Shown one piece after another: positions 1 through 64,000 of a DNA stretch of 64,000 nt (its first letter is position 1; each line of letters opens with the position of its first letter). The stretch comes from Bosea sp. 29B (GTDB taxonomy: Bacteria; Pseudomonadota; Alphaproteobacteria; Rhizobiales; Beijerinckiaceae). Under the pieces are notes generated by a model. It did no database searches. It saw only the letters and a list, made by a program, of their open reading frames with translations, and had not been told where the DNA came from. The DNA lies in contig NZ_LR733817.1 in NCBI RefSeq assembly GCF_902506165.1, positions 2,511,408 to 2,575,407 of the forward strand. The letters run 5' to 3'. The translations under genes were made by a program, and so were the position numbers.

Positions 1-161
1 AACCCGGCAAGATGCGGCCCCGCCATGCCGGTCTTGGCGGGGTCGAGGCTGTGGCAGGACTGACAGGCCTTGAAGATGGCGGCTCCAGCTGGCTCTTGCG
101 CCCGCACCGCACCGCCGGCGATCAGTCCGAACGCGATGAGCGCAGCGGAGGCCGCCCTCAC
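1..161 (-). CDS. c-type cytochrome, N-terminal part (cut by window edge)
   Basis: Reading the minus strand from a GTG at 161 gives an open frame that runs off the left edge. Residues 1-21 form a signal peptide ending in VRAQ, and the heme-binding motif CQSCH lies at residues 33-37, followed by a GPHLAG stretch that normally surrounds the class I cytochrome c heme. The product is therefore a periplasmic electron carrier with covalent heme. The GTG overlaps the stop codon of the beta-propeller gene, so the two are translationally coupled. Only 53 residues are visible, so the methionine ligand and the total length are unknown. Confidence 0.8.
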   Translation of the reverse strand, partial: MRAASAALIAFGLIAGGAVRAQEPAGAAIFKACQSCHSLDPAKTGMAGPHLAG

Positions 162-1165
162 GCCGGCTTCACCGTCTGGATGCGCACCAGCCGGTTGGTG
201 CCGCTCTCGCCGCCCCAGGCCTCGCCGCTGCGCCCGTCCATCTGGCGGACATTGGCGCCGGGCTTGTCGCTCGGGAAGCTGTTGAACTCCTCGGTCAGCG
301 GGTCGAAGCGGACGATGCTGTTGAGGGCGAAGTCGGTGAGCCAGACCTTGTCGGCGTCATCGACATAGACCGAGTAGGTCCGCGGCTTGTGGCCGGGCAG
401 CTTCCAGCCCTTCCAGCTGCCGCTCTCAGTGTCGTAGGCCGAGACCTGGCCCGAATTCCACTCGCTGACCCAGATCCGGTTCTTCGAATCCGACCAGACT
501 CGGCGTGCGCCCTGGCCTTCGGTCGGCGGGTCGACCACGGTGAAGCTGCCGCTCTGGGTGTTGATCCGGGCGATGTAGTTGCCGGCGAGCGAGGCGAACC
601 AGATCTCGCCCGAGGGCGTGCGCGTCATGCCATAGGGGCCGGCGCCGCGCGGGGCGTCGAAAATGTCCATCTTGCTCGATTTCGGATCGAATCGGCCAAC
701 GATGCCGTTCTGGCCGCTGAACCAGAGCATGCCGGCCTTGTCGAAGACCGGCGTATTGAGATTGGCGCGCTCGCGCCCGGCCGGCAGCTTGAACAGGTCG
801 ACCTTGTGGGTCTTGTCGTCGATGCGGGCGATGGCGTTCTGGCCGCCCTCGGTGACCCAGGCGGCGCCGTCCGGCCCGCGCACCACGCCATGCGGGGCGG
901 CGCCGTCGCCGAGTGGGATCACTCTGGTCTGGCTGGTGCGCGGATCGAAGCGGCCGAGCACGCCGTTGCGCTGGCCGCAGACCCAGATCGTGCCGTCGCC
1001 GGCATCGGTGACGTCACGCGAGCCCTTGATCTCCGGCACCTCGAAATAGGTGACGATGAACGGGCTACCGGGCTGAGGCTGTCCGGTCGCCTCGGCGCTG
1101 CGCAGGATCAGGTTCGGCGCGGCGAGGCCGGCGATACCGAATTTCAGGAACGAACGGCGCAGCAT
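158..1165 (-). CDS. Exported beta-propeller protein, virginiamycin-B-lyase-like
   Basis: The 335-residue product begins with a twin-arginine style signal (LRRSFLKFG, then a hydrophobic stretch) and continues with repeated blades of the type GxIWV...GRFDP, GAAWVTE...IARID, GEIWFAS, RIWVSEW and KVWLTDF. This is the Vgb/SMP-30 class of 6- or 7-bladed propellers. The start was set at 1165 because AAGGAG lies six bases upstream; a longer frame to 1198 has no ribosome site. It is coupled to the following cytochrome c gene, so a redox or substrate-binding role in the periplasm is more likely than antibiotic cleavage. The exact function is unknown. Confidence 0.75.
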   Translation of the reverse strand: MLRRSFLKFGIAGLAAPNLILRSAEATGQPQPGSPFIVTYFEVPEIKGSRDVTDAGDGTIWVCGQRNGVLGRFDPRTSQTRVIPLGDGAAPHGVVRGPDGAAWVTEGGQNAIARIDDKTHKVDLFKLPAGRERANLNTPVFDKAGMLWFSGQNGIVGRFDPKSSKMDIFDAPRGAGPYGMTRTPSGEIWFASLAGNYIARINTQSGSFTVVDPPTEGQGARRVWSDSKNRIWVSEWNSGQVSAYDTESGSWKGWKLPGHKPRTYSVYVDDADKVWLTDFALNSIVRFDPLTEEFNSFPSDKPGANVRQMDGRSGEAWGGESGTNRLVRIQTVKPA

Positions 1166-1275
1166 CGGCGTCTCCTTTCGTCGTCGGCGGCGGATCATCC
1201 GCCTCCCGGCGAGAAGCGTAAACCGACAACATCGTGAAACTGTGGCTGTGGCCGGGTGGTTCCCTTCGCTCGTGT

Positions 1276-1911
1276 TCAGCGTTGACGCTGGATGCCTTCC
1301 GGCAGCGTCGAGACGCGCGCCATCTCGCCGCTACGGAGGCTTGCGGGATCGGCAAGATAATCCAGCGCCATCGGCATGGCATCGACGCCCCAGAAGACCT
1401 CGCCATCGATCACCAGGCTGGGCACGCCGAAGATCCCGGCGGCGACGGCGCCCTCCGTGGTCTGGCGCAAGCGATCCTTGACCTCCTGCTCGCCGATCTG
1501 CGCCAGCGCTTCGGGGTGGCCGGCGGCATCGGCGACCTCCTGCAACACCTGCGCGTCATTGGCGTCACGCCCTTCTCCCCAGACGAGGCGGAAGGCGGCC
1601 GTGACCGCTGCCTCGTTGCCGTCGAGCGCGGTCAGAAGACGCAGCATGGCCAGCGGATTGAAGGGGTGGGCCGGCGGGAAGCGGAATGGCACGCCCATCG
1701 CCTGCGCCAGATGCGTCGAGAGCCGGTAGGTATGGACGCGCTTGGGCGCGACCTCCGCCGGCCCGAGCTGGCCCCAGGCCTTGAGCACGCCGCCGAAGAC
1801 GATCGGCTTCAGCACGACCGGCCGGTGCGCCCGGATCGCACCCAGCCGCGTAAGCGCCAGATGCGCGAAGGGCGAGATGATGTCGAAATACCAGAGGGCG
1901 GGCTGAGGCAT
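1276..1911 (-). CDS. 2-hydroxychromene-2-carboxylate isomerase-like protein (DsbA/kappa-GST fold)
   Basis: This is a thioredoxin-fold protein of about 211 residues. It opens with WYFDIISPFAHLA, in which the serine at residue 13 sits where HCCA isomerases keep their catalytic serine. Near the C-terminus, GIFGVPSLVIDGEVFWGVD is the typical cis-proline loop. In the family, the enzyme isomerises a glutathione-dependent intermediate of naphthalene-type aromatic degradation, but many members act on unknown substrates. The start is taken at ATG 1911; a GTG at 1923 overlapping the upstream stop is also possible. It follows the hydrolase gene closely and probably shares its transcript. Confidence 0.8.
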   Translation of the reverse strand: MPQPALWYFDIISPFAHLALTRLGAIRAHRPVVLKPIVFGGVLKAWGQLGPAEVAPKRVHTYRLSTHLAQAMGVPFRFPPAHPFNPLAMLRLLTALDGNEAAVTAAFRLVWGEGRDANDAQVLQEVADAAGHPEALAQIGEQEVKDRLRQTTEGAVAAGIFGVPSLVIDGEVFWGVDAMPMALDYLADPASLRSGEMARVSTLPEGIQRQR

Positions 1912-1919
1912 AGGCAGGC

Positions 1920-2459
1920 TCACTTGATCAGCTTGGCGCCGGCGCGGAATTGCGGGTGCTCGGCCGTGCGCAGCCATTCGAACACTACCATCTCGGTGAT
2001 GACGATCTCGGCGCCGTTCCGCTCCAGCCGCCGCAGCGCCACCTCCTTGCTCTCCGGGACGCGCGAGCCGACGGCATCCTGCACCACGAAGACGCGGCGC
2101 TTGTTCTCCAGCAGCGAGAGCGCGGTCTGGCCGACGCAGACATGCGCCTCGCAGCCACAGAGGATCAGGTCCTCGTCGCCGGCGATGGCGTCGATGAACT
2201 CAGGCGCGCCGCACGAATCGAAGCTCATCTTGGCGATCGCGGGTGCGGCCTCCGCCAGCTCCGGCACTGTCGCGCCGAGTCCGGCCGGGTTCTGCTCGGT
2301 CATCACGATAGGCACCTCCAGCAGCCTCGCCGCAGCCACCAGCCTTGTCGCATTGGCGACGAGGCGCGGCCCGTCATGGATCACCGGCATCAGGCGTGCC
2401 TGGAAATCGATGATGACGAGGCGGGATCGCTTGGCGCTCATCAGGTGCATCGGCGTCAT
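1920..2459 (-). CDS. Isochorismatase-family cysteine hydrolase
   Basis: This 179-residue cysteine hydrolase has the family triad in order: Asp18 in VIIDFQ, Lys77 in IAKMSFDS, and the nucleophile Cys108 in EAHVCVGQTA. Members hydrolyse isochorismate, nicotinamide or N-carbamoyl compounds; this short form resembles the YcaC or nicotinamidase-like subgroup, and the substrate cannot be read from sequence. The start ATG overlaps the TetR stop codon as ATGA, so both genes and the isomerase after them form one operon. Confidence 0.85.
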   Translation of the reverse strand: MTPMHLMSAKRSRLVIIDFQARLMPVIHDGPRLVANATRLVAAARLLEVPIVMTEQNPAGLGATVPELAEAAPAIAKMSFDSCGAPEFIDAIAGDEDLILCGCEAHVCVGQTALSLLENKRRVFVVQDAVGSRVPESKEVALRRLERNGAEIVITEMVVFEWLRTAEHPQFRAGAKLIK

Positions 2460-3088
2460 CTCCGCAGGAGCCGGTCGAGCTCGGTTTCGACATGGCGTTC
2501 CATCAGCCTGCGCGGCGATGCGCCGAACATGCGGATGCGCCGTGTATGCGCCAGGAGCAGCACGCCGGAAGCATGGGCGAAGGCGTCGGTCATGATCAAG
2601 TCGGCCTGCGCGGCATCGGCACCGAGCACGAGCGCCGCCTCGCGGATCGGCGCGAGGGTCGCTTCCAGCGCCTCGTTCAGCGCCCGGTCACGCTCGCGGC
2701 CGAGGCCGTGCGGGCGCATGCCGCCACGGAACAGGTAGAAGCCGAGGTCGAGATCGCGCGGATTCTCCGCATAGAAGTCGAAGAAGGCGAGGGCGGCGGT
2801 GCGGAAATGGTCTGCGGGCGTCTCGGCGACTGCGACTGCCGCATCGACGGCGGCCTGCAGGGTCGCGATCGAACGGCCGAGCACCTCGGCATAGAGCGCT
2901 TCCTTCGAGTCGAAATGGAAGTAGAGCGCTGCCGGCGTATAGCCGGCCTCGGCGGCGATCGCCCGCAGCGAGGCGCCGTCCAGTCCCTCGCGCTCGAACA
3001 CGGCGCGCGCGGCGGCGACGATGCCCTCGCGCTTTGCGTCTGTCGCGGCATAGCGACCGCGCTTCCGGCCCGCTGCTTCTTCACTCAC
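2456..3088 (-). CDS. TetR/AcrR family transcriptional regulator
   Basis: The 210-residue protein has an N-terminal HTH of the TetR type (IVAAARAVFEREGLDGASLR, then AIAAEAGYTPAALYFHF and SKEALYAEVLG). The rest is a helical ligand-binding domain containing HFRTAALAFFDFYAENP, a pattern seen in TetR_C_33-like regulators. It heads the minus-strand operon and is divergent from the flavoprotein/AidB pair. An inverted repeat in the 81-base gap is a likely shared operator, so it probably controls both directions in response to a pathway metabolite. Confidence 0.88.
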   Translation of the reverse strand: MSEEAAGRKRGRYAATDAKREGIVAAARAVFEREGLDGASLRAIAAEAGYTPAALYFHFDSKEALYAEVLGRSIATLQAAVDAAVAVAETPADHFRTAALAFFDFYAENPRDLDLGFYLFRGGMRPHGLGRERDRALNEALEATLAPIREAALVLGADAAQADLIMTDAFAHASGVLLLAHTRRIRMFGASPRRLMERHVETELDRLLRR

Positions 3089-3125
3089 CCTGGAACGCCT
3101 TCAACCCTCTTGACGAAAATCTAAC

Positions 3126-3144
3126 GCCGTTCAATTTTAACGGC
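3126..3144. promoter_or_regulatory. Probable TetR operator
   Basis: GCCGTT, seven AT-rich bases, then AACGGC form a perfect inverted repeat in the divergent gap between the TetR gene and the 3170 gene. Position and symmetry suit a TetR-family site, but binding is inferred. Confidence 0.5.
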
Positions 3145-3169
3145 AACAACCTTTCGGGAGGAGGCTAGC

Positions 3170-4702
3170 ATGCTGATGGATGCCGCCGGCTATCGCGAAT
3201 CCCTGCGTGCTTATCACCCGCGCGTCTTCGTCGGAGGGCAGCGGGTCGAGAGCGTCGCCGACGAGAAATTACTGCTGCCGGGGATCAACGGCATCGGTGT
3301 CACCTACGACCTTGCTCATGACGCGGCCTGCCGGCCGATCATGACCGTGGTGCAGGGGGCTTCCGGCAAGACCGTCAACCGCATGCTCCATATCGACGCC
3401 TCGTCCAGCGATCTTCTCGCCAAGCTCGAAGCGGTCCGCCTCGTCTGCAAGATCTCCGGCTGCGCCCAGCGCTATCTGACGCATGACGCCTTCAACGGCA
3501 TCCTGCAGGCGACGGTCAGGGCCGACGCCAATCACGACACCGACTACACCGAGCGCTTCTTCGCCTATATGCACCGCATCCAGGACGAGGACCTGACCTG
3601 CGGCGTCGCCATGACCGACGCCAAGGGCGACCGCTCGTTGCGGCCGGGCCTGCAGGCCAATCGCGATTCCTACGTTCACATCAAGGAACGCCGGGTGGAT
3701 GGCATCGTCATCCGCGGCACCAAGGCGATCGTCACCGGCGCGCCCTATGTCCACGAATTCCTGGTTATGCCTTGCCGCACTCACGCCAAGGGTGACGAGG
3801 ATTTCGCGGTGTGCTGCGCCGTGCCCTGCGATGCGGAGGGCATCACCATCGTGGCGCGCCCGGCCGGGCGGCCGGGCGATCCGGCAGCGAAATTCTCGGC
3901 GAAATACGGCCAGTCGACCGGCGCGGTGATGTTCGACGACGTCTTCGTGCCGTGGGAGCGTGTGTTCATGGCTGGCGAGATCGAGGAGGCCGGCTATCTC
4001 ACCACCAGCTACGCCACCCATCACCGCCATAGCTGCATCGCCGCCCGGGCCGGCTTCGGTGACCTCCTGATCGGCGCCGGCGCGCTGATGGTCGAAGCCA
4101 ACGGGCTCGATGCCGACAGGCATTCCCATGTCCGCGAGCAATTGGTCGAGCTGATCACCATCACCGAGAGCTTCTTCGCCTGCGGCGTCGCGGCCTCGGT
4201 CTATTGCAGCAAGGACGGCTCTAGCGTGGCGATGCCCGACGCAGTTTTCGCCAATATCGGCAAGCTGCTGCTCGCTACCAAGATCTACGACATGCACAGG
4301 ATTGCCCATTATGTTTCGGGAGGCTTGATCGTGGCGCTGCCCGGCCCGGACGAGGACCACAACCCTGAGACCTCCGCCTCGCTCTCGGCCGTGCTGACCG
4401 GGCGGCCGGACATCCCCTATGAGCAGCGCGCCGAGGTTGCCCGCTTCATCGAGGACCTCACGGTGTCCAAGGAGGCCGGCTGGTATTCGGTGATCTCGCT
4501 GCATGGCGGCGGCTCGCCCGAGGCGATGAAGCGCGAGATCTGGCGCAATTACCCGGTCATGGAGAAGGTCGCGCTGGTCGAGAGCCTGCTCGATCGCGGC
4601 GTGCTCGCTGACGGCTCGCGCGTCTCGAAGCAGCCCGGCCGCTGCTGCGTCACCGGCTGCGAGGTGCCCGAGCGCATGACGACACCGGAGGCGGCGGAAT
4701 GA
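3170..4702 (+). CDS. 4-hydroxyphenylacetate 3-hydroxylase / 4-hydroxybutyryl-CoA dehydratase-like flavoprotein
   Basis: The 510-residue product has the HpaB/AbfD acyl-CoA-dehydrogenase-like fold: an N-terminal region with SLRAYHPRVFVGG, a middle domain with the flavin-loop stretch YVHIKERRVDGIVIRGTKAI, and a helical C-terminal domain. AbfD carries a [4Fe-4S] cluster on a Cx3C pair and an Hx6C pair. Here the equivalent positions read Cys98/Tyr102 and His285/Ala292, so two ligands are missing. A flavin-dependent hydroxylase or dehydratase without the cluster is more likely. GGAGGAGG precedes the ATG. The stop overlaps the AidB start, implying consecutive steps on a shared substrate. Confidence 0.75.
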   Translation: MLMDAAGYRESLRAYHPRVFVGGQRVESVADEKLLLPGINGIGVTYDLAHDAACRPIMTVVQGASGKTVNRMLHIDASSSDLLAKLEAVRLVCKISGCAQRYLTHDAFNGILQATVRADANHDTDYTERFFAYMHRIQDEDLTCGVAMTDAKGDRSLRPGLQANRDSYVHIKERRVDGIVIRGTKAIVTGAPYVHEFLVMPCRTHAKGDEDFAVCCAVPCDAEGITIVARPAGRPGDPAAKFSAKYGQSTGAVMFDDVFVPWERVFMAGEIEEAGYLTTSYATHHRHSCIAARAGFGDLLIGAGALMVEANGLDADRHSHVREQLVELITITESFFACGVAASVYCSKDGSSVAMPDAVFANIGKLLLATKIYDMHRIAHYVSGGLIVALPGPDEDHNPETSASLSAVLTGRPDIPYEQRAEVARFIEDLTVSKEAGWYSVISLHGGGSPEAMKREIWRNYPVMEKVALVESLLDRGVLADGSRVSKQPGRCCVTGCEVPERMTTPEAAE

Positions 4703-6348
4703 CCATGCACGCTCACGCCACCCATCAGGTCCTCAACCAGGCTCGTCCCGCGACCGGCTGGAACGCCTTTTCCGGCGATGCGGTGCTGCAGGGCATTGTC
4801 GCACGCGGTGCACCTTGGGTTGCCGAGAAGGCTGCGGCGCTCGGCGCCCAGGCCGGCGATACCGACGTGCAGGAGCTCGCCCGCCTCGCCAACCGCCATG
4901 GGCCCGAGCTTCGGAGCCATGACCGCTACGGCAACCGCATCGACTGGATCGAGTTCCACCCGGCCTGGCACGAGCTGATGGCGCTAGCCTTTGCTCATGA
5001 GGTGCCTTCGCTCGCCTGGACGACGACGGAGCCGAACGGCCATCTCGGCCGCGCCGTGCTGTCCTATCTCTGGAACCAGGTCGAGCACGGGACGGGGTGC
5101 CCGACCGGCATGACCTATGCCGCCTTTCCCGGCCTCGCCCAGCCGGAATTTGCGCTCTGGCGGCAGAAGATCACCTCGGGCCGCTATGACAAGCGCCCGC
5201 TGCCGGTGGCGCTTAAAGAGGGCGCCAGCATCGGCTATGCGATGACCGAGAAGCAGGGCGGTTCCGACCTGCGCCAGACCCAGACCACGGCCCGCTTCCT
5301 CGAAGATACGCCGGAGGGCAGGGTCTATCTGATCACCGGGCACAAATGGTTCTTCTCGGTGCCGCAATCCGACGGGTTCTTCACCCTGGCGCAGACGCAA
5401 AGTGGCGTCTCCTGCCTGTTCTGCCCAGGCTTCCTGCCCGATGGCAGCCGCAACCGCCTGCAAATCCAGCGCCTCAAGGACAAGGCCGGCAACCGCTCCA
5501 ATGCCTCTTCCGAGGTCGAGTTCCGCGAGTGCCTCGGCTGGCTCGTCGGCGAGGAAGGCGCGGGCATCAAGGAAATCCTCAGCCATGCCCATCTGACGCG
5601 GCTCGACTTCGCCGTCGGCTCGGCCGGTCTGATGCGGCAGGCGCTGACGCTGGCATTGAACCACACCCAGTCCCGCCGGGGCTTTGGCTCTTCGCTCGCC
5701 GAGCAGCCGATGATGACCAATATTCTCGCCGATCTCGCGATCGACTCGGAAGCCTCGACCTTGATGGCCTTCCGTGTCGCCGCCGCGACCGATGCGATGG
5801 AGACGACCGAGCAGGAGCGTCATCTCGCCCGCGTCACCACCCCGCTCGCGAAGTTCTGGAACTGCAAGCGCGCCGCCGCCTTCGTCGTCGAGGCGCTGGA
5901 GTGTCATGGCGGCAACGGCTTCATCGAGGAGAACCCGATGGCGCGGCTCTATCGCGAGGCACCGCTCAACGCGATCTGGGAGGGCACCTCGAACATGATG
6001 TGCATGGACGTGCTGCGCGCCTTCAATCGCGAGCCGCGCACCAAGGAAGCCTTCATGATCGAGGTCGGCGCGGCGCGCGGCGCCAATCGCGCCCTCGACC
6101 GCTGGCTCGACCGGCTCGGCGACGAGGCTGCCAAACCCCGCAACGATGACGGCCATGGCCGCCGTCTCGCTAATCTGATGGCCTATGCGCTGCAGGCTTC
6201 GGAGTTGAGGAAGCATGCCGACGAGGCGGTGTTCGAGAGCTTCTGCCGCTCGCGGCTCGACGCCGACTGGGGCTATGTCTTCGGCACACTCGATCCGTCG
6301 CCGGAGCTGGCGGGGATCGTGCGGCGTGCGACTGTGGCGCAAGGCTGA
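4699..6348 (+). CDS. aidB: AidB-type acyl-CoA dehydrogenase
   Basis: The 549-residue protein matches the AidB branch of acyl-CoA dehydrogenases throughout. It has the N-terminal HQVLNQ signature, MTEKQGGSDLRQTQT for flavin binding, GHKWFFSVPQSDGFF, LKDKAGNRSNASSEVEF, and NAIWEGTSN, in which Glu428 lies at the catalytic-base position. E. coli AidB is induced in the adaptive response and has weak isovaleryl-CoA dehydrogenase activity. Here the gene is translationally coupled to an HpaB-like flavoprotein rather than an alkylation-response gene, so a catabolic role on an acyl-CoA is a fair alternative. Confidence 0.85.
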   Translation: MTMHAHATHQVLNQARPATGWNAFSGDAVLQGIVARGAPWVAEKAAALGAQAGDTDVQELARLANRHGPELRSHDRYGNRIDWIEFHPAWHELMALAFAHEVPSLAWTTTEPNGHLGRAVLSYLWNQVEHGTGCPTGMTYAAFPGLAQPEFALWRQKITSGRYDKRPLPVALKEGASIGYAMTEKQGGSDLRQTQTTARFLEDTPEGRVYLITGHKWFFSVPQSDGFFTLAQTQSGVSCLFCPGFLPDGSRNRLQIQRLKDKAGNRSNASSEVEFRECLGWLVGEEGAGIKEILSHAHLTRLDFAVGSAGLMRQALTLALNHTQSRRGFGSSLAEQPMMTNILADLAIDSEASTLMAFRVAAATDAMETTEQERHLARVTTPLAKFWNCKRAAAFVVEALECHGGNGFIEENPMARLYREAPLNAIWEGTSNMMCMDVLRAFNREPRTKEAFMIEVGAARGANRALDRWLDRLGDEAAKPRNDDGHGRRLANLMAYALQASELRKHADEAVFESFCRSRLDADWGYVFGTLDPSPELAGIVRRATVAQG

Positions 6349-6364
6349 GGCCGGCCGCGCGCCC

Positions 6365-7450
6365 TCAAGGCAGGTTCTCGCGCAGCACGATCTCGATGCC
6401 GGGCCGCGCCGTGCCCTCGGCCGCCGGCCGGCCGGCGCGCAGATTGGCGAAGATCGCGACGCAGCTCATCAGCGTCGCCAGAGGCTGCTGGGTGATGACC
6501 GCGTCCATTGTGCCGTCGACGAGGAGGCCGCGCGTCTCCGGCGTCAGGCCGTGGCCGACGAAGACGACGTCCTGCCGCCCGGCCTCCTTCAGCGCCCGGG
6601 CGATACCCTCCGGCCCGCCGCCGATATTGTAGATGCCGGCGAGGTCCGGATGCTGGCCCAGCAGGGTCTTGGTCTGGCGATAGTTCTTGGCCTCGTCGTC
6701 ATGACCCTCGCGCAGGCCGACGACCTTGATGTCCGGATAGAGCTCCTCGAACAGGTGCAGGAAGCCCATCTCGCGCTCCTCATGGGCGCGGTAGCTCAGG
6801 CTGCCGGCGATCATCGCCACTTTGGCGACTTTGGCCCGGCGCGGCCCGATGAAGCGGGCGATGAGCTGGCCGGCGGTGCGCCCGGCAGCACGGTTGTCGA
6901 GGCCGACATAGGCGGCGCGGGCGGTGTTGGCGATGTCGGAGATCAGCGTCACGCTCGGCACGCCGCGCTCGGCGAGGGCGTCGACCGCCTCGCGCACCGT
7001 CGGATGCTCCAGCGCCATGAAGGCGATGCCATCGACCTCGCGGCCGATGCGCCGGAGCTCATGGGCCAGCAGCTCCGGCTTGAAGCTCTCGATATGCTCG
7101 ACCCGGGCGCGCATGTTGAAGGAAGCGAGCTGATCCTGCGATCCGGCGATCAGCCGGCCGAGCAGGCCGAGGAAGCGATTGTTCCCGGCCGGCAGCAGGA
7201 AGCCGAGGCGCAAGGGGCGAAGCGCGCTCGCCGGCAGCGCACCCTCCATGACATAGCCGAGTTCGCCCGCCGCTTTCAGCACGCGCTGCACCGTCGCCGG
7301 CCGGACGCCCGGGCGCTGGTTCAGCACCCGGTCGACCGTCGCGGTCGAGACGCCAGCGAGGCGCGCGACGTCCTCGACCCGCGCCATCTGGCGGCGGCGT
7401 GGCCCGGACGGCTCGGACTCCTCGGCAAGCTTGGGGATCGGCGCGTTCAT
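6365..7450 (-). CDS. LacI family transcriptional regulator
   Basis: This 361-residue repressor has a LacI HTH at residues 24-60 (VEDVARLAGVSTATVDRVLN) followed by a hinge and a periplasmic-binding-like sugar domain (GFLLPAGNNRFLGLL, then VYNIGGGPEGIARAL-type motifs). It faces away from the TRAP transporter and RuBisCO-like genes across 113 bases, so it most likely represses that cluster and is relieved by the imported sugar acid or an intermediate. Start 7450 is the first in-frame ATG; its ribosome site is weak, and residue 22 is an alternative start. Confidence 0.87.
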   Translation of the reverse strand: MNAPIPKLAEESEPSGPRRRQMARVEDVARLAGVSTATVDRVLNQRPGVRPATVQRVLKAAGELGYVMEGALPASALRPLRLGFLLPAGNNRFLGLLGRLIAGSQDQLASFNMRARVEHIESFKPELLAHELRRIGREVDGIAFMALEHPTVREAVDALAERGVPSVTLISDIANTARAAYVGLDNRAAGRTAGQLIARFIGPRRAKVAKVAMIAGSLSYRAHEEREMGFLHLFEELYPDIKVVGLREGHDDEAKNYRQTKTLLGQHPDLAGIYNIGGGPEGIARALKEAGRQDVVFVGHGLTPETRGLLVDGTMDAVITQQPLATLMSCVAIFANLRAGRPAAEGTARPGIEIVLRENLP

Positions 7451-7526
7451 TCAATCAAAAACCATCAGAAAATGAGCTTGAAGACCATCAGACGCGATTT
7501 CTATGCTGAGCGTCAAGCACTCAAGA

Positions 7527-7539
7527 GCGATCAAATCGC
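7527..7539. promoter_or_regulatory. Candidate LacI operator half-sites
   Basis: GCGAT-CAA-ATCGC is a short inverted repeat 25 bases upstream of the TRAP receptor ATG, in the gap divergent from the LacI gene. LacI family sites usually centre on CG-rich dyads, so this is only a candidate. Confidence 0.35.
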
Positions 7540-7563
7540 ATCAGCACGTCCAGGGAGGACATC

Positions 7564-8580
7564 ATGACCGGACCGAGCCGCCGCACGCTCATCAAGGGCC
7601 TCGCCGCCGCCCCCGCCGCATCGCTGATCGGCATGCCGATGATCGCGCGGGCCGCCGAGATCGAGCTGAAATACGGCAACAACCTGCCGCTCAGCCACCC
7701 GCTCAACATCCGCGCCCAGCAGGCGGCCGAGCGCGTCGCCAAGGAGACCAACGGGCGGGTCGAGATCAAGATCTTCCCGAACAATCAGCTCGGCGGCGAC
7801 ACCGACATGCTGAGCCAGGTCCGCAATGGCGGCATCACCTTCTTCACTCCGTCGGCGCTGGTGATCGCGACCCTGGTGCCGGTCGCGGCGATCAACGCGG
7901 TCGGCTTCGCCTTCGCCGATTACGACCAGGTCTGGAAGGCGATGGACGGGCCGGTCGGCGCGCATGTCCGCGCCGCCATCGAGAAGGTCAATCTCTACGC
8001 CTTCGAGAAGATGTGGGACAATGGCTTCCGCCAGATGACCACCTCGGGCAAGGCGATCGAGCAGGCGGCCGACATGGCCTCGCTCAAGATTCGCGTGCCG
8101 GTCTCGCCGCTCTCGATCTCGATGTTCAAGGCGCTCGGCGCCGCCCCCGCCAGCCTGCAGTTCTCCGAGGTCTATTCGGCCCTGCAGACCAAGGTGGTCG
8201 ATGCCCAGGAGAACCCGCTGCCGATCATCCAGGTCGCCAAGCTCTACGAAGTCCAGAAGAGCTGCGCGGTCTCGAACCATATCTGGGACGGCTTCTGGTT
8301 CATCGCCAATGGCCGCGCCTGGAAGGGCCTGCCGGCGGACATCCAGAAGATCGTGGCGTCGGCCATCAACGATGCCGGCGTTGCCCAGCGCGGCGACATC
8401 AAGAGCCTCAACGATACCGTGCAGGCTGATCTGCAGTCGAAGGGGCTTGCCTTCAACAAGACCAACCCCGACAGCTTCCGGGCCAAGCTCCGCGACGGCG
8501 GGTTCTACAAGGAATGGCAGGAGCGCTTCGGCGCCGAGGCCTGGAGCCTGCTCGAGGGAGCGGTCGGCAAGCTCGCCTGA
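7564..8580 (+). CDS. TRAP transporter solute receptor, DctP family
   Basis: The 338-residue receptor carries a twin-arginine leader (SRRTLIKGLAAAPAAS, mature region from about residue 30). It has the DctP pattern, with GNNLPLSHPLNIRAQQAAERV at the N-terminus and IKIFPNNQLGGDTDMLSQVRNGG. The arginine that clamps the substrate carboxylate in DctP proteins probably lies in LKIRVPVSP. It binds an organic or sugar acid in the periplasm and passes it to the permease encoded next. GGGAGG lies just before the ATG. It is the first gene of the five-gene catabolic run. Confidence 0.9.
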   Translation: MTGPSRRTLIKGLAAAPAASLIGMPMIARAAEIELKYGNNLPLSHPLNIRAQQAAERVAKETNGRVEIKIFPNNQLGGDTDMLSQVRNGGITFFTPSALVIATLVPVAAINAVGFAFADYDQVWKAMDGPVGAHVRAAIEKVNLYAFEKMWDNGFRQMTTSGKAIEQAADMASLKIRVPVSPLSISMFKALGAAPASLQFSEVYSALQTKVVDAQENPLPIIQVAKLYEVQKSCAVSNHIWDGFWFIANGRAWKGLPADIQKIVASAINDAGVAQRGDIKSLNDTVQADLQSKGLAFNKTNPDSFRAKLRDGGFYKEWQERFGAEAWSLLEGAVGKLA

Positions 8581-8613
8581 GGCTTGCCGGGACCGACATC
8601 TCGGGGAAACGCC

Positions 8614-10491
8614 ATGGACGCTCACGCCGCCACTTTGCCGCCGCCGGCCGCGCCGGCGACCGGTTTAGGTCGCCTCGCGGACAGGCTCGACCGCGCCGTC
8701 GGCACGGTGGTCGAGCTTGTCGCAGCCGTGCTCGTCCTCGCCGAGATCGTCATCCTGGGTGCGGGCGTCACCGCCCGCTACGCCTTCCATGCGCCGCTGG
8801 TCTGGTCGGACGAGCTCGCCTCGATCCTGTTCCTCTGGCTTTCCATGCTCGGAGCGGTGGTGGCGCTGCGCCGCGGCGAGCATATGCGCATGACCGGGCT
8901 CGTCACTCGCGTCGGCCCGCAGGCGCGCCTCCTGCTCGAAGCGCTCGCCATCACCGCGGCGATCGCCTTCCTGGTGATGATCCTGCCGGATGCGCTGGAT
9001 TATGCCGAGGATGAGCGCTTCATCGTCACGCCGGCGCTGGAGATCGCCAATTCCTGGCGCGCGGCGGCACTGCCGATCGGCATCGTGCTGATGCTGTTCG
9101 CCGCCTTTTGCCGGCTGCTGCGCTTCGGCTCGTGGAAGACCGTCGTGCTCGCGGTCGCAGTCACCGTGGGGCTGATCGCGCTGTTCTATGTCGCCGGGCC
9201 GGTGCTGAAGCCGCTCGGCAAGCTCAATTTGGTGATCTTCTTCGTCGGCGTCGTCGCGGCGAACGTCTTCGCCGGGGTACCGATCGCCTTTTCCTTCGCG
9301 CTCGCCACCTTCGGCTATCTCTCGCTGACGACCTCGACGCCGATGGTCGTGATGGTCGGCCGGCTCGACGAGGGCATGAGCCATCTCATCCTGCTCGCCG
9401 TGCCATTGTTCATCTTCCTCGGCGCGCTGATCGAGATGACCGGCATGGCGCGCGCCATGATCCAGTTCCTGGCCTCGCTGCTCGGCCATGTCCGCGGCGG
9501 CCTGTCCTATGTGCTGGTCGGCGCGATGTATCTGGTCTCCGGCATCTCCGGCTCGAAGATCGCCGACATGGCCGCGATCGCGCCGGTGTTGTTCCCGGAG
9601 ATGCAAAAGCGCGGCGCCAAGCCCGGCGACCTCGTCGCGCTGCTTTCGGCGACGGGCGCGCAGACCGAGACGATTCCGCCTTCGATCGTGCTGATCACCA
9701 TCGGCTCGGTTACCGGCGTCTCGATCGCGGCGCTGTTCACCGGCGGCATGCTGCCGGCGGTCGTGCTCGGCATCGCCCTCTGCTTCGTCGTCTGGTGGCG
9801 CAACCGGGGCGAGGACCTCAGCCACGTCACGAAGTATTCGAAGCGTGAGATCGGCAAACTCTGCCTGATCGCAGCGCCGGCGATCGCGCTGCCCTTCGTC
9901 ATCCGCGCCGCCGTCGTCGAGGGCGTCGCCACCGCGACCGAGGTCTCGACGATCGGCATCGCCTATGCGGTGCTGGCCGGCATCTTGATCTATCGCCAGT
10001 TCGACTGGCGCCGGCTCAAGCGCATGCTGGTCGACACGGCGTCGCTCACCGGCGCGATCATCTTCATCATCGGCTGCGCCACCGCCATGGCCTGGGGGCT
10101 GACGCAGTCGGGCTTCTCGCAGGACCTCGCCAAGGTCATGGCCGCGGTGCCCGGCGGAACCTGGGGCTTCCTCGCCATCTCGATCATCGCCTTCGTCATC
10201 CTCGGCAGCGTGCTCGAGGGCATCCCGGCGATCGTGCTGTTCGGCCCGCTGCTCTTCCCGATCGCCAAGCAGATCGGCGTGCACGAGGTGCACTATTCGA
10301 TGGTCGTGATCTTCGCGATGGGCATCGGGCTTTTCGCCCCGCCCTTCGGCGTCGGCTATTACGGTGCCTGCGCGATCTCGAAGATCAATCCCGACGAGGG
10401 GCTGAAATACATCTGGGCCTATGTCGCAGCCCTTTTGGTCGGCCTCGTCATCGTAGCCGCCGTGCCGTGGTTCTCCATCGGCTTCCTCTAG
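8614..10491 (+). CDS. TRAP transporter permease, fused small and large subunits (DctQM)
   Basis: At 625 residues this is a single-chain fusion. About residues 20-185 form the four-helix DctQ part (ARYAFHAPLVWSDELASILFLWL is diagnostic). A linker helix follows, and residues from about 200 form the DctM part with PIAFSFALA, ETIPPSIVLITIG and LFAPPFGVGYYGA. It imports the substrate delivered by DctP using the sodium gradient. ATG 8614 is chosen because GGGGA precedes it at a good distance; an earlier ATG at 8584 lacks one. Confidence 0.9.
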   Translation: MDAHAATLPPPAAPATGLGRLADRLDRAVGTVVELVAAVLVLAEIVILGAGVTARYAFHAPLVWSDELASILFLWLSMLGAVVALRRGEHMRMTGLVTRVGPQARLLLEALAITAAIAFLVMILPDALDYAEDERFIVTPALEIANSWRAAALPIGIVLMLFAAFCRLLRFGSWKTVVLAVAVTVGLIALFYVAGPVLKPLGKLNLVIFFVGVVAANVFAGVPIAFSFALATFGYLSLTTSTPMVVMVGRLDEGMSHLILLAVPLFIFLGALIEMTGMARAMIQFLASLLGHVRGGLSYVLVGAMYLVSGISGSKIADMAAIAPVLFPEMQKRGAKPGDLVALLSATGAQTETIPPSIVLITIGSVTGVSIAALFTGGMLPAVVLGIALCFVVWWRNRGEDLSHVTKYSKREIGKLCLIAAPAIALPFVIRAAVVEGVATATEVSTIGIAYAVLAGILIYRQFDWRRLKRMLVDTASLTGAIIFIIGCATAMAWGLTQSGFSQDLAKVMAAVPGGTWGFLAISIIAFVILGSVLEGIPAIVLFGPLLFPIAKQIGVHEVHYSMVVIFAMGIGLFAPPFGVGYYGACAISKINPDEGLKYIWAYVAALLVGLVIVAAVPWFSIGFL

Positions 10492-10516
10492 ACATCTTCG
10501 CAGGAAAGCACCCGCC

Positions 10517-11056
10517 ATGAGCCGTCATTTTGGCCAGATCCGTCAGGCCGGCTATGTCGTCCCCGATATCGAGGCGGCGATGGACTATTGGAGCCGGGTG
10601 CTCGGCGTCGGGCCGTTCTTCTACAATCCAAAAGTCCCGATCAGGAACTACCGCTACAGGGGCGAAGCCTATGAGCCGCATAACTCGGTGGCGCTCGCCA
10701 ATTCCGGGCCGCTGCAGATCGAATTGATCCAGTGCCGCAACGCGGTGCCCTCCATGTACAAGGACTTCACCGACGCCGGCCATAGCGGCCTGCAGCATGT
10801 CGCCTACTGGACCTCGGACTACGATGCCGACCTGGCGCGGCTGTTGGCCGAGGGCTTCAAGCCGGTGATGTCGGGCGAGGTTGGCGAGCGCGGCCGCTTC
10901 ATCTATTTCGACACGCACTATCATCCGGGCACGGTGATCGAACTCTCCGAGGTTGCCGGTCCCAAGGGCGAGATGTTCCGGCTGATCCGCGAGGCGGGCG
11001 AGAGCTGGGACGGCAAGGCCCCGGTCCGTCCCTTCCCCGATCTCAGCAAGCTCTGA
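10517..11056 (+). CDS. VOC-superfamily protein (glyoxalase/epimerase-like), metabolic role unknown
   Basis: This 179-residue protein has two beta-alpha-beta-beta-beta modules: IRQAGYVVPDIEAAMDYWSR at the N-terminus and GLQHVAYWTSDYDADLARLL from residue 91. Candidate metal ligands by position are Gln10, Glu69 or Gln67, His94 and Glu142, with glutamine replacing the usual first histidine. VOC enzymes include methylmalonyl-CoA epimerase, glyoxalase and dioxygenases. It sits between the TRAP permease and the RuBisCO-like gene, so it probably isomerises or epimerises the imported acid sugar before phosphorylation. The reaction is unproven. Confidence 0.75.
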   Translation: MSRHFGQIRQAGYVVPDIEAAMDYWSRVLGVGPFFYNPKVPIRNYRYRGEAYEPHNSVALANSGPLQIELIQCRNAVPSMYKDFTDAGHSGLQHVAYWTSDYDADLARLLAEGFKPVMSGEVGERGRFIYFDTHYHPGTVIELSEVAGPKGEMFRLIREAGESWDGKAPVRPFPDLSKL

Positions 11057-11062
11057 GCGATC

Positions 11063-12337
11063 ATGGCGACCGAGCGTTTCACGGCCACCTATCTGATCGA
11101 GACGCCGCTCGATCCCCGCAAAGTCGCGGACGTCATGGCCGGCGAGCAGTCGAGCGGCACCTTCACCCGCGTCGCCGGCGAGACCGACGAACTGCGTGAC
11201 CGCACCCGCGCCGTCGTCATCGCGGTCGAGGAGCTCGATAGCGCAGCCGAGCCGAGCCTGCCCAATGCCTGGCTGGCACGGAAGGGTGTCAGCGGCCCAT
11301 GGCGCCGTGCCCGGATCACGCTGTCCTTCCCGGTCGACAATGTCGGCGCCAACCTGCCGACGCTGGCCTCGATCGTCGCCGGCAACCTGTTCGATCTCGG
11401 CGAGGTCACGGGCCTCAGGCTGGAGAGCATGGCCCTGCCGGCTGCCTATCGCCGGCTCTTCCCGTTGCCGACGCGCGGCATCGCCGGCACCCGCCGGGCG
11501 ACCGGTGTCATGGATGGTCCGATGATCGGCTCGATCATCAAGCCCAATGTCGGCCTGCGCCCCTATGAGACCGCAGAATTGGTCGGCAAGCTCTGCGCCG
11601 CCGGCCTCGACTTCATCAAGGATGACGAGATCTCGGCCGATCCGGTGCATGCGCCGCTGGCCCAGCGCGTCCCTGCGGTGATGGCCGCGGTGCGCCGCCA
11701 TCAGGACCGTACCGGCAAGGCGGTGATGGTCGCCTTCAACATCACCGCCGAAACCGACCAGATGCGCCGCCATGCCGAGTTGGTCGAGCGCGAGGGCGGC
11801 ACCTGCGTTATGGTCAGCCTGAACTGGTGCGGCTTCTCGGCGGTCGAGACCCTGCGCCGCTCGACCAGCCTCGCTCTCCATGGCCATCGCAACGGCTTCG
11901 GCGCGCTCTCGCGCCACCCGCTGCTCGGCATCGGCTTCCAGGCCTACCAGACGCTGTGGCGACTCACCGGCGTCGACCACATGCATGTGCATGGCTTGCA
12001 GGGCAAATTCGCGCAGGAGGACGAGGAGGTCGTGACCTCGGCCAAGGACTGCGTTACGCCGCTGACCGAGGGCATCGACGACCGCGTGCTGCCGGCCTTC
12101 TCCTCCGGGCAATGGGCCGGCACGGCGCAACCGACCTGGGATGCGATTGGCCATGACGACCTCTTGTTCATGGCCGGTGGCGGCATCCTCGCCCATCCCG
12201 CCGGACCGGCAGCCGGCGTCGCCAGCATCCGCCAGGCCTGGCAGGCAGTCGCGGCCGGCATACCGCTGAGCGAAGCGGCGAAGAGCCATAACGAGCTCGC
12301 GCAGGCGCTCGCCTTCTTCGGCAAGGGCGGCGGCTGA
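11063..12337 (+). CDS. RuBisCO-like protein (form IV), probable phosphorylated sugar-acid decarboxylase or isomerase
   Basis: The 424-residue sequence aligns along its whole length with RuBisCO large subunits. Residues equivalent to spinach E60, T65, N123, K175, K201, D203, E204, H294, R295, H327, K334 and S379 are present at E28, T33, N108, K160, K186, D188, E189, H275, R276, H308, K315 and S348. The K177 equivalent is Asn162. RuBisCO-like proteins paired with a DUF1537 kinase include OiaX, the 3-oxo-isoapionate-4-phosphate decarboxylase of apionate breakdown, so a similar reaction is the best guess. It lies six bases after the VOC stop and two bases before the kinase gene. It is not a CO2-fixing enzyme, as no small subunit or phosphoribulokinase is present. 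Confidence 0.85.
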   Translation: MATERFTATYLIETPLDPRKVADVMAGEQSSGTFTRVAGETDELRDRTRAVVIAVEELDSAAEPSLPNAWLARKGVSGPWRRARITLSFPVDNVGANLPTLASIVAGNLFDLGEVTGLRLESMALPAAYRRLFPLPTRGIAGTRRATGVMDGPMIGSIIKPNVGLRPYETAELVGKLCAAGLDFIKDDEISADPVHAPLAQRVPAVMAAVRRHQDRTGKAVMVAFNITAETDQMRRHAELVEREGGTCVMVSLNWCGFSAVETLRRSTSLALHGHRNGFGALSRHPLLGIGFQAYQTLWRLTGVDHMHVHGLQGKFAQEDEEVVTSAKDCVTPLTEGIDDRVLPAFSSGQWAGTAQPTWDAIGHDDLLFMAGGGILAHPAGPAAGVASIRQAWQAVAAGIPLSEAAKSHNELAQALAFFGKGGG

Positions 12338-12339
12338 GC

Positions 12340-13626
12340 ATGGCTGAGGCAGGCCCGCGCTACGGCTGGTATGGCGACGACTTCACTGGCGCCACCGACA
12401 CGCTCGCCGCGCTGGCGGAAGCCGGACAGCGCGCTCTGCTCTTCCTGCGCATCCCGACGCCTGAGCAATTCGCCAGTGCCGGAGCGCTGGACGCGGTCGG
12501 CATCGCCGGGGCGACGCGGGCGATGGCACCTGACGCCATGGCGCAGGAGCTGGACGGGGCAGGACGCTTCTTCGCCGCGCTTGGTATCGGCCTGCTGCAC
12601 TACAAATGCTGCTCGACTTTCGACAGCGCGCCCGAGGTCGGCAGCCTTGGCGCGGCGGCGCGTGCCTTGCGGCCGCATTTCCGCAATCCATTGCTGCCGG
12701 TGATCGGCGGCCAGCCCAATCTCGGGCGCTACTGCGTATTCGGCAATCTCTTTGCCGCGGCCGGAGCGGGCGGTACGGTTCACCGCATCGACCGCCATCC
12801 GACCATGAGCGTCCATCCGGTCACGCCGATGGGCGAGGCGGATTTGCGGCGGCATCTCCAGGCGCAGGGGCTGGAGCGCGTCGCGCTCGTCGATTACCGC
12901 AGCCATGAGGTCGCCGAAGCCGGACAGGCCCTCGATATCGCGCTGGCGTCGCAGCCCGATGCCGTGCTCTTCGACGTCTCGCGCCCCTCCGATCTCACAG
13001 CGATCGGCGCCTTGCTGCGCGAGCAGATGAGCGCGGGCCCGATGATCGCGATCGGCGCGAGCTCGGTGGCGCAGGCTTTCGCCGGTTTCCCGAAGGCTGC
13101 CCAACCCGCGATGCCGAAGCTCGCGCGCAGCGAGTCGGGTGGCAACCTGCTTGCTCTGGTCGGCAGCCTGTCGCCTGTGACCCGCGCGCAGGTCGAGCTC
13201 GCCCAGGGTTATGGGACGATCGCCATCGATCCGGCGCGGCTGACCGGCGAGCCTGCCTACCTCGAAGCGCTACGCCGCGAGACGCTCGCTCGCCTGACGA
13301 AGCGCAATGTCATGCTGATCACCGACAAGCCGGCTGGTGCGCCGGCCGAGACCGGCAAGGTCGCCGCTGCGACCGGTGCTTTGCTGCGCGCAATCATGGC
13401 CGAGGCGCGGATCGCGCGGCTGGTCGTCGCCGGTGGGGATACCTCCACGCTGGCGATCCGCTCGCTTGATCTGTGGGGCCTGTCCTATCGCTCGCCCTGT
13501 ACGCCGGGCGCGCCGCTCTGCCGCGCCCATAGCGATGATGCCGGGCTGGATGGCCTCGATATCGTGCTGAAGGGCGGCCAGATGGGCACGCCCGACTTCT
13601 TCAACCGTGTCGCCGAGACGGCTTGA
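12340..13626 (+). CDS. Four-carbon acid sugar kinase family protein (DUF1537, OtnK/OiaK-like)
   Basis: The 428-residue protein begins with YGDDFTGATDTLAALAEAG, the substrate-binding signature of DUF1537 kinases, and ends with VVAGGDTSTLAIRSL and DIVLKGGQMGTPDFF, the ATP-binding end of the family. Characterised members phosphorylate threonate, erythronate, 2-oxo-tetronates or 3-oxo-isoapionate. It is only two bases from the RuBisCO-like gene, so it probably makes the phosphorylated substrate of that enzyme. It is the last gene in the run; a convergent lipoprotein gene follows. Confidence 0.87.
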   Translation: MAEAGPRYGWYGDDFTGATDTLAALAEAGQRALLFLRIPTPEQFASAGALDAVGIAGATRAMAPDAMAQELDGAGRFFAALGIGLLHYKCCSTFDSAPEVGSLGAAARALRPHFRNPLLPVIGGQPNLGRYCVFGNLFAAAGAGGTVHRIDRHPTMSVHPVTPMGEADLRRHLQAQGLERVALVDYRSHEVAEAGQALDIALASQPDAVLFDVSRPSDLTAIGALLREQMSAGPMIAIGASSVAQAFAGFPKAAQPAMPKLARSESGGNLLALVGSLSPVTRAQVELAQGYGTIAIDPARLTGEPAYLEALRRETLARLTKRNVMLITDKPAGAPAETGKVAAATGALLRAIMAEARIARLVVAGGDTSTLAIRSLDLWGLSYRSPCTPGAPLCRAHSDDAGLDGLDIVLKGGQMGTPDFFNRVAETA

Positions 13627-13638
13627 GCCGGCCTCATC

Positions 13639-13962
13639 TTACGGGCAGACGAAGCCACCCTGATTGTCGGGCACGCAGCGCGCGCCGTTCGGCAGGTTGA
13701 GCGCGCCGGAGCGGTCACGCCGGACATAGGCGCCATTGGGCAGGCTGAAGCCGCCGCTCTGGTCGGTCTGAACACGCGTTCCATCAGGCAATTGCAGGCC
13801 ACCGGCGCCATCACTGACAATACGCTTGGTCATCGCGGTGGGGCCCGGCGCGGGGCTGGGCGCCAGGCCGGGAGGCGGGGCGCCGAAGCGCTGCGGCTGC
13901 GAACAACCAGCCGTGATACCGGCGAGACCGATCGCCCCGGCCACGAAGAATACGCGTCTCAT
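13639..13962 (-). CDS. Small lipoprotein with 16-residue internal repeats
   Basis: The 107-residue product has a short signal sequence ending in the lipobox ITAGC, so it should be lipidated and anchored in a membrane. After a proline-rich linker come three and a half repeats of about 16 residues, each with a G-(G/A)-hydrophobic-x-LP(D/N)G core, ending in NQGGFVCP. GAGGAGG lies eight bases upstream of ATG 13962, which is preferred over an in-frame TTG at 13980. The function is unknown. Confidence 0.7.
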   Translation of the reverse strand: MRRVFFVAGAIGLAGITAGCSQPQRFGAPPPGLAPSPAPGPTAMTKRIVSDGAGGLQLPDGTRVQTDQSGGFSLPNGAYVRRDRSGALNLPNGARCVPDNQGGFVCP

Positions 13963-14183
13963 CCCAATCCGCCTCCTCAATATGCCTTCATCAAATCCGC
14001 AGTCTCCAGCAAGGCCGGGCCGCGGTCCAGCGCGCCGCCGCGCGCGGCGGCAGGATCGACCAGTGATTGTGCCGCTTTCATGACGAGCAGGTCAGACGCT
14101 GGCGCATGGCCGGAAGGATTGCCTAGCCCCCCGGATATCCGCGACAGTTCCATCCGGGACGGAACGGCGGAGAAGAAGAGCGC

Positions 14184-15710
14184 ATGGTCGACTGGACGAA
14201 GGGACGCAGCGAGGCGCAGGCGCTCGCCGAGCTCTGGACGCGGCAAGGCGGACCGGGTGGCGCTATCGTGCTGTTCGATCGTGACGGCGTGCGCGAGAGC
14301 GCCAGTGGCGGCTTCGCCGTGATCGAGCATCGCCTGCCCTTCACCCCCGATACGCAGAACCGGCTGGCCTCGATCAGCAAGCACATCTGCGCCGCCCTGC
14401 TGTTGCGCGAGGGCGTATCGCTCGACGCGACGCTCGGCAGCTTCATCCCCGAACTACCGGGGGCGCTGGGCGCGGTGCCGCTCGGCCGGGCGCTCGACAT
14501 GACCGGCGGGCTGCCGGACATGATGGAAGCGCTCTGGCAGCAGGGCACGCCGTTCACCGCGAGCCTTTCCGCTGGCGAAATCTTCGCCGCCGCCTGCCGC
14601 CTGCCCGGACTCAATGGCGAGCCCGGCAGCGAGATGGCCTACTCGAACACCGGCTGGCGCCTGGCGCAGGCGGTCCTCGAACGTCGAACCGGCAAGGGCG
14701 CTGCGCAACTGGTCGAGGAGATGATGGCACCGGCTGCGCTGCCGATCCGCTTCGTTTCCGACGAGAGCGAGGTCGTTCCCGGCCTCGCCACCGGCTACTG
14801 GCATGACGGCCAGGCTTGGCGCCGCGGCTTCTACGGCTTCAACTTCTCGGCTTCGGGTGGCATGGCCGGCAGCGCTGCGGGCTTGGCGCGCTGGGCGGCG
14901 GGCCTGATCGCCGGGCGTGGTTCTCAGGCCGGGCTGCTCGACCAACTCGCCGCCCCGCGCCAGTTCGCCGATGGCAGCGAGAGCGGCTATCGCCTCGGCC
15001 TGGTCGCGAGCCGGCTCGGCGGCGTCAAGGTCATTGGCCATGGCGGCTCGCTGACCGGCTACCGCAACCACATGCTGATGGCGCCGGAGCAGGGCGCCGG
15101 CGTCGTCGTGCTGACCAATCGCGAGGAGGATGCGCTCTGGCCTGCTTTGCGCGTGCTGGCGGTGCTTACCGGCGAAGCCTTGCCTGATGATCCGGTGAGT
15201 GTTCCGACTGGGCTCTATGCGGCCGAGGACGGACCGTTCTGGGCCGAGTTCGCGGGCGGCGCCATCAGCGTCATGGGTGGCTATGAGAAACTGGTCTCGG
15301 ATGGCGATGGCGGGCTGCGCAGCCTGCCGGCCTATCTCGACATCGCCCTGAAGGCCGAAACCGACGGCGCCTTCAGCGGCCGGATCGGCGGCGTGTCGCG
15401 CCGGCTGCTGCCGGTGCCGGCTGAGACGACGCTGGACGAGCGCCTCGTCGGGCGCTGGCGCGACGAGCGGCTCGGCGTCGAGATCACGATCCGGGCCGAT
15501 GGCACGGCATCCTGGCCCTGGGCCGGGACGATCGGCCTCACAACCCCGCTGACGCCACTTCCCGGTGGGCGGGCGCTGGCCGATCTGAAGCATGGCCCCT
15601 GGCGGCACCGGCCTTGCTTGTGGCTGCAGGCGGACGGGAGCCTGCGCCTTGCAAGCCATCGTTCGCGCATCCTGCATTTCACCCGCATCGACCAGGAACG
15701 CCGGCCATGA
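14184..15710 (+). CDS. dap: D-aminopeptidase-like serine hydrolase (class C beta-lactamase fold)
   Basis: The 508-residue enzyme has the penicillin-recognising triad at the positions known for Ochrobactrum D-aminopeptidase (520 residues): Ser63-x-x-Lys66 (SISK), Tyr153-x-Asn155 (YSN) and His286-x-Gly288 (HGG). Two C-terminal beta-barrel-like domains follow (DERLVGRWRDERLGVEITI). That enzyme removes N-terminal D-residues from peptides. The stop overlaps the next gene, a peptide-binding protein, as ATGA, which supports use of D-amino-acid-containing peptides. No classical signal peptide is visible, so it is likely cytoplasmic. Confidence 0.82.
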   Translation: MVDWTKGRSEAQALAELWTRQGGPGGAIVLFDRDGVRESASGGFAVIEHRLPFTPDTQNRLASISKHICAALLLREGVSLDATLGSFIPELPGALGAVPLGRALDMTGGLPDMMEALWQQGTPFTASLSAGEIFAAACRLPGLNGEPGSEMAYSNTGWRLAQAVLERRTGKGAAQLVEEMMAPAALPIRFVSDESEVVPGLATGYWHDGQAWRRGFYGFNFSASGGMAGSAAGLARWAAGLIAGRGSQAGLLDQLAAPRQFADGSESGYRLGLVASRLGGVKVIGHGGSLTGYRNHMLMAPEQGAGVVVLTNREEDALWPALRVLAVLTGEALPDDPVSVPTGLYAAEDGPFWAEFAGGAISVMGGYEKLVSDGDGGLRSLPAYLDIALKAETDGAFSGRIGGVSRRLLPVPAETTLDERLVGRWRDERLGVEITIRADGTASWPWAGTIGLTTPLTPLPGGRALADLKHGPWRHRPCLWLQADGSLRLASHRSRILHFTRIDQERRP

Positions 15711-17290
15711 TCCGCTCCCGCCTCGCTGCCGCACTCATCGCAGCGGCCGGCCTCGCCCTTGCCACTGGGGCGCAGGCGCAGTCCGCACCGAAAAACGTGT
15801 TGCGTGTCGCTCCGCACGCCGACCTCAAGACGCTCGATCCCGTCGCCGCCTCGGTGCTGATCACCCGTATGCACGGGCTGATGATCTATGAGACCTTGTT
15901 CGCCTGGGATGCCAAGCTCCAGCCTAGGCCGCAGATGGTCGAGAGCTTCTCGACCTCGGACGACAAGCTCAGCTGGAGCTTCACGCTGCGGCCGGGCCTC
16001 AAATTCCATGACGGCCAGCCGGTGACGACGCGCGACGTCATCGCCTCGCTGAAGCGCTGGATGGCGCGCGACACGATCGGCGGCAAGCTCGGCGAGTACA
16101 CCGAGGGCATGACGGTGGTCGATGACCGGACCTTCCTGCTCAAGCTGAAGAAGCCGATGGCGCTGGTGCCGTTCGCGCTTGGCTCGGCGGTCGGCAACAT
16201 CCCGGCGATCATGCGCGAGGCCGATGCGGCGAGCGATCCGCTGAAGCCGATCACCGAGGCGGTCGGCTCCGGCCCGTTCAGGTTCAACCGCGCAGAATGG
16301 CGCAGCGGTGCCAAGGTCGTCTACGACAGGAACCCCGATTATGTGCCACGCTCCGAGCCGCCCGACGGTCTCGCCGGCGGGCGCATCGTCAAGGTCGACC
16401 GGGTCGAGTGGCTGATCATGCCCGATCCGGCGACGGCCGCAGCCGCGCTGCAGACCGGTGAGATCGACATCTGGGAGCAGCCGAGCCAGGACCTCGTGCC
16501 GATGATCGCGGCGACGAAGGAGATCAAGGTCGAGCGCTATGCCAGCCTGCCGGACCAGGCGCTGCTGCGGCCCAATCATCTCTACCCGCCCTTCGACAAC
16601 CCGAAGGCGCGGCTCGCTCTCGCCTATGCCACCGACCAGGCCGAATTTTTGGCCGGCGGCTTCGGCGACGAGGAGTGGTGGCAGCGCTGCAATTCCTATT
16701 TCATCTGCGGTGGGCCGAACGGCACGGAAGCCGGCGCCGAGGGCTTCGCCAAGCCCGACCTCGCTAAGGCCAAGCAGCTGCTAGCCGAGAGCGGCTACAA
16801 GGGCGAGCCGCTGGCGCTGATGTCGAGCATGGACATCCCCTCGATCGGCCGCATGGCCGAGGTCGCGGCCGACAGCCTGCGCAAGGCAGGATTCAACATC
16901 GATCTGCAGTTCTCCGATTGGGGCACGGTGGCGACGCGCCAGCAGAACCGCAGCGCGCCCGGACGCGCCGGCTGGAACCTCTTCGTCACCACCATTCCCG
17001 GCGCGACCATGCAGTCGCCGCTGACCAATGTCGGCACCAACATGGCTTGCGAGAAGGCCTGGGCCGGCTGGGCCTGCGATGCGCAGACCGAGACGCTGCG
17101 CGGCGCTGTCGTCGATGCGCCCGACGAAGCCGGCCGCAAGGCGGCGGTCGAGACCTTGCACAGGCACCTTGCCGAGGTTCAGCCCTATCGCGTGCTCGGC
17201 CAGTTCGTTCAGCCCTATGCTCGGCGCGCCAATGTCGCCGGCGTGCTCGCCGCGCCGGTCATGCTGTTCTGGAACATCGAGAAGCAATGA
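15707..17290 (+). CDS. ABC transporter peptide-binding protein, family 5 (copy 1)
   Basis: The 527-residue protein has a signal peptide (IRSRLAAALIAAAGLALATGAQAQ) and the DppA/OppA fold of SBP family 5, including DLKTLDPVAAS, GLMIYETLFAWD and SWSFTLRPGLKFHDGQPVT. It captures peptides or similar solutes in the periplasm. ATG 15707 overlaps the stop of the D-aminopeptidase gene. A near-identical gene of the same length follows. No permease or ATPase gene is next to it, so the partner transporter must be elsewhere. Confidence 0.88.
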   Translation: MIRSRLAAALIAAAGLALATGAQAQSAPKNVLRVAPHADLKTLDPVAASVLITRMHGLMIYETLFAWDAKLQPRPQMVESFSTSDDKLSWSFTLRPGLKFHDGQPVTTRDVIASLKRWMARDTIGGKLGEYTEGMTVVDDRTFLLKLKKPMALVPFALGSAVGNIPAIMREADAASDPLKPITEAVGSGPFRFNRAEWRSGAKVVYDRNPDYVPRSEPPDGLAGGRIVKVDRVEWLIMPDPATAAAALQTGEIDIWEQPSQDLVPMIAATKEIKVERYASLPDQALLRPNHLYPPFDNPKARLALAYATDQAEFLAGGFGDEEWWQRCNSYFICGGPNGTEAGAEGFAKPDLAKAKQLLAESGYKGEPLALMSSMDIPSIGRMAEVAADSLRKAGFNIDLQFSDWGTVATRQQNRSAPGRAGWNLFVTTIPGATMQSPLTNVGTNMACEKAWAGWACDAQTETLRGAVVDAPDEAGRKAAVETLHRHLAEVQPYRVLGQFVQPYARRANVAGVLAAPVMLFWNIEKQ

Positions 17291-17345
17291 GGGCGCCCTC
17301 GGCGCCGTATACCCTGCATTTCAATAATATCGAGGGAGGCCAGCC

Positions 17346-18929
17346 ATGATCCGATCCCGCCTTGTCGCCGCTCTGTTCGGCACGACCGCGCTGCTGCTCG
17401 CCGCTGGTGTGCAGGCACAGCCGGCGCCGAAGAACGTGCTGCGTGTCGCGCCGCATGCCGATCTCAAGACGCTTGATCCCGTCGCCGCCTCGATCGTCAT
17501 CACCCGCATGCACGGGCTGATGATCTACGAGACCCTGTTCGCCTGGGACGCCAACCTCCAGCCCAGGCCGCAGATGGTCGAGAGCTTCTCGACCGCGGAC
17601 GACAAGCTGAGCTGGACCTTCACCCTGCGGTCGGGCCTCAAATTCCACGACGGCCAGCCTGTGACCACGCGCGACGTCATCGCCTCGCTGGCGCGCTGGA
17701 TGAAGCGCGACACGATTGGCGGCAAGCTCGGCGAGTACACCGAGGGCATGGAGGCAAAGGACGACAGGACTTTCGTGCTCAAGCTGAAGAAGCCGATGGC
17801 GCTGGTCCCGTTCGCGCTCGGCTCGGCTGTCGGCCAGATCCCGGTGATCATGCGCGAGGCTGATGCCGCGACCGACCCGATGAAGCCGGTGGCCGAGACG
17901 ATCGGCTCGGGCCCGTTCAGGTTCAACCGGGCGGAATGGCGCAGCGGCGCCAAGGTCGTCTACGACAGGAATCCCGACTATGTGCCGCGCCCGGAGCCGG
18001 CCGACGGGCTCGCTGGCGGGCGCGTCGTCAAGGTCGATCGCGTAGAATGGCTGATCATGCCGGATGCGGCGACCGCTGCCGCCGCCCTGCAGACCGGCGA
18101 GATCGACATCTGGGAGCAGCCGAGCCAGGACCTGATCCCGGTGGTCGCCACGGCCAAGGACGTCAAGGTCGAGCGCTATTCCAACCTCGCCAACCAGGTG
18201 ATGCTGCGGCCGAACAGCCTGCATCCGCCCTTCGACAACCCGAAGGCGCGGCTCGCTTTGGCCTATGCCACCGACCAGGCTGAGTTCTTGGCCGGCGGCT
18301 TCGGTGACGAGGAATGGTGGAAGCGCTGCGCCGCCTACTTCATCTGCGGTGCGCCCAACGGCACGCAGGCAGGTACGGAAGGCTATGCCAAGCCCGATCT
18401 GGAGAAGGCGAAGCGGTTGCTGGCGGAGGCCGGCTACAAGGGCGAGAAGCTGGTGCTGACCACCAGCAACGACATCGCCGCGATCGGCCGGATGGCCGAG
18501 GTCGCCGCCTCCCAGCTCAAGAAGGTCGGCGTCACCGTCGACGTCCAGTTCTCGGACTGGGGCACCGTCACCACCCGCCAGCAGAACAAGAGCCCGCCGG
18601 ATCAGGGCGGTTGGAACCTGTTCGTCACCTATGCCTCGGGCGCGACCATGCAGTCGCCGATGACCAATATCGGCACCAACATGGCCTGCGAGAAGGCCTG
18701 GGCCGGCTGGCCCTGCGACGCCGAAGCCGAAAAGCTTCGGGGCGCCGTGGTCGACGCGCCAGATGATGCCGCTCGCAAGGCGGCGGTCGAGGCCCTGCAC
18801 AAGCGCCTGGCCGAGATGCAGCCCTATCGCGTGCTCGGCCAGTTCGACCAGCCTTATGCCAGGCGCATCAACGTTTCGGGTGTGCTGGCGGCTCCGGTCA
18901 TGCTGTTCTGGAATATCGAGAAGAAATGA
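17346..18929 (+). CDS. ABC transporter peptide-binding protein, family 5 (copy 2, tandem paralogue)
   Basis: This is a same-length paralogue of the preceding gene (527 residues) with most positions identical and no visible insertion or deletion. It carries its own ribosome site (GGGAGG, six bases before ATG) and signal peptide (LVAALFGTTALLLAAGVQAQ). The copies differ mainly in scattered positions such as the residues after YTEGM and the region near residues 335-350, which may shift ligand preference. The pair looks like a tandem duplication kept after divergence. Confidence 0.88.
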   Translation: MIRSRLVAALFGTTALLLAAGVQAQPAPKNVLRVAPHADLKTLDPVAASIVITRMHGLMIYETLFAWDANLQPRPQMVESFSTADDKLSWTFTLRSGLKFHDGQPVTTRDVIASLARWMKRDTIGGKLGEYTEGMEAKDDRTFVLKLKKPMALVPFALGSAVGQIPVIMREADAATDPMKPVAETIGSGPFRFNRAEWRSGAKVVYDRNPDYVPRPEPADGLAGGRVVKVDRVEWLIMPDAATAAAALQTGEIDIWEQPSQDLIPVVATAKDVKVERYSNLANQVMLRPNSLHPPFDNPKARLALAYATDQAEFLAGGFGDEEWWKRCAAYFICGAPNGTQAGTEGYAKPDLEKAKRLLAEAGYKGEKLVLTTSNDIAAIGRMAEVAASQLKKVGVTVDVQFSDWGTVTTRQQNKSPPDQGGWNLFVTYASGATMQSPMTNIGTNMACEKAWAGWPCDAEAEKLRGAVVDAPDDAARKAAVEALHKRLAEMQPYRVLGQFDQPYARRINVSGVLAAPVMLFWNIEKK

Positions 18930-19015
18930 GGCTGCCGCGGCGTTAACCGGTTCCTGACCGATTGCGGGCGAGACTCGGGAGAACGATTCGCCTTCTTAGT
19001 CTCGTGAGACGCGTA

Positions 19016-19045
19016 ATGGGTCAGGTCCTGATGGGTCAGGTTTTG
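19016..19045 (+). repeat. 15-base tandem duplication spanning a start codon
   Basis: Two adjacent 15-base units starting ATGGGTCAGGT differ at two positions and each encodes MGQVL. The duplication gives the small gene two consecutive start codons in the same frame. Confidence 0.8.
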
Positions 19046-19237
19046 CAGTTCCGCTTGAAGCCGCCCGCCGTCATAGGCGATGGCGATGCGCTCGACCTGA
19101 TGTCGGCGATCGACTTCGCCTTGCGCGACCTCGCCGACATCACCCCGCATATCCTGCATGAGCCGAGCCGCGAGCAGGCGCGGCAATGCCGGCAGATGCT
19201 GCAGGATGCCTTCGACGCGGCGCTGCAGGCCGGCTGA
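19016..19237 (+). CDS. Small conserved-looking protein, unknown function
   Basis: This open frame encodes 73 residues, soluble and helix-rich towards the C-terminus (SREQARQCRQMLQDAFDAAL). It has two possible ATG starts, at 19016 and 19031, because the first 15 bases are duplicated in tandem and give MGQVL twice. The frame stays open back to a TTG at 18962 with no ribosome site. Nothing in it identifies a family; codon use looks like the neighbours. Confidence 0.45.
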   Translation: MGQVLMGQVLQFRLKPPAVIGDGDALDLMSAIDFALRDLADITPHILHEPSREQARQCRQMLQDAFDAALQAG

Positions 19238-19239
19238 AC

Positions 19240-19626
19240 TCAGTTTCGCCTGACGTCGACGACATAGCCCTCGTCGTTGACGACGACGCGGATGTCGTCG
19301 CCTTCGTCGTCGGTGCCCGTGACGATCCAGACGCCGCGACGGCGGCTGACGTTCTCGACATCGACCACGCCGCGGCGGCGGGCGATGCGCACTGCTTCAC
19401 GCTGGCTGATGCCGTAGTCCCGATCGTCTTCCTCATAGGCCGGGGCCGGCGGCCTGGGCGCGCGCGGTGGCGGCGGAGCGATATTGGGCGCCGGAGCGGG
19501 CAGGGGGACAGGCGGGGGAGCGGCTCCCGGTGGTGCGCTCAGGCCGCCACTCAGGGCCTGAGCCATGACCGATCCCGTCGGAACGAGGCCGAGGCAGGCG
19601 GTGAGGACGAAGCGACGGGTCAGCAT
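19240..19626 (-). CDS. Secreted proline-rich protein with PepSY-like C-terminus
   Basis: The 128-residue product has an N-terminal signal (LTRRFVLTACLGLVPTGSVMAQ), a low-complexity stretch rich in proline and alanine at about 25-65, and a folded C-terminal part with YGISQREAVRIARRRGVVDV, GVWIVTGTD and VVVNDEGYVVDVRR. That order of helix and strands resembles PepSY domains, which inhibit or bind secreted proteases. GGAG precedes ATG 19626. It is divergent from anmK and probably acts in the cell envelope. Confidence 0.7.
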   Translation of the reverse strand: MLTRRFVLTACLGLVPTGSVMAQALSGGLSAPPGAAPPPVPLPAPAPNIAPPPPRAPRPPAPAYEEDDRDYGISQREAVRIARRRGVVDVENVSRRRGVWIVTGTDDEGDDIRVVVNDEGYVVDVRRN

Positions 19627-19787
19627 AGCCGATCTCCAGAAGAGGCTTGCCTTGCGTAAGCAGCGATTGGGTCGGAATCTGGACGGGATTGCGGGCGAAG
19701 CTGGCCTGTGACAGGCATCGCCACAGCTATTCCAGCAAAAGTGCGCAGCGGTTTTGCGTCCGGAATAGCGTGAGATGGCGGGACGAG

Positions 19788-20945
19788 ATGGAGATGCGGC
19801 GCATGCAGCCTGCCTGGGCGATCGGCCTGATGACCGGAACGGTCCTCGACGGCAATATCGACATCGCCGCGATCCGCACCGATGGCACTGCTGTCGCCGA
19901 GTTCGGGCCGTGGCGGCTTTCGCCCTATCGCCAGGAGGTCCGTGATCTTCTGGCTGAAGCGGTTCAGGCGGCGCTGGCCTGGCGTTTCGAGGGGCCGGAG
20001 CCGGCGATCTTTGCGCAGGCCGAGCGCGCTTTGACATTGGCGCAGAGCGAAGCGGTCGCCGAGTTCCTCGCGGCCGAGGGCATCGCTTCGAGCGAAGTCG
20101 CGGCCATCGGCTTCCATGGTCAGACCGTGCTGCACCGCGCCCCGACCAAAGAGCGCAAGGGCGACACACGCCAGCTCGGCGACGGGGCGCTCATGGCGTG
20201 GCAGCTCGGTATCGACGTCGTCTACGATTTCCGCACCGCCGATGTCCGCGCCGGTGGTCAGGGTGCGCCGCTGGTCGCAAGCTATCACGCCGCGCTGTTG
20301 CGCAGCATCGGGGCCGGGCAGGAGACCGCGGTGCTCAATCTCGGTGGCGTCGGCAATCTCAGCGCCTTCGCCGATGCTGAGCGTGTCCTTGCCTTCGACA
20401 CTGGCCCGGGCAATGCGCCGCTCAACGACTGGATCAAGCAGCACGGCAAGGGCGAGATGGACCGCGACGGCGCCTTCTCGCTCGCGGGCACTGTCGACGA
20501 AGCCAGGCTCGCGCGCCTGCTCGAGCACCGCTATCTCTTCGCGCCCTATCCGAAATCGCTCGACCGCTACGATTTCACGGCGGCCATGGCAGACGGACTC
20601 TCCTTCGAGGACGGAGCGGCGACGCTGACCGCCTTCACCGCCGGTGCTGTCGGGCGCGGGCTCGACCTGCTGCCGGTCAGACCACGGAGGCTGATCGTCT
20701 GCGGCGGCGGGCGACGCAACCCGGCGATCATGGCGGCGCTCAATGCCCGCACGGGCACTGAGGCGGTTCCGGCCGAGGCGGTCGGCTGGCGCGGCGATGC
20801 GATCGAGGCGGAGTGCTTCGCCTTCTTGGCCATGCGTCGCAAGGCCGGCCTGCCGATCTCCTTCCCGCTCACCACCGGCGTTGCCGAGCCGATGACGGGC
20901 GGGCGGATCGCGAGAGCTGGATCCGATCAGATTGGATCAATCTGA
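19788..20945 (+). CDS. anmK: Anhydro-N-acetylmuramic acid kinase
   Basis: The protein (385 residues from ATG 19788; ATG 19803 is an alternative with better GGAG spacing) has the AnmK marks: [10 protein letters not shown] near the start, [32 protein letters not shown] with the catalytic aspartate, and [10 protein letters not shown]. AnmK cleaves and phosphorylates 1,6-anhydro-MurNAc to MurNAc-6-phosphate during peptidoglycan recycling in the cytoplasm. The GTS of the usual SGTSLDG motif reads GTV here, a mild change. Confidence 0.9.
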
Positions 20946-21001
20946 TCGGTGAATCCGTGGCGGGCGTTGACGTCGCGCGCCGGCGAGGGTTCAAGGGCGG
21001 C

Positions 21002-21580
21002 ATGAGCAAGTTCGTCTTCGAGCCCCTCGCCATTCCGGCCGTCGTGCTGATCAAGCCGAAGAAATTCGGCGATGCACGCGGCTACTTCATGGAAACCTAT
21101 AGCGCCGAGGCCTTCGCGGCCGCCGGCATCGATGCCGCCTTCGTCCAGGACAATCAGTCGCTCTCGGCAACGCGCGGCGTGGTACGTGGCCTGCATTTCC
21201 AGGGACCACCAGCGGCGCAGGCCAAGCTGATCCGGGTGCTGAAGGGCGCGATCTTCGACGTCACTGTCGATATCCGCGTGGGATCGCCGAGCTATGGCAG
21301 ATGGTGCGCGACGACGCTCACTGCCGAGGGCGCCGAGCAGCTCTTCGTGCCGCGTGGCTTCGCCCATGGTTTCTGCACGCTCGAGGCCGATACCGAGGTC
21401 GTCTACAAGGTCGATGGACCCTATGCGCCGGAGACCGAGGGCGGCATCGCCTGGAACGACCCTGAGCTTGCGATCGACTGGCCGGTCGCAGCCGCCGAGG
21501 CGCAGCTCTCCGGCAAGGATGCCGTCCTGCCCGGCTTTGCCGGTTTCGCCAGCCCGTTCCGCTACGAGGCCCAGCCATGA
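21002..21580 (+). CDS. rfbC: dTDP-4-dehydrorhamnose 3,5-epimerase
   Basis: The 192-residue cupin-type enzyme has the RmlC signature [22 protein letters not shown] with the catalytic histidine, then [14 protein letters not shown] and [10 protein letters not shown]. It converts dTDP-4-keto-6-deoxyglucose to the rhamno form for surface polysaccharide. AAGGGCGG sits before ATG 21002. It is coupled to rfbB by an ATGA overlap. Confidence 0.93.
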
Positions 21581-22632
21581 AGCGCTATCTCGTCACCGGC
21601 GGGGCCGGCTTCATTGGCTCGGCCGTGGTGCGCCACCTGATCCGGCAGACGCCGCATCAGGTGCTGGTCGTCGACAAGCTGACCTATGCCGGTAACCGCG
21701 ACAATCTCAGCTCCGTCTCGAACGATCCGCGACTGGCGTTCCTCCAGGCCGATATCGGCGACGTGGCGGCGATGCGGCAGGCCTTTGCCGAGTTCCGCCC
21801 CGACATCGTCATGCACCTGGCCGCCGAGAGCCATGTCGACCGCTCGATCGATGGGCCGGCCGCCTTCATCGAGACCAATATCGTCGGCTCCTTCGTGCTG
21901 CTGCAGGAGGCGCTGCGGCACTGGCGCGCGCTGCCGCCGGCCGAGCAGGCCGGCTTCCGCTTCCATCAGATCTCGACCGACGAGGTCTTCGGCTCGCTCG
22001 GCCAGGACGGGCTGTTCAGCGAGACCTCGCCCTATCAGCCGAACTCGCCCTATTCGGCCTCGAAGGCGGCATCCGACCATCTGGTGCGCGCCTGGCACCA
22101 CACCTACGGCCTGCCGGTGGTGCTCTCGAACTGCTCGAACAATTACGGGCCCTATCACTTCCCCGAGAAGCTGATCCCGCTGATGATCCTCAACGCACTC
22201 GAGGTCAAGGACCTGCCGGTCTACGGCTCCGGCGCCCAGATCAGAGACTGGCTGCATGTCGAGGACCACGCTCGCGCGCTCGCTTTGATCGCCGAAAGCG
22301 GGCGGGTCGGCGAGAGCTACAATGTCGGCGGCTCGGCCGAGCGCAGCAACCTCGAGGTGGTCAAGGCGATCTGCGTGCTGATGGACGAACTGGCGCCCGA
22401 TGCCGCGCTCGGCTCGCGCGAAAACCTGATCCGCTTCGTCGCCGATCGGCCGGGCCACGACCAGCGCTATGCGATCGACGCGTCCAAGATCGAGCGCGAG
22501 CTCGGCTGGCGGCCGCGGGAGAGCTTCGAGAGCGGCCTGCGCAAGACGGTCGCCTGGTATCTGGAGAACCGCGAGTGGTGGGGCCGGATCCGCTCTGGCG
22601 TCTATCGCGGCGAGCGGCTCGGCGCTGGTTGA
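21577..22632 (+). CDS. rfbB: dTDP-glucose 4,6-dehydratase
   Basis: The 351-residue short-chain dehydrogenase has the NAD-binding [11 protein letters not shown] at its N-terminus, the catalytic STDEVFG (Thr-Asp-Glu), [10 protein letters not shown] (Tyr-x-x-x-Lys) and [14 protein letters not shown]. It makes dTDP-4-keto-6-deoxyglucose, the substrate of RfbC just upstream. rfbA and rfbD, the other two steps of dTDP-rhamnose synthesis, are not in this window. Confidence 0.95.
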
Positions 22633-22639
22633 AGCCCCT

Positions 22640-22675
22640 CGCTGCGGGCCGGCAGCTCGTACGCCGCCCGCAGCG
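22640..22675 (+). terminator. GC-rich hairpin after rfbB
   Basis: CGCTGCGGGC and its exact complement GCCCGCAGCG are 16 bases apart, eight bases past the rfbB stop. There is no T-run, so it is a weak terminator candidate or an RNA-stabilising hairpin between convergent genes. Confidence 0.4.
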
Positions 22676-22764
22676 ATCATCGAAAAACACGCGCCCCAAG
22701 CCCGGCTCCTCGCGGAAGCGGGCATCCCACCGACCCTATGCGCGTGGTCTGGCTCGCTGTGCCC

Positions 22765-23496
22765 TCAGGCGGCGCAGCAGGCGTGAGCTTTTGGCCCGTC
22801 CTCGTATTCGTCGTGGCGCTTGACGAAGCTCAGCGTCGAGGTCTCGTTGCGGCCCTTCGGTGCGCGGTCGAGGATCATCAGCGTCGTCAGCATCTCCTCG
22901 CCGCCGCGGGCGTAGGACGAGTAGGTGTGGAACACTTCGCCCGCCTCGTTGCAGATAAAGGAGCTGAGCCCGGGCAATTCGTCATGGGCCTGCTCCGACG
23001 GCGTGCGCGTGAAGTTGTAGAGCACCGCACCCTCAGCCAGCTCCTCCGGGCTAAAGGAGACGTGGTGGTCGAAGTTGAAGTCGCTGCCGAAGGACGAGAC
23101 CCAGGGCACGCTCCAGCCCATCCGCGCCTTGTAGCCCTCGATCTTGGCGAGCGGCGCTCGCGAGACCATGGTGAGCGTAACGTCATGGTTGTTGAGATGC
23201 GCCAGCGTGCCGCCGAGATGATCGGCTATGAAGGAGCAGCCGGGGCAGCCCGCCTCCCAGTCCGACCCGAACATGAAGTGGTAGACCACCAGCTGGCTGC
23301 GGCCGTCGAACAGCTCGGCCAGTGTCTTCTTGCCCGCAGGCGTATCGAACACGTAAGTCTTGTCGACCTTGACCCAGGGCAGGGCCAGCCGCTCCGCATT
23401 GATCTCGTCGCGCAGCCGGGTGAACTCCTTCTCGCGGGCGAGCAGGGCCTTGCGCGCATCCAGCCAGTCGGAACGGGAAACCACCTGATGCTCCAT
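22765..23496 (-). CDS. DUF899 family thioredoxin-like protein
   Basis: The 243-residue protein has the DUF899 pattern: LPWVKVDKTYVFDTPAGKKTLAELF, LVVYHFMFG, and a redox-type CPGC (GCPGCSFIADHL) in a thioredoxin-like fold, with SSFGSDFNFDHHVSF further on. Members are common in Hyphomicrobiales; their reaction is not established. A divergent MarR gene shares its 68-base upstream region, so MarR control is likely. Confidence 0.85.
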   Translation of the reverse strand: MEHQVVSRSDWLDARKALLAREKEFTRLRDEINAERLALPWVKVDKTYVFDTPAGKKTLAELFDGRSQLVVYHFMFGSDWEAGCPGCSFIADHLGGTLAHLNNHDVTLTMVSRAPLAKIEGYKARMGWSVPWVSSFGSDFNFDHHVSFSPEELAEGAVLYNFTRTPSEQAHDELPGLSSFICNEAGEVFHTYSSYARGGEEMLTTLMILDRAPKGRNETSTLSFVKRHDEYEDGPKAHACCAA

Positions 23497-23541
23497 TATC
23501 GCCTCCTTGCAGCACCCAGCCCTTCAGCCTATTCTTGATGC

Positions 23542-23553
23542 GTTGATATCAAC
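23542..23553. promoter_or_regulatory. Probable MarR operator
   Basis: GTTGATATCAAC is a perfect 12-base palindrome in the gap between the DUF899 gene and the divergent MarR gene, where a MarR dimer would be expected to bind. Confidence 0.55.
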
Positions 23554-23564
23554 ATATCTGAACG

Positions 23565-24029
23565 ATGTCAAAATCACTGGAAGCACCCCTCGAATCCCTC
23601 GTCCCCTTCGCCACGACGCTGCATGTGCGCGACCATTGCCTGTGCCTGCACGTCCAGCGCGCGGCGCGGACGCTGGCGCGATTGTTCGACGAGGCGCTGC
23701 GCCCGGTCGACCTGACCAATCAGCAATTCTCCCTCCTGATGTCGCTGAACCGGCCGGAACCCCCGCCGATCGGCCCGGTGGCGAACCTGCTCGGCATGGA
23801 TCGGACGACGCTGACCGCGGCGCTGAAGCCGCTGGAGCGCCGCGGTCTCGTCGTCGTGACCGCCGGCGAGAAGGACCGCCGCAGCCGGCTCCTGGCAATT
23901 ACGCCGGAGGGAGTTGCCCTGCTCGCGCGCGCCCTGCCGATCTGGCAGCGCACGCATGATGAGGTCGATGCCCGTCTCGGCGACTTCGAACCGGCCAAGC
24001 TCAGGCAGGCGCTTCAGGCCATGTCATAG
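23565..24029 (+). CDS. MarR family transcriptional regulator
   Basis: The 154-residue winged-helix protein has LARLFDEALRPVDLTNQQFSLLMSLN followed by the recognition helix region PVANLLGMDRTTLTAALKPLERRGLV and the wing AGEKDRRSRLLAITPEG. It is divergent from the DUF899 gene and directly upstream of a small VOC gene. It probably represses one or both neighbours via the palindrome just upstream. Confidence 0.9.
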   Translation: MSKSLEAPLESLVPFATTLHVRDHCLCLHVQRAARTLARLFDEALRPVDLTNQQFSLLMSLNRPEPPPIGPVANLLGMDRTTLTAALKPLERRGLVVVTAGEKDRRSRLLAITPEGVALLARALPIWQRTHDEVDARLGDFEPAKLRQALQAMS

Positions 24030-24098
24030 CGCCGCCGCATCGCCCCGGCCCACCGGCCATTGCATCCACCAGGGCAGTACCGACCCGAGGAGCACCAG

Positions 24099-24500
24099 AT
24101 GCCACAGATGATTTTCGTCAACCTGCCGGTGAAGGACCTCGATAGGTCGAGGGCCTTCTTCGCGGCGCTCGGCTTTTCCTTCAACCTGCAATTCACAGAC
24201 GAGACCGCCGCCTGCATGGTGATCAGCGACACCATCTTCGTGATGCTGCTGACCCATGAGAAGTTCAAAAGCTTCTCGCCGAAGCCGATCGCCGACACCA
24301 GCCAGGCTCTGCAGGTCCTGCTCACGCTCTCGCGCGACAGTCGCGAGGCGGTCGACGCGATCGTCGCGGCGGCGCTTGCCGCCGGCGGGACGACCACCGA
24401 CGAGCCGACGGATTACGGCTTCATGTACGACCACAGCTTTCTGGATCTCGACGGCCACGCCTGGGGCGTGATGTGGATGGATCCGAGCGCTGCGCAATAG
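24099..24500 (+). CDS. Small VOC family protein (glyoxalase/bleomycin-resistance type)
   Basis: The 133-residue product has the YdcJ/lactoylglutathione-lyase-like pattern MIFVNLPVKDLDRSRAFFAALGF at the N-terminus and GFMYDHSFLDLDGHAWGVMWMD at the end, typical of a family often annotated as glyoxalase or extradiol-like. ATG 24099 has GAGGAG seven bases before it. The substrate is unknown; the MarR gene 70 bases upstream probably belongs to the same unit. Confidence 0.8.
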   Translation: MPQMIFVNLPVKDLDRSRAFFAALGFSFNLQFTDETAACMVISDTIFVMLLTHEKFKSFSPKPIADTSQALQVLLTLSRDSREAVDAIVAAALAAGGTTTDEPTDYGFMYDHSFLDLDGHAWGVMWMDPSAAQ

Positions 24501-24622
24501 GCCAGATCGGCATACTGCTCTCTCCTGCCAGATCGAAAATGGGGCCGGGGGCGGCATTGCGAGGGAGATCAATGTGTCTGGCGGTCGTTATAATTCTTAA
24601 ATAAGGTTTATGACTTTATATA

Positions 24623-24651
24623 TTGACATATGGCCTTATAAGGTCCATAAT
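24623..24651 (+). promoter_or_regulatory. Sigma-70-like promoter with palindromic spacer
   Basis: TTGACA at 24623-24628, a 17-base spacer and CATAAT at 24646-24651 form a near-consensus promoter 56 bases before the AT-rich gene. The spacer contains the perfect palindrome CCTTATAAGG at 24634-24643, a natural operator position. This fits autoregulation by the encoded HTH-like protein, but that is inferred. Confidence 0.65.
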
Positions 24652-24706
24652 GACCGTGCGTCTTGCGATAAGCCGCTATTTAATGATATTAAAGGAGATA
24701 ATGATT

Positions 24707-25186
24707 ATGACGAAGGATTTTACGCAGGAGATTATTGATGCGATCCGCAGCCTCTATCAATCGGACGAGGCGGCGGAAGCCTTGTTCGACTGGACTGCAC
24801 AGCGCGAGAGAGATGCAGCGTCGACGAGTATCAATCGAATCTGCAAACAGCTCGGAATTTCGCGTGGAGATGCCGTTGCACTTGCCCGCCGTCTAGAAGG
24901 CACAAAATGTGGAGAATTTATTGTCGGTCGCCGCGGTCAAAAATCTCGATTTTGCTGGTTTTATAGTTGCATTAGCCTTGGGCAGGCTGCGGCCGGAGAA
25001 TCTTCGAATATCGAAGAGACAAAGAACCCAATTTCTGAAGCAGAAGATGATGCAATTGAGCTTTATGAGATTGGAGATACTGAAGATTTTGGCTCAAGGA
25101 GAATAACAATACCAGAAGCAAAAATCGCTCTAGCCAATTCGCTTGGAATTTCAGTTGATAATATCGAAATTATTATTAAAGCTTAA
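24707..25186 (+). CDS. AT-rich gene for a putative HTH-type protein, unknown function
   Basis: The 159-residue product is unlike its surroundings: the 3' half of the gene is AT-rich (45 G+C of 120 bases at 25021-25140) in a window of very high GC. Residues about 38-75 (TSINRICKQLGISRGDAVAL, then ARRLEGTKCGEFIVGRRGQK) look like a winged helix-turn-helix. An acidic linker follows, then a conserved-looking tail ITIPEAKIALANSLGISVDN. AAAGGAG lies nine bases before ATG 24707. It has its own promoter, operator-like palindrome and terminator, consistent with horizontal acquisition. I do not recognise the family. Confidence 0.6.
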   Translation: MTKDFTQEIIDAIRSLYQSDEAAEALFDWTAQRERDAASTSINRICKQLGISRGDAVALARRLEGTKCGEFIVGRRGQKSRFCWFYSCISLGQAAAGESSNIEETKNPISEAEDDAIELYEIGDTEDFGSRRITIPEAKIALANSLGISVDNIEIIIKA

Positions 25187-25259
25187 TTTAGATAGAAGGT
25201 CGTGCTAGGAATATGAATCAAATACGAGTTGTTCTTCTGCCTGTTGCCGAAGGTATCAA

Positions 25260-25296
25260 AAATCGGGGGCGCGGCATTGCTGCCGCGCCCCTTTTG
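25260..25296. terminator. Strong bidirectional Rho-independent terminator
   Basis: An 11-bp perfect GC stem (25266-25276 with 25281-25291) with a TTGC loop is followed by TTTT on the plus strand. On the minus strand it is followed by a run of five T after one G and one A. It can end both the AT-rich gene and the convergent glycerol-transport operon. Confidence 0.85.
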
Positions 25297-25321
25297 CGCA
25301 TCCGAGCCGGGAGGAGGGGGC

Positions 25322-27079
<1,758 letters not shown>

Positions 27080-27159
27080 CGTTGTCCTCCGACGTTTCCC
27101 TTGGGGTGCCGCCCGTTCTTCCGGGCCGGTCGTTTCTTGTTCTTGGGCCGGAGCCGGAT

Positions 27160-27198
27160 GCTTTCAGGAAAGATCGCTCTGCGATTTTTCCTGAAAGC
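27160..27198 (-). repeat. 18-bp near-perfect hairpin between glpU and glpV
   Basis: Bases 27160-27177 and 27181-27198 pair with one G-T wobble around a three-base loop (TCT). It lies in the glpU-glpV gap and could stabilise or attenuate the operon transcript so that the binding protein is made in a different amount from the permease. Confidence 0.6.
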
Positions 27199-27223
27199 TG
27201 AATCCGTCTCCCACCTAGAAGTC

Positions 27224-27275
27224 AGAGCAGGAGCCGATGCGAAAAACCGGTTCCCACTTTTTCGCGTCCTGCTCT
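27224..27275. repeat. Intergenic palindromic repeat element, copy 1
   Basis: Nested inverted repeats are present: outer arms AGAGCAGGA and TCCTGCTCT, inner arms GCGAAAAA and TTTTTCGC flanking CCGGTTCCCAC. The 27-base core at 27239-27265 occurs as an exact reverse complement at 50067-50093. This resembles the REP or RIME-type mosaic elements of Hyphomicrobiales. Confidence 0.8.
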
Positions 27276-27281
27276 GGCTCT

Positions 27282-27559
27282 TCAGACGAAGCGGAACACC
27301 GCTGCGGCATAGAGGAGCGCGAGGCCGGATGCCCACCACAGCGGCTGGCCGACGATCCCGAGCCAGGCGAGGTGAATGAAGGCGCTGCCGAGCAGCGAGA
27401 TGAAGAGCCGGTCGCCGCGCGTGGTGGCGATGCCGAGCACGCCGACCCGCTCGGTCTCGGGCCGGAACACCGCGAGCAGGGTCAGGATCAGGAGCAGGCT
27501 GGCGATCCCGGCGAAGAAGAGGCCGGTCTGCCAGGTCCATGCCATCCAGTTGAGTTCCA

Positions 27560-27560
<1 letters not shown>
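27282..27560 (-). CDS. glpU: Small membrane protein of the glycerol transporter (DUF2160)
   Basis: The 92-residue protein has an N-terminal MELNWMAWTWQTG and three hydrophobic segments (about 12-32, 52-70, 72-90) with FRPETERVGVLGIATTRGDRLFISLLGSAF in between, the DUF2160 pattern. Its start overlaps the glpQ stop as TGATG. GlpU is found only in glpSTPQUV glycerol ABC loci and is thought to be an accessory membrane subunit; its task is unclear. Confidence 0.85.
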
Positions 27561-28356
<796 letters not shown>

Positions 28357-28357
<1 letters not shown>

Positions 28358-29256
28358 CAGCCCCTCCCCGCTTCGGAATCGGCCCGCGCATCGGCCGCGG
28401 TCATCACCGTGTAGAACACCCAGCAGACCGCGAGGATGATCAGGTTGTAGACGATCGAGAGCGCCGCCGCCTTGCCGAGGTCGAACTGGCCGAGCGCGAG
28501 TTTCACCAATTCGATCGACAGGAAGGTCGTCGAATTGCCGGGGCCACCGCCGGTGACGACGAAGGGCTCGGTGTAGATCATGAACGAGTCCATGAAGCGC
28601 AGCAGCACGGCGATCAGCAGCACGCGGCTCATCTTCGGCAATTGAATGGTGCGGAACACGGCCCAGCGCGAGGCGCCGTCGATGCGCGCCGCCTGGTAAT
28701 AGGCGTCCGGGATCGATTTCAGGCCGGCATAGCAGAGCAGCGCGACCAGCGAGGTCCAGTGCCAGACATCCATCACGACGATGGTGATCCAGGCCGCCAC
28801 CGGGTCGGAGACGTAGTTGTAGCGGATGCCGAGCCCGTTGATCGCGGCCCCGAACAGGCCGATGTCGCCGCGCGCGAAGATCTGCCAGATCGTGCCGACG
28901 ACGTTCCACGGGATCAGCAGCGGCAGCGCCATCAGGACAAGCGTCGCCGAGACCGTCCAGCCCTCGCGCGGCATCGACAGTGCGACGAGGATGCCGAGCG
29001 GAATCTCGATGGCGAGGATGATTCCCGAGAAGGCGAGGTTGCGCCAGAGCGAGTCGTAGAAGCGCGAGCCGAGATCGCTCTTGGGATCGAGCAGTTCGGT
29101 GAACCAGCCGACGCCGTTCCAGAAGAACTGGTTGTTGCCGAAGGAATCCTGGACGGAGTAGTTCACCACCGTCATCAGCGGGATCACCGCCGAGAAGGCG
29201 ACGATCAGCAGCACCGGCAGGACGAGCAGCCAGGCTTTCTGGTTGACCGGCTTCAT
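28357..29256 (-). CDS. glpP: Glycerol ABC transporter permease
   Basis: The 299-residue inner-membrane protein has six predicted helices and an EAA-like loop PDAYYQAARIDGASRWAVFRTIQLPKMS. It has the MalF-like N-terminal helix WLLVLPVLLIVAFSAVIPLMTVVNYS. It overlaps glpT by four bases and glpQ by three, fixing the order glpS-T-P-Q-U-V. It forms the pore with GlpQ. Confidence 0.9.
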
Positions 29257-30347
29257 GGCTGGCCTCCCGCGAGCGCTTCGCCTTTGACCAGATGGCCGTC
29301 GCTGTAGATGTGGATCTGGCCGCTCTGCAGCGAGAGCGCGGCCAGATCGCTATCGAAGCTCGCGCCCTCCGGCACGCTTGCGGCGAGCTTGAGTCCATCG
29401 AGTTCGACGCGGGCGATGCGGGCGCGACCGATGTCGTCGATCCTGGCGATCCTGACCGGCAGCCCGGCGCCGCGCGGAGCGAGCGTCGCGTATTCCGGCC
29501 GGATGCCGAGCTCGACCTTGCCGGTGAGTGCTGGATAGTGCCTGGTCAGCGCGATCTCCTGACCGGCGAGGCTCGCCTGCGCGCCCTCGATCTTGCAGGG
29601 CAGCACGTTCATGCCGGGCGAGCCGATGAAATGGCCGACGAAGGTGTGGGCCGGGTGCTGGAACAGCTCCTCCGGCGTGCCGGTCTGCACCACGCCGCCA
29701 TCATGCATCACCACCACCGTATCGGCGAAGGTCAGCGCCTCCGTCTGGTCGTGGGTAACGTAGATCATGGTGAGATCGAGCTTGCGGTGCAGCTCCTTCA
29801 GCATCGAGCGCAATTGCCATTTCAGGTGCGGGTCGATGACGGTCAGCGGCTCGTCGAACAGGATCGCGGCGACGTCGGGCCGCACCAGCCCGCGCCCGAG
29901 CGAGATCTTTTGCTTGGCGTCGGCCCCGAGCCGGCTCGCCTTGCGATCGAGCGCCGCGGTCAGATCGAGCAGGCCGGCGATCTCGGCGACACGGGCCTCG
30001 ATCTCCGCTCGCGCGACGCCGCGATTCTTCAGGGGGAAGGCGAGGTTTTCGCGCACCGTCATCGTGTCGTAGACGACCGGGAACTGGAAGACCTGGGCGA
30101 TGTTGCGCGCCTCGGTCGGCAATTGCGTCACGTCCTTGTCGTCGAACAGGATGCGCCCGCGCGTCGGCACCACCAGGCCGGAGATGATGTTGAGCAGCGT
30201 GGTCTTGCCGCAGCCTGAGGGGCCGAGCAGGGCATAGGCGCCGCCCTGGCGCCAGACATGGTCGACCTCACGCAGGGCATAGTCCTGCGGCCCCTGCGGA
30301 TCGGGCTTGTAGGAATGGGCCAGCTTGTCGAGCGTGATCCTGGCCAT
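29253..30347 (-). CDS. glpT: Glycerol ABC transporter ATP-binding protein with degenerate signature motif
   Basis: The 364-residue NBD has an intact Walker A GPSGCGKT (residues 42-49), Walker B ILFDE (162-166) and switch His199 (YVTHD), plus a C-terminal regulatory domain. The ABC signature, normally LSGGQ, reads LGADA (140-144). Its partner GlpS keeps LSGGQ but has a changed Walker A and no switch histidine. The pair therefore forms one canonical and one degenerate ATP site. It overlaps glpP by ATGA. Confidence 0.9.
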   Translation of the reverse strand: MARITLDKLAHSYKPDPQGPQDYALREVDHVWRQGGAYALLGPSGCGKTTLLNIISGLVVPTRGRILFDDKDVTQLPTEARNIAQVFQFPVVYDTMTVRENLAFPLKNRGVARAEIEARVAEIAGLLDLTAALDRKASRLGADAKQKISLGRGLVRPDVAAILFDEPLTVIDPHLKWQLRSMLKELHRKLDLTMIYVTHDQTEALTFADTVVVMHDGGVVQTGTPEELFQHPAHTFVGHFIGSPGMNVLPCKIEGAQASLAGQEIALTRHYPALTGKVELGIRPEYATLAPRGAGLPVRIARIDDIGRARIARVELDGLKLAASVPEGASFDSDLAALSLQSGQIHIYSDGHLVKGEALAGGQP

Positions 30348-30348
30348 G

Positions 30349-31434
30349 TCACGCCGCCTTTGCCGGAGCTGCCGCCGTCAGCCTGCCGGCAGCGTCGAAC
30401 AGGAAGATGCGGGTGGGATCGAGCCAGGCCGTGACGGCGGCACCTGGCTCCAGGCGGCGCACGCCCGGCACTAGCGCGACCAGGCGATGCTCGCCGACAT
30501 CGAGATGGACGTAGGATTCCGAGCCGGTGATCTCGGAGACGGAGACGGTCGCCGGCAGCTCGATCGCCGGGGCCGGCAGCGCGTCAAGCGCGAGATGATG
30601 GGCGCGGAAGCCGATCGTGTAGGCGCCATCGGGGACGCTGGCGAAGGCGCCAGTGGCAGGAATGCTCTGGCCGGTCGAAAGCCTGACCTCGCCGCCCTGC
30701 CTGGTTCCGGACAGCGTGTTGAGCGGCGGGTCGGAGAAGACCTGCGCGGTGACGAGATCGTCAGGCTGGCGATAGACCTGCGCGGTCGGCCCGAACTGCG
30801 TCACCCGTCCCTGGAACAGCGTCGCGGTATTGCCGCCGAGCAGCAGCGCCTCGCTCGGCTCGGTGGTGGCATAGACGAAGATCGCGCCGGATTCGGCGAA
30901 GATGCGCGGCAATTCCTCGCGCAGTTCCTCGCGCAATTTGTAATCGAGATTGGCGAGCGGCTCGTCGAGCAGCACCAGCTCGGCCCGCTTCACCAGCGCG
31001 CGGGCGATCGCGGTGCGCTGCTGTTGGCCGCCGGAGAGTTCGAGCGGCTTGCGCTGGAGATAGGGTTCGAGCCGCAATAGCGCCGCCGCGCTCTTCACCC
31101 GGGCGTCAATCTCGCTCGCCGGCAGGCCGGCGACGCGCAAGGGCGAGGCGATGTTCTCGTAGACCGAGAGCGCGGGGTAGTTGATGAATTGCTGGTAGAC
31201 CATCGCGACATTGCGCTTCTGCACCGGCAGTCCGGTGACGTCGCGGCCCTCGACCAGGACCTTACCGCTGCTCGGTGCGTCGAGCCCGGCCATCAGGCGC
31301 ATCAGCGAGGTCTTGCCGGCGAGCGTGGCGCCGAGCAGCACGTTGAGCGATCCCCTCTCCAGTGTCAGCGAGATGTCGGCGAGCAGGGTTTGCGCGCCAC
31401 GGGTCAGGCTGAGACGGTCGAGGGTCAGGCTCAT
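30349..31434 (-). CDS. glpS: Glycerol ABC transporter ATP-binding protein with degenerate Walker A
   Basis: The 361-residue NBD has the signature LSGGQ at 133-137 and Walker B LLDE at 155-158, but its Walker A is GATLAGKT (35-42), lacking the second loop glycine, and the switch region reads YATTEPSEA with Thr191 in place of histidine. Beside GlpT this completes an asymmetric heterodimer. ATG 31434 overlaps the glpD stop as ATGA. A C-terminal beta domain of about 120 residues is typical of sugar importer ATPases. Confidence 0.9.
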   Translation of the reverse strand: MSLTLDRLSLTRGAQTLLADISLTLERGSLNVLLGATLAGKTSLMRLMAGLDAPSSGKVLVEGRDVTGLPVQKRNVAMVYQQFINYPALSVYENIASPLRVAGLPASEIDARVKSAAALLRLEPYLQRKPLELSGGQQQRTAIARALVKRAELVLLDEPLANLDYKLREELREELPRIFAESGAIFVYATTEPSEALLLGGNTATLFQGRVTQFGPTAQVYRQPDDLVTAQVFSDPPLNTLSGTRQGGEVRLSTGQSIPATGAFASVPDGAYTIGFRAHHLALDALPAPAIELPATVSVSEITGSESYVHLDVGEHRLVALVPGVRRLEPGAAVTAWLDPTRIFLFDAAGRLTAAAPAKAA

Positions 31435-32966
31435 CCTCGCGCCTCCACCTTGGCGGAAGCGGGTGGCGAAGCCTTTGCCGCCATGTAGTCGTCGAGCGCG
31501 CGGCGCTGCTCGGGCGAGAAGCGCAGGCCGAGCTTGCTGCGCCGGAACAGGATGTCGTCGGCGCTCACGGCCCATTCCTGGCTCATCAGCCAGGCGACCT
31601 CGCGCTCGGTCAGGTCGGCGCCGAAGACGCGGCCGAGATCGGCCATCGCCTTGGCGCCTTCGAGCAGGGTTTCCGCGCGAGTGCCGTAGGCGCGGGCGAG
31701 CCGGCGCGCCAGCTTGCGGTCGAGCCAGGGGCGGGGGGCAGAGATGCGCTCGACCAGCCCTTCGAAGCCCTCGACCGGGAAGTCGCCGCCGGGCAGATGC
31801 GCCTTTGCCGTCCAGGTCGGCGCCCGCAGGGCCGGCACGGCGGCCGACAGCTTCTCGACCGCCGCTTCCGCCAGCCGGCGCGCCGTGGTGATCTTGCCGC
31901 CGAAGACCGAGAGAAGCGGTGCCGAGCCGGCGGGCTCGTCCAGCGTCAGCACATAGTCGCGGGTCGCTTCCTGCGCCTTGCTGGCGCCGTCGTCATAGAG
32001 CGGGCGCACGCCGGAATAGGTCCAGACCACGTCCTCGCGCTTGATCGGCTTGCGGAAATACTCGCTCGCCGCGGCGCAGAGATAGGCGATCTCGTCCTCG
32101 CTGGCGGCGACCTTGGCCGGATCACCGTCATAGTCCTTGTCGGTGGTGCCGATCAGGGTCAGGTCGCCCTCATAGGGGATGGCGAAGATGATGCGACCAT
32201 CGGCGTTCTGGAAGATGTAGCAGCGATCGTGCTCGAACAGGCGCGGCACCACGATATGGCTGCCCTGGACCAGCCGCACCGAGGCCGGACGGTTGCTGGC
32301 GACGATGCCGTTCAGCACATCCGCGACCCAGGGACCGGCGGCGTTGACGAGCACGCGGGCGCTGGTCTCGGCCCGGACGCCGTCGGGGCCTTCGGTCGTG
32401 ACCACCCAGAGATCGCCCTGGCGCCGGGCCCCGATCACCTTGGTCCGCGGCAGGATTCGGGCGCCGTGCTCGGCCGCATCGCGAGCATTGAGCACGACGA
32501 GGCGGGCATCCTCGACCCAGCAATCGGAATATTCGAAGGCGCGGCCGAAGCGCGGCTGCAGCGGCTCGCCGGCCGCGTCGCGCTTGAGATCGAGCGAGCG
32601 CGTCGCCGGCAGCAGCTTGCGGCCGCCGAGATGGTCGTAGAGGAAGAGGCCGAGCCGCAGCATCCACCAGGGCCTGAGGCCCGCATGATGCGGCAGCACG
32701 AAGCGCAGGGGCCGGATGATGTGCGGCGCGGCGCGCCACATCACCTCACGCTCGGTCAGCGCCTCGCGCACCAGCCGGAACTCGTAGTGCTCGAGATAGC
32801 GCAAGCCGCCATGGATCAGCTTGGTCGAAGCCGAGGAGGTCGCGCTGGCAAGATCGCCTTGCTCGAACAGCACGACCGAGGCTCCGCGCCCCGCCGCGTC
32901 GCGTGCGATGCCGCAGCCGTTCACGCCGCCGCCGATGATGGCGATGTCGAACACCGGAGCCGTCAC
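31431..32966 (-). CDS. glpD: FAD-dependent glycerol-3-phosphate dehydrogenase
   Basis: The 511-residue flavoprotein starts with the dinucleotide motif IIGGGVNGCGIARDAAGRG and contains SSASTKLIHGGLRYLEHYEF, GRIIFAIPYEGDLTLIGTTD and SVFGGKITTARRLAEAAVE, all GlpD hallmarks. It oxidises glycerol-3-phosphate to dihydroxyacetone phosphate at the inner membrane, feeding electrons to quinone. It is the first structural gene behind glpR, and glpS overlaps its stop, so transport and oxidation are co-expressed. No glpK is in the window. Confidence 0.96.
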   Translation of the reverse strand: MTAPVFDIAIIGGGVNGCGIARDAAGRGASVVLFEQGDLASATSSASTKLIHGGLRYLEHYEFRLVREALTEREVMWRAAPHIIRPLRFVLPHHAGLRPWWMLRLGLFLYDHLGGRKLLPATRSLDLKRDAAGEPLQPRFGRAFEYSDCWVEDARLVVLNARDAAEHGARILPRTKVIGARRQGDLWVVTTEGPDGVRAETSARVLVNAAGPWVADVLNGIVASNRPASVRLVQGSHIVVPRLFEHDRCYIFQNADGRIIFAIPYEGDLTLIGTTDKDYDGDPAKVAASEDEIAYLCAAASEYFRKPIKREDVVWTYSGVRPLYDDGASKAQEATRDYVLTLDEPAGSAPLLSVFGGKITTARRLAEAAVEKLSAAVPALRAPTWTAKAHLPGGDFPVEGFEGLVERISAPRPWLDRKLARRLARAYGTRAETLLEGAKAMADLGRVFGADLTEREVAWLMSQEWAVSADDILFRRSKLGLRFSPEQRRALDDYMAAKASPPASAKVEARG

Positions 32967-33046
32967 GCGATCCCTCCCGCAGGCACTCCTGCGAGTGCCT
33001 CTTCAACGCACGGTAGAGCGTGATTTTCTTGCGTGCAACGGGAAAA

Positions 33047-33082
33047 CGAAAGTGAAAGCGAAAATTCTAGCTTTCACTTTCG
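33047..33082. promoter_or_regulatory. Probable GlpR operator (13-bp perfect inverted repeat)
   Basis: CGAAAGTGAAAGC at 33047-33059 and its exact complement at 33070-33082 surround ten bases containing the glpR stop codon. The right arm lies within the end of the glpR coding region. Repeated GAAA tracts at about six-base steps are typical of DeoR-family sites. It lies between glpR and glpD, so it may control glpD and the transporter and could also act as an attenuator. Confidence 0.6.
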
Positions 33083-33870
33083 GTGTATAGGGCCGACTCA
33101 GCCAGCGTTTCGGTTTCGACCACGCTGATGCCCTCGCTGCGGCAGAGCTCGCGCAAGGGCGGCGGGCCGAGCCGATCGGTGACGAAGACGTCGACATCGC
33201 GCAGATGGCCAATGCGCACAGGGGCGGAGCGCTCGAACTTGGTGCTGTCGGCGACGAGCAGGCATTGCCGGGCATTCTCGATGATCGCCTGCGAGACGCG
33301 CACCTCGCGATAGTCGAAATCGAGCAGCGCCCCCTCCTCGTCGATGGCGGAGGTGCCGATCACGGCATAGTCGACCTTGAACTGGCGGATCAGGTCGACG
33401 GCGGCAGCGCCGATTACGCCGCCATCGGAGCGTCGAACTGGCCCGCCGGCGACGATCACCTCGATATTCTGATGCGGGTAAAGCAGCGTCGCGACATGCA
33501 GGTTGTTGGTGATGACCAGCAGGCCGTGATGGTCCGACAGCGCGCGCGCCACCTCTTCTGTGGTGGTGCCGATATTGATGAAGAGCGAGGCGTCGTTGGG
33601 GATCAGCGCAGCCGCCGCCCGGCCAATCGCCGCCTTCTCGTCGCGGGCGATGAAGCGGCGCGCCTCATAGGCTAGGTTCTCGACCCCGGACGCGACCACG
33701 GCACCGCCATGCACGCGCGACATGATGCGCTGGTCGCAGAGCTGGTTCAGGTCCTTGCGGATGGTCTGGGCGCTGACCTCGTAGCGCGCCGCGAGATCCT
33801 CGACATTGACGCGTCCCTGCGCCCTGGCCAGCGCCACGATCTCGCGCTGGCGTGGCGTGATGCTCTCCAT
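33067..33870 (-). CDS. glpR: DeoR family regulator of the glycerol locus
   Basis: The 267-residue repressor has a DeoR winged helix at residues 3-57 (ITPRQREIVALARAQGRVNV, then EDLAARYEVSAQTIRKDLNQLC) and a C-terminal phosphosugar-sensing domain with NIGTTTEEVARAL and AVIGTSAIDEEGALLDFDYREV. ATG 33870 has GAGGAG six bases before it. GlpR normally responds to glycerol-3-phosphate; here it heads the glp operon upstream of glpD. Confidence 0.9.
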   Translation of the reverse strand: MESITPRQREIVALARAQGRVNVEDLAARYEVSAQTIRKDLNQLCDQRIMSRVHGGAVVASGVENLAYEARRFIARDEKAAIGRAAAALIPNDASLFINIGTTTEEVARALSDHHGLLVITNNLHVATLLYPHQNIEVIVAGGPVRRSDGGVIGAAAVDLIRQFKVDYAVIGTSAIDEEGALLDFDYREVRVSQAIIENARQCLLVADSTKFERSAPVRIGHLRDVDVFVTDRLGPPPLRELCRSEGISVVETETLAESALYTESES

Positions 33871-34068
33871 GTCCGGCTCCTCGTGACGTGGCGCCAAGCT
33901 GACCGCGCCGGCTGGCAGCGTCAACCGTGTCAAGTTCGGCGGCTAACGATCGCGGGAGCTGCCGAACGCACTCGCGATGCGCAACCCTGTCAAAAGACAT
34001 GCGCGTTTGACAGACACTGCGCTAGCGGTCGAACTGTATCGTCTTCACCCCGACTCGAAGGCCCACCT

Positions 34069-35043
34069 GTGCCGACACAGCTCGACAAGGATGCTCGTTT
34101 CCTGCGCGCCGTGCTGGCGGCGTCGGACGACTGCATCAAGGTGATCGGCCTCGACGGTTCGCTCGAGTTCATGAGCGAGGGCGGTCAGCGCGTGATGGAG
34201 GTCGCCGATTTCGAGGCGATCCGCGGCTGTCCCTGGACGCAGTTCTGGGAGGGGCAGGGGAAGGCCGAGGTCGAGGCCGCGCTCGCGGCGGCGCGGGCTG
34301 GTCACAGCTACCGATTCCAAGGCCAGGCCGACACTGCCGCTGGCAATCCGCGCTATTGGGATGTGCAGGTTTCGCCGATCGTCGCTTCGGACGGCAAGCC
34401 CGAGGCGATCCTCTCGGTCTCGCGCGACATCACGCAGATGCATGCCGGCGAGGAGCGCTACCGCCTGCTCGCCGGCGAATTGAACCATCGCATCAAGAAT
34501 CTGCTCGCCATGGTCTCCGGCATCGTCAACCAGTCGCTGCGCAGCTCCAACGAGCCGCTCGATATGGTCAAGCGCCGTCTGTCCGACCGCTTGCAGGCAC
34601 TGGCCGCGGCGCAGGATGTGCTGATGATGGCGAGCCGCCACGGCGCTGATCTCAGGCAACTGGTCGAGGTCGTGTTGTCGCCGCACCGCTCCGCCGAGCG
34701 CCTCACCGTCGACGGTCCCTCGGTGACGCTCTCCTCGAAATGCGCGCTGGCGATGGCGCTCGCTCTGCACGAGCTTGGGACCAACGCGGTGAAATACGGC
34801 GCACTCTCACAAGATGGCGGCCATGTCGACGTTTCCTGGCGCAACGAGGGCGGCGCGTTCCACTTCCACTGGCGGGAAAGCGGCGGGCCGCATGTGACGG
34901 CGCCGCAGCGGCGCGGCTTCGGCTCGCAGATGATCGAGAAAGTGCTCGGCAGCTATCTCGGCGGCACCGCGAAGATCGATTTTGCGCCTGAGGGCATCGC
35001 GCTTTCGCTCGACGCGCCGACCGCGGCGCTGGCCGAGGGCTAG
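34069..35043 (+). CDS. PAS-containing HWE-family sensor histidine kinase
   Basis: The 324-residue soluble kinase starts at a GTG (34069) with GAAGG seven bases upstream. A PAS domain covers about residues 10-120 (FLRAVLAASDDCIKVIGLDG, ending SVSRDITQMHAGEERYR). The H-box is ELNHRIKNLLAMVSGIVNQSLR and the N-box ALHELGTNAVKYGALS, with GFGSQMIEKVL, as in HWE/HisKA_2 kinases common in Hyphomicrobiales. No response regulator is adjacent. It senses an internal signal, perhaps light or redox, but no flavin-binding cysteine motif of LOV type is visible. Confidence 0.88.
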   Translation: MPTQLDKDARFLRAVLAASDDCIKVIGLDGSLEFMSEGGQRVMEVADFEAIRGCPWTQFWEGQGKAEVEAALAAARAGHSYRFQGQADTAAGNPRYWDVQVSPIVASDGKPEAILSVSRDITQMHAGEERYRLLAGELNHRIKNLLAMVSGIVNQSLRSSNEPLDMVKRRLSDRLQALAAAQDVLMMASRHGADLRQLVEVVLSPHRSAERLTVDGPSVTLSSKCALAMALALHELGTNAVKYGALSQDGGHVDVSWRNEGGAFHFHWRESGGPHVTAPQRRGFGSQMIEKVLGSYLGGTAKIDFAPEGIALSLDAPTAALAEG

Positions 35044-35123
35044 CCGCCGATCGTCGCCCACTGTATGGCGGCGCGAAACCGGCTAGTCTTGCCGGCAGGT
35101 TCCGGCAGGAGGTCGCCACGCTG

Positions 35124-36632
35124 ATGCTGAGGAGGTCGCGCCGCGCCGCCATCCTCATCGCGGGCCTCGTCGCGTTCGGGCTCGCCTGCGCCGCCTATTC
35201 GCTGAACCGGCGCAGCCATGACGCCGCCGCGCTGGAGGAAGCCGGGCGCACCCTGCATCGCCTGATCTCGCAGCGGGTCGACCAGCACGATGCCCATCTG
35301 ACCAGCCTGTCGGCCCTGGTGCAGGCGGCCGAACCGGCGCCGGTCGCGACCGTCGAGCAGGTCGCGGCCAGCATCGTCCGCTTCTATCCGCGCATCGTCG
35401 GCATCGATGTCGTCGATCTCGCGCTGACTCCGCCGCGCTCGCTGCTCGACGCCGCCGATCCCGCTGTTGTTGCGGAGGAGGCGCGGCAAGCAATCGGGTC
35501 GAGCCTGCGGCTGCGCGCTCTCGGCGGCGACAAGCTGCTCATCGTCAAGCGGGCGCTCACCGACGGCGTCGGCCACTACGCACTCGCCCTCATTATCGAC
35601 ATGAACAGGCTTTCTGCCAGCGATACGCCGCTGCCGGAGGGGACACGGGTCCAGTTGCAACTGATCGAGCAAGGTCGTGCGCTCGACGAGCCGGCAGGCG
35701 CCTTCAGTGCCGATATCGCCAGCCGGACCCAGCCCTTACGTCTGACGCTGACGACGAGCGCGCCGGGCTGGCCGCTGCCGCCTCCGGCCGTCCTGATGCT
35801 GGCCGGCCTCCTCATCGGCCTCGCCACCTTCCTGGTCGACCGCTTGCTCGAAGCACGCAGCGCCGCGCGCGAGGCGGCGCGAAAGGCCGTAATCGCCGAG
35901 CAAGATGCCCGCCTCGCCCATGCCGGGCGGGTCAACGCCATGGGCGAGCTTGCTTCCGGTATCGCTCATGAGCTGACCCAGCCTCTGACCGCGATCCTCG
36001 GCCAGGCCCAGGCCGGCCGACGCCTGCTGGCTCAGCCCGATGCGGATCAGGCGGTGCTGGCGGGCGCCTTCGAGGCGATCGCGCGCAATGCCCGCCGTGC
36101 CGGCGACATCCTCGGGCGTTTGCGCGCCTGGATCAGCAAATCCGAGCCCCAGGTCGAGAGCGTCGACCTGACCGAGCTGGCCGGCGAGGTCGTCGATCTC
36201 CTCGCGGCCAACGCGCAGGCCGTGGGCGCAACGCTGTGCGTCACCGGTGATGGCAGCCGGCCGCTGGTGCGCGCCGACCGGGTCCAACTCGAACAGGTCG
36301 TCTTCAACCTTGCCCGCAACGGGCTGGAGGCGGTGGAGGGGCTCGATGGCGAGCGTCGCGTGACGATCGAGGTCGGCACGCAAGGGGGCGAGGCGGTGCT
36401 CGCGGTCCACGACAGCGGTCCAGGCCTGTCATCGGAAGCGCAGGCGCGCCTGTTCGAGCCGTTCTTCACGACCAAGCCGGCGGGCCTGGGTCTCGGTCTT
36501 GCCCTCTGCGTCCGGCTCGTCGAGCGCTTCGACGGAACACTCGCCGCGGAGAATGCCGCCGAGGGCGGTGCGGTCTTCAGCGTCCGCCTGCCGCGCGTCG
36601 CGAGCGAGGCTTCGCGGGAGGCGACTGAATGA
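35124..36632 (+). CDS. Membrane sensor histidine kinase
   Basis: The 502-residue kinase has a transmembrane helix near residues 8-26, a periplasmic region to about 210, a second helix PPPAVLMLAGLLIGLATFLV at about 213-232, and a cytoplasmic HisKA domain with GELASGIAHELTQPLTAILG. The ATPase boxes are NLARNGLEAVEG, DSGPGLS, FFTTK and GLGLGLAL. It resembles the FixL/TodS output class. The ATGA overlap with the next gene makes them a two-component pair. Confidence 0.9.
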   Translation: MLRRSRRAAILIAGLVAFGLACAAYSLNRRSHDAAALEEAGRTLHRLISQRVDQHDAHLTSLSALVQAAEPAPVATVEQVAASIVRFYPRIVGIDVVDLALTPPRSLLDAADPAVVAEEARQAIGSSLRLRALGGDKLLIVKRALTDGVGHYALALIIDMNRLSASDTPLPEGTRVQLQLIEQGRALDEPAGAFSADIASRTQPLRLTLTTSAPGWPLPPPAVLMLAGLLIGLATFLVDRLLEARSAAREAARKAVIAEQDARLAHAGRVNAMGELASGIAHELTQPLTAILGQAQAGRRLLAQPDADQAVLAGAFEAIARNARRAGDILGRLRAWISKSEPQVESVDLTELAGEVVDLLAANAQAVGATLCVTGDGSRPLVRADRVQLEQVVFNLARNGLEAVEGLDGERRVTIEVGTQGGEAVLAVHDSGPGLSSEAQARLFEPFFTTKPAGLGLGLALCVRLVERFDGTLAAENAAEGGAVFSVRLPRVASEASREATE

Positions 36633-37237
36633 GCCGGCAGCTCGTCCATCTGATCGACGATGACTGGGAGGTGCGCGAGGCGCTGAGCTTCCTGCTGCGG
36701 ACCGTCGGGCTCGAGGTCCAGCCGCATGCCGACGGCGCCGCCTTCCTGGAGGCGCTGCCCGGTCTGCGGCCGGGTTGCATCGTCACCGATATCCGCATGC
36801 CGCGCCTGACCGGGCTGAAGCTGCAGGAGCGGCTCGCCGCCGCGCGCTGCCGCTGGCCGGTCGTCGTCATCACCGGCCATGGCGATGTCGAGGCCTGCCG
36901 CGCCGCCTTCCGCAACGGCGCCGCCGATTTCCTGACCAAGCCGGTCGACGAGCAGGTATTGATCGACACCGTCCAGGCGGCGCTGGCGACGCTCGACGGC
37001 ATGCTCGCGGCCGAGAGCGGCAGCGCTTCGTCGCGGGAGAGGCTCGGCCGCCTGTCGCAGCGCGAGGCCGAGATTCTCGCCCTGATCGCCGAGGGACGCT
37101 CGACCAAGGAGATCGCGCGGGCGCTGTCGATCTCGCCGCGGACTGTCGACACGCACCGCGCCCATCTCGCCGAGAAGCTGGAGACGACCTCGGTCGCCGA
37201 GATGGTCCGGCTGCATCTCGTCGGTAGAACTACGTAG
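36629..37237 (+). CDS. FixJ family response regulator
   Basis: The 202-residue protein has a receiver domain (acidic pocket IDDDWEV at 9-15, phospho-acceptor Asp54 in VTDIRMPR, Lys in FLTKPVDE) and a LuxR-type HTH (LSQREAEILALIAEGRSTKE, then IARALSISPRTVDTHRAHLAEKL). It is coupled to the preceding kinase by an ATGA overlap, so phosphotransfer between them is very likely. Target genes cannot be read, but the secreted GlcG-like gene follows 88 bases on. Confidence 0.92.
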   Translation: MSRQLVHLIDDDWEVREALSFLLRTVGLEVQPHADGAAFLEALPGLRPGCIVTDIRMPRLTGLKLQERLAAARCRWPVVVITGHGDVEACRAAFRNGAADFLTKPVDEQVLIDTVQAALATLDGMLAAESGSASSRERLGRLSQREAEILALIAEGRSTKEIARALSISPRTVDTHRAHLAEKLETTSVAEMVRLHLVGRTT

Positions 37238-37325
37238 GCTTTGCGCTTATCGCCCGGATGCAAGCGCGACGCCGGCTTCGGCATTGTCCCCTCACACCAA
37301 AACGGTGGTCACCAGAGGGATCGTC

Positions 37326-37814
37326 ATGTCGTTCGCCCGTCTCGCCATCATGTCTGCCGCCATCGCCCTGCCGACGCTCGCCCAGGCCCAGGTCGCGCAG
37401 ATTCGCGCTTTGCCGACGGCGCTCGCCGTCGAGCTCGCCCAGGCGACCGTCGCCGCCTGCTCCGCCAAGAACTTCAACGTCGCGGCGACCGTGGTCGACC
37501 GTGGCGGCATCGTGCTCGCCACCATCCGCGCCGATCGTGCCGGCCCGCACACCATCGACGCCAGCCGCGCCAAGGCCTTCACTTCGGTGTCCGCCAAGAA
37601 CAACACCGGTGCCATGGCCGAGGCTGCCGCCAACAATGCCGGCGCCCGCAACCTCGTCTACATCCCCGGCTTCCTGCTGCTCGGCGGCGGCGTACCGGTG
37701 AAGGTCGGTGACGAGGTCATCGCCGCGGTCGGCGTCGGCGGCGCTCCGGGCGGCCACCTCGACGAAGAATGCGCCAATGCCGGCCTGCAGGCGATCGCCG
37801 CCAAGCTGAAGTGA
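37326..37814 (+). CDS. Secreted GlcG/HbpS family protein
   Basis: The 162-residue product has a signal peptide ending AQAQ and a GlcG-type domain with AQATVAACSAKNFNVAATVVDRGGIVLATI, SRAKAFTSVSAKNN and GDEVIAAVGVGGAPGGHLDEECA. Members bind heme or small ligands in the periplasm; HbpS works with a two-component system, and this gene follows a kinase/regulator pair. GGGA precedes ATG 37326. A hairpin lies downstream. Confidence 0.85.
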   Translation: MSFARLAIMSAAIALPTLAQAQVAQIRALPTALAVELAQATVAACSAKNFNVAATVVDRGGIVLATIRADRAGPHTIDASRAKAFTSVSAKNNTGAMAEAAANNAGARNLVYIPGFLLLGGGVPVKVGDEVIAAVGVGGAPGGHLDEECANAGLQAIAAKLK

Positions 37815-37836
37815 CCGGTCTTCAGTGAGGGGGGCG

Positions 37837-37868
37837 TCAGGGCCGTTGCCGCAAGGCAGCGGCCCTGA
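37837..37868. terminator. Hairpin between convergent genes
   Basis: A 14-bp stem (37837-37850 with 37855-37868, one G-T wobble) with a GCAA tetraloop lies between the GlcG-like gene and the convergent MFS gene. No T-run follows, so it may act with Rho or simply protect transcript ends. Confidence 0.5.
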
Positions 37869-37873
37869 TCGTG

Positions 37874-39148
37874 TTAGGGAGCAGGCTTCGCTGTCATGGC
37901 GCGCGTCGCCTCATTGGGCATCGCCTTCAGCGTCGCCGCCCAGAACACCAGCGCGATCGCGGCGATCGCCGCACCGAGCAGGCGGACGCCGGTCCAGCCG
38001 GCTTGCGCATAGACCAGCGTCGAACTCGACGAGCCCAGCGCGCTGCCGATCGAATAGAACACCATGTATCCGGCCGTCAGCCGGCTCTGCGCCTCCGGCC
38101 GGACGCGGTAGATCATCGCCTGATTGGTGACGTGCACGGCCTGCAGACCGAAATCGAGGATCAGCACGCCGGCGATCAGGAAGAGGATCGACTGCGGCAG
38201 GAGTCCGATCGGCAGCCAGGCGAACAGCATCAGCGCCAGCGCGATGCCGGTGAGGCGCTGGCCGTGGCCGCGATCGGTCCAGGCCCCGGCCCGCGCCGCA
38301 CCGAGCGCGCCCGCTGCGCCAGCGAGGCCGAACAGCCCGATCGCCGTATGCGACAGCGAGAAGGGCGGGGCGGCGAGCGGCAGCACCAGCGGCGTCAGCA
38401 GCGTGGTGACGTCGGCGAAGATCAGCATGGCGATCACCGCCCGGATACGCAGCACCTTCTCGTCGCGGAACAGGGTGAAGAGCGAGCCGATGAGTTGCGG
38501 ATAGGAGAGCCGCGCCGGCGCCTTTCGCTCCGCTGGCAAGGCCTTGAACAGGACAATGGCGATGATGAGTGTCGCTCCTGCCGAGAGCAGATAGACCGCG
38601 CGCCAGCCCGAGAGATCGGCCATCGCGCCGGCGATGGCGCGGGCGAGCAGGATGCCGAGCACGATCCCGCTCGTGACCGAGCCGACGACCTGCCCGCGCT
38701 CCTCCGGCTTTGCGAGGCTCGCGGCATAGGCGACGAAGGCCTGCGTCACCACGGCGAGGAAACCCATCGCCGCCATCGCCGCGAGCAGCATCGCTCCCGA
38801 AACGGAAAAGGCGACGCAGACCAGCGCCGCCACCGAGAGCAGCGATTGCAGCACGACGAGCTTGCGACGATCGACGAGGTCGCCGAGCGGCACCAGCAGG
38901 ATCAGCCCGAGCCCGTAGCCGATCTGCGTCGCGCCGACGACGAGGCCGACCGTGGCGCGCGAGAGCTTGAGATCGTCGGCGATGATGTCGAGCAGCGGGT
39001 GGGCGAAATAGGCGTTGGCGACGGCGAGCCCGCTCGCCACCGCGAAGAGCAGGATCATGCCGGCCGAGAGCCGCACTGTCGGAGAAGGTGATGGGCGTGC
39101 GTCGGCGCTCGCGGCGCCGGCTGGCGCCGCCTCGATGTCCAGTCGCAT
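37874..39148 (-). CDS. MFS transporter, probable efflux
   Basis: The 424-residue protein has 12 predicted helices, with NAYFAHPLLDIIADDLKLSRATVGLVVGATQIGYGLGL at the start and the family A-motif PLGDLVDRRKLVV. This pattern matches YfcJ/YnfM-like drug or metabolite exporters. A palindrome lies upstream, and a divergent HxlR gene suggests repression by that regulator. Confidence 0.87.
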   Translation of the reverse strand: MRLDIEAAPAGAASADARPSPSPTVRLSAGMILLFAVASGLAVANAYFAHPLLDIIADDLKLSRATVGLVVGATQIGYGLGLILLVPLGDLVDRRKLVVLQSLLSVAALVCVAFSVSGAMLLAAMAAMGFLAVVTQAFVAYAASLAKPEERGQVVGSVTSGIVLGILLARAIAGAMADLSGWRAVYLLSAGATLIIAIVLFKALPAERKAPARLSYPQLIGSLFTLFRDEKVLRIRAVIAMLIFADVTTLLTPLVLPLAAPPFSLSHTAIGLFGLAGAAGALGAARAGAWTDRGHGQRLTGIALALMLFAWLPIGLLPQSILFLIAGVLILDFGLQAVHVTNQAMIYRVRPEAQSRLTAGYMVFYSIGSALGSSSSTLVYAQAGWTGVRLLGAAIAAIALVFWAATLKAMPNEATRAMTAKPAP

Positions 39149-39168
39149 GGAAGAGTCTCCGCTAGATA

Positions 39169-39185
39169 AGTTTCATAATGAAACT
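39169..39185. promoter_or_regulatory. Probable HxlR operator
   Basis: AGTTTCAT-A-ATGAAACT is a perfect 17-base palindrome between the MFS gene and the divergent HxlR gene. Confidence 0.6.
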
Positions 39186-39261
39186 CATTGCGGTGTAGCG
39201 ATGTCAGTTTTATCTTGCAACCGAAGAGCGATCACGGAGCCTTGAGGAGAACGCCGCAGCG

Positions 39262-39723
39262 ATGGTGAAACGCCGCAGCCTGGTTAGCGATTATTGCCCG
39301 AGCGCCCGCGCGCTCGACGCGATCGGCGACTGGTGGTCGATGCTGATCGTGCGCGACGCCTTCGACGGCATGACCCGCTTCAGCGAGTTCCAGAAGAGCC
39401 TCGGCATCGCCCGCAACATCCTCTCCGAGCGGCTGCGCACGCTGACCGCGCGCGGCATCCTCGAAGCCGTCCCGGCAGCGGCCGGTAGCGCCAGGCAGGA
39501 ATATCGGCTGACCGCCAAAGGCCGTGATCTTTTCCCGGTGATGGTGGCGCTCAGGCAATGGGGCGAGCAGCACCTGTTCGGGCCAGGCGAGCAGCATTCC
39601 TCGCTGATCGAGCGCGAAAGCGGCCGCAAGGTCACGTTGATCGTGCAGACCGAGGATGGCCGCCCGATCGATGCCGAGGGCGCGATGATCCTGAAGGTTC
39701 CGGAGTCGGAGAAGCAGCGCTAG
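39262..39723 (+). CDS. HxlR family transcriptional regulator
   Basis: The 153-residue winged-helix protein carries the HxlR pattern CPSARALDAIGDWWSMLIVRDAFDGMTRFSEFQKSLGIARNILSERLRTLTARGIL; the first residues read VSDYC, keeping the characteristic N-terminal cysteine of redox-responding members. It is divergent from the MFS exporter and probably represses it. Its stop overlaps the convergent gene at CTAG. Confidence 0.9.
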   Translation: MVKRRSLVSDYCPSARALDAIGDWWSMLIVRDAFDGMTRFSEFQKSLGIARNILSERLRTLTARGILEAVPAAAGSARQEYRLTAKGRDLFPVMVALRQWGEQHLFGPGEQHSSLIERESGRKVTLIVQTEDGRPIDAEGAMILKVPESEKQR

Positions 39724-40220
39724 TCGAGGGAGGCCGGCTCGGCTTTTGGCAGCTTGGCGCGATAGAGCAGCTTCCAGGCATCGCTGCCGAGCGCGAAATC
39801 CTTGCATCTGAGGTCGGCGATCCGGCGGCCGCCTCGGGCGATGCGAATGCCGTCGCGCTCACCCTGTCCTCGCACGATGATCGAGTACAGCGTGTAGCGG
39901 GTCTCGCCGCGGCTGAAGCGGACGATGTCGCCGGCGAAGCCGGCATCGCCGACGACGGCAGTGCTGAAAGCCTGGTCCGGCGGCACGGGCTTGTCCGGAT
40001 GGGTCAGCTCGATCGCGTCCTTGCGGCCGAAGCGATAGCTCAGGCTGCCCTGGCCTGGACCGATATCGCGGGAGGCGCAGAGCGAGGCTGTCTTGCCGCC
40101 GATCGCACAGGAAAAGATCGCTGCCTCCCCGGCCCCGCACAGCGAGGGACGCGTGTCGGCCGATGCGGTGTTGCAGACAAGGGCGGCTACGAGTGCAGCC
40201 AGGCAGCGCAGCTTCGTCAT
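39720..40220 (-). CDS. Secreted protein of unknown function
   Basis: The 166-residue product has a signal peptide (TKLRCLAALVAALVCNTASA) and a small beta-rich domain with five cysteines outside the signal (LCGAG, FSCAIG, LCASR, LRCKDF). I do not recognise the family. Its ATG overlaps the stop of the upstream secreted-protein gene as ATGA, so they are a two-gene operon. Confidence 0.65.
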   Translation of the reverse strand: MTKLRCLAALVAALVCNTASADTRPSLCGAGEAAIFSCAIGGKTASLCASRDIGPGQGSLSYRFGRKDAIELTHPDKPVPPDQAFSTAVVGDAGFAGDIVRFSRGETRYTLYSIIVRGQGERDGIRIARGGRRIADLRCKDFALGSDAWKLLYRAKLPKAEPASLD

Positions 40221-40594
40221 TTCAGCCAGAGTCTGAGCGGGATCTTTCCAGCCTTGCCGCAATCGGCGAAGGCGACGCCGTCCTCGGCCAGGGTGCCGGT
40301 CACCGCGCAGCTCTCCTCACCGACCACCAGCATCGCGGCATAGCGCTGCCCGTCGCGCCGCAGGTTGAGCGTGCCGGATTTCTCGGCGACCTCGCCCGGC
40401 CCGCACAAGGCGAGATGCTTCAAGGTCACCGGTCCGGCGAAATCGCGCTTGCGCTTGGAGGCGGCAGGCTCCGCCTCGGCGAGTGTCGCCGTCACCGCCC
40501 ATTCGCCGGCATAGCCATAGCGGCCGGTCAGCTCGAGCGCCTCGGCGGCGATCGGCATCATCGGCAGCAGGGCAAGTAGCAGATGCGCGCGCAT
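40217..40594 (-). CDS. Secreted protein of unknown function
   Basis: The 125-residue product has an N-terminal signal (RAHLLLALLPMMPIAAEA) and a beta-rich body with three cysteines (LCGPGEV, SCAVTG, ADCGKAG). It begins LTGRYGYAGEWAVTATL after the cleavage site. No family recognised. It is coupled to the next secreted protein gene downstream. Confidence 0.6.
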   Translation of the reverse strand: MRAHLLLALLPMMPIAAEALELTGRYGYAGEWAVTATLAEAEPAASKRKRDFAGPVTLKHLALCGPGEVAEKSGTLNLRRDGQRYAAMLVVGEESCAVTGTLAEDGVAFADCGKAGKIPLRLWLK

Positions 40595-40755
40595 GATTCC
40601 TCGCAGCAGAATGCATCATGCTAGCCGCGGCGTGCGGCTCGCGCGAATCCAGGGCTGCACCCACTTCGCGGCGGCCTTGCATCCCTGACTCTGGCGCATG
40701 GCGGGCCCGGGCTCTATCCTCCGCTATTCCCCAAGCACAGGACGGACAGGTGCCG

Positions 40756-42249
40756 ATGGACAAGCGGGTTGAGACGCCGCCGGCGCAGGCGGCGCTTTCC
40801 CATGCCGATATCCGGTCGATCCTGATCGGGACCATGCTCGCCATGTTCCTGGCGGCGCTCGACCAGACCATCGTCGCGACCGCGATGCCGACGATCGGCC
40901 GCGAACTCGGCGACGTCGCCCACCTGCCCTGGGTCGTCACCGCCTATCTGCTCGCCGCGACCGCGGTGACCCCGCTCTACGGCAAGTTCGCCGACATCCA
41001 TGGCCGGCGCGTCACCATGCTCGGCGGCATCGTGATCTTCGTGATCGGTTCGGTCGCCTGCGCGCTGGCGCCGTCGCTCTGGCTGCTGGTCGCCGCCCGC
41101 TTCGTGCAGGGGCTCGGCGGCGGCGGCTTGATGGCCATGGCGCAGACCATCGTCGGCGACATGGTCCCGCCCAAGGAGCGCGGCAAGTACCAGGTCTATT
41201 TCGCCAGCGTCTTCTTCACCTCCTCGCTGCTCGGGCCGGTGCTTGGCGGCATGATCGCCGAGGCGCTGCACTGGTCGGTGATCTTCTGGATCAACCTGCC
41301 GCTCGGGCTCGGCGCCTATTGGATGACCGACAAGGCCCTGCAGCGCCTGCCGCGGCATGAGCGGCCGCACAAGCTCGACGTGCTCGGCGCGCTGCTGATG
41401 ACCGGCGCGACCATGACGCTGCTGCTGGCGCTGTCCTGGGGCGGCACGCATTATCCCTGGGGCTCGCCGCAGATCCTCGGGCTGGTCGCTGGTTCGGTCC
41501 TGCTCTGGCTCTGCTTCGCCTGGCGCCTTCGCACGGCGGCCGAGCCTCTGATCCCGCTGACGGTCCTGGCCAATCCGGTGGTCCGCAACGCCACCGTCGC
41601 CGCCGGCTTCGGCATGGGCACGTTCATCGGCCTCACCATCTACCTACCGCTCTATTTCGAGACCGTGGCGGGTCTGTCCGCCGCCAATTCCGGGCTCGGC
41701 CTGATCCCGCTGACCTGCGGCACCGTTTTCGGCGCGACCTCCTCGGGCCGGGCGATGGGCAAGCTGACGCATTACAAGCGCGTGCCGGTCGCGGGGTTGA
41801 GTCTCGCGCTCGTCGGCACGGCCGTGCTGATCGCTTATGGCGACCAGCTGCCGCTCTGGGCCTTCGGGCTCGTCCTGGCTCTGATCAGCGTCGGCTTCGG
41901 CATGCTCCTGCCGGTCGCGACCGTCTCGATCCAGAACGCCGTGCCGATGCACCAGCTCGGCACGGTCACCGGCACGGCCAACTTCTTCCGCCAGATCGGC
42001 GGGGCGCTGATCGTCGCCATCTTCGGTGCGATCGTGCTCGGCGGCCTCGGCGCCAGCGGCGCCGGGCTCTCGGCCGAGACCCTCAAGGCCGGCGGCGTCG
42101 ATCGCGCCACCATGGTCGGGCTGTTCCGCCATGTCTTCGCTGCAAGCTTCGCGGGATTCGCCTTGGCGCTGCTCTTCCTGCTACGCATGAAGGAGCTGCC
42201 GCTGCGCGGTTCGGCTCTCGCGGCTGCGAAAGAGGTGGCTGGAGACTAG
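40756..42249 (+). CDS. MFS multidrug exporter, DHA2 (14-helix) family
   Basis: The 497-residue protein has 14 predicted helices and DHA2 markers: LDQTIVATAMPTIGREL in helix 1, YGKFADIHGRRVTM (motif A), and GPVLGGMIAEALHWSVIFWINLPLGL (motif C region). It exports drugs or toxic metabolites with the proton gradient. ATG 40756 follows a purine-rich GGACGGACAGG. Confidence 0.92.
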   Translation: MDKRVETPPAQAALSHADIRSILIGTMLAMFLAALDQTIVATAMPTIGRELGDVAHLPWVVTAYLLAATAVTPLYGKFADIHGRRVTMLGGIVIFVIGSVACALAPSLWLLVAARFVQGLGGGGLMAMAQTIVGDMVPPKERGKYQVYFASVFFTSSLLGPVLGGMIAEALHWSVIFWINLPLGLGAYWMTDKALQRLPRHERPHKLDVLGALLMTGATMTLLLALSWGGTHYPWGSPQILGLVAGSVLLWLCFAWRLRTAAEPLIPLTVLANPVVRNATVAAGFGMGTFIGLTIYLPLYFETVAGLSAANSGLGLIPLTCGTVFGATSSGRAMGKLTHYKRVPVAGLSLALVGTAVLIAYGDQLPLWAFGLVLALISVGFGMLLPVATVSIQNAVPMHQLGTVTGTANFFRQIGGALIVAIFGAIVLGGLGASGAGLSAETLKAGGVDRATMVGLFRHVFAASFAGFALALLFLLRMKELPLRGSALAAAKEVAGD

Positions 42250-42334
42250 CGGAACGTGCCGCTTCGTCGCGCGTTTGCCGCTAGCCCGTCACAGAGCGGT
42301 TGCAGCTTGAGTTGTCGCGTCAGAGGAGTACGCC

Positions 42335-42889
42335 ATGTCCGATCTCGTCGTCATCGTCTATCCGACCGAAGCCCGGGCCGAGGAAATGCGGCAGAAGCTC
42401 TTCGGCCTGCAGAAGGAATACCTGATCCAGATCAGCGACGCCGCAATCGCGGTGATGCACGAGGACGGCAAGGTCAAGCTCAACCAGTTGCTCAACACCA
42501 CCGCGCTCGGTGCGGCGTCGGGTGGCTTCTGGGGCTTGCTGATCGGTGCGATCTTCCTGATGCCGGTCTTCGGCGCGGCGATCGGCGCGGCCTCGGGCGC
42601 GCTCGGCGGTGCACTGACGGATTATGGCGTGAACGACGGCTTCATGAAGGAGCTCGCCGCCAATCTGCAGCCCGGCAATGCCGCGCTCTTCGTGCTGATC
42701 CAGAAGATGACGGGCGACAAGGTACTCGAGGCGATCAAGGGCACCGGCGGCGTCGTGCTGAAGACCTCGCTCGATCATTCGCAGGAGCAGGCGCTGCGCG
42801 ACGCGCTCGCGGCTTCGCCGGCCGCACAGCGGCAGGAGCCAGTGCCGGCCTCGGTGGAGCCGACGCCCAATCCGATCCCCGGCGCCTAA
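42335..42889 (+). CDS. DUF1269 family membrane protein
   Basis: The 184-residue protein begins SDLVVIVYPTEARAEEMRQKLFGL and has a glycine-zipper-like hydrophobic stretch GAASGGFWGLLIGAIFLMPVFG followed by GAAIGAASGALGGAL. This is the DUF1269 pattern, linked in other species to stress response and the outer leaflet of the inner membrane. The molecular role is unknown. Confidence 0.85.
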   Translation: MSDLVVIVYPTEARAEEMRQKLFGLQKEYLIQISDAAIAVMHEDGKVKLNQLLNTTALGAASGGFWGLLIGAIFLMPVFGAAIGAASGALGGALTDYGVNDGFMKELAANLQPGNAALFVLIQKMTGDKVLEAIKGTGGVVLKTSLDHSQEQALRDALAASPAAQRQEPVPASVEPTPNPIPGA

Positions 42890-42907
42890 GTCGAAGTTTG
42901 GCTTCCG

Positions 42908-43501
42908 CTACCGCCGTTTGAAGCTCTGCTTGGCGATGGTGAGGATGATGGTGCGGCCAGTCTCGGCCGTGCCTGTCATGCTCTGAGCCACGAGTTCGGC
43001 GCCGATGCCGGTGAGGCGCAGGCCTGCGGGCTCGTCGGGCAGGCTCCAGCTCTGCGTGTCGGCATGGAAGGCGAGCGGCTGGTCGAAGCGGCCGCCGGCA
43101 CCGGCCAGGAAGGCATTGATCTGGCCGACCGTGCCGGCCTTGGTCTGGTCGAGCCTGACCCGGTAGAGCGCGCGCCGGCCGATCAGGTCGAGCTCGACCC
43201 CGATGACGAGATGCTCGGCCGGGTGACGCGTGTAGATGCTGGTCGAGGAGACGCTGCGGCGATCGATCGTCGCCTCGCCCTGCATGCGGATGACGCCGCC
43301 TGCATCGGTGGAGAGCTGCTGCCCGGTGCCGGGCGCGCTGATCTCGGCATCCGAGCCGATCGCGACCCGGACATCTCGGCCGGCCAGCGGCTTGCCGGCT
43401 TCGTCGACGAGCTTCAGGGTCAGCGCGACCGGTTCGGCCTGCACCGTCGTCGACGCCAGGGAGAACAGGGAGAGGAAAGCGGCGCTCAGAAGCGTCTTCA
43501 T
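42908..43501 (-). CDS. Secreted beta-sandwich protein, unknown function
   Basis: The 197-residue product has a signal peptide (KTLLSAAFLSLFSLASTTVQA) and a domain starting VALTLKLVDEAGKPLAGRDVRV, an Ig-like or carboxypeptidase-regulatory-like beta sandwich. It shows no cysteines or catalytic motif. It precedes dapD on the same strand with 20 bases between them but is unlikely to share its function. Confidence 0.6.
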   Translation of the reverse strand: MKTLLSAAFLSLFSLASTTVQAEPVALTLKLVDEAGKPLAGRDVRVAIGSDAEISAPGTGQQLSTDAGGVIRMQGEATIDRRSVSSTSIYTRHPAEHLVIGVELDLIGRRALYRVRLDQTKAGTVGQINAFLAGAGGRFDQPLAFHADTQSWSLPDEPAGLRLTGIGAELVAQSMTGTAETGRTIILTIAKQSFKRR

Positions 43502-43521
43502 CGGCTCCGCCTCCGCTATCC

Positions 43522-44364
43522 TCAGTCGCGCAGCAGTTCGTTGATACCGGTCTTGGCGCGGGTCTGGGCGTCGACCGTCTTGACGATTACGGCGCAGTAG
43601 AGCGAGGGACCGGGCGTGCCGTCGTTCAGAGGCTTGCCCGGCAGCGAGCCGGCGACCACGACCGAATAGGGCGGCACCTTGCCGACATGGACCTGGCCGG
43701 TGGCGCGATCGACGATCTTGGTCGTCGCCGAGATGAAGACGCCCATGGCCAGCACCGAACCCTCGCCGACCACCACGCCCTCGACCACCTCGGAACGGGC
43801 GCCGATGAAGCAGTTGTCCTCGATGATCGTCGGGTTGGCCTGCAGCGGCTCGAGCACGCCGCCGATGCCGACACCGCCCGAGAGGTGGACGTTCTTGCCG
43901 ATCTGGGCGCAGGAGCCGACGGTCGCCCAGGTATCGACCATGGTGCCGGAATCGACATAGGCGCCGATGTTAACGAAGGACGGCATCAGGATGACGTTGG
44001 GCGCAAGATAGGAGCCCTTGCGTGCCGCCGCTGGCGGCACGACGCGGAAGCCCGCGGCGCGGAAACGGTTCTCGCCCCAGCCGGCGAACTTCGAGGGCAC
44101 CTTGTCCCAGAACACGCCCTCGCCCGGGCCATGCGCCATGATCTCGTTGTCGGCGAGGCGGAAGGACAGCAGCACCGCCTTCTTCAGCCACTGATTCGTG
44201 ACCCAGTCGCCGCCGACCTTCTCGGCAACGCGTGCCTGGCCGGAATCGAGCAGCTCGATTGCTTGTTCGACCGCCTCGCGCACGGCGCCCTTGGTGCCGA
44301 GGCCGATCTCGGCCCGGTTCTCCCAGGCGGCGTCGATGGTGGCGGCGAGATCGGTCAGGGACAT
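43522..44364 (-). CDS. dapD: Tetrahydrodipicolinate N-succinyltransferase
   Basis: The 280-residue enzyme has an N-terminal helical domain ([22 protein letters not shown]) and a left-handed beta helix of hexapeptide repeats, ending [20 protein letters not shown]. It transfers succinyl from succinyl-CoA in lysine and meso-diaminopimelate synthesis. Start 44364 gives the length usual for DapD; frames running further upstream lack a ribosome site. GAGAG precedes the ATG. Confidence 0.95.
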
Positions 44365-44383
44365 GGAGCGGCTCTCTCTCGTC

Positions 44384-44406
44384 ATGGTCGGCCTCGTGCC
44401 GACCAT
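44384..44406. repeat. Palindromic intergenic hairpin, copy A
   Basis: ATGGTCGGC and GCCGACCAT flank a five-base loop (CTCGT), just upstream of dapD. The same arms occur at 45495. It is probably a family of REP-like palindromes. Confidence 0.75.
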
Positions 44407-44577
44407 CCACGCCTTGTGGACGTGGATGAAAAGGGGAAGACGTGGCGGCTCGGGACGGACCCGAGCTTGACGGGGTGAGCGATGGCGGAAGCCCGCGGCG
44501 CCGTCAAGGCAAAGCGGGATTGCGGGCAGGCCATCCATGTTACAATGCGAACAGGCTTAACGCGGCGGAGTCGAACG

Positions 44578-44865
44578 ATGACCCGGATCCTGATTGCTCT
44601 TTTCGTCTTCGGTCTCGCTGGTGCGGTGCAGGCGCAGGGCCGGCCGCAATCGCCGACGCTGAGTTGCGCTGCCAACCGCCAGAGCGTCCTCGCCAATGGC
44701 GCGATCGTGCTCGGCACCGGCGGCTATACCTATGATCGCTTCGTGCGCGACCGCAGCTTCTGTCAGTTCGACGAGATCACCTATCCGGCTTGGGTACCCG
44801 CTCGCGATACGCCGCAATGCTTTGTTGGCTACCGCTGCAAGAACGCCTCGCCCTGGGACGATTGA
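44578..44865 (+). CDS. Small secreted four-cysteine protein
   Basis: The 95-residue product has a signal peptide (TRILIALFVFGLAGAVQAQ) and four cysteines (LSCAAN, SFCQFDE, QCFVGYRCK), suggesting two disulfides in the periplasm. It is convergent with recR. No family recognised; the size and cysteine pattern resemble small alphaproteobacterial secreted proteins. Confidence 0.65.
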   Translation: MTRILIALFVFGLAGAVQAQGRPQSPTLSCAANRQSVLANGAIVLGTGGYTYDRFVRDRSFCQFDEITYPAWVPARDTPQCFVGYRCKNASPWDD

Positions 44866-44872
44866 GGCAACC

Positions 44873-45478
44873 TCAGAAGCCGGTGCGCTGGCGGATCGCT
44901 GCCGCCAGGGTGCCGTCATCGAGATAGTCGAGTTCGCCTCCGACCGGCACGCCATGGGCGAGCTTGGTCACCTTGATCTCGAGGTGTGCCAGGAGGTCGG
45001 TGATGAAATGCGCCGTGGTCTGGCCCTCGACCGTGGCGTTGAGCGCCAGGATCACTTCCTTCACCGCAGGTTCCGAGGCGCGTGCCACCAGCGCGTCGAG
45101 CGAGAGGTTCTCGGGCCGAATGCCGTCGAGCGCCGAGAGCACGCCGCCGAGCACATGATAGCGCCCGCCGACCGCACCCGAGCGCTCCAGCGCCCAGAGA
45201 TCGGCGATATCGGCGACGACGACGATCAGACTGTCGTCGCGGCGCGGATCGCGGCAGAGCCCGCAGGGATCGCTGGTGTCGACATTGCCGCAGCGCGAGC
45301 AGACGACGATGCGCTCGCGCGCCACCGCCATCGCCTCCGAGAGCGGGCCGAGCAATTGCTCGCGCTTCTTGACGAGGTGAAGCGCCGCGCGCCGGGCCGA
45401 GCGGGGGCCCAAGCCCGGCAGCTTGGCCAGGAGCTGGATCAGACGCTCGATCTCGGGGCCGGCGATGGTGCGGGACAT
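44873..45478 (-). CDS. recR: Recombination mediator protein RecR
   Basis: The 201-residue protein has an HhH region [20 protein letters not shown], the zinc finger [16 protein letters not shown] and a Toprim domain ([13 protein letters not shown], then [16 protein letters not shown]). RecR helps load RecA at gapped DNA. It follows ybaB and dnaX on the same strand, as in most bacteria. Confidence 0.97.
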
Positions 45479-45494
45479 GGGTCTCTAAGGCGGC

Positions 45495-45569
45495 ATGGTC
45501 GGCCTTGAGCCGACCATCTCAGGACAGGAGGGCTCTTCTGCGAGAGATGCTCGGGCCAAGCCCGAGCAT
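45495..45569. repeat. Palindromic intergenic hairpin, copy B, with a second hairpin
   Basis: ATGGTCGGC/GCCGACCAT at 45495-45517 repeats the element near dapD. A second hairpin, ATGCTCGGG/CCCGAGCAT, lies at 45547-45569. Together they fill most of the recR-ybaB gap. Confidence 0.75.
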
Positions 45570-45584
45570 GACGCTGAGCCTGCT

Positions 45585-45908
45585 TCAGAACAGCTTAGGC
45601 ATGCCGGGGGGAAGCGGCAGGCCTTTGGTCATCTCGGCCATCCGCTCCTGCACGGCCCGCTCGGCCTTGTTGCGGGCGTCGTTGCTGGCGGAGATGACGA
45701 GATCCTCCAGGATCTCCTCTTCGCCCTGCACCATCAGGCTCGGGTCGATCTTTACCGATTTCAGCACGTTTTTGGCGGTCATCACCAGTTTGACCAGGCC
45801 GCCGCCGGCCGAACCCTCGAATTCGAGGGTGTCGAGCTGGGCCTGCATCTCGGCCATCTTCTTCTGCATGTCCTGCGCCTGCTTCATCAGGCCCATCATG
45901 TCGCGCAT
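45585..45908 (-). CDS. ybaB: YbaB/EbfC family nucleoid-associated protein
   Basis: The 107-residue protein opens [41 protein letters not shown], the YbaB helix-strand pattern. It binds DNA as a dimer and is almost always between dnaX and recR, as here. Confidence 0.95.
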
Positions 45909-45927
45909 GGCGGCGCTCCCTTTGTGG

Positions 45928-47784
45928 TCAGTTGTCGGTCAAGAATTCGACCCCGTCGAAATCGGGCTCGCTGTCGTCGAAGAGCGGCTCGAATTCGGGC
46001 AGGTCCTCGTCGCCGCCCGTGGCGGTGGCGGACGCCTCGGCTTCAGCCGCACGGGGATCGCGGACATCGACGATACGTGCGCCCGGGAAGCGCTCCATCA
46101 CGGCGCGGACGGCAGGATGGCTCGCCGCGTCGCTCTCGCGCTTGTCGCGGGCAGCGACCGCCTGCTCGCGCATGGTCGCCGAGCCCTCGGCATTGACGAT
46201 GGCGACCAGCCAGGTTTGGCCGGTCCATTCCTTCAGCCGCTTCGACAGATCGTTGGCGAGCAGGCGGTTGCCGTGCTCGGCCAGTGCGAACTCGATCCGC
46301 CCTTGCTCGAAGCGCACCAGGCGGACATCGCGCTCCAGCGCCAGCTTCATGGTGATGTCGCGATGGCGCGAGGCGAGCGCGACGACCTCCTCGAAGCTCT
46401 GCGGTTGCGGCAGGGCGCTGGCCCGTATTTGGGCCACCGGCGCCGCGGCGGGCATCGGATTGGCGCTGGCCAGCACCGGCCGGGCCGCGAGCGCGGTCGC
46501 GCCGCCGCCGGAAGGAGGGCGCGGAGCGGGCGCGCCGTTGCCGCCGACGGCTCCGCTGCCGTCACGCAGCATTCTCAGCGCTTCGTCCGGCGTCGGCAGG
46601 TCGGCGGCATGGGCGAGGCGCACCAGCGCCATCTCGGCGGCCATCACCGGGCGGTCGGCCTGGCGGACCTCGCTGACGGCCTTCAGCAGCATCTGCCAGG
46701 CCCGCGCCAGCACGCGGATCGACAGGCGCTGGGCGAAATCGGCGCCGCGCACCCGCTCGGCCTGGGACAGGCTGTTGTCCTTGGCCGCCTCCGGCACGAG
46801 CTTGAGGCGGGTGACGAGATGGCTGAACTCGGCGAGGTCGGAGAGCACCACCGCCGGATCGGCGCCGGCGTCGTATTGTGCCCTGAGCTCGGTCAGGGCG
46901 CCGGCGATGTCGCCCTTCATCACCAGTTCGAACAGGTCGATGACGCGTGCCCGGTCGGAGAGGCCGAGCATGCTGCGGACCTCCTCCAGCGTGATCTTGC
47001 CGCCGGCATGGGCGATCGCCTGGTCGAGGATCGAGAGCGAATCACGCACCGAGCCTTCGGCGGCGCGTGCCACGGCGGCGAGCGCCTCTTCTTCAGCCTC
47101 GGTGCCCTCCGCCCGGCAGATCTTGTCGAGGTGCCCGACGAGGAGCGCCGCATCGACGCGGCGCAGGTCGAAGCGCTGGCAGCGCGACAGCACCGTCACC
47201 GGAACCTTCCGGATCTCGGTGGTGGCGAAGATGAATTTTGCGTGCGGCGGCGGCTCCTCCAGCGTCTTCAGGAAGGCGTTGAAGGCGCCTCCCGAGAGCA
47301 TGTGGACCTCGTCGATGATGTAGACCTTGTAGCGCGCCGAGACCGGGGCGTAGCGCACCGCGTCGTTGATCTGGCGGACATTGTCGACGCCGTTGTTCGA
47401 GGCGGCGTCGATCTCCATCACGTCGATATGCCGGCCCTCGACGATCGCCTGGCAATGCACGCCGAACTGCGAGAGGTCGGTGGTCGGGGCGCCGCTGCCA
47501 TCGGCGTTCTGGTAGTTCAGGGCGCGCGCCAGGATGCGCGCCGTCGTGGTCTTGCCAACGCCGCGCACGCCGGTCAGCATCCAGGCCTGCGGGATGCGGC
47601 CCGCGGCGAAGGCGTTGGTCAGCGTCCGGACCATGGCGTCCTGGCCGATCAGGTCGCCGAAATGCGCCGGCCGGTACTTGCGCGCCAGAACGCGATAGCC
47701 CGCCGGCGTTGCGGCGGCCGGGGCTGGCACCGGGGCCATGCCGGGGAAACCCGGCTCGTCGGCGGGGACGGTCTCGTCGGTCAT
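45928..47784 (-). CDS. dnaX: DNA polymerase III subunit tau/gamma
   Basis: The 618-residue clamp-loader subunit has the Walker [19 protein letters not shown] and the sensor 1 [18 protein letters not shown], followed by domains III-V that bind the polymerase and helicase. The usual zinc module is reduced: only Cys in [16 protein letters not shown] remains, as is common in alphaproteobacteria. A proline/alanine linker ([12 protein letters not shown]) precedes the tau-specific end. It follows the SRP RNA gene. Confidence 0.96.
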
Positions 47785-47926
47785 ACCCCTGCTTTCGCCA
47801 ATCGCGGCGCCCCGGTCAACGCCGCTCTGTCATAGGAGGGCGCGAACGCGTCAGGAATGTGAGGGAAGCCAAGGCCCGCGCATCCGCGCGCGACAAGATT
47901 TGCGCTGAAGGACTTGCGCGAAAGTA

Positions 47927-48019
47927 GGAGGTTGGACGAAGACCCGTTCGGTCTCGTTACGGCTGCTTCCTTCCGGATCTGACCGGGTTGGCGAGTGAGA
48001 CGTCCCTCGCCAACCTCCC
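47927..48019 (-). ncRNA. ffs: Small signal recognition particle RNA (4.5S-like)
   Basis: On the minus strand, GGTCAGATCCGGAAGGAAGC is the conserved SRP RNA domain IV loop (the 5'-side GGUC and the GGAAGCAGCC core). The ends GGAGGTTGG (complement of 48010-48018) and CCAACCTCC (complement of 47927-47935) pair to close the hairpin, giving about 93 nucleotides. It binds Ffh and lies upstream of dnaX on the same strand. The exact ends are estimated from the pairing. Confidence 0.9.
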
Positions 48020-48068
48020 GGGCGCTATATCGTGCATGTCGAGCCGCAGCGCAACCCGGCTCTGCGCT

Positions 48069-48632
48069 TCAATCCTGCGCGGGGTGTCCGGCCGGGCGAT
48101 TCTCCTCCTGGGCCGCGAAGACGTTCTGGGCGTAGGCGTCGAGAATCGTCTCCGAGCGCGCCAGCCGTTCGGTGGCCTCGCCGCCGCGCGGCGCCTTGTA
48201 GAAATCGAGCTTCCGGATCTTCTCGATCCAGGTCTTGAACTTGAGCAGTTCCTGCTCGTTCTCCCCCAGTTCCGCGAAGGTGAAGTGCCGGACGCGGGTT
48301 TCCTCGGCGATCTCAGCCTCGAAGGCGATGCATTTCTCGATGAACTCCTTGTACTCGTCGTTGCGGTCGGCGTTGAAGCGGGCGATTATCTTCTCCTGCT
48401 GCTTCTGGTCGAGCCCGGTGGTCGCGAGCAGCAGGGCCTCCCCCTCCGCCTCGGTGATCTCGTTCTCCAGCACCTTGAGGCGGCGCAGATGGTCGTCGGT
48501 CTTCGGCAGCAGGCAGACGCCGCCCTGCAGGTAGATCGCGCCCATGCCCTTCAGCTTGCGCCAGACCGAGACACGCCGCCGCGCCGGCTCGGCAGGGAGC
48601 TTGTAGGTGAGGAGAAACCATTCCAAGGGCAT
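48069..48632 (-). CDS. ChrB-like regulator (ChrB N-terminal domain only)
   Basis: The 187-residue protein has the ChrB-N pattern WFLLTYKLPAEPARRRVSVWRKLKGMGAIYL and VCLLPKTDDHLRRLKVLENEITEAEGEALLL, a PaaX-like winged helix seen in chromate-responsive regulators. It lacks the exported ChrB C-terminal part. It is divergent from a membrane protein pair, so it may control metal or oxyanion transport. The upstream site is weak, so the start is less certain. Confidence 0.8.
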   Translation of the reverse strand: MPLEWFLLTYKLPAEPARRRVSVWRKLKGMGAIYLQGGVCLLPKTDDHLRRLKVLENEITEAEGEALLLATTGLDQKQQEKIIARFNADRNDEYKEFIEKCIAFEAEIAEETRVRHFTFAELGENEQELLKFKTWIEKIRKLDFYKAPRGGEATERLARSETILDAYAQNVFAAQEENRPAGHPAQD

Positions 48633-48658
48633 GAGTGAACCTAATGAATGTTACGATA

Positions 48659-48676
48659 GTTACACAGATATGTGAC
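48659..48676. promoter_or_regulatory. Imperfect inverted repeat, candidate operator
   Basis: GTTACA-N6-TGTGAC, one mismatch from perfect symmetry, lies in the 126-base divergent gap between the ChrB-like gene and the membrane protein gene. Further GTTAC and TGTGAC-type copies flank it. Confidence 0.4.
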
Positions 48677-48758
48677 TGGCCGTTATGTTTCCTAGGTTCC
48701 ATTGTGACGGTTATGGGAGCTGTTGACCAGCCTCCCGCTGCCTCGGGAGGCAATCGAC

Positions 48759-49502
48759 ATGACATGGGCTACAGCCTTTCCCGCGATCTCCGCCGCTTTC
48801 CTTGCGTCCTTGGTCGAGGTAGTCGAAGCCTTCACTATCGTGCTTGCGGTCGGGACGGTGCGCGGCTGGCGGCCGGCTCTGACCGGAGCGGCGGCGGCGC
48901 TTGCGGTGCTGGCTGCGCTGGTGCTTGGCCTCGGCCCGCTTCTCGAACGGGTTCCCCTGCAGGCGTTGCAACTGGTCATCGGGGTGTTGCTGCTGTTGTT
49001 CGGATTGCGCTGGCTGCGCAAGGCAATCCTGCGGTCGGCTGGAATCGTCCCGCTGCATGACGAGGACGCGGCCTTCTCGAAGCAGGCCACCGCACTCGCC
49101 CGGACCGGGCCGTCGGGCCGGCACCATGACTGGATCGCCGGGCTGACCGCGTTCAAGGCAGTGGTGCTGGAGGGCATCGAGGTCGTGTTCATCGTCATCG
49201 CGGTCGGTGCCGGTCGCGGCCTCGTCTGGCCGGCGAGCTTGGGGGCGCTCGCCGCCTGCTTGCTCGTGCTCGCGATCGGCGTCGTCGTCCACAAGCCGCT
49301 CGCGCGGGTACCGGAGAACACGCTGAAATTCGGTGTCGGGGTCATGCTCTCGGCCTTCGGCGTCTATTGGACGGGCGAAGGGCTCGGTGTGCCGTGGCCG
49401 GGGCACGACCTCGCCATCCTGGCCTTCGTCGCGTTGTTCCTCGCCGTCGGGATCACCACCGCCGCGCTGCTGCGCCGCCTCGTCATGGAGCCCGCCAGAT
49501 GA
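48759..49502 (+). CDS. COG4280-type membrane protein with paired ExxE motifs
   Basis: The 247-residue protein has about seven to eight helices. Two halves each carry Glu-x-x-Glu next to a similar helix: residues 20-23 with FTIVLAVG and residues 138-141 with VFIVIAVG. The pattern of paired acidic helices resembles FTR1 iron permeases and GDT1-type cation exchangers, so metal transport is a reasonable guess. GGGAGG precedes ATG 48759. It overlaps a 68-residue membrane protein gene and is divergent from a ChrB-like regulator. Confidence 0.75.
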   Translation: MTWATAFPAISAAFLASLVEVVEAFTIVLAVGTVRGWRPALTGAAAALAVLAALVLGLGPLLERVPLQALQLVIGVLLLLFGLRWLRKAILRSAGIVPLHDEDAAFSKQATALARTGPSGRHHDWIAGLTAFKAVVLEGIEVVFIVIAVGAGRGLVWPASLGALAACLLVLAIGVVVHKPLARVPENTLKFGVGVMLSAFGVYWTGEGLGVPWPGHDLAILAFVALFLAVGITTAALLRRLVMEPAR

Positions 49503-49705
49503 ACCTGGTCCAATCGATCTGCCGTGAAGTCGTCGGCCTCTTCGTCGATGACGAGTTTCTGGCGCTCGCCGTGCTCGGCGTCGTCGGTCTCGCGGCGCTC
49601 TTGGCTTTCTGGTTGGTGCTGCCGACGCTCGTGACAGGCGCCGTTCTGCTGGTCGGCTGCATCGCGGTCCTGGTGGCGAGCGCGCTGCGGGCGCGCGAGC
49701 GCTGA
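49499..49705 (+). CDS. Small two-helix membrane protein
   Basis: The 68-residue product has two hydrophobic helices (LALAVLGVVGLAALLAFWLV and TLVTGAVLLVGCIAVLVASAL) between short polar ends. Its ATG overlaps the stop of the preceding membrane protein gene as ATGA, so the two are likely subunits of one system. Function unknown. Confidence 0.65.
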   Translation: MNLVQSICREVVGLFVDDEFLALAVLGVVGLAALLAFWLVLPTLVTGAVLLVGCIAVLVASALRARER

Positions 49706-49766
49706 GCGCTCGGTCCGGATCTCGCACGGCGAGCGCGCGGCTTCGTCGCGGGATGCGTCTTCGGCA

Positions 49767-49795
49767 TTGACTCAGGTCCCCCCATCCGCCATAAG
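49767..49795 (+). promoter_or_regulatory. Candidate promoter for rpmH-rnpA
   Basis: TTGACT at 49767-49772, 17 bases, then CATAAG at 49790-49795, about 120 bases before rpmH. This is a plausible sigma-70-like site for the ribosomal-protein operon. Confidence 0.4.
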
Positions 49796-49914
49796 CCCGC
49801 GACCTGCGCTGCCTACCGGGCGGCGCGGCCCTTTTTGCATGACAGGCCTGGCGGGCATCGGCTTTCCCATGAAAGCTGCGCTTGCCCTGCCGAACAAGGC
49901 CCCGGAGACGGACC

Positions 49915-50049
49915 GTGAAGAGAACCTATCAACCCAGCAAGCTGGTGCGTAAGCGCCGTCACGGCTACCGCGCCCGCATGGCGACCACGGGTGGCCGCAA
50001 GGTCATTGCCGCTCGTCGCGCCCACGGCCGCAAGCGCCTGTCGGCCTGA
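49915..50049 (+). CDS. rpmH: 50S ribosomal protein L34
   Basis: A 44-residue product read from a GTG start, [20 protein letters not shown] and then [20 protein letters not shown], is unmistakably L34. GGAG sits seven bases before the GTG. It is followed by a gap with two long hairpins before rnpA rather than the usual tight junction. Confidence 0.97.
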
Positions 50050-50055
50050 TGAGCC

Positions 50056-50108
50056 TAGAGCATGCTGCGAAAAAGTGGGAACCGGTTTTTCGCTGAAAAC
50101 ATGCTCTA
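50056..50108. repeat. Intergenic palindromic repeat element, copy 2
   Basis: Outer arms TAGAGCATG and CATGCTCTA enclose the inner palindrome GCGAAAAAGTGGGAACCGG and TTTTTCGC. The 27-base core 50067-50093 is the exact reverse complement of 27239-27265. It lies between rpmH and rnpA. Confidence 0.85.
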
Positions 50109-50118
50109 TCTTAGAGTC

Positions 50119-50166
50119 GATCACGTTTCCTGCATTTGGATGGGGCCATCCAAATGCAGCGTGATC
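50119..50166. repeat. Second long inverted repeat upstream of rnpA
   Basis: GATCACG and CGTGATC flank a perfect 14-bp stem CTGCATTTGGATGG (50130-50143) with CCATCCAAATGCAG (50146-50159), with a two-base loop. With copy 2 of the repeat element it fills the rpmH-rnpA gap. Confidence 0.85.
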
Positions 50167-50216
50167 TAGAGGCGCGCGTTGCAGGCGCGTCTGTTCCGGA
50201 AGACTGGCCAACCGCC

Positions 50217-50591
50217 ATGCGCCTCGCCCGTCTGACGCAACGCAAGGACTTTCTCGCGGCGGCCGAGCATGGCCGCCGTTTTCGTTCGTCCGCCTTCACC
50301 GTGCAGGTGCTCGACAAGCCGGGCCAGGACGATCTGCGTCTCGGGTTGACCGCTTCACGCAAGACCGGCAACGCCGTGGTGCGTAACCGCATCCGCCGCC
50401 GCCTGCGCGCTGCTGCAGCGCTCGCTCTGGCCGAGCAGGCCGGCAAGCCCTGCGATCTCGTGATCGTCGCCCGGCCCGAGACCGTCCAGGCCGATTTTAC
50501 CGCGATGATCGCCGACCTTTCGGTCGCGTTCGACCGCGCCCGCCCAGCCAGTGGCGGCAAGCGCCGCTCCGCCCCCCGCAAAGCCTCTTAG
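50217..50591 (+). CDS. rnpA: Ribonuclease P protein component
   Basis: The 124-residue basic protein has RLTQRKDFLAAAEHGRRFRS and the RNR motif RLGLTASRKTGNAVVRNRIRRRLR. It assists the catalytic RNA in tRNA 5' processing. ATG 50217 fits the usual RnpA start; frames reaching into the hairpin upstream are unlikely. Confidence 0.92.
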   Translation: MRLARLTQRKDFLAAAEHGRRFRSSAFTVQVLDKPGQDDLRLGLTASRKTGNAVVRNRIRRRLRAAAALALAEQAGKPCDLVIVARPETVQADFTAMIADLSVAFDRARPASGGKRRSAPRKAS

Positions 50592-50627
50592 GGCCCCTCA
50601 GGGCCCGCGAGACTGCCTCCGAGACGG

Positions 50628-52532
50628 ATGATGAAAGAAGACAACCGCAATCTGTTGCTGGCGATCACGCTCTCAGTGGTCGTGCTGCTCGGCTGGCAAT
50701 ATTTCTACGGCCTGCCGCAGGCCGAGAAGCAGAAGCAGATCGCCCAGCAGAACCAGCAGACGCAGAGCCAGCCGGCGACGCAGCCTTCCGGTGCGCCGAC
50801 CGCCTCCGGCACTGCTCCGGCTCCGGCCCAGGGTAGCGCCCCGGCGCAGCCCGGTCAGGCTCCGGTCACGGCCGCTCCTGCCGCGACCCGCGAGGCGGCG
50901 CTCGCCGCCGGCCCGCGCCTCAGGATCGACACCGGGAAGATCGCCGGCTCGCTCTCGCTGACCGGCGCGCGCATCGACGACGTCTCGCTCAAGGCCTATC
51001 ACGAGACGGTCGACCCGAAGAGCCCGATCATCGTGCTGCTCTCGCCGGCCGGTGGGCCGGACGCCTATTATTCCGATTTCGGCTGGGTCGCCGGGCCTGG
51101 TGCCAATGTCCCGCTGCCCAACGCAAATACGGTCTGGAGCGCCGACAGCCAGGTCCTGACCTCGGCCAAGCCGGTGACGCTGACCTGGGACAACGGCCAG
51201 GGCCTGCTGTTCAAGCGCACCGTCTCGGTCGACGACAACGCGATGTTCTCGATCCGCGACGAGGTCGAGAACAAGGGTGCGAACGCGGTCTCGCTCTACC
51301 CCTATGGCCAGGTCGTGCGCGTCGGCAAGCCGCATACGCTCGGCTACTACGTGCTGCACGAGGGTATGATCGGCTCGCTCGGCGAGCAGGGCCTGCAGGA
51401 GTTCACCTACGACGCGATCGACAAGGAGCCGGCGCTCGGCTCGGCGACGCATGGCAAGGCCTGGAAGGACGTGCTCGGCGGCTTCGTCGGCATCACCGAC
51501 AAGTACTGGGCTGCGGCCGCGATCCCGGACCAGGGCAAGAAATACGAGGGCCGCTACTCCTCGGTGCAGACCGGTTCGGTGCGAACCTACCAGGCCGACT
51601 TCCTCGGCGAGGTCGTCAATGTCGCGCCCGGTGCCTCGGCCAGCGCCTCCTCGCGCCTGTTCGCCGGCGCCAAGGAAGTCGCTGCGGTCGATGGCTACGA
51701 GAAGAACCTCGGCATCAAGCGCTTCGAGCTGATGATCGACTGGGGCTGGTTCTATTTCATCACGAAGCCGATGTTCTACGTGATGGACTGGGTCTACAAG
51801 CATGTCGGCAATTTCGGCATCGCCATCCTGGTCGTGACCGTTCTGCTGAAGGGCCTGTTCTTCCCGCTCGCCAGCAAGTCCTACGCCTCGATGGCGAAGA
51901 TGAAGGCGGTTCAGCCCGAGATGGTGGCGATCCGCGAGCGCTATGCTGACGACAAGATGAAGCAGCAGCAGGCGCTGATGGAGCTGTACAAGACGCAGAA
52001 GATCAATCCGCTCGCCGGCTGCTGGCCGGTGCTGGTGCAGATCCCGGTCTTCTTCGCGCTCTACAAGATCCTGTTCATCACCATCGAGATGCGGCACGCG
52101 CCGTTCTATGGCTGGATCAGGGACCTCGCCGCGCCCGATCCGACCAATCTCTTCAACCTGTTCGGCGCCCTGCCGTTCACGCCGCCGGCGATGCTGCATC
52201 TCGGCATCTGGCCGATTCTGATGGGCGTGACGATGTTCGTGCAGATGAAGATGAATCCGGAGCCGCCGGATCCGGTCCAGAAGATGATGTTCACCTGGAT
52301 GCCGGTGTTCTTCACCTTCCTGCTCGGCTCGTTCCCGGCCGGCCTGGTGATCTACTGGACCTGGAACAACCTGCTCTCGGTGACGCAGCAAGGCTTCATC
52401 ATGAGGAAGCACGGCGTGAAGATCGAGCTTTGGGACAACATCAAGGGCATGTTCGGCAAGAAGCCGGCTGCCGCGACTGCGACCCCGGCTGTGCCCGCTC
52501 CCGGCAAGCCGGCAAACAGCAACAAGAAGTGA
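50628..52532 (+). CDS. yidC: Membrane protein insertase YidC
   Basis: The 634-residue Sec-linked insertase has an N-terminal helix ([20 protein letters not shown]), a [13 protein letters not shown] linker, a large periplasmic beta domain and the C-terminal five-helix core including [19 protein letters not shown]. The typical yidD gene between rnpA and yidC is absent (36-base gap). A terminator follows. Start 50628 (or 50631). Confidence 0.97.
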
Positions 52533-52569
52533 AGTAGCGGGGCGAGAGCCTCGCCCGTGAGAGACATCG

Positions 52570-52605
52570 AACGCCGGACGCCTCCTGGGGCTCCGGCGTT
52601 TTTCT
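52570..52605 (+). terminator. Rho-independent terminator after yidC
   Basis: AACGCCGGA and TCCGGCGTT (52570-52578 with 52592-52600) form a 9-bp stem followed by TTTCTTTTT. Confidence 0.85.
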
Positions 52606-52661
52606 TTTTGCGCCGCTTCGCGGCTTGTCCCCGATGATGGCGATGTGCTTAGTGCCGCGCC

Positions 52662-53294
52662 ATGCCTCTGCCCGATCCGAAAACCCGCCACCCGATCGCC
52701 GGCTGGAAGGGCACCGCCTTCCTCAAGGCGATCGTCGATCATCCGCTCGTCGAGGTCGGCGACTACTCCTATTACGACGACTCGCGCGGGCCCGAGCATT
52801 TCCTCGCCCGCTGCGTGCGCTATCATTTCGACTTCATCGGCGACCGGCTGATCATCGGCAAATTCGTCGCGATCGCCCAGGCAGCGCAGTTCATCATGAA
52901 CGGCGCCAACCACCCGATGGGCGGCTTCTCGACCTATCCGTTCGGCATGTTCGGCTTCGAGAACGTGCCCGACTTCACCCGCGACGGGCTTGGCCTGCGA
53001 GGCGACACCGTAATCGGCAACGATGTCTGGATCGGCCGCGAGGCGGTGGTGATGCCAGGCGTCACGGTCGGCGACGGTGCGATCATCGGCACGCGTGCCC
53101 AGGTCTCCCGCGACGTACCACCCTACGCCGTCGTGGTCGGCAATCCCGGCCGCGTCGTGAAGCATCGCTTTTCGCCGGAGGTGGTCGCGGCGCTGCTCGA
53201 GATCTGCTGGTGGGATTGGGAGCCGGAAAAGATCGCGCGCAACCTGCCATTGATCGCCGGCGCGGACATCGACGCGCTGCGCTCTGCCGTGTAG
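52662..53294 (+). CDS. CatB/Vat-type hexapeptide acetyltransferase
   Basis: The 210-residue protein opens DPKTRHPIAGWKGTAFLKAI and has the Vat/CatB middle part HFDFIGDRLIIGKFVAIAQAAQFIMNGANHPMGGFSTYPF and hexapeptide turns (GNDVWIGREAVVMPGVTVGDGAIIG). It probably acetylates a small hydroxy compound. It lies between yidC and yihA, following a terminator, which is an unusual place. Antibiotic resistance is not implied. Confidence 0.85.
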   Translation: MPLPDPKTRHPIAGWKGTAFLKAIVDHPLVEVGDYSYYDDSRGPEHFLARCVRYHFDFIGDRLIIGKFVAIAQAAQFIMNGANHPMGGFSTYPFGMFGFENVPDFTRDGLGLRGDTVIGNDVWIGREAVVMPGVTVGDGAIIGTRAQVSRDVPPYAVVVGNPGRVVKHRFSPEVVAALLEICWWDWEPEKIARNLPLIAGADIDALRSAV

Positions 53295-53303
53295 GCAGGG
53301 GCT

Positions 53304-53969
53304 ATGACCTCAGATCAGACCACGCCCTTCACCGCCGACGAGCTCGAATCCGCCCGGAAATTGTTCGAGGGGCCTTGGGACTTCGTCTGGGCCTCGACCA
53401 AGATCGACGACCTGCCGCCCATGGTCGGGCAGGAGATCGCCTTCGCCGGCCGCTCCAATGTCGGCAAGTCGAGCCTGATCAACGCGCTGACCCGCCGCAA
53501 CGCCCTGGCGCGCACCTCGCATACGCCGGGCCGCACCCAGCAGCTCAATTTCTTCCGGCAGGTCGGTCATGACGAGCGCCTGACCATCGTCGACATGCCG
53601 GGCTATGGCTACGCCGCGGTCGGCAAGGAGAAGGTCGCGGCCTGGACGCGGCTGATCCATGATTATCTGCGCGGCCGCGCCAATCTGATGCGGGTCTATG
53701 TGCTGATCGACGCCCGTCACGGCATCAAGGATGTCGATGGCGCCGTGCTGGAGACGCTCGACAAGGCAGCCGTCAGCTATCAGGTCGTGCTGACCAAGGG
53801 CGATGCGTTGAAGCAGGCCGACCAGACCTTCATGGCCGAGGCGACCTATGACGAGATCAAGCGCCGCCCAGCCGCCTTTCCCGAGGTGCTGCTGACCTCC
53901 AGCGAAAAGGGACTCGGCATCCCCGAGTTCCGGGCGGCGATCGCACGGGCGCTGGCGGAGCGGGCGTAG
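53304..53969 (+). CDS. yihA: Ribosome biogenesis GTP-binding protein YihA/EngB
   Basis: The 221-residue GTPase has G1 GRSNVGKSSL, G2 HTPGRTQQLNFF, G3 DMPGYG, G4 TKGD and G5 SSEKGLGI. It acts in large-subunit assembly. It follows the acetyltransferase by nine bases. Confidence 0.96.
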   Translation: MTSDQTTPFTADELESARKLFEGPWDFVWASTKIDDLPPMVGQEIAFAGRSNVGKSSLINALTRRNALARTSHTPGRTQQLNFFRQVGHDERLTIVDMPGYGYAAVGKEKVAAWTRLIHDYLRGRANLMRVYVLIDARHGIKDVDGAVLETLDKAAVSYQVVLTKGDALKQADQTFMAEATYDEIKRRPAAFPEVLLTSSEKGLGIPEFRAAIARALAERA

Positions 53970-53994
53970 CACGCTGCGATTCCCGGAAGGCGAT

Positions 53995-54270
53995 ATGTTC
54001 AAGGCGGTGTCAGACAGCGCCGCGGCGGCCGATGGCGGCTCGCTCGCCCTGTTCGTCGAGCGCTCGGACGGAATGGTCGAGATCTTTGTGATCAACCGCT
54101 CGATCGCAAGCCGTGGAACGGCCTCCTACAAAAAGGTGTCGTCCAATTTGCGCGCGCTCACGCCGGTGGACTGCACGGATATCGCCACTGCGCTCAATGC
54201 CTTGGCGGCGGAGACTCCGAGCGTCCATCCGGTGGCGGAGTTCGTTGATGCGCTCAGGCAGCAGCGCTGA
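53995..54270 (+). CDS. Small hypothetical protein
   Basis: The 91-residue product has no signal peptide and a mixed alpha-beta composition (GGSLALFVERSDGMVEIFVI, ending HPVAEFVDALRQQR). GGAAGG lies six bases before ATG. No recognised family. Confidence 0.55.
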   Translation: MFKAVSDSAAAADGGSLALFVERSDGMVEIFVINRSIASRGTASYKKVSSNLRALTPVDCTDIATALNALAAETPSVHPVAEFVDALRQQR

Positions 54271-54427
54271 CCCAGCCGGTCGCGAAAGCCGTTTCACATC
54301 GTTTCTGACCGCGTGCTTATTGCGCAGATGCAATCTCGGACTTGCCCTCCCCAGGGGCGACAAGCAGGGCTGAAAGCCCCATCTTGTGGCGAGGCGGCGT
54401 TGCCGCCAGCAAGTTCGGAGCGATCTC

Positions 54428-55282
54428 ATGTCCGCAGCCACTGACACTCTGGCCCAGCCCCGCAACGAGGCACTCGACGCGCCCGTCCATATCGGCGCGG
54501 TGAGCTTGCGCGTGCGCGATCTCGCCGGGCTGACGGCGTTCTATCGCGATACGATCGGGCTTTCGGTCCTCGAGCAGGATGCGGAGCACGCCGTGCTCGG
54601 TGCCGGCGGCGAGCCGCTGGTGAAGCTGGAAGCGGGCGCGCAGCATCCCTCCTCGGCTGCCGGCCTGTTCCATATGGCGATCCTGCTGCCGTCGCGCCGC
54701 GATCTCGGCAACTGGCTGCAGCATGCCGCTGAGACGCGCACCGGGCTGGAAGGCGCCTCGAACCATCTCGTCAGCGAGGCGCTCTATCTGTCCGATCCCG
54801 AAGGCAATGGCATCGAGATCTATCGCGACCGGGGCCGCTCCGAATGGCCGCGGCTCGATGGCGGCCGGATCAAGATGGCGACCGAGCGGCTCGATCTCGA
54901 CGCGTTGCTGCGTGACGCCGATGGGCGCGCCTATGCCGGCATGCCTGAGGGCACGGTGATGGGCCATATCCATCTGCGTGTCGGCGATGTCGAGCAGGCC
55001 GAGGGCTTCTATCGCGATGCGCTCGGCTTCGAGGTGATGGTGCACTATCCGGGCGCGAGCTTCATGGCGACGGGCGGCTATCACCACCACATCGCGACCA
55101 ATACCTGGCACAGCCGCGGCGCCGGCCCTCGCCGGGACAACGAGGCGGGCTTGTCGAGCTTCGAGCTGGTCGCGCGCGATGCGGAAACTCATGCCGCGCT
55201 GGGCCGGCGCATGGCGGCCGCTGGTGGCGATGATGGCTCGGTCGTCGATCCCTGGGGTAACCGGATCACGCTCCGGCCGTGA
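54428..55282 (+). CDS. Two-domain VOC protein, CatE-like ring-cleavage dioxygenase fold
   Basis: The 284-residue product has two VOC modules: VHIGAVSLRVRDLAGLTAFYRDTIGLSV and MGHIHLRVGDVEQAEGFYRDALGFEV. Candidate metal ligands are His in GHIHL, His in YHHHIATNTW, and Glu in LSSFELVAR. The pattern matches bacterial CatE-like proteins often annotated as catechol 2,3-dioxygenase. GGAG precedes ATG 54428. Confidence 0.85.
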   Translation: MSAATDTLAQPRNEALDAPVHIGAVSLRVRDLAGLTAFYRDTIGLSVLEQDAEHAVLGAGGEPLVKLEAGAQHPSSAAGLFHMAILLPSRRDLGNWLQHAAETRTGLEGASNHLVSEALYLSDPEGNGIEIYRDRGRSEWPRLDGGRIKMATERLDLDALLRDADGRAYAGMPEGTVMGHIHLRVGDVEQAEGFYRDALGFEVMVHYPGASFMATGGYHHHIATNTWHSRGAGPRRDNEAGLSSFELVARDAETHAALGRRMAAAGGDDGSVVDPWGNRITLRP

Positions 55283-55287
55283 GAGAC

Positions 55288-55736
55288 TCAGCGCGTCAGT
55301 AGATGGGTCCGGCGCGTCCCGCCGGCATCGGGCCGAAAGCCCATCGCCTCCCAGAAGGCGGAGGCGCCGGCATCGGCGGCGTTGAGCGAAAGCCGCGGCG
55401 CCAGCGCGAAGCCCTGCTGGATCAAGGCGCTTGCGAGGACACGGCCGACGCCCTCGCGCCGGTTCCTCGGCCGGACGTAGACATGGCGCAGGCGCAGGAG
55501 GTCGGGCGCCGGGTCATAGGGATCTGGCGTCACCGCGCCGATCGCCGCCAGAACGCCCTCGCGATAGACCACGAGCAGCGTGTTGCGCTCGTCTTCGCCT
55601 GCGTAGCGGCCGGCATCCCATTCCTCCAGGATGCCCTCGACGAAGCGGTAGCCTTCCGCCGCCGCCTCGTCCTGCAAGGCAGGCAGGTCGTCCGGCAGCG
55701 CATCGCCGACCCGGACGATCTGCAAGCTTGCTGGGA

Positions 55737-55740
<4 letters not shown>
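55288..55740 (-). CDS. GNAT family acetyltransferase
   Basis: The 150-residue enzyme has the GNAT core with [28 protein letters not shown] (acetyl-CoA binding) and [21 protein letters not shown]. The ATG overlaps the cysK stop. Cysteine synthesis could supply a shared transcript, but its substrate is unknown. Confidence 0.85.
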
Positions 55741-56711
<971 letters not shown>

Positions 56712-56815
56712 GGCGGCCTCCTTGCTGGTCTGGGCTTGGCTGTTTGAGCGTATGAACCGGGTCTCACGCTAGCATCAAATCACAGAATCTGTCGAGGAAT
56801 GACAAATTAAACAAA

Positions 56816-57268
56816 TCAGATCGTGAAATCTGTGTCGATCGCCGATTTACCCGTCGCTGCGTGCTCTTCCGCCTCGCGGCAGAGATCGGCGACGGAGACG
56901 GCGTCGAGCCTGGCGAGCCAGGCCTCCATCGCCTGCTGCATCATCGGGTCGATTACCACATCCACCAGCGCGGATTGTGGCAGCGGAGGCAGGGTTTCGT
57001 CGGCATTGGCCTGCATGGCGGCGCGCACGATCTCGCCGGCGGTGATGCGGCGGCGCTCCTTGGCGAGCTCATAGCCGCCGCGCGGGCCGCGCACGCCCTT
57101 GAGGATGCCGACCCTGACCAGCGCCTGCAGCACGGTCTCGAGATGGCGCGGCGGCAGTTCGTGCCGGGCCGCCAGCGCCTTGGCCGCGACCGGGGTCGGG
57201 CGGGCGTGCAGGGCGATGTCGACCACTGCGGTGACGGCGAGCAGGCTACGACGCGAGAGCTGGATCAT
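56816..57268 (-). CDS. Rrf2 family transcriptional regulator without Fe-S cysteines
   Basis: The 150-residue regulator has the Rrf2 winged helix [20 protein letters not shown]...[38 protein letters not shown]. It keeps only one cysteine (ADLCREAEE), so it lacks the three-cysteine cluster of IscR. Next to cysK it may resemble CymR-type cysteine control. ATG overlaps the dut stop as ATGA. Confidence 0.9.
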
Positions 57269-57750
57269 GCCTTGTCTCCGCCTGCCTGCCGCGGCGTAGC
57301 ATTGCTCACCCCGGTCGAGCCGAAGCCGCCTGCGCCGCGCGTGGTCTTGGAGAGCTCCTCGACCTCGACGATTCCCGCCTGCAGCACGGCCGCAACGACA
57401 AGCTGGGCGATGCGGTCGCCATGCCTGATGGTGAAGGCCTCCCCGCCGTGATTGATCAGGATGACCCCGACCTCGCCGCGATAGTCCGCGTCGATCGTGC
57501 CGGGCGTGTTGAGCAGGGTGACGCCATGGCGCAGCGCGAGACCCGAGCGCGGCCGGACCTGCCCCTCCGTCCCCACGGGCAATTCGAGCACGAGCCCCGT
57601 CGGCACGAGCAGCCGCGCGCCCGGCTCTAGCCTCAGCGGCCCGCCCGGCAAGGCGGCGCGCAGGTCGAGCCCGGCGGCACCGGCCGTCTCATAGGCCGGC
57701 AGCGGCAGGTCATGGGCGTGCGGCAGGCGCTGGATGCAGAGCGTCGCCAT
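57265..57750 (-). CDS. dut: dUTP diphosphatase
   Basis: The 161-residue trimer subunit has motifs 1-5: [42 protein letters not shown] and [10 protein letters not shown]. It hydrolyses dUTP to dUMP. It lies five bases after coaBC and overlaps the Rrf2 gene start. Confidence 0.97.
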
Positions 57751-57755
57751 CGATC

Positions 57756-59024
57756 TCAGCCCTTCTGCGCCAGCAGATCGGCGAAATGCGCGACGAGACG
57801 CGTCGCCACATCCGCCTTGGGCAAGGTCGGCCAGGTCTCGACACTGTCGGCGGTGACGAGGTGGACGGTGTTGACGTCGCCTCCCATCACGCCGGTGCCG
57901 CCGACATCATTGGCCACGATCAGGTCGCAGCCCTTCTTTGCCAGCTTGGCGCGGGCATAATCGACGACGTTCTGCGTCTCCGCCGCAAAGCCGACGACGA
58001 GGGCAGGCCGGTCGATCTCGCGCGCCGCGATGGTGGCGAGGATGTCGGGGTTCTCGACCAGAGCGAGGCTGGGCGGAGCCTTGCCGTCTTTCTTCATCTT
58101 CTGGCCGGCGGCACCGGCGGTGCGCCAGTCGGCGACGGCGGCGGCGAAGATCGCGATATCGGCCGGCAGCGCCGCCTCCGTCGCTTCCAGCATGTCGCGG
58201 GCGCTTTCGACATGGACGGTATTGACGCCGGCGGGGTCGGCGATGGTCACCGGCCCCGAGATCAGTGTCACCTGAGCGCCTGCTGCGGCTGCGGCTGCGG
58301 CGATGGCATGGCCCTGCTTGCCCGAGGAGCGATTGGCGATGTAGCGCACCGGGTCGATCGGCTCATGGGTCGGACCGGAGGTGACGAGCACACGTTTCCC
58401 CGCGAGCGGCTTCGGCCCCGAAGGCGCGCCGCCGGGCAGGCGGCCGAGAAAGCCGATCGAGGGCGTCTGCCTGTTATCGCCGGCGAGGGCCAGTTCGATC
58501 GCCGCCAGCAGCTCATGCGGCTCGGCCATGCGGCCGGGACCGCTCTCGCCGCGCTCGGCCATGGCGCCGGAATTGGGGCCGACGACGAGGACGCCGTCCT
58601 TCTGCAGCGTCGCCATGTTGCGACGCGTCGCCGGATGTTCCCACATCCGCGGATTCATCGCCGGGGCGATCAGGATGCGTTTATCCGTTGCAAGCAACGC
58701 GGTGGACGCGAGGTCGTCGGCATGGCCGTTCGCCATCTTGGCGATCAGGTCGGCGGTGGCGGGCGCAACGACCAGGAGGTCGGTCGAGCGCGACAGGGCG
58801 ATATGCCCGATATCGGCCTCGTCCGTCAGCGAGAACAGGTCGGTGAAACACTTTTCGCCCGCGAGCGAGGAGACCGCGAGTGGCGTGACGAACTGCTCGC
58901 CGGCCTTGGTCAGGATGCAGCGACAGGCGATGCCGTGATCCTTCAGGCGCCGGATCAGCTCGAGGCACTTATAGGCGGCGATGCCGCCGCCGATGATCAG
59001 CAGGATGGAGCGGGAAGCGGACAA
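57756..59024 (-). CDS. coaBC: Bifunctional phosphopantothenoylcysteine decarboxylase/synthase
   Basis: The 422-residue enzyme has the flavin domain ([15 protein letters not shown], with [16 protein letters not shown]) and the synthase domain ([44 protein letters not shown]). It makes 4'-phosphopantetheine for coenzyme A. It heads the minus-strand run coaBC-dut-Rrf2. Confidence 0.97.
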
Positions 59025-59221
59025 GGGCGTGGCTCCGGAAGGCAGGGCGCGCCGTTTGGTAGCATCGGCCGGGCCGGGCTGTCATGTCTCGCCATTCGAG
59101 GCCCGTGGCTGCGCATCGTCACACGACGGGCGCGTCAGCGACTGATGTTGCAACCGCACCATGCGCTCGGCTAGTTGTTTTCAAGGCTCCCTTACGATCA
59201 CCCAGCGACGAAGGCATCCCG

Positions 59222-59929
59222 ATGAAGAAGGTTTTTCCTGACGCCAAGGCGGCGCTCGCCGGCGTCGTCAAGGACGGCATGACCATCATGGCCGGCGGTT
59301 TCGGCCTCTGCGGCATTCCCGATACGCTGATCGAGGCGATCCGCGACTCCGGTGCCAAAAACCTGACCTTCATCTCCAACAATGCCGGCGTTGACGGCGC
59401 CGGCCTCGGCATCCTGCTCGAGACCAAGCAGATCAAGAAGATGATCAGTTCTTACGTCGGTGAGAACAAGCTCTTCGCCGAGCAGTACCTCTCCGGCCAG
59501 CTCGAGCTCGAATTCAACCCGCAGGGCACGCTGGCCGAGCGCATCCGCGCCGGCGGCGCCGGCATCCCGGCCTTCTTCACCAAGACCGGTGTCGGCACGC
59601 TGATCGCCGAGGGCAAGGAAGAGCGCGAGTTCGACGGCGAGCGCTACATCATGGAGCGCGGCCTCTTCGCCGATATCTCGATCGTCCACGCCTGGAAGGG
59701 CGATACCGAGGGTAACCTCGTCTACCGGAAGACGGCGCGCAACTTCAATCCGATGATGGCCTCGGCCTCGCGCATGACGATCGCCCAGGTCGAGCATCTC
59801 GTCCCGGCCGGCGAGATCGATCCCGATCACATGCACACGCCCGGCATCTTTGTGAAGCGCATCGTGCACGTCGCCAATCCGGTGAAGCGCATCGAGCAGC
59901 GCACCGTGCGCAAGCGCGAAACGGCCTGA
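59222..59929 (+). CDS. scoA: 3-oxoacid CoA-transferase subunit A
   Basis: The 235-residue subunit has [22 protein letters not shown] and [23 protein letters not shown], the SCOT alpha pattern. With scoB it activates acetoacetate with succinyl-CoA in ketone-body or butanoate use. GAAGG precedes ATG 59222. scoB starts 16 bases later. Confidence 0.94.
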
Positions 59930-59945
59930 AGAGGAGATCACGCAC

Positions 59946-60599
59946 ATGGCCTGGACCCGTGAACAGATCGCCGCTCGCGCCGCCAAGGAGCTCAAGGACG
60001 GCTTCTACGTCAATCTCGGCATCGGCATCCCGACGCTCGTCTCGAACTACATCCCCGACGGCATGAGCGTGCAGCTCCAGTCGGAGAACGGCATGCTCGG
60101 CATGGGCCCCTTCCCCTATGAGGGCGAGGAGGATCCGGACCTGATCAATGCCGGCAAGCAGACCATCACCGAACTGCCGACGACGAGCTATTTCTCGTCA
60201 TCTGACTCCTTCGGCATGATCCGCGGCGGCCATATCGATCTCTCCATCCTTGGCGCCATGCAGGTCGCCGAGAATGGCGACCTCGCCAACTGGATGATCC
60301 CCGGCAAGATGGTGAAGGGCATGGGCGGCGCCATGGACCTCGTCGCCGGAGTCAAGAAGGTCGTCGTGGTGATGGAGCACGTCGCCAAGAACAAGGACGG
60401 CTCGGAATCGCCGAAGCTGCTCAAGGCCTGCGACCTGCCGCTGACCGGCGCCGGCGTTGTCGACATGGTGATCACCGACCTCGGTGTCTTCTCCATCGAC
60501 GAGAATGGCGGCGGCATGACCTTGCTCGAGCTCGCCGAGGGCGTTTCCCTCGACGAGATCAAGGCCAAGACCGAAGCGCCCTTCAAGGTCGCGCTCTGA
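59946..60599 (+). CDS. scoB: 3-oxoacid CoA-transferase subunit B
   Basis: The 217-residue subunit has the catalytic Glu47 in [15 protein letters not shown], and [14 protein letters not shown]. It forms the CoA-transferase with the preceding gene. Its 3' end overlaps the convergent LysR gene by 17 bases. Confidence 0.95.
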
Positions 60600-61503
60600 C
60601 CTCGCAGAGCCGCGCCAGCGTCTCCGCGAAGGCGCGGGCGGCCGGGCCCATCGCCTCGTCGAGGCGGTGGGCGAGATAGGCTTCGGCCGGGAGCTGCGCG
60701 TTCCGGCCGAGCGCCCTCGTCGCGACCCTGACCAGCCTGCCCTCGGCGAGATCGCGCGCGATCAGCCAGTTCGGCAGCCGGCCCCAGCCGAGCCCGGCCA
60801 GGATCATCGCATGCTTGGTGTCCTGCCCGGTGACGCGGCAGGTCTGCGGCGAGAGCACGCCGAAATCCTGCGCGCCCGAGATCGGCGTCGGGTCGATCTG
60901 CACGATCTGGAGATGTCCGGCGAGTTCGGAGCGCGACAGGACGCGCCCGTCACCTGCCCGGGCGAGCGGATGTGTCGCCGCGACGACCGCAATGGCCTCG
61001 ATGCTCGTCAGGGCCTCGATCGCGATGCGTGAATCACGGAAATTCTCGCCGACCGTGATAGCGAGGGCACTGCGCCGCTCCAATAGCGCCGCGATCGGTC
61101 CGCCCAGCGGCTCGATGGCGAGCCGGATCGAGACAGACGGGTAGCGCTCGCGCAGGTCGGCGAGCGCCGCGCCGATCAGCGGGGAGGGAAACAGCACGTC
61201 GATCGTCAGCGACAGCTCGATCTCGACGCCCCGGCTCAGGCCATGGGCGCGGGCCTTCAAGGCGCCGACCCGCAGCAACACCTCTCTGATGTCGGCGAGC
61301 AAAGCCTTGCCTTCCGCCGTCAGGGCCGGGCGATGGCCCGAGCGGTCGAACAGCTGGAGGCCGAGCTGCCCCTCCAGATTGGCGATGGCATGGCTGATGG
61401 CGGACTGGGCCCGCGATAGCCGCGTCGCTGCCGAGCGGAAGCTGCCGGCTTCGGCGACGGTAACGAAGGTCCGCATCTGGTCGAGGGTGAGCGCATCGAG
61501 CAT
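60583..61503 (-). CDS. LysR family transcriptional regulator
   Basis: The 306-residue protein has the Lys[49 protein letters not shown] and a co-inducer domain. AAGGAA lies before ATG 61503. Divergent from the MFS gene, which it probably regulates; convergent with scoB. Confidence 0.9.
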
Positions 61504-61650
61504 GATCGATTTCCTTGATCGACTCGATGCCAATTATCTCACTTTTCGAGATCGACGGGAAACCGCATCTCCGGGCGACGCCGTAGCGCCGCCCAAGGAA
61601 CAGAGCATGGCCGACCATCCCGCTGAGATCATCGTCGCGAGGTCGCGCTC

Positions 61651-62843
<1,193 letters not shown>

Positions 62844-62847
<4 letters not shown>

Positions 62848-63476
62848 TCGCGTTCCGTGAGTCGCTGGTCGCGTTCCCAGCCGGCGCGGACGAGCTCCGG
62901 CACGTCGTTCTCCTCCTCGGGGTAACCGAGGCAGAGATAGCCGATCAGTTTCCACTCCGGCGGGGCGCCGGTGATGGCGGTGATCTCGGCGGGAGCGAGG
63001 ATCGAGACCCAGCCGAGGCCGAGCCCATGGGCGCGGGCGGCGAGCCAGAACTGCGTGATCGCCGCTACAACCGAATAATCCAGCATCTCCGGCATGGTCC
63101 GGCGGCCGAGGCCATGACCCTGCGCGGTGCCATGGTCGCAGAATACCGCGAACTGCACCGGCGCCTCGCGCAGGCCTTCGAGCTTGAGGCGGGCATAGAG
63201 CGCTGCGCGCTCGCCCTCATACTCGGCCAGCGCATCGGCATTGCAGCGGGAAAAGCTCGCCTGGACCGCGGCGCGCTGCTCGGGATCGTCCACCCGCAGC
63301 CAGCGCCAGGGCTGCGAATGGCCGACTGAGGGCGCGAGCTGCATCAGATCGAGCAGCTTCGCCAGCAGCTCCTCCGACACCGGCTCGCGCCGGAAGCGCC
63401 TGATATCGCGGCGCCAGGCGATGAGCTCGCCGAGCTTGTCGCGGAAGTCGTCATCGAAGACGGGCGGCGAACTCAC
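62844..63476 (-). CDS. bluB: 5,6-dimethylbenzimidazole synthase
   Basis: The 210-residue flavin-destructase has WRRDIRRFRREPVSEELLAKLLDL, APSVGHSQPWRWLRV, HGLGRRTMPEMLDYSVVAAI and GLGWVSILAPAEI, typical of BluB. It makes the lower ligand of cobalamin from FMNH2. ATG overlaps the cobB stop as ATGA, placing it in a cobalamin operon. Confidence 0.95.
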
Positions 63477-64000
63477 GCCCCCTCCCGCACCGCGATGGCG
63501 TGGAAGAAGGAGCCCGAGACGAGGCCGCGACGGCTGCCGGCGGGTGCTGGCGGCGAGCCATGTGGGTCGGTGACCACCGCGAAGGCCGGGTCCTCGCCTT
63601 GCGAGATCACGGTCGCATAGTGGAATTCGTGGCCGCTGAGGCGATCGCCGGCGCGGCCGAGCGGCCCGTTAGTGGCGAGCACCGCATTGCGATAGCCGAG
63701 ATTCATCTTGCGCCTGGCGAAGCTGGTCTCGACCGAGAGCAGACCGGCCATGGCGTGGCTGACCCCATCGGCGTCGATCAGGCTCTTGCCCAGCACCATG
63801 TAGCCGCCGCACTCGCCATGGACCGGGCGGGTGCGGGCGAAATCGCGTAAGCCGTCGAGAAAGCGCGAGGCGCCAGCGAGCCGGCCGGCATGCAGCTCGG
63901 GATAGCCGCCCGGCAGCCAGCAGGCGTCGCAACCTTCCGGTGGCGGCTCGTTCGCGAGCGGTGAGAAGGGAATGAGCTCGGTTCCTTGCGAGCGCCAGCC
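63473..64000 (-). CDS. cobB: Cobyrinic acid a,c-diamide synthase, C-terminal part (cut by window edge)
   Basis: The visible 175 residues are the class I glutamine amidotransferase end: WLPGGYPELHAG, then VHGECGGYMVLGKSLIDADG with the catalytic cysteine, and SGHEFHYATV with the histidine. It amidates cobyrinic acid. The gene continues past the right edge; it precedes bluB in the transcript. Confidence 0.93.
   Translation of the reverse strand, partial: GWRSQGTELIPFSPLANEPPPEGCDACWLPGGYPELHAGRLAGASRFLDGLRDFARTRPVHGECGGYMVLGKSLIDADGVSHAMAGLLSVETSFARRKMNLGYRNAVLATNGPLGRAGDRLSGHEFHYATVISQGEDPAFAVVTDPHGSPPAPAGSRRGLVSGSFFHAIAVREGA

What the first reader, a model, noticed from the sequence alone, without database searches (positions are those of the whole stretch)
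6365..13626. TRAP-fed RuBisCO-like pathway with a VOC protein and DUF1537 kinase
A LacI regulator is divergent from a TRAP receptor, fused TRAP permease, VOC protein, RuBisCO-like protein and DUF1537 kinase, with gaps of 2 to 33 bases between the plus-strand genes. Pairs of RuBisCO-like protein and DUF1537 kinase are known in 3-oxo-isoapionate-4-phosphate breakdown (OiaK/OiaX). The usual apionate lactonase or oxidoisomerase genes are missing and a VOC protein takes their place. This suggests a different acid sugar or a new entry reaction catalysed by the VOC enzyme.
Basis: partly seen in the sequence, partly recalled or inferred. Interest (0 to 1): 0.78.

Follow-up and report, generated by a model that had tools for sequence, protein, structure and literature searches.

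The report
RuBisCO-like sugar-acid operon with VOC enzyme
A small gene set, kept together in many soil, plant and sea bacteria, probably breaks down an unknown acid sugar with a relative of the plant CO2-fixing enzyme plus an unusual partner enzyme whose reaction nobody has assigned in anything I could read.

Summary
The operon is real: divergent LacI gene, TRAP receptor, fused TRAP permease, VOC protein, RuBisCO-like protein (RLP), DUF1537 kinase; gaps 2-33 bases. In the best 80 named proteobacterial loci VOC precedes this RLP type in 78 (the two misses are contig ends), the kinase follows in 80, LacI is seen in 75; the transporter changes type. The RLP is not OiaX (445 bits, cut-off 700; nine clade members of true OiaX type score 754-791). 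It is its own well-supported clade, nearer in identity to the clade holding the RLP of the genome I identify as Xanthobacter autotrophicus Py2 (OiaT); the root among the three clades is unresolved. It keeps RuBisCO/OiaT-type residues that OiaX lacks and has its own beside the catalytic motifs. The LacI-transporter-VOC front end has other back ends: OiaT-clade RLP plus kinase (two loci), or PdxA, kinase and aldolase. So VOC most likely acts at entry, where ApnO acts in D-apionate operons. Proposal: VOC makes a branched 3-oxo acid, the kinase phosphorylates it, the RLP cleaves it to 3-phosphoglycerate and a two-carbon acid. Substrate and VOC reaction are unproven. An ApnO-like gene lies elsewhere in this genome, so 'missing' holds only for the operon.

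The parts
6365..7450 (-). LacI-family regulator, divergent from the operon
   Evidence: Pfam LacI 54.7 bits + Peripla_BP_4 149 bits; at the same place in 75 of 80 named loci, 44-94% identity
7454..7467 (+). candidate operator ATCAAAAACCATCA between LacI and the receptor gene
   Evidence: same or nearly the same motif in the LacI/receptor gap of most of the 14 relatives printed; the only exact copy in the genome, with two 1-mismatch copies elsewhere, by reading near phoH/miaB and a phosphoesterase-like gene; function inferred
7478..7507 (+). promoter-like TTGAAG-N18-TATGCT
   Evidence: read; several relatives show TTGACG...TATCGT at the matching place; inferred
7564..8580 (+). TRAP solute receptor (DctP)
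8614..10491 (+). fused TRAP permease (DctQ-DctM)
   Evidence: DctQ 90.9 and DctM 345.9 bits; alternative start TTG 8584
10517..11056 (+). VOC-fold protein, candidate metal-dependent entry isomerase
   Evidence: Glyoxalase_4 88.8 bits; Q10, E69, H94, E142 invariant in 50 of 50 aligned relatives, lined up with 3gm5
11063..12337 (+). RuBisCO-like protein, own clade, nearer OiaT than OiaX in identity
   Evidence: RuBisCO_large 227 bits; OiaX model 445 against cut-off 700; trees; identities; solved relative 3nwr, 657 bits
12340..13626 (+). DUF1537 (four-carbon acid sugar) kinase
   Evidence: SBD_N 163 and NBD_C 96 bits; OiaK model 311 against cut-off 700

Best explanation
A LacI-controlled uptake and breakdown operon for a small acid sugar. 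The transporter brings in the acid. VOC, a metal-dependent cofactor-free enzyme, converts it (or its first product) into a branched 3-oxo acid, either 3-oxo-isoapionate or a close analogue. The kinase phosphorylates the terminal hydroxyl. The RLP treats the 4-phosphate as OiaT does: it removes and re-adds the carboxyl group on the neighbouring carbon and hydrolyses the bond, giving 3-phosphoglycerate and a two-carbon acid (glycolate if the substrate is 3-oxo-isoapionate), so no further dedicated enzyme is needed. Shown here: gene order, conservation, clade, conserved catalytic residues, swaps of back ends. Inferred: VOC at entry, kinase and RLP reactions by kinship. Guessed: the compound and the VOC reaction.
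For: Three enzymes and no more recur: of the 104 loci with this RLP, 102 have VOC (the two misses are contig ends) and 104 the kinase. No triose-phosphate-isomerase-type or ApnO-like gene was found in their fetched flanks (0 of 105), whereas 9 of 21 OiaX-clade rows have such an isomerase neighbour. The window clade is supported 100/99 and the OiaT clade 100/98 (100/99 and 93/98 with an outgroup). The OiaT clade holds the single RLP at E 1e-60 or better of G941, next to an ApnO-like gene and a kinase. N108 and H308 (N123 and H327 of RuBisCO, numbering recalled) are in all 28 OiaT-clade rows and in 100% of the window clade, but are G and Q in all 14 OiaX-clade rows. VOC at entry: LacI-transporter-VOC occurs with an OiaT-clade RLP plus OiaK-like kinase in L135 and L186, and without local RLP in L195 and L234, whose genomes hold an OiaT-clade RLP elsewhere.
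Against: The window RLP has residues of its own beside the catalytic motifs (D111, N162, A238, H310, G314, E322, T354), where the G941 protein has E, S, H, N, N, S, Q, so the substrate may differ; two of them also occur once each among 28 OiaT-clade rows (A238, T354). The three clades cannot be rooted: with the one distant outgroup at hand the order is open, so a common origin with OiaT is not shown. The VOC front end also goes with PdxA in 8 of 8 loci L196-L203, in 7 of them with kinase, DeoR and aldolase; a PdxA-type dehydrogenase expects a hydroxyl where a 3-oxo acid has none. An SDR dehydrogenase lies near 8 of 105 loci, so an oxidation step may be missing from the short operon. The own genome has an ApnO-like gene that could feed the kinase in trans. 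No ligand is known; the 4oan relative sits beside an acyl-CoA synthetase-like gene, not an RLP. Held papers cite work on RLPs in four-carbon acid sugar breakdown, which fits a linear acid too.
Confidence: 0.43

Rival explanations
1. The RLP is a plain decarboxylase (like OiaX) and VOC works downstream, isomerising or epimerising the resulting ketose phosphate, which general metabolism then consumes.
For: VOC enzymes with a Q-E-H-E type site do proton-shuttle isomerisations (recalled for glyoxalase I); the site is invariant in 50 of 50. The best-scoring curated models are OiaX and OiaK, though below cut-off; no OiaT model is among the NCBIfam hits shown.
Against: N108 and H308 are kept as in OiaT and lost in OiaX; identity is nearer OiaT. 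VOC stays with LacI and the transporter when RLP is absent or swapped, which fits an entry role better.
Confidence: 0.2
2. Linear acid: VOC epimerises or isomerises a four-carbon oxo acid (3-oxo-tetronate type), the kinase makes the 4-phosphate, and the RLP or, in other genomes, PdxA turns it into dihydroxyacetone phosphate.
For: DUF1537 kinases act on four-carbon acids (review passage; weaker model hits); two held papers cite Zhang 2016 for RLPs in sugar or four-carbon acid sugar breakdown (passages); PdxA back ends in 8 of 8 loci L196-L203.
Against: The kinase fits OiaK (311 bits) better than 3-oxo-tetronate kinase (154) or D-threonate kinase (59); the aldolase of the PdxA loci would be superfluous; the similarity of VOC to methylmalonyl-CoA epimerase is not significant (E 0.16; 21 bits against 115).
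Confidence: 0.14
3. The operon is the lower half of D-apionate use in this genome: the unlinked ApnO-like enzyme makes 3-oxo-isoapionate and VOC only handles a side product or an alternative isomer.
For: ApnO-like gene at G000:C1:4923615, 83% identical to the one beside an OiaT-clade RLP.
Against: By reading, that gene has GlxR-type, cyclase, amidohydrolase and CoA-transferase neighbours and no RLP or kinase; no operator copy near it; no ApnO-like gene in the flanks of 105 VOC-type loci.
Confidence: 0.12
4. The RLP is an oxygenase, as reported for the D-hamamelose pathway of Ochrobactrum anthropi, giving 3-phosphoglycerate and glycolate with O2; the substrate is another branched acid.
For: A research paper says that this RLP is surrounded by hamamelose genes and performs the last step, with 3-phosphoglycerate and glycolate (PMC8914248, passages); another lists the oxygenase paper (PMC10176493, passages). 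RuBisCO residues are kept here.
Confidence: 0.1

Closest known systems
OiaT/OiaK D-apionate route of Xanthobacter autotrophicus (3-oxo-isoapionate-4-phosphate transcarboxylase/hydrolase)
   Same: RLP with the same catalytic core including N108 and H308, DUF1537 kinase next door
   Different: RLP 49% identical to the G941 one and in a separate clade; VOC instead of an ApnO-like gene; LacI and TRAP instead of (by reading) an MFS and a LysR gene; own residues near catalytic motifs
OiaX/OiaK D-apionate route (3-oxo-isoapionate-4-phosphate decarboxylase)
   Same: RLP plus DUF1537 kinase pair
   Different: 445 bits against 754-791 for nine OiaX-clade RLPs; separate clade; OiaX has G at 108 and Q at 308 and often isomerase neighbours
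RuBisCO-like protein 3nwr (solved structure, molecule name only 'A rubisco-like protein')
   Same: 657 bits; carries the window clade's residues at 111, 162, 238, 310, 314, 322, 351 and 354 in the alignment
   Different: no function in the name shown; its gene neighbourhood was not seen
D-threonate kinase / PdxA2 route
   Same: some relatives pair the VOC front end with PdxA and a DUF1537 kinase
   Different: here an RLP takes the place of PdxA; kinase is nearer OiaK
D-hamamelose pathway RLP of Ochrobactrum anthropi
   Same: reported end products 3-phosphoglycerate and glycolate (PMC8914248 passages)
   Different: not comparable here: sequence not available

Membership tests
OiaX (NF042437) | score over the curated cut-off of 700 bits | tested here: not met
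   445.1 bits, 444.8 in the whole genome search; nine of nine scanned OiaX-clade RLPs score 754-791
OiaX (NF042437) | inside the OiaX clade | tested here: not met
   OiaX clade 100/100 and window clade 100/99 are separate, also with an outgroup
OiaT | inside the clade of the Xanthobacter autotrophicus RLP | tested here: not met
OiaT | RuBisCO-type catalytic residues kept, incl. N123 and H327 positions | tested here: met
   N108, K160, K186, D188, E189, H275, R276, H308, K315 as in OiaT; RuBisCO numbering recalled
OiaT | makes 3-phosphoglycerate and glycolate from 3-oxo-isoapionate 4-phosphate | not testable with these tools
   needs an assay; products recalled
OiaK (NF042436) | score over the curated cut-off of 700 bits | tested here: not met
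   311.3 bits; the kinases beside VOC and an OiaT-clade RLP in L135 and L186 score 551 and 510, also below
D-apionate operon | ApnO beside RLP and kinase | tested here: not met
   0 of 105 VOC-type loci have an ApnO-like gene in the fetched flank; in the own genome it is unlinked
VOC metalloenzymes (glyoxalase I type) | the four conserved metal-ligand positions | tested here: met
   Q10, E69, H94, E142 invariant in 50 of 50, aligned to 3gm5; ligand roles recalled, metal binding untested
RuBisCO (forms I-III) | score over curated RuBisCO models | tested here: not met
   234.5 against 497.45 (TIGR03326) and 225.9 against 438 (NF003252)
D-hamamelose RLP oxygenase | clade of the Ochrobactrum anthropi RLP | not tested
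   paper and sequence not held

The most novel reading that the evidence does not exclude
VOC is the first metal-dependent, NAD-free alpha-ketol isomerase: it moves a hydroxymethyl group (2-oxo-apionate to 3-oxo-isoapionate, or a close analogue), so that ApnO's combined oxidation and migration is here split between a separate SDR dehydrogenase (in or near the operon in 8 of 105 loci) and VOC. The RLP is a new substrate class of transcarboxylase with its own active-site residues.
Probability: 0.13. Interest if true: 0.85.

Novelty: new variant of a known kind. Interest (0 to 1): 0.6.

Why it matters
It gives an experimentally open RLP clade, which contains a solved structure without a stated function (3nwr), a complete and short gene context and a ready test: three enzymes, one receptor, one regulator. 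If the VOC step is an entry isomerisation, it would add a reaction type to a well-known fold. If the RLP is a transcarboxylase on a new acid, it would widen the known chemistry of RuBisCO's relatives. The operon is spread over alpha- and betaproteobacteria from soil, plants and sea, so the substrate is probably common.

Tried and rejected
Rejected: OiaX/OiaK membership. Dropped on checking: my first wording that the window clade is OiaT's sister; the earlier trees were rooted at the midpoint for drawing only, and a tree with one distant outgroup (the genome's other RLP) left the order of the three clades open and warned of long branches. Likewise two rows that lie beside the window clade (L126 with an ApnO-like gene, L184 with an SDR; 97/87) lose that place, so I do not claim that VOC was gained late. 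On checking I also found held passages that cite RLPs in four-carbon acid sugar breakdown; for these two reasons I lowered the best explanation from 0.45 to 0.43 and raised the linear-acid rival from 0.10 to 0.14.

Not taken as proof: the names '3-oxo-isoapionate-4-phosphate transcarboxylase/hydrolase' that a source gives to two 83% identical proteins, P0013 and P0014; P0013 lies in the VOC clade. JGI's same name for P0318, P0337-P0341 and P0352; of these P0318, P0337 and P0352 were put in a tree and fall in the OiaT clade.

Led nowhere or weakened: the receptor's best structure, 4oan (RPB_2686 of Rhodopseudomonas palustris HaA2). I recall that its ligand density was modelled as (S)-2-acetolactate; the titles shown are cut before the ligand, and only a review passage says that 2-acetolactate was a new TRAP ligand. 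Receptor matches at E 1e-90 are in 110 of 248 genomes of that family. So the ligand cannot be carried over. A palindromic operator search gave nothing common to all. The first structure job (receptor alone) gave pLDDT 35 and was not used; no structure of VOC was made. Papers: Carter 2018, Kim 2018 and Zhang 2016 are not held; what I say of them comes from passages of held papers or recall. That the VOC/RLP/DUF1537 operon is undescribed rests only on searches of an open-licence library, seen as listings with passages of some papers, and on generic RefSeq names.


Full report
WHAT IS THERE. The window (from a Bosea-like genome: nearest named relatives are Bosea) holds a divergent LacI gene and five plus-strand genes with gaps of 33, 25, 6 and 2 bases: receptor, fused TRAP permease, VOC, RLP, DUF1537 kinase. 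The next open frame downstream (13639-13980) is on the other strand. Upstream lie an HpaB-type and an AidB-type gene.

CONSERVATION. A scan of named genomes returned the best 80 loci, RLP identity 59-92%, from alpha- and betaproteobacteria by their names. VOC is present in 78 of 80 (L081 and L095 start at RLP on a contig end), the kinase in 80 of 80, LacI in 75 of 80. These are similarity-selected and include a few genomes twice. In a draw of 297 genomes of the order, RLP matches at 61-100% identity lie in 12 genomes, and all 12 have VOC. The transporter varies: a fused TRAP permease group in 51 loci, a three-gene TRAP in 13-14, and a group with an SBP_bac_3 type ABC transporter in 9 (Pfam on single members). 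Two plasmid records with RefSeq annotation show the same run under generic names.

WHICH RLP. The RLP scores 445 bits on OiaX (cut-off 700) and the kinase 311 on OiaK (cut-off 700). In a 109-row tree and a 59-row tree with bootstrap RLPs of this kind form three groups. (1) The window clade, 100/99. In G941 it lies beside an ApnO-like gene and a DUF1537 kinase. (3) The OiaX clade, 100/100: nine of nine scanned members score 754-791 bits on OiaX, while the G941 RLP scores 430; 9 of 21 rows have a triose-phosphate-isomerase-type neighbour. 'ApnO-like' is my name for a family with Pfam PGDH_C (measured on one member); it is in 39 of the 67 fetched loci outside the window clade. The window RLP is 49-56% identical to 28 OiaT-clade rows (mean 52) and 42-46% to 14 OiaX-clade rows (mean 44). 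The order of the three clades is not resolved by the one distant outgroup tried.

RESIDUES. Positions 160, 186, 188, 189, 275, 276 and 315, which I match from memory to K175, K201, D203, E204, H294, R295 and K334 of RuBisCO, are invariant in the three groups. N108 (N123) and H308 (H327) are in 100% of 86 window-clade sequences and 28 of 28 OiaT-clade rows, and are G and Q in 14 of 14 OiaX-clade rows. The window clade has D111, N162, A238, H310, G314, E322 and T354, each in 97-100% of 86 sequences; the 28 OiaT-clade rows have E, S, H (27; one A), N, N (26; two S), S (27; one T) and Q (26; one T, one H). 162, 310 and 314 are within two residues of a catalytic position. 3nwr, a solved RLP without a function in its name, shows the window type at all seven. 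So the window RLP is a sharply defined subfamily: OiaT-like core, own surroundings.

VOC AND ITS PLACE IN THE PATHWAY. Q10, E69, H94 and E142 are invariant in 50 of 50 aligned VOC proteins and line up with the likely metal ligands of 3gm5. VOC at E 1e-15 or better is in 29 of 297 genomes of the order and 25 of 398 of the phylum, the own genome in both. I fetched 30 VOC loci, picked mainly because no RLP was known beside them: 5 (L211-L213, L218, L219) have the window-type RLP, 25 show no RLP match nearby. L135 and L186 have LacI, transporter and VOC with an OiaT-clade RLP and an OiaK-like kinase (551 and 510 bits); the two RLPs lie apart in the trees, so this swap probably happened twice. L195 and L234 have LacI, receptor and VOC and no RLP nearby, while their genomes carry an OiaT-clade RLP elsewhere. 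L196-L203 all have PdxA, and L197-L203 also an OiaK-like kinase, a DeoR regulator and a DeoC/LacD-type aldolase (families measured on L199). In the VOC tree these PdxA types sit in two places. VOC proteins at 51-55% identity in L204-L210 and L214-L216 sit in other company (for L204: TctC, DOPA-dioxygenase and MetE-like by Pfam; LacI and P450 by reading), and those at 30-40% are more distant still. So the steady company of VOC within its close family is the transporter and usually LacI, which argues for a step at entry. The PdxA sets are an honest difficulty: PdxA oxidises a hydroxyl, which a 3-oxo acid lacks.

OWN GENOME. It has no RLP over the OiaX cut-off and one other, distant RLP, an ApnO-like gene at 83% identity away from any RLP or kinase, a second DUF1537 kinase (by eye of the OtnK kind) and an SDR with the GWGNGK motif at 50% identity, by reading beside a lactate-permease-like gene. 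An SDR with this motif is in the flank or operon of 8 of 105 loci, for example between LacI and the receptor in L236 and L237. The candidate operator occurs exactly once in the genome, here.

MECHANISM. Residues and identity make an OiaT-like RLP step the best guess: phosphorylated branched 3-oxo acid to 3-phosphoglycerate and a two-carbon acid. (The products of OiaT are recalled; a held paper gives the same pair for the hamamelose RLP.) That would explain why three enzymes suffice. VOC would supply the 3-oxo acid without NAD. The boldest form is that VOC performs the hydroxymethyl migration that ApnO couples to oxidation. Nothing here proves the compound.

VERDICT. A new variant of a known kind of pathway.

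Noticed in passing
window 3170-6348: HpaB-type hydroxylase and AidB-type acyl-CoA dehydrogenase genes, overlapping by four bases, next to the operon; no sign seen that they belong to it.
   Followed up: no
L263:8210-9334 (G000:C1:386398): A second, distant RLP in the same genome, by reading beside a nitroreductase-like gene and an ABC transporter of the sulfonate/nitrate type; possibly another unassigned RLP context.
   Followed up: no
L225 (G892:C1:3063000-3078000): The 4oan-type TRAP receptor sits with its permease and an acyl-CoA synthetase-like gene; receptor matches at E 1e-90 are in 110 of 248 genomes of that family.
   Followed up: partly
L196-L203: VOC front end with PdxA (8 of 8) and, in 7 of 8, an OiaK-like DUF1537 kinase, DeoR and a DeoC/LacD-type aldolase: a second unassigned acid-sugar route without RLP.
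   Followed up: partly
L204-L210, L214-L216: VOC relatives at 51-55% identity in other company; L204 and L206 sit with LacI, TctC receptor, P450, DOPA-dioxygenase-like and MetE-like genes (partly by reading).
   Followed up: no
L145, L184, L189, L190: RLP and kinase with SDR dehydrogenases, three of the four with a receptor like the window's, and no ApnO-like or VOC gene in the fetched flank: perhaps direct oxidation of another isomer.
   Followed up: partly
L258 (G000:C1:4915000-4933000): Unlinked ApnO-like gene among, by reading, GlxR-type reductase, cyclase, amidohydrolase, CoA-transferase and enoyl-CoA hydratase genes.
   Followed up: partly
L059, L072, L092, L096, L107: A fused TRAP permease (48-49% identical) lies on the LacI side of the divergent pair, the receptor on the VOC side.
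   Followed up: no
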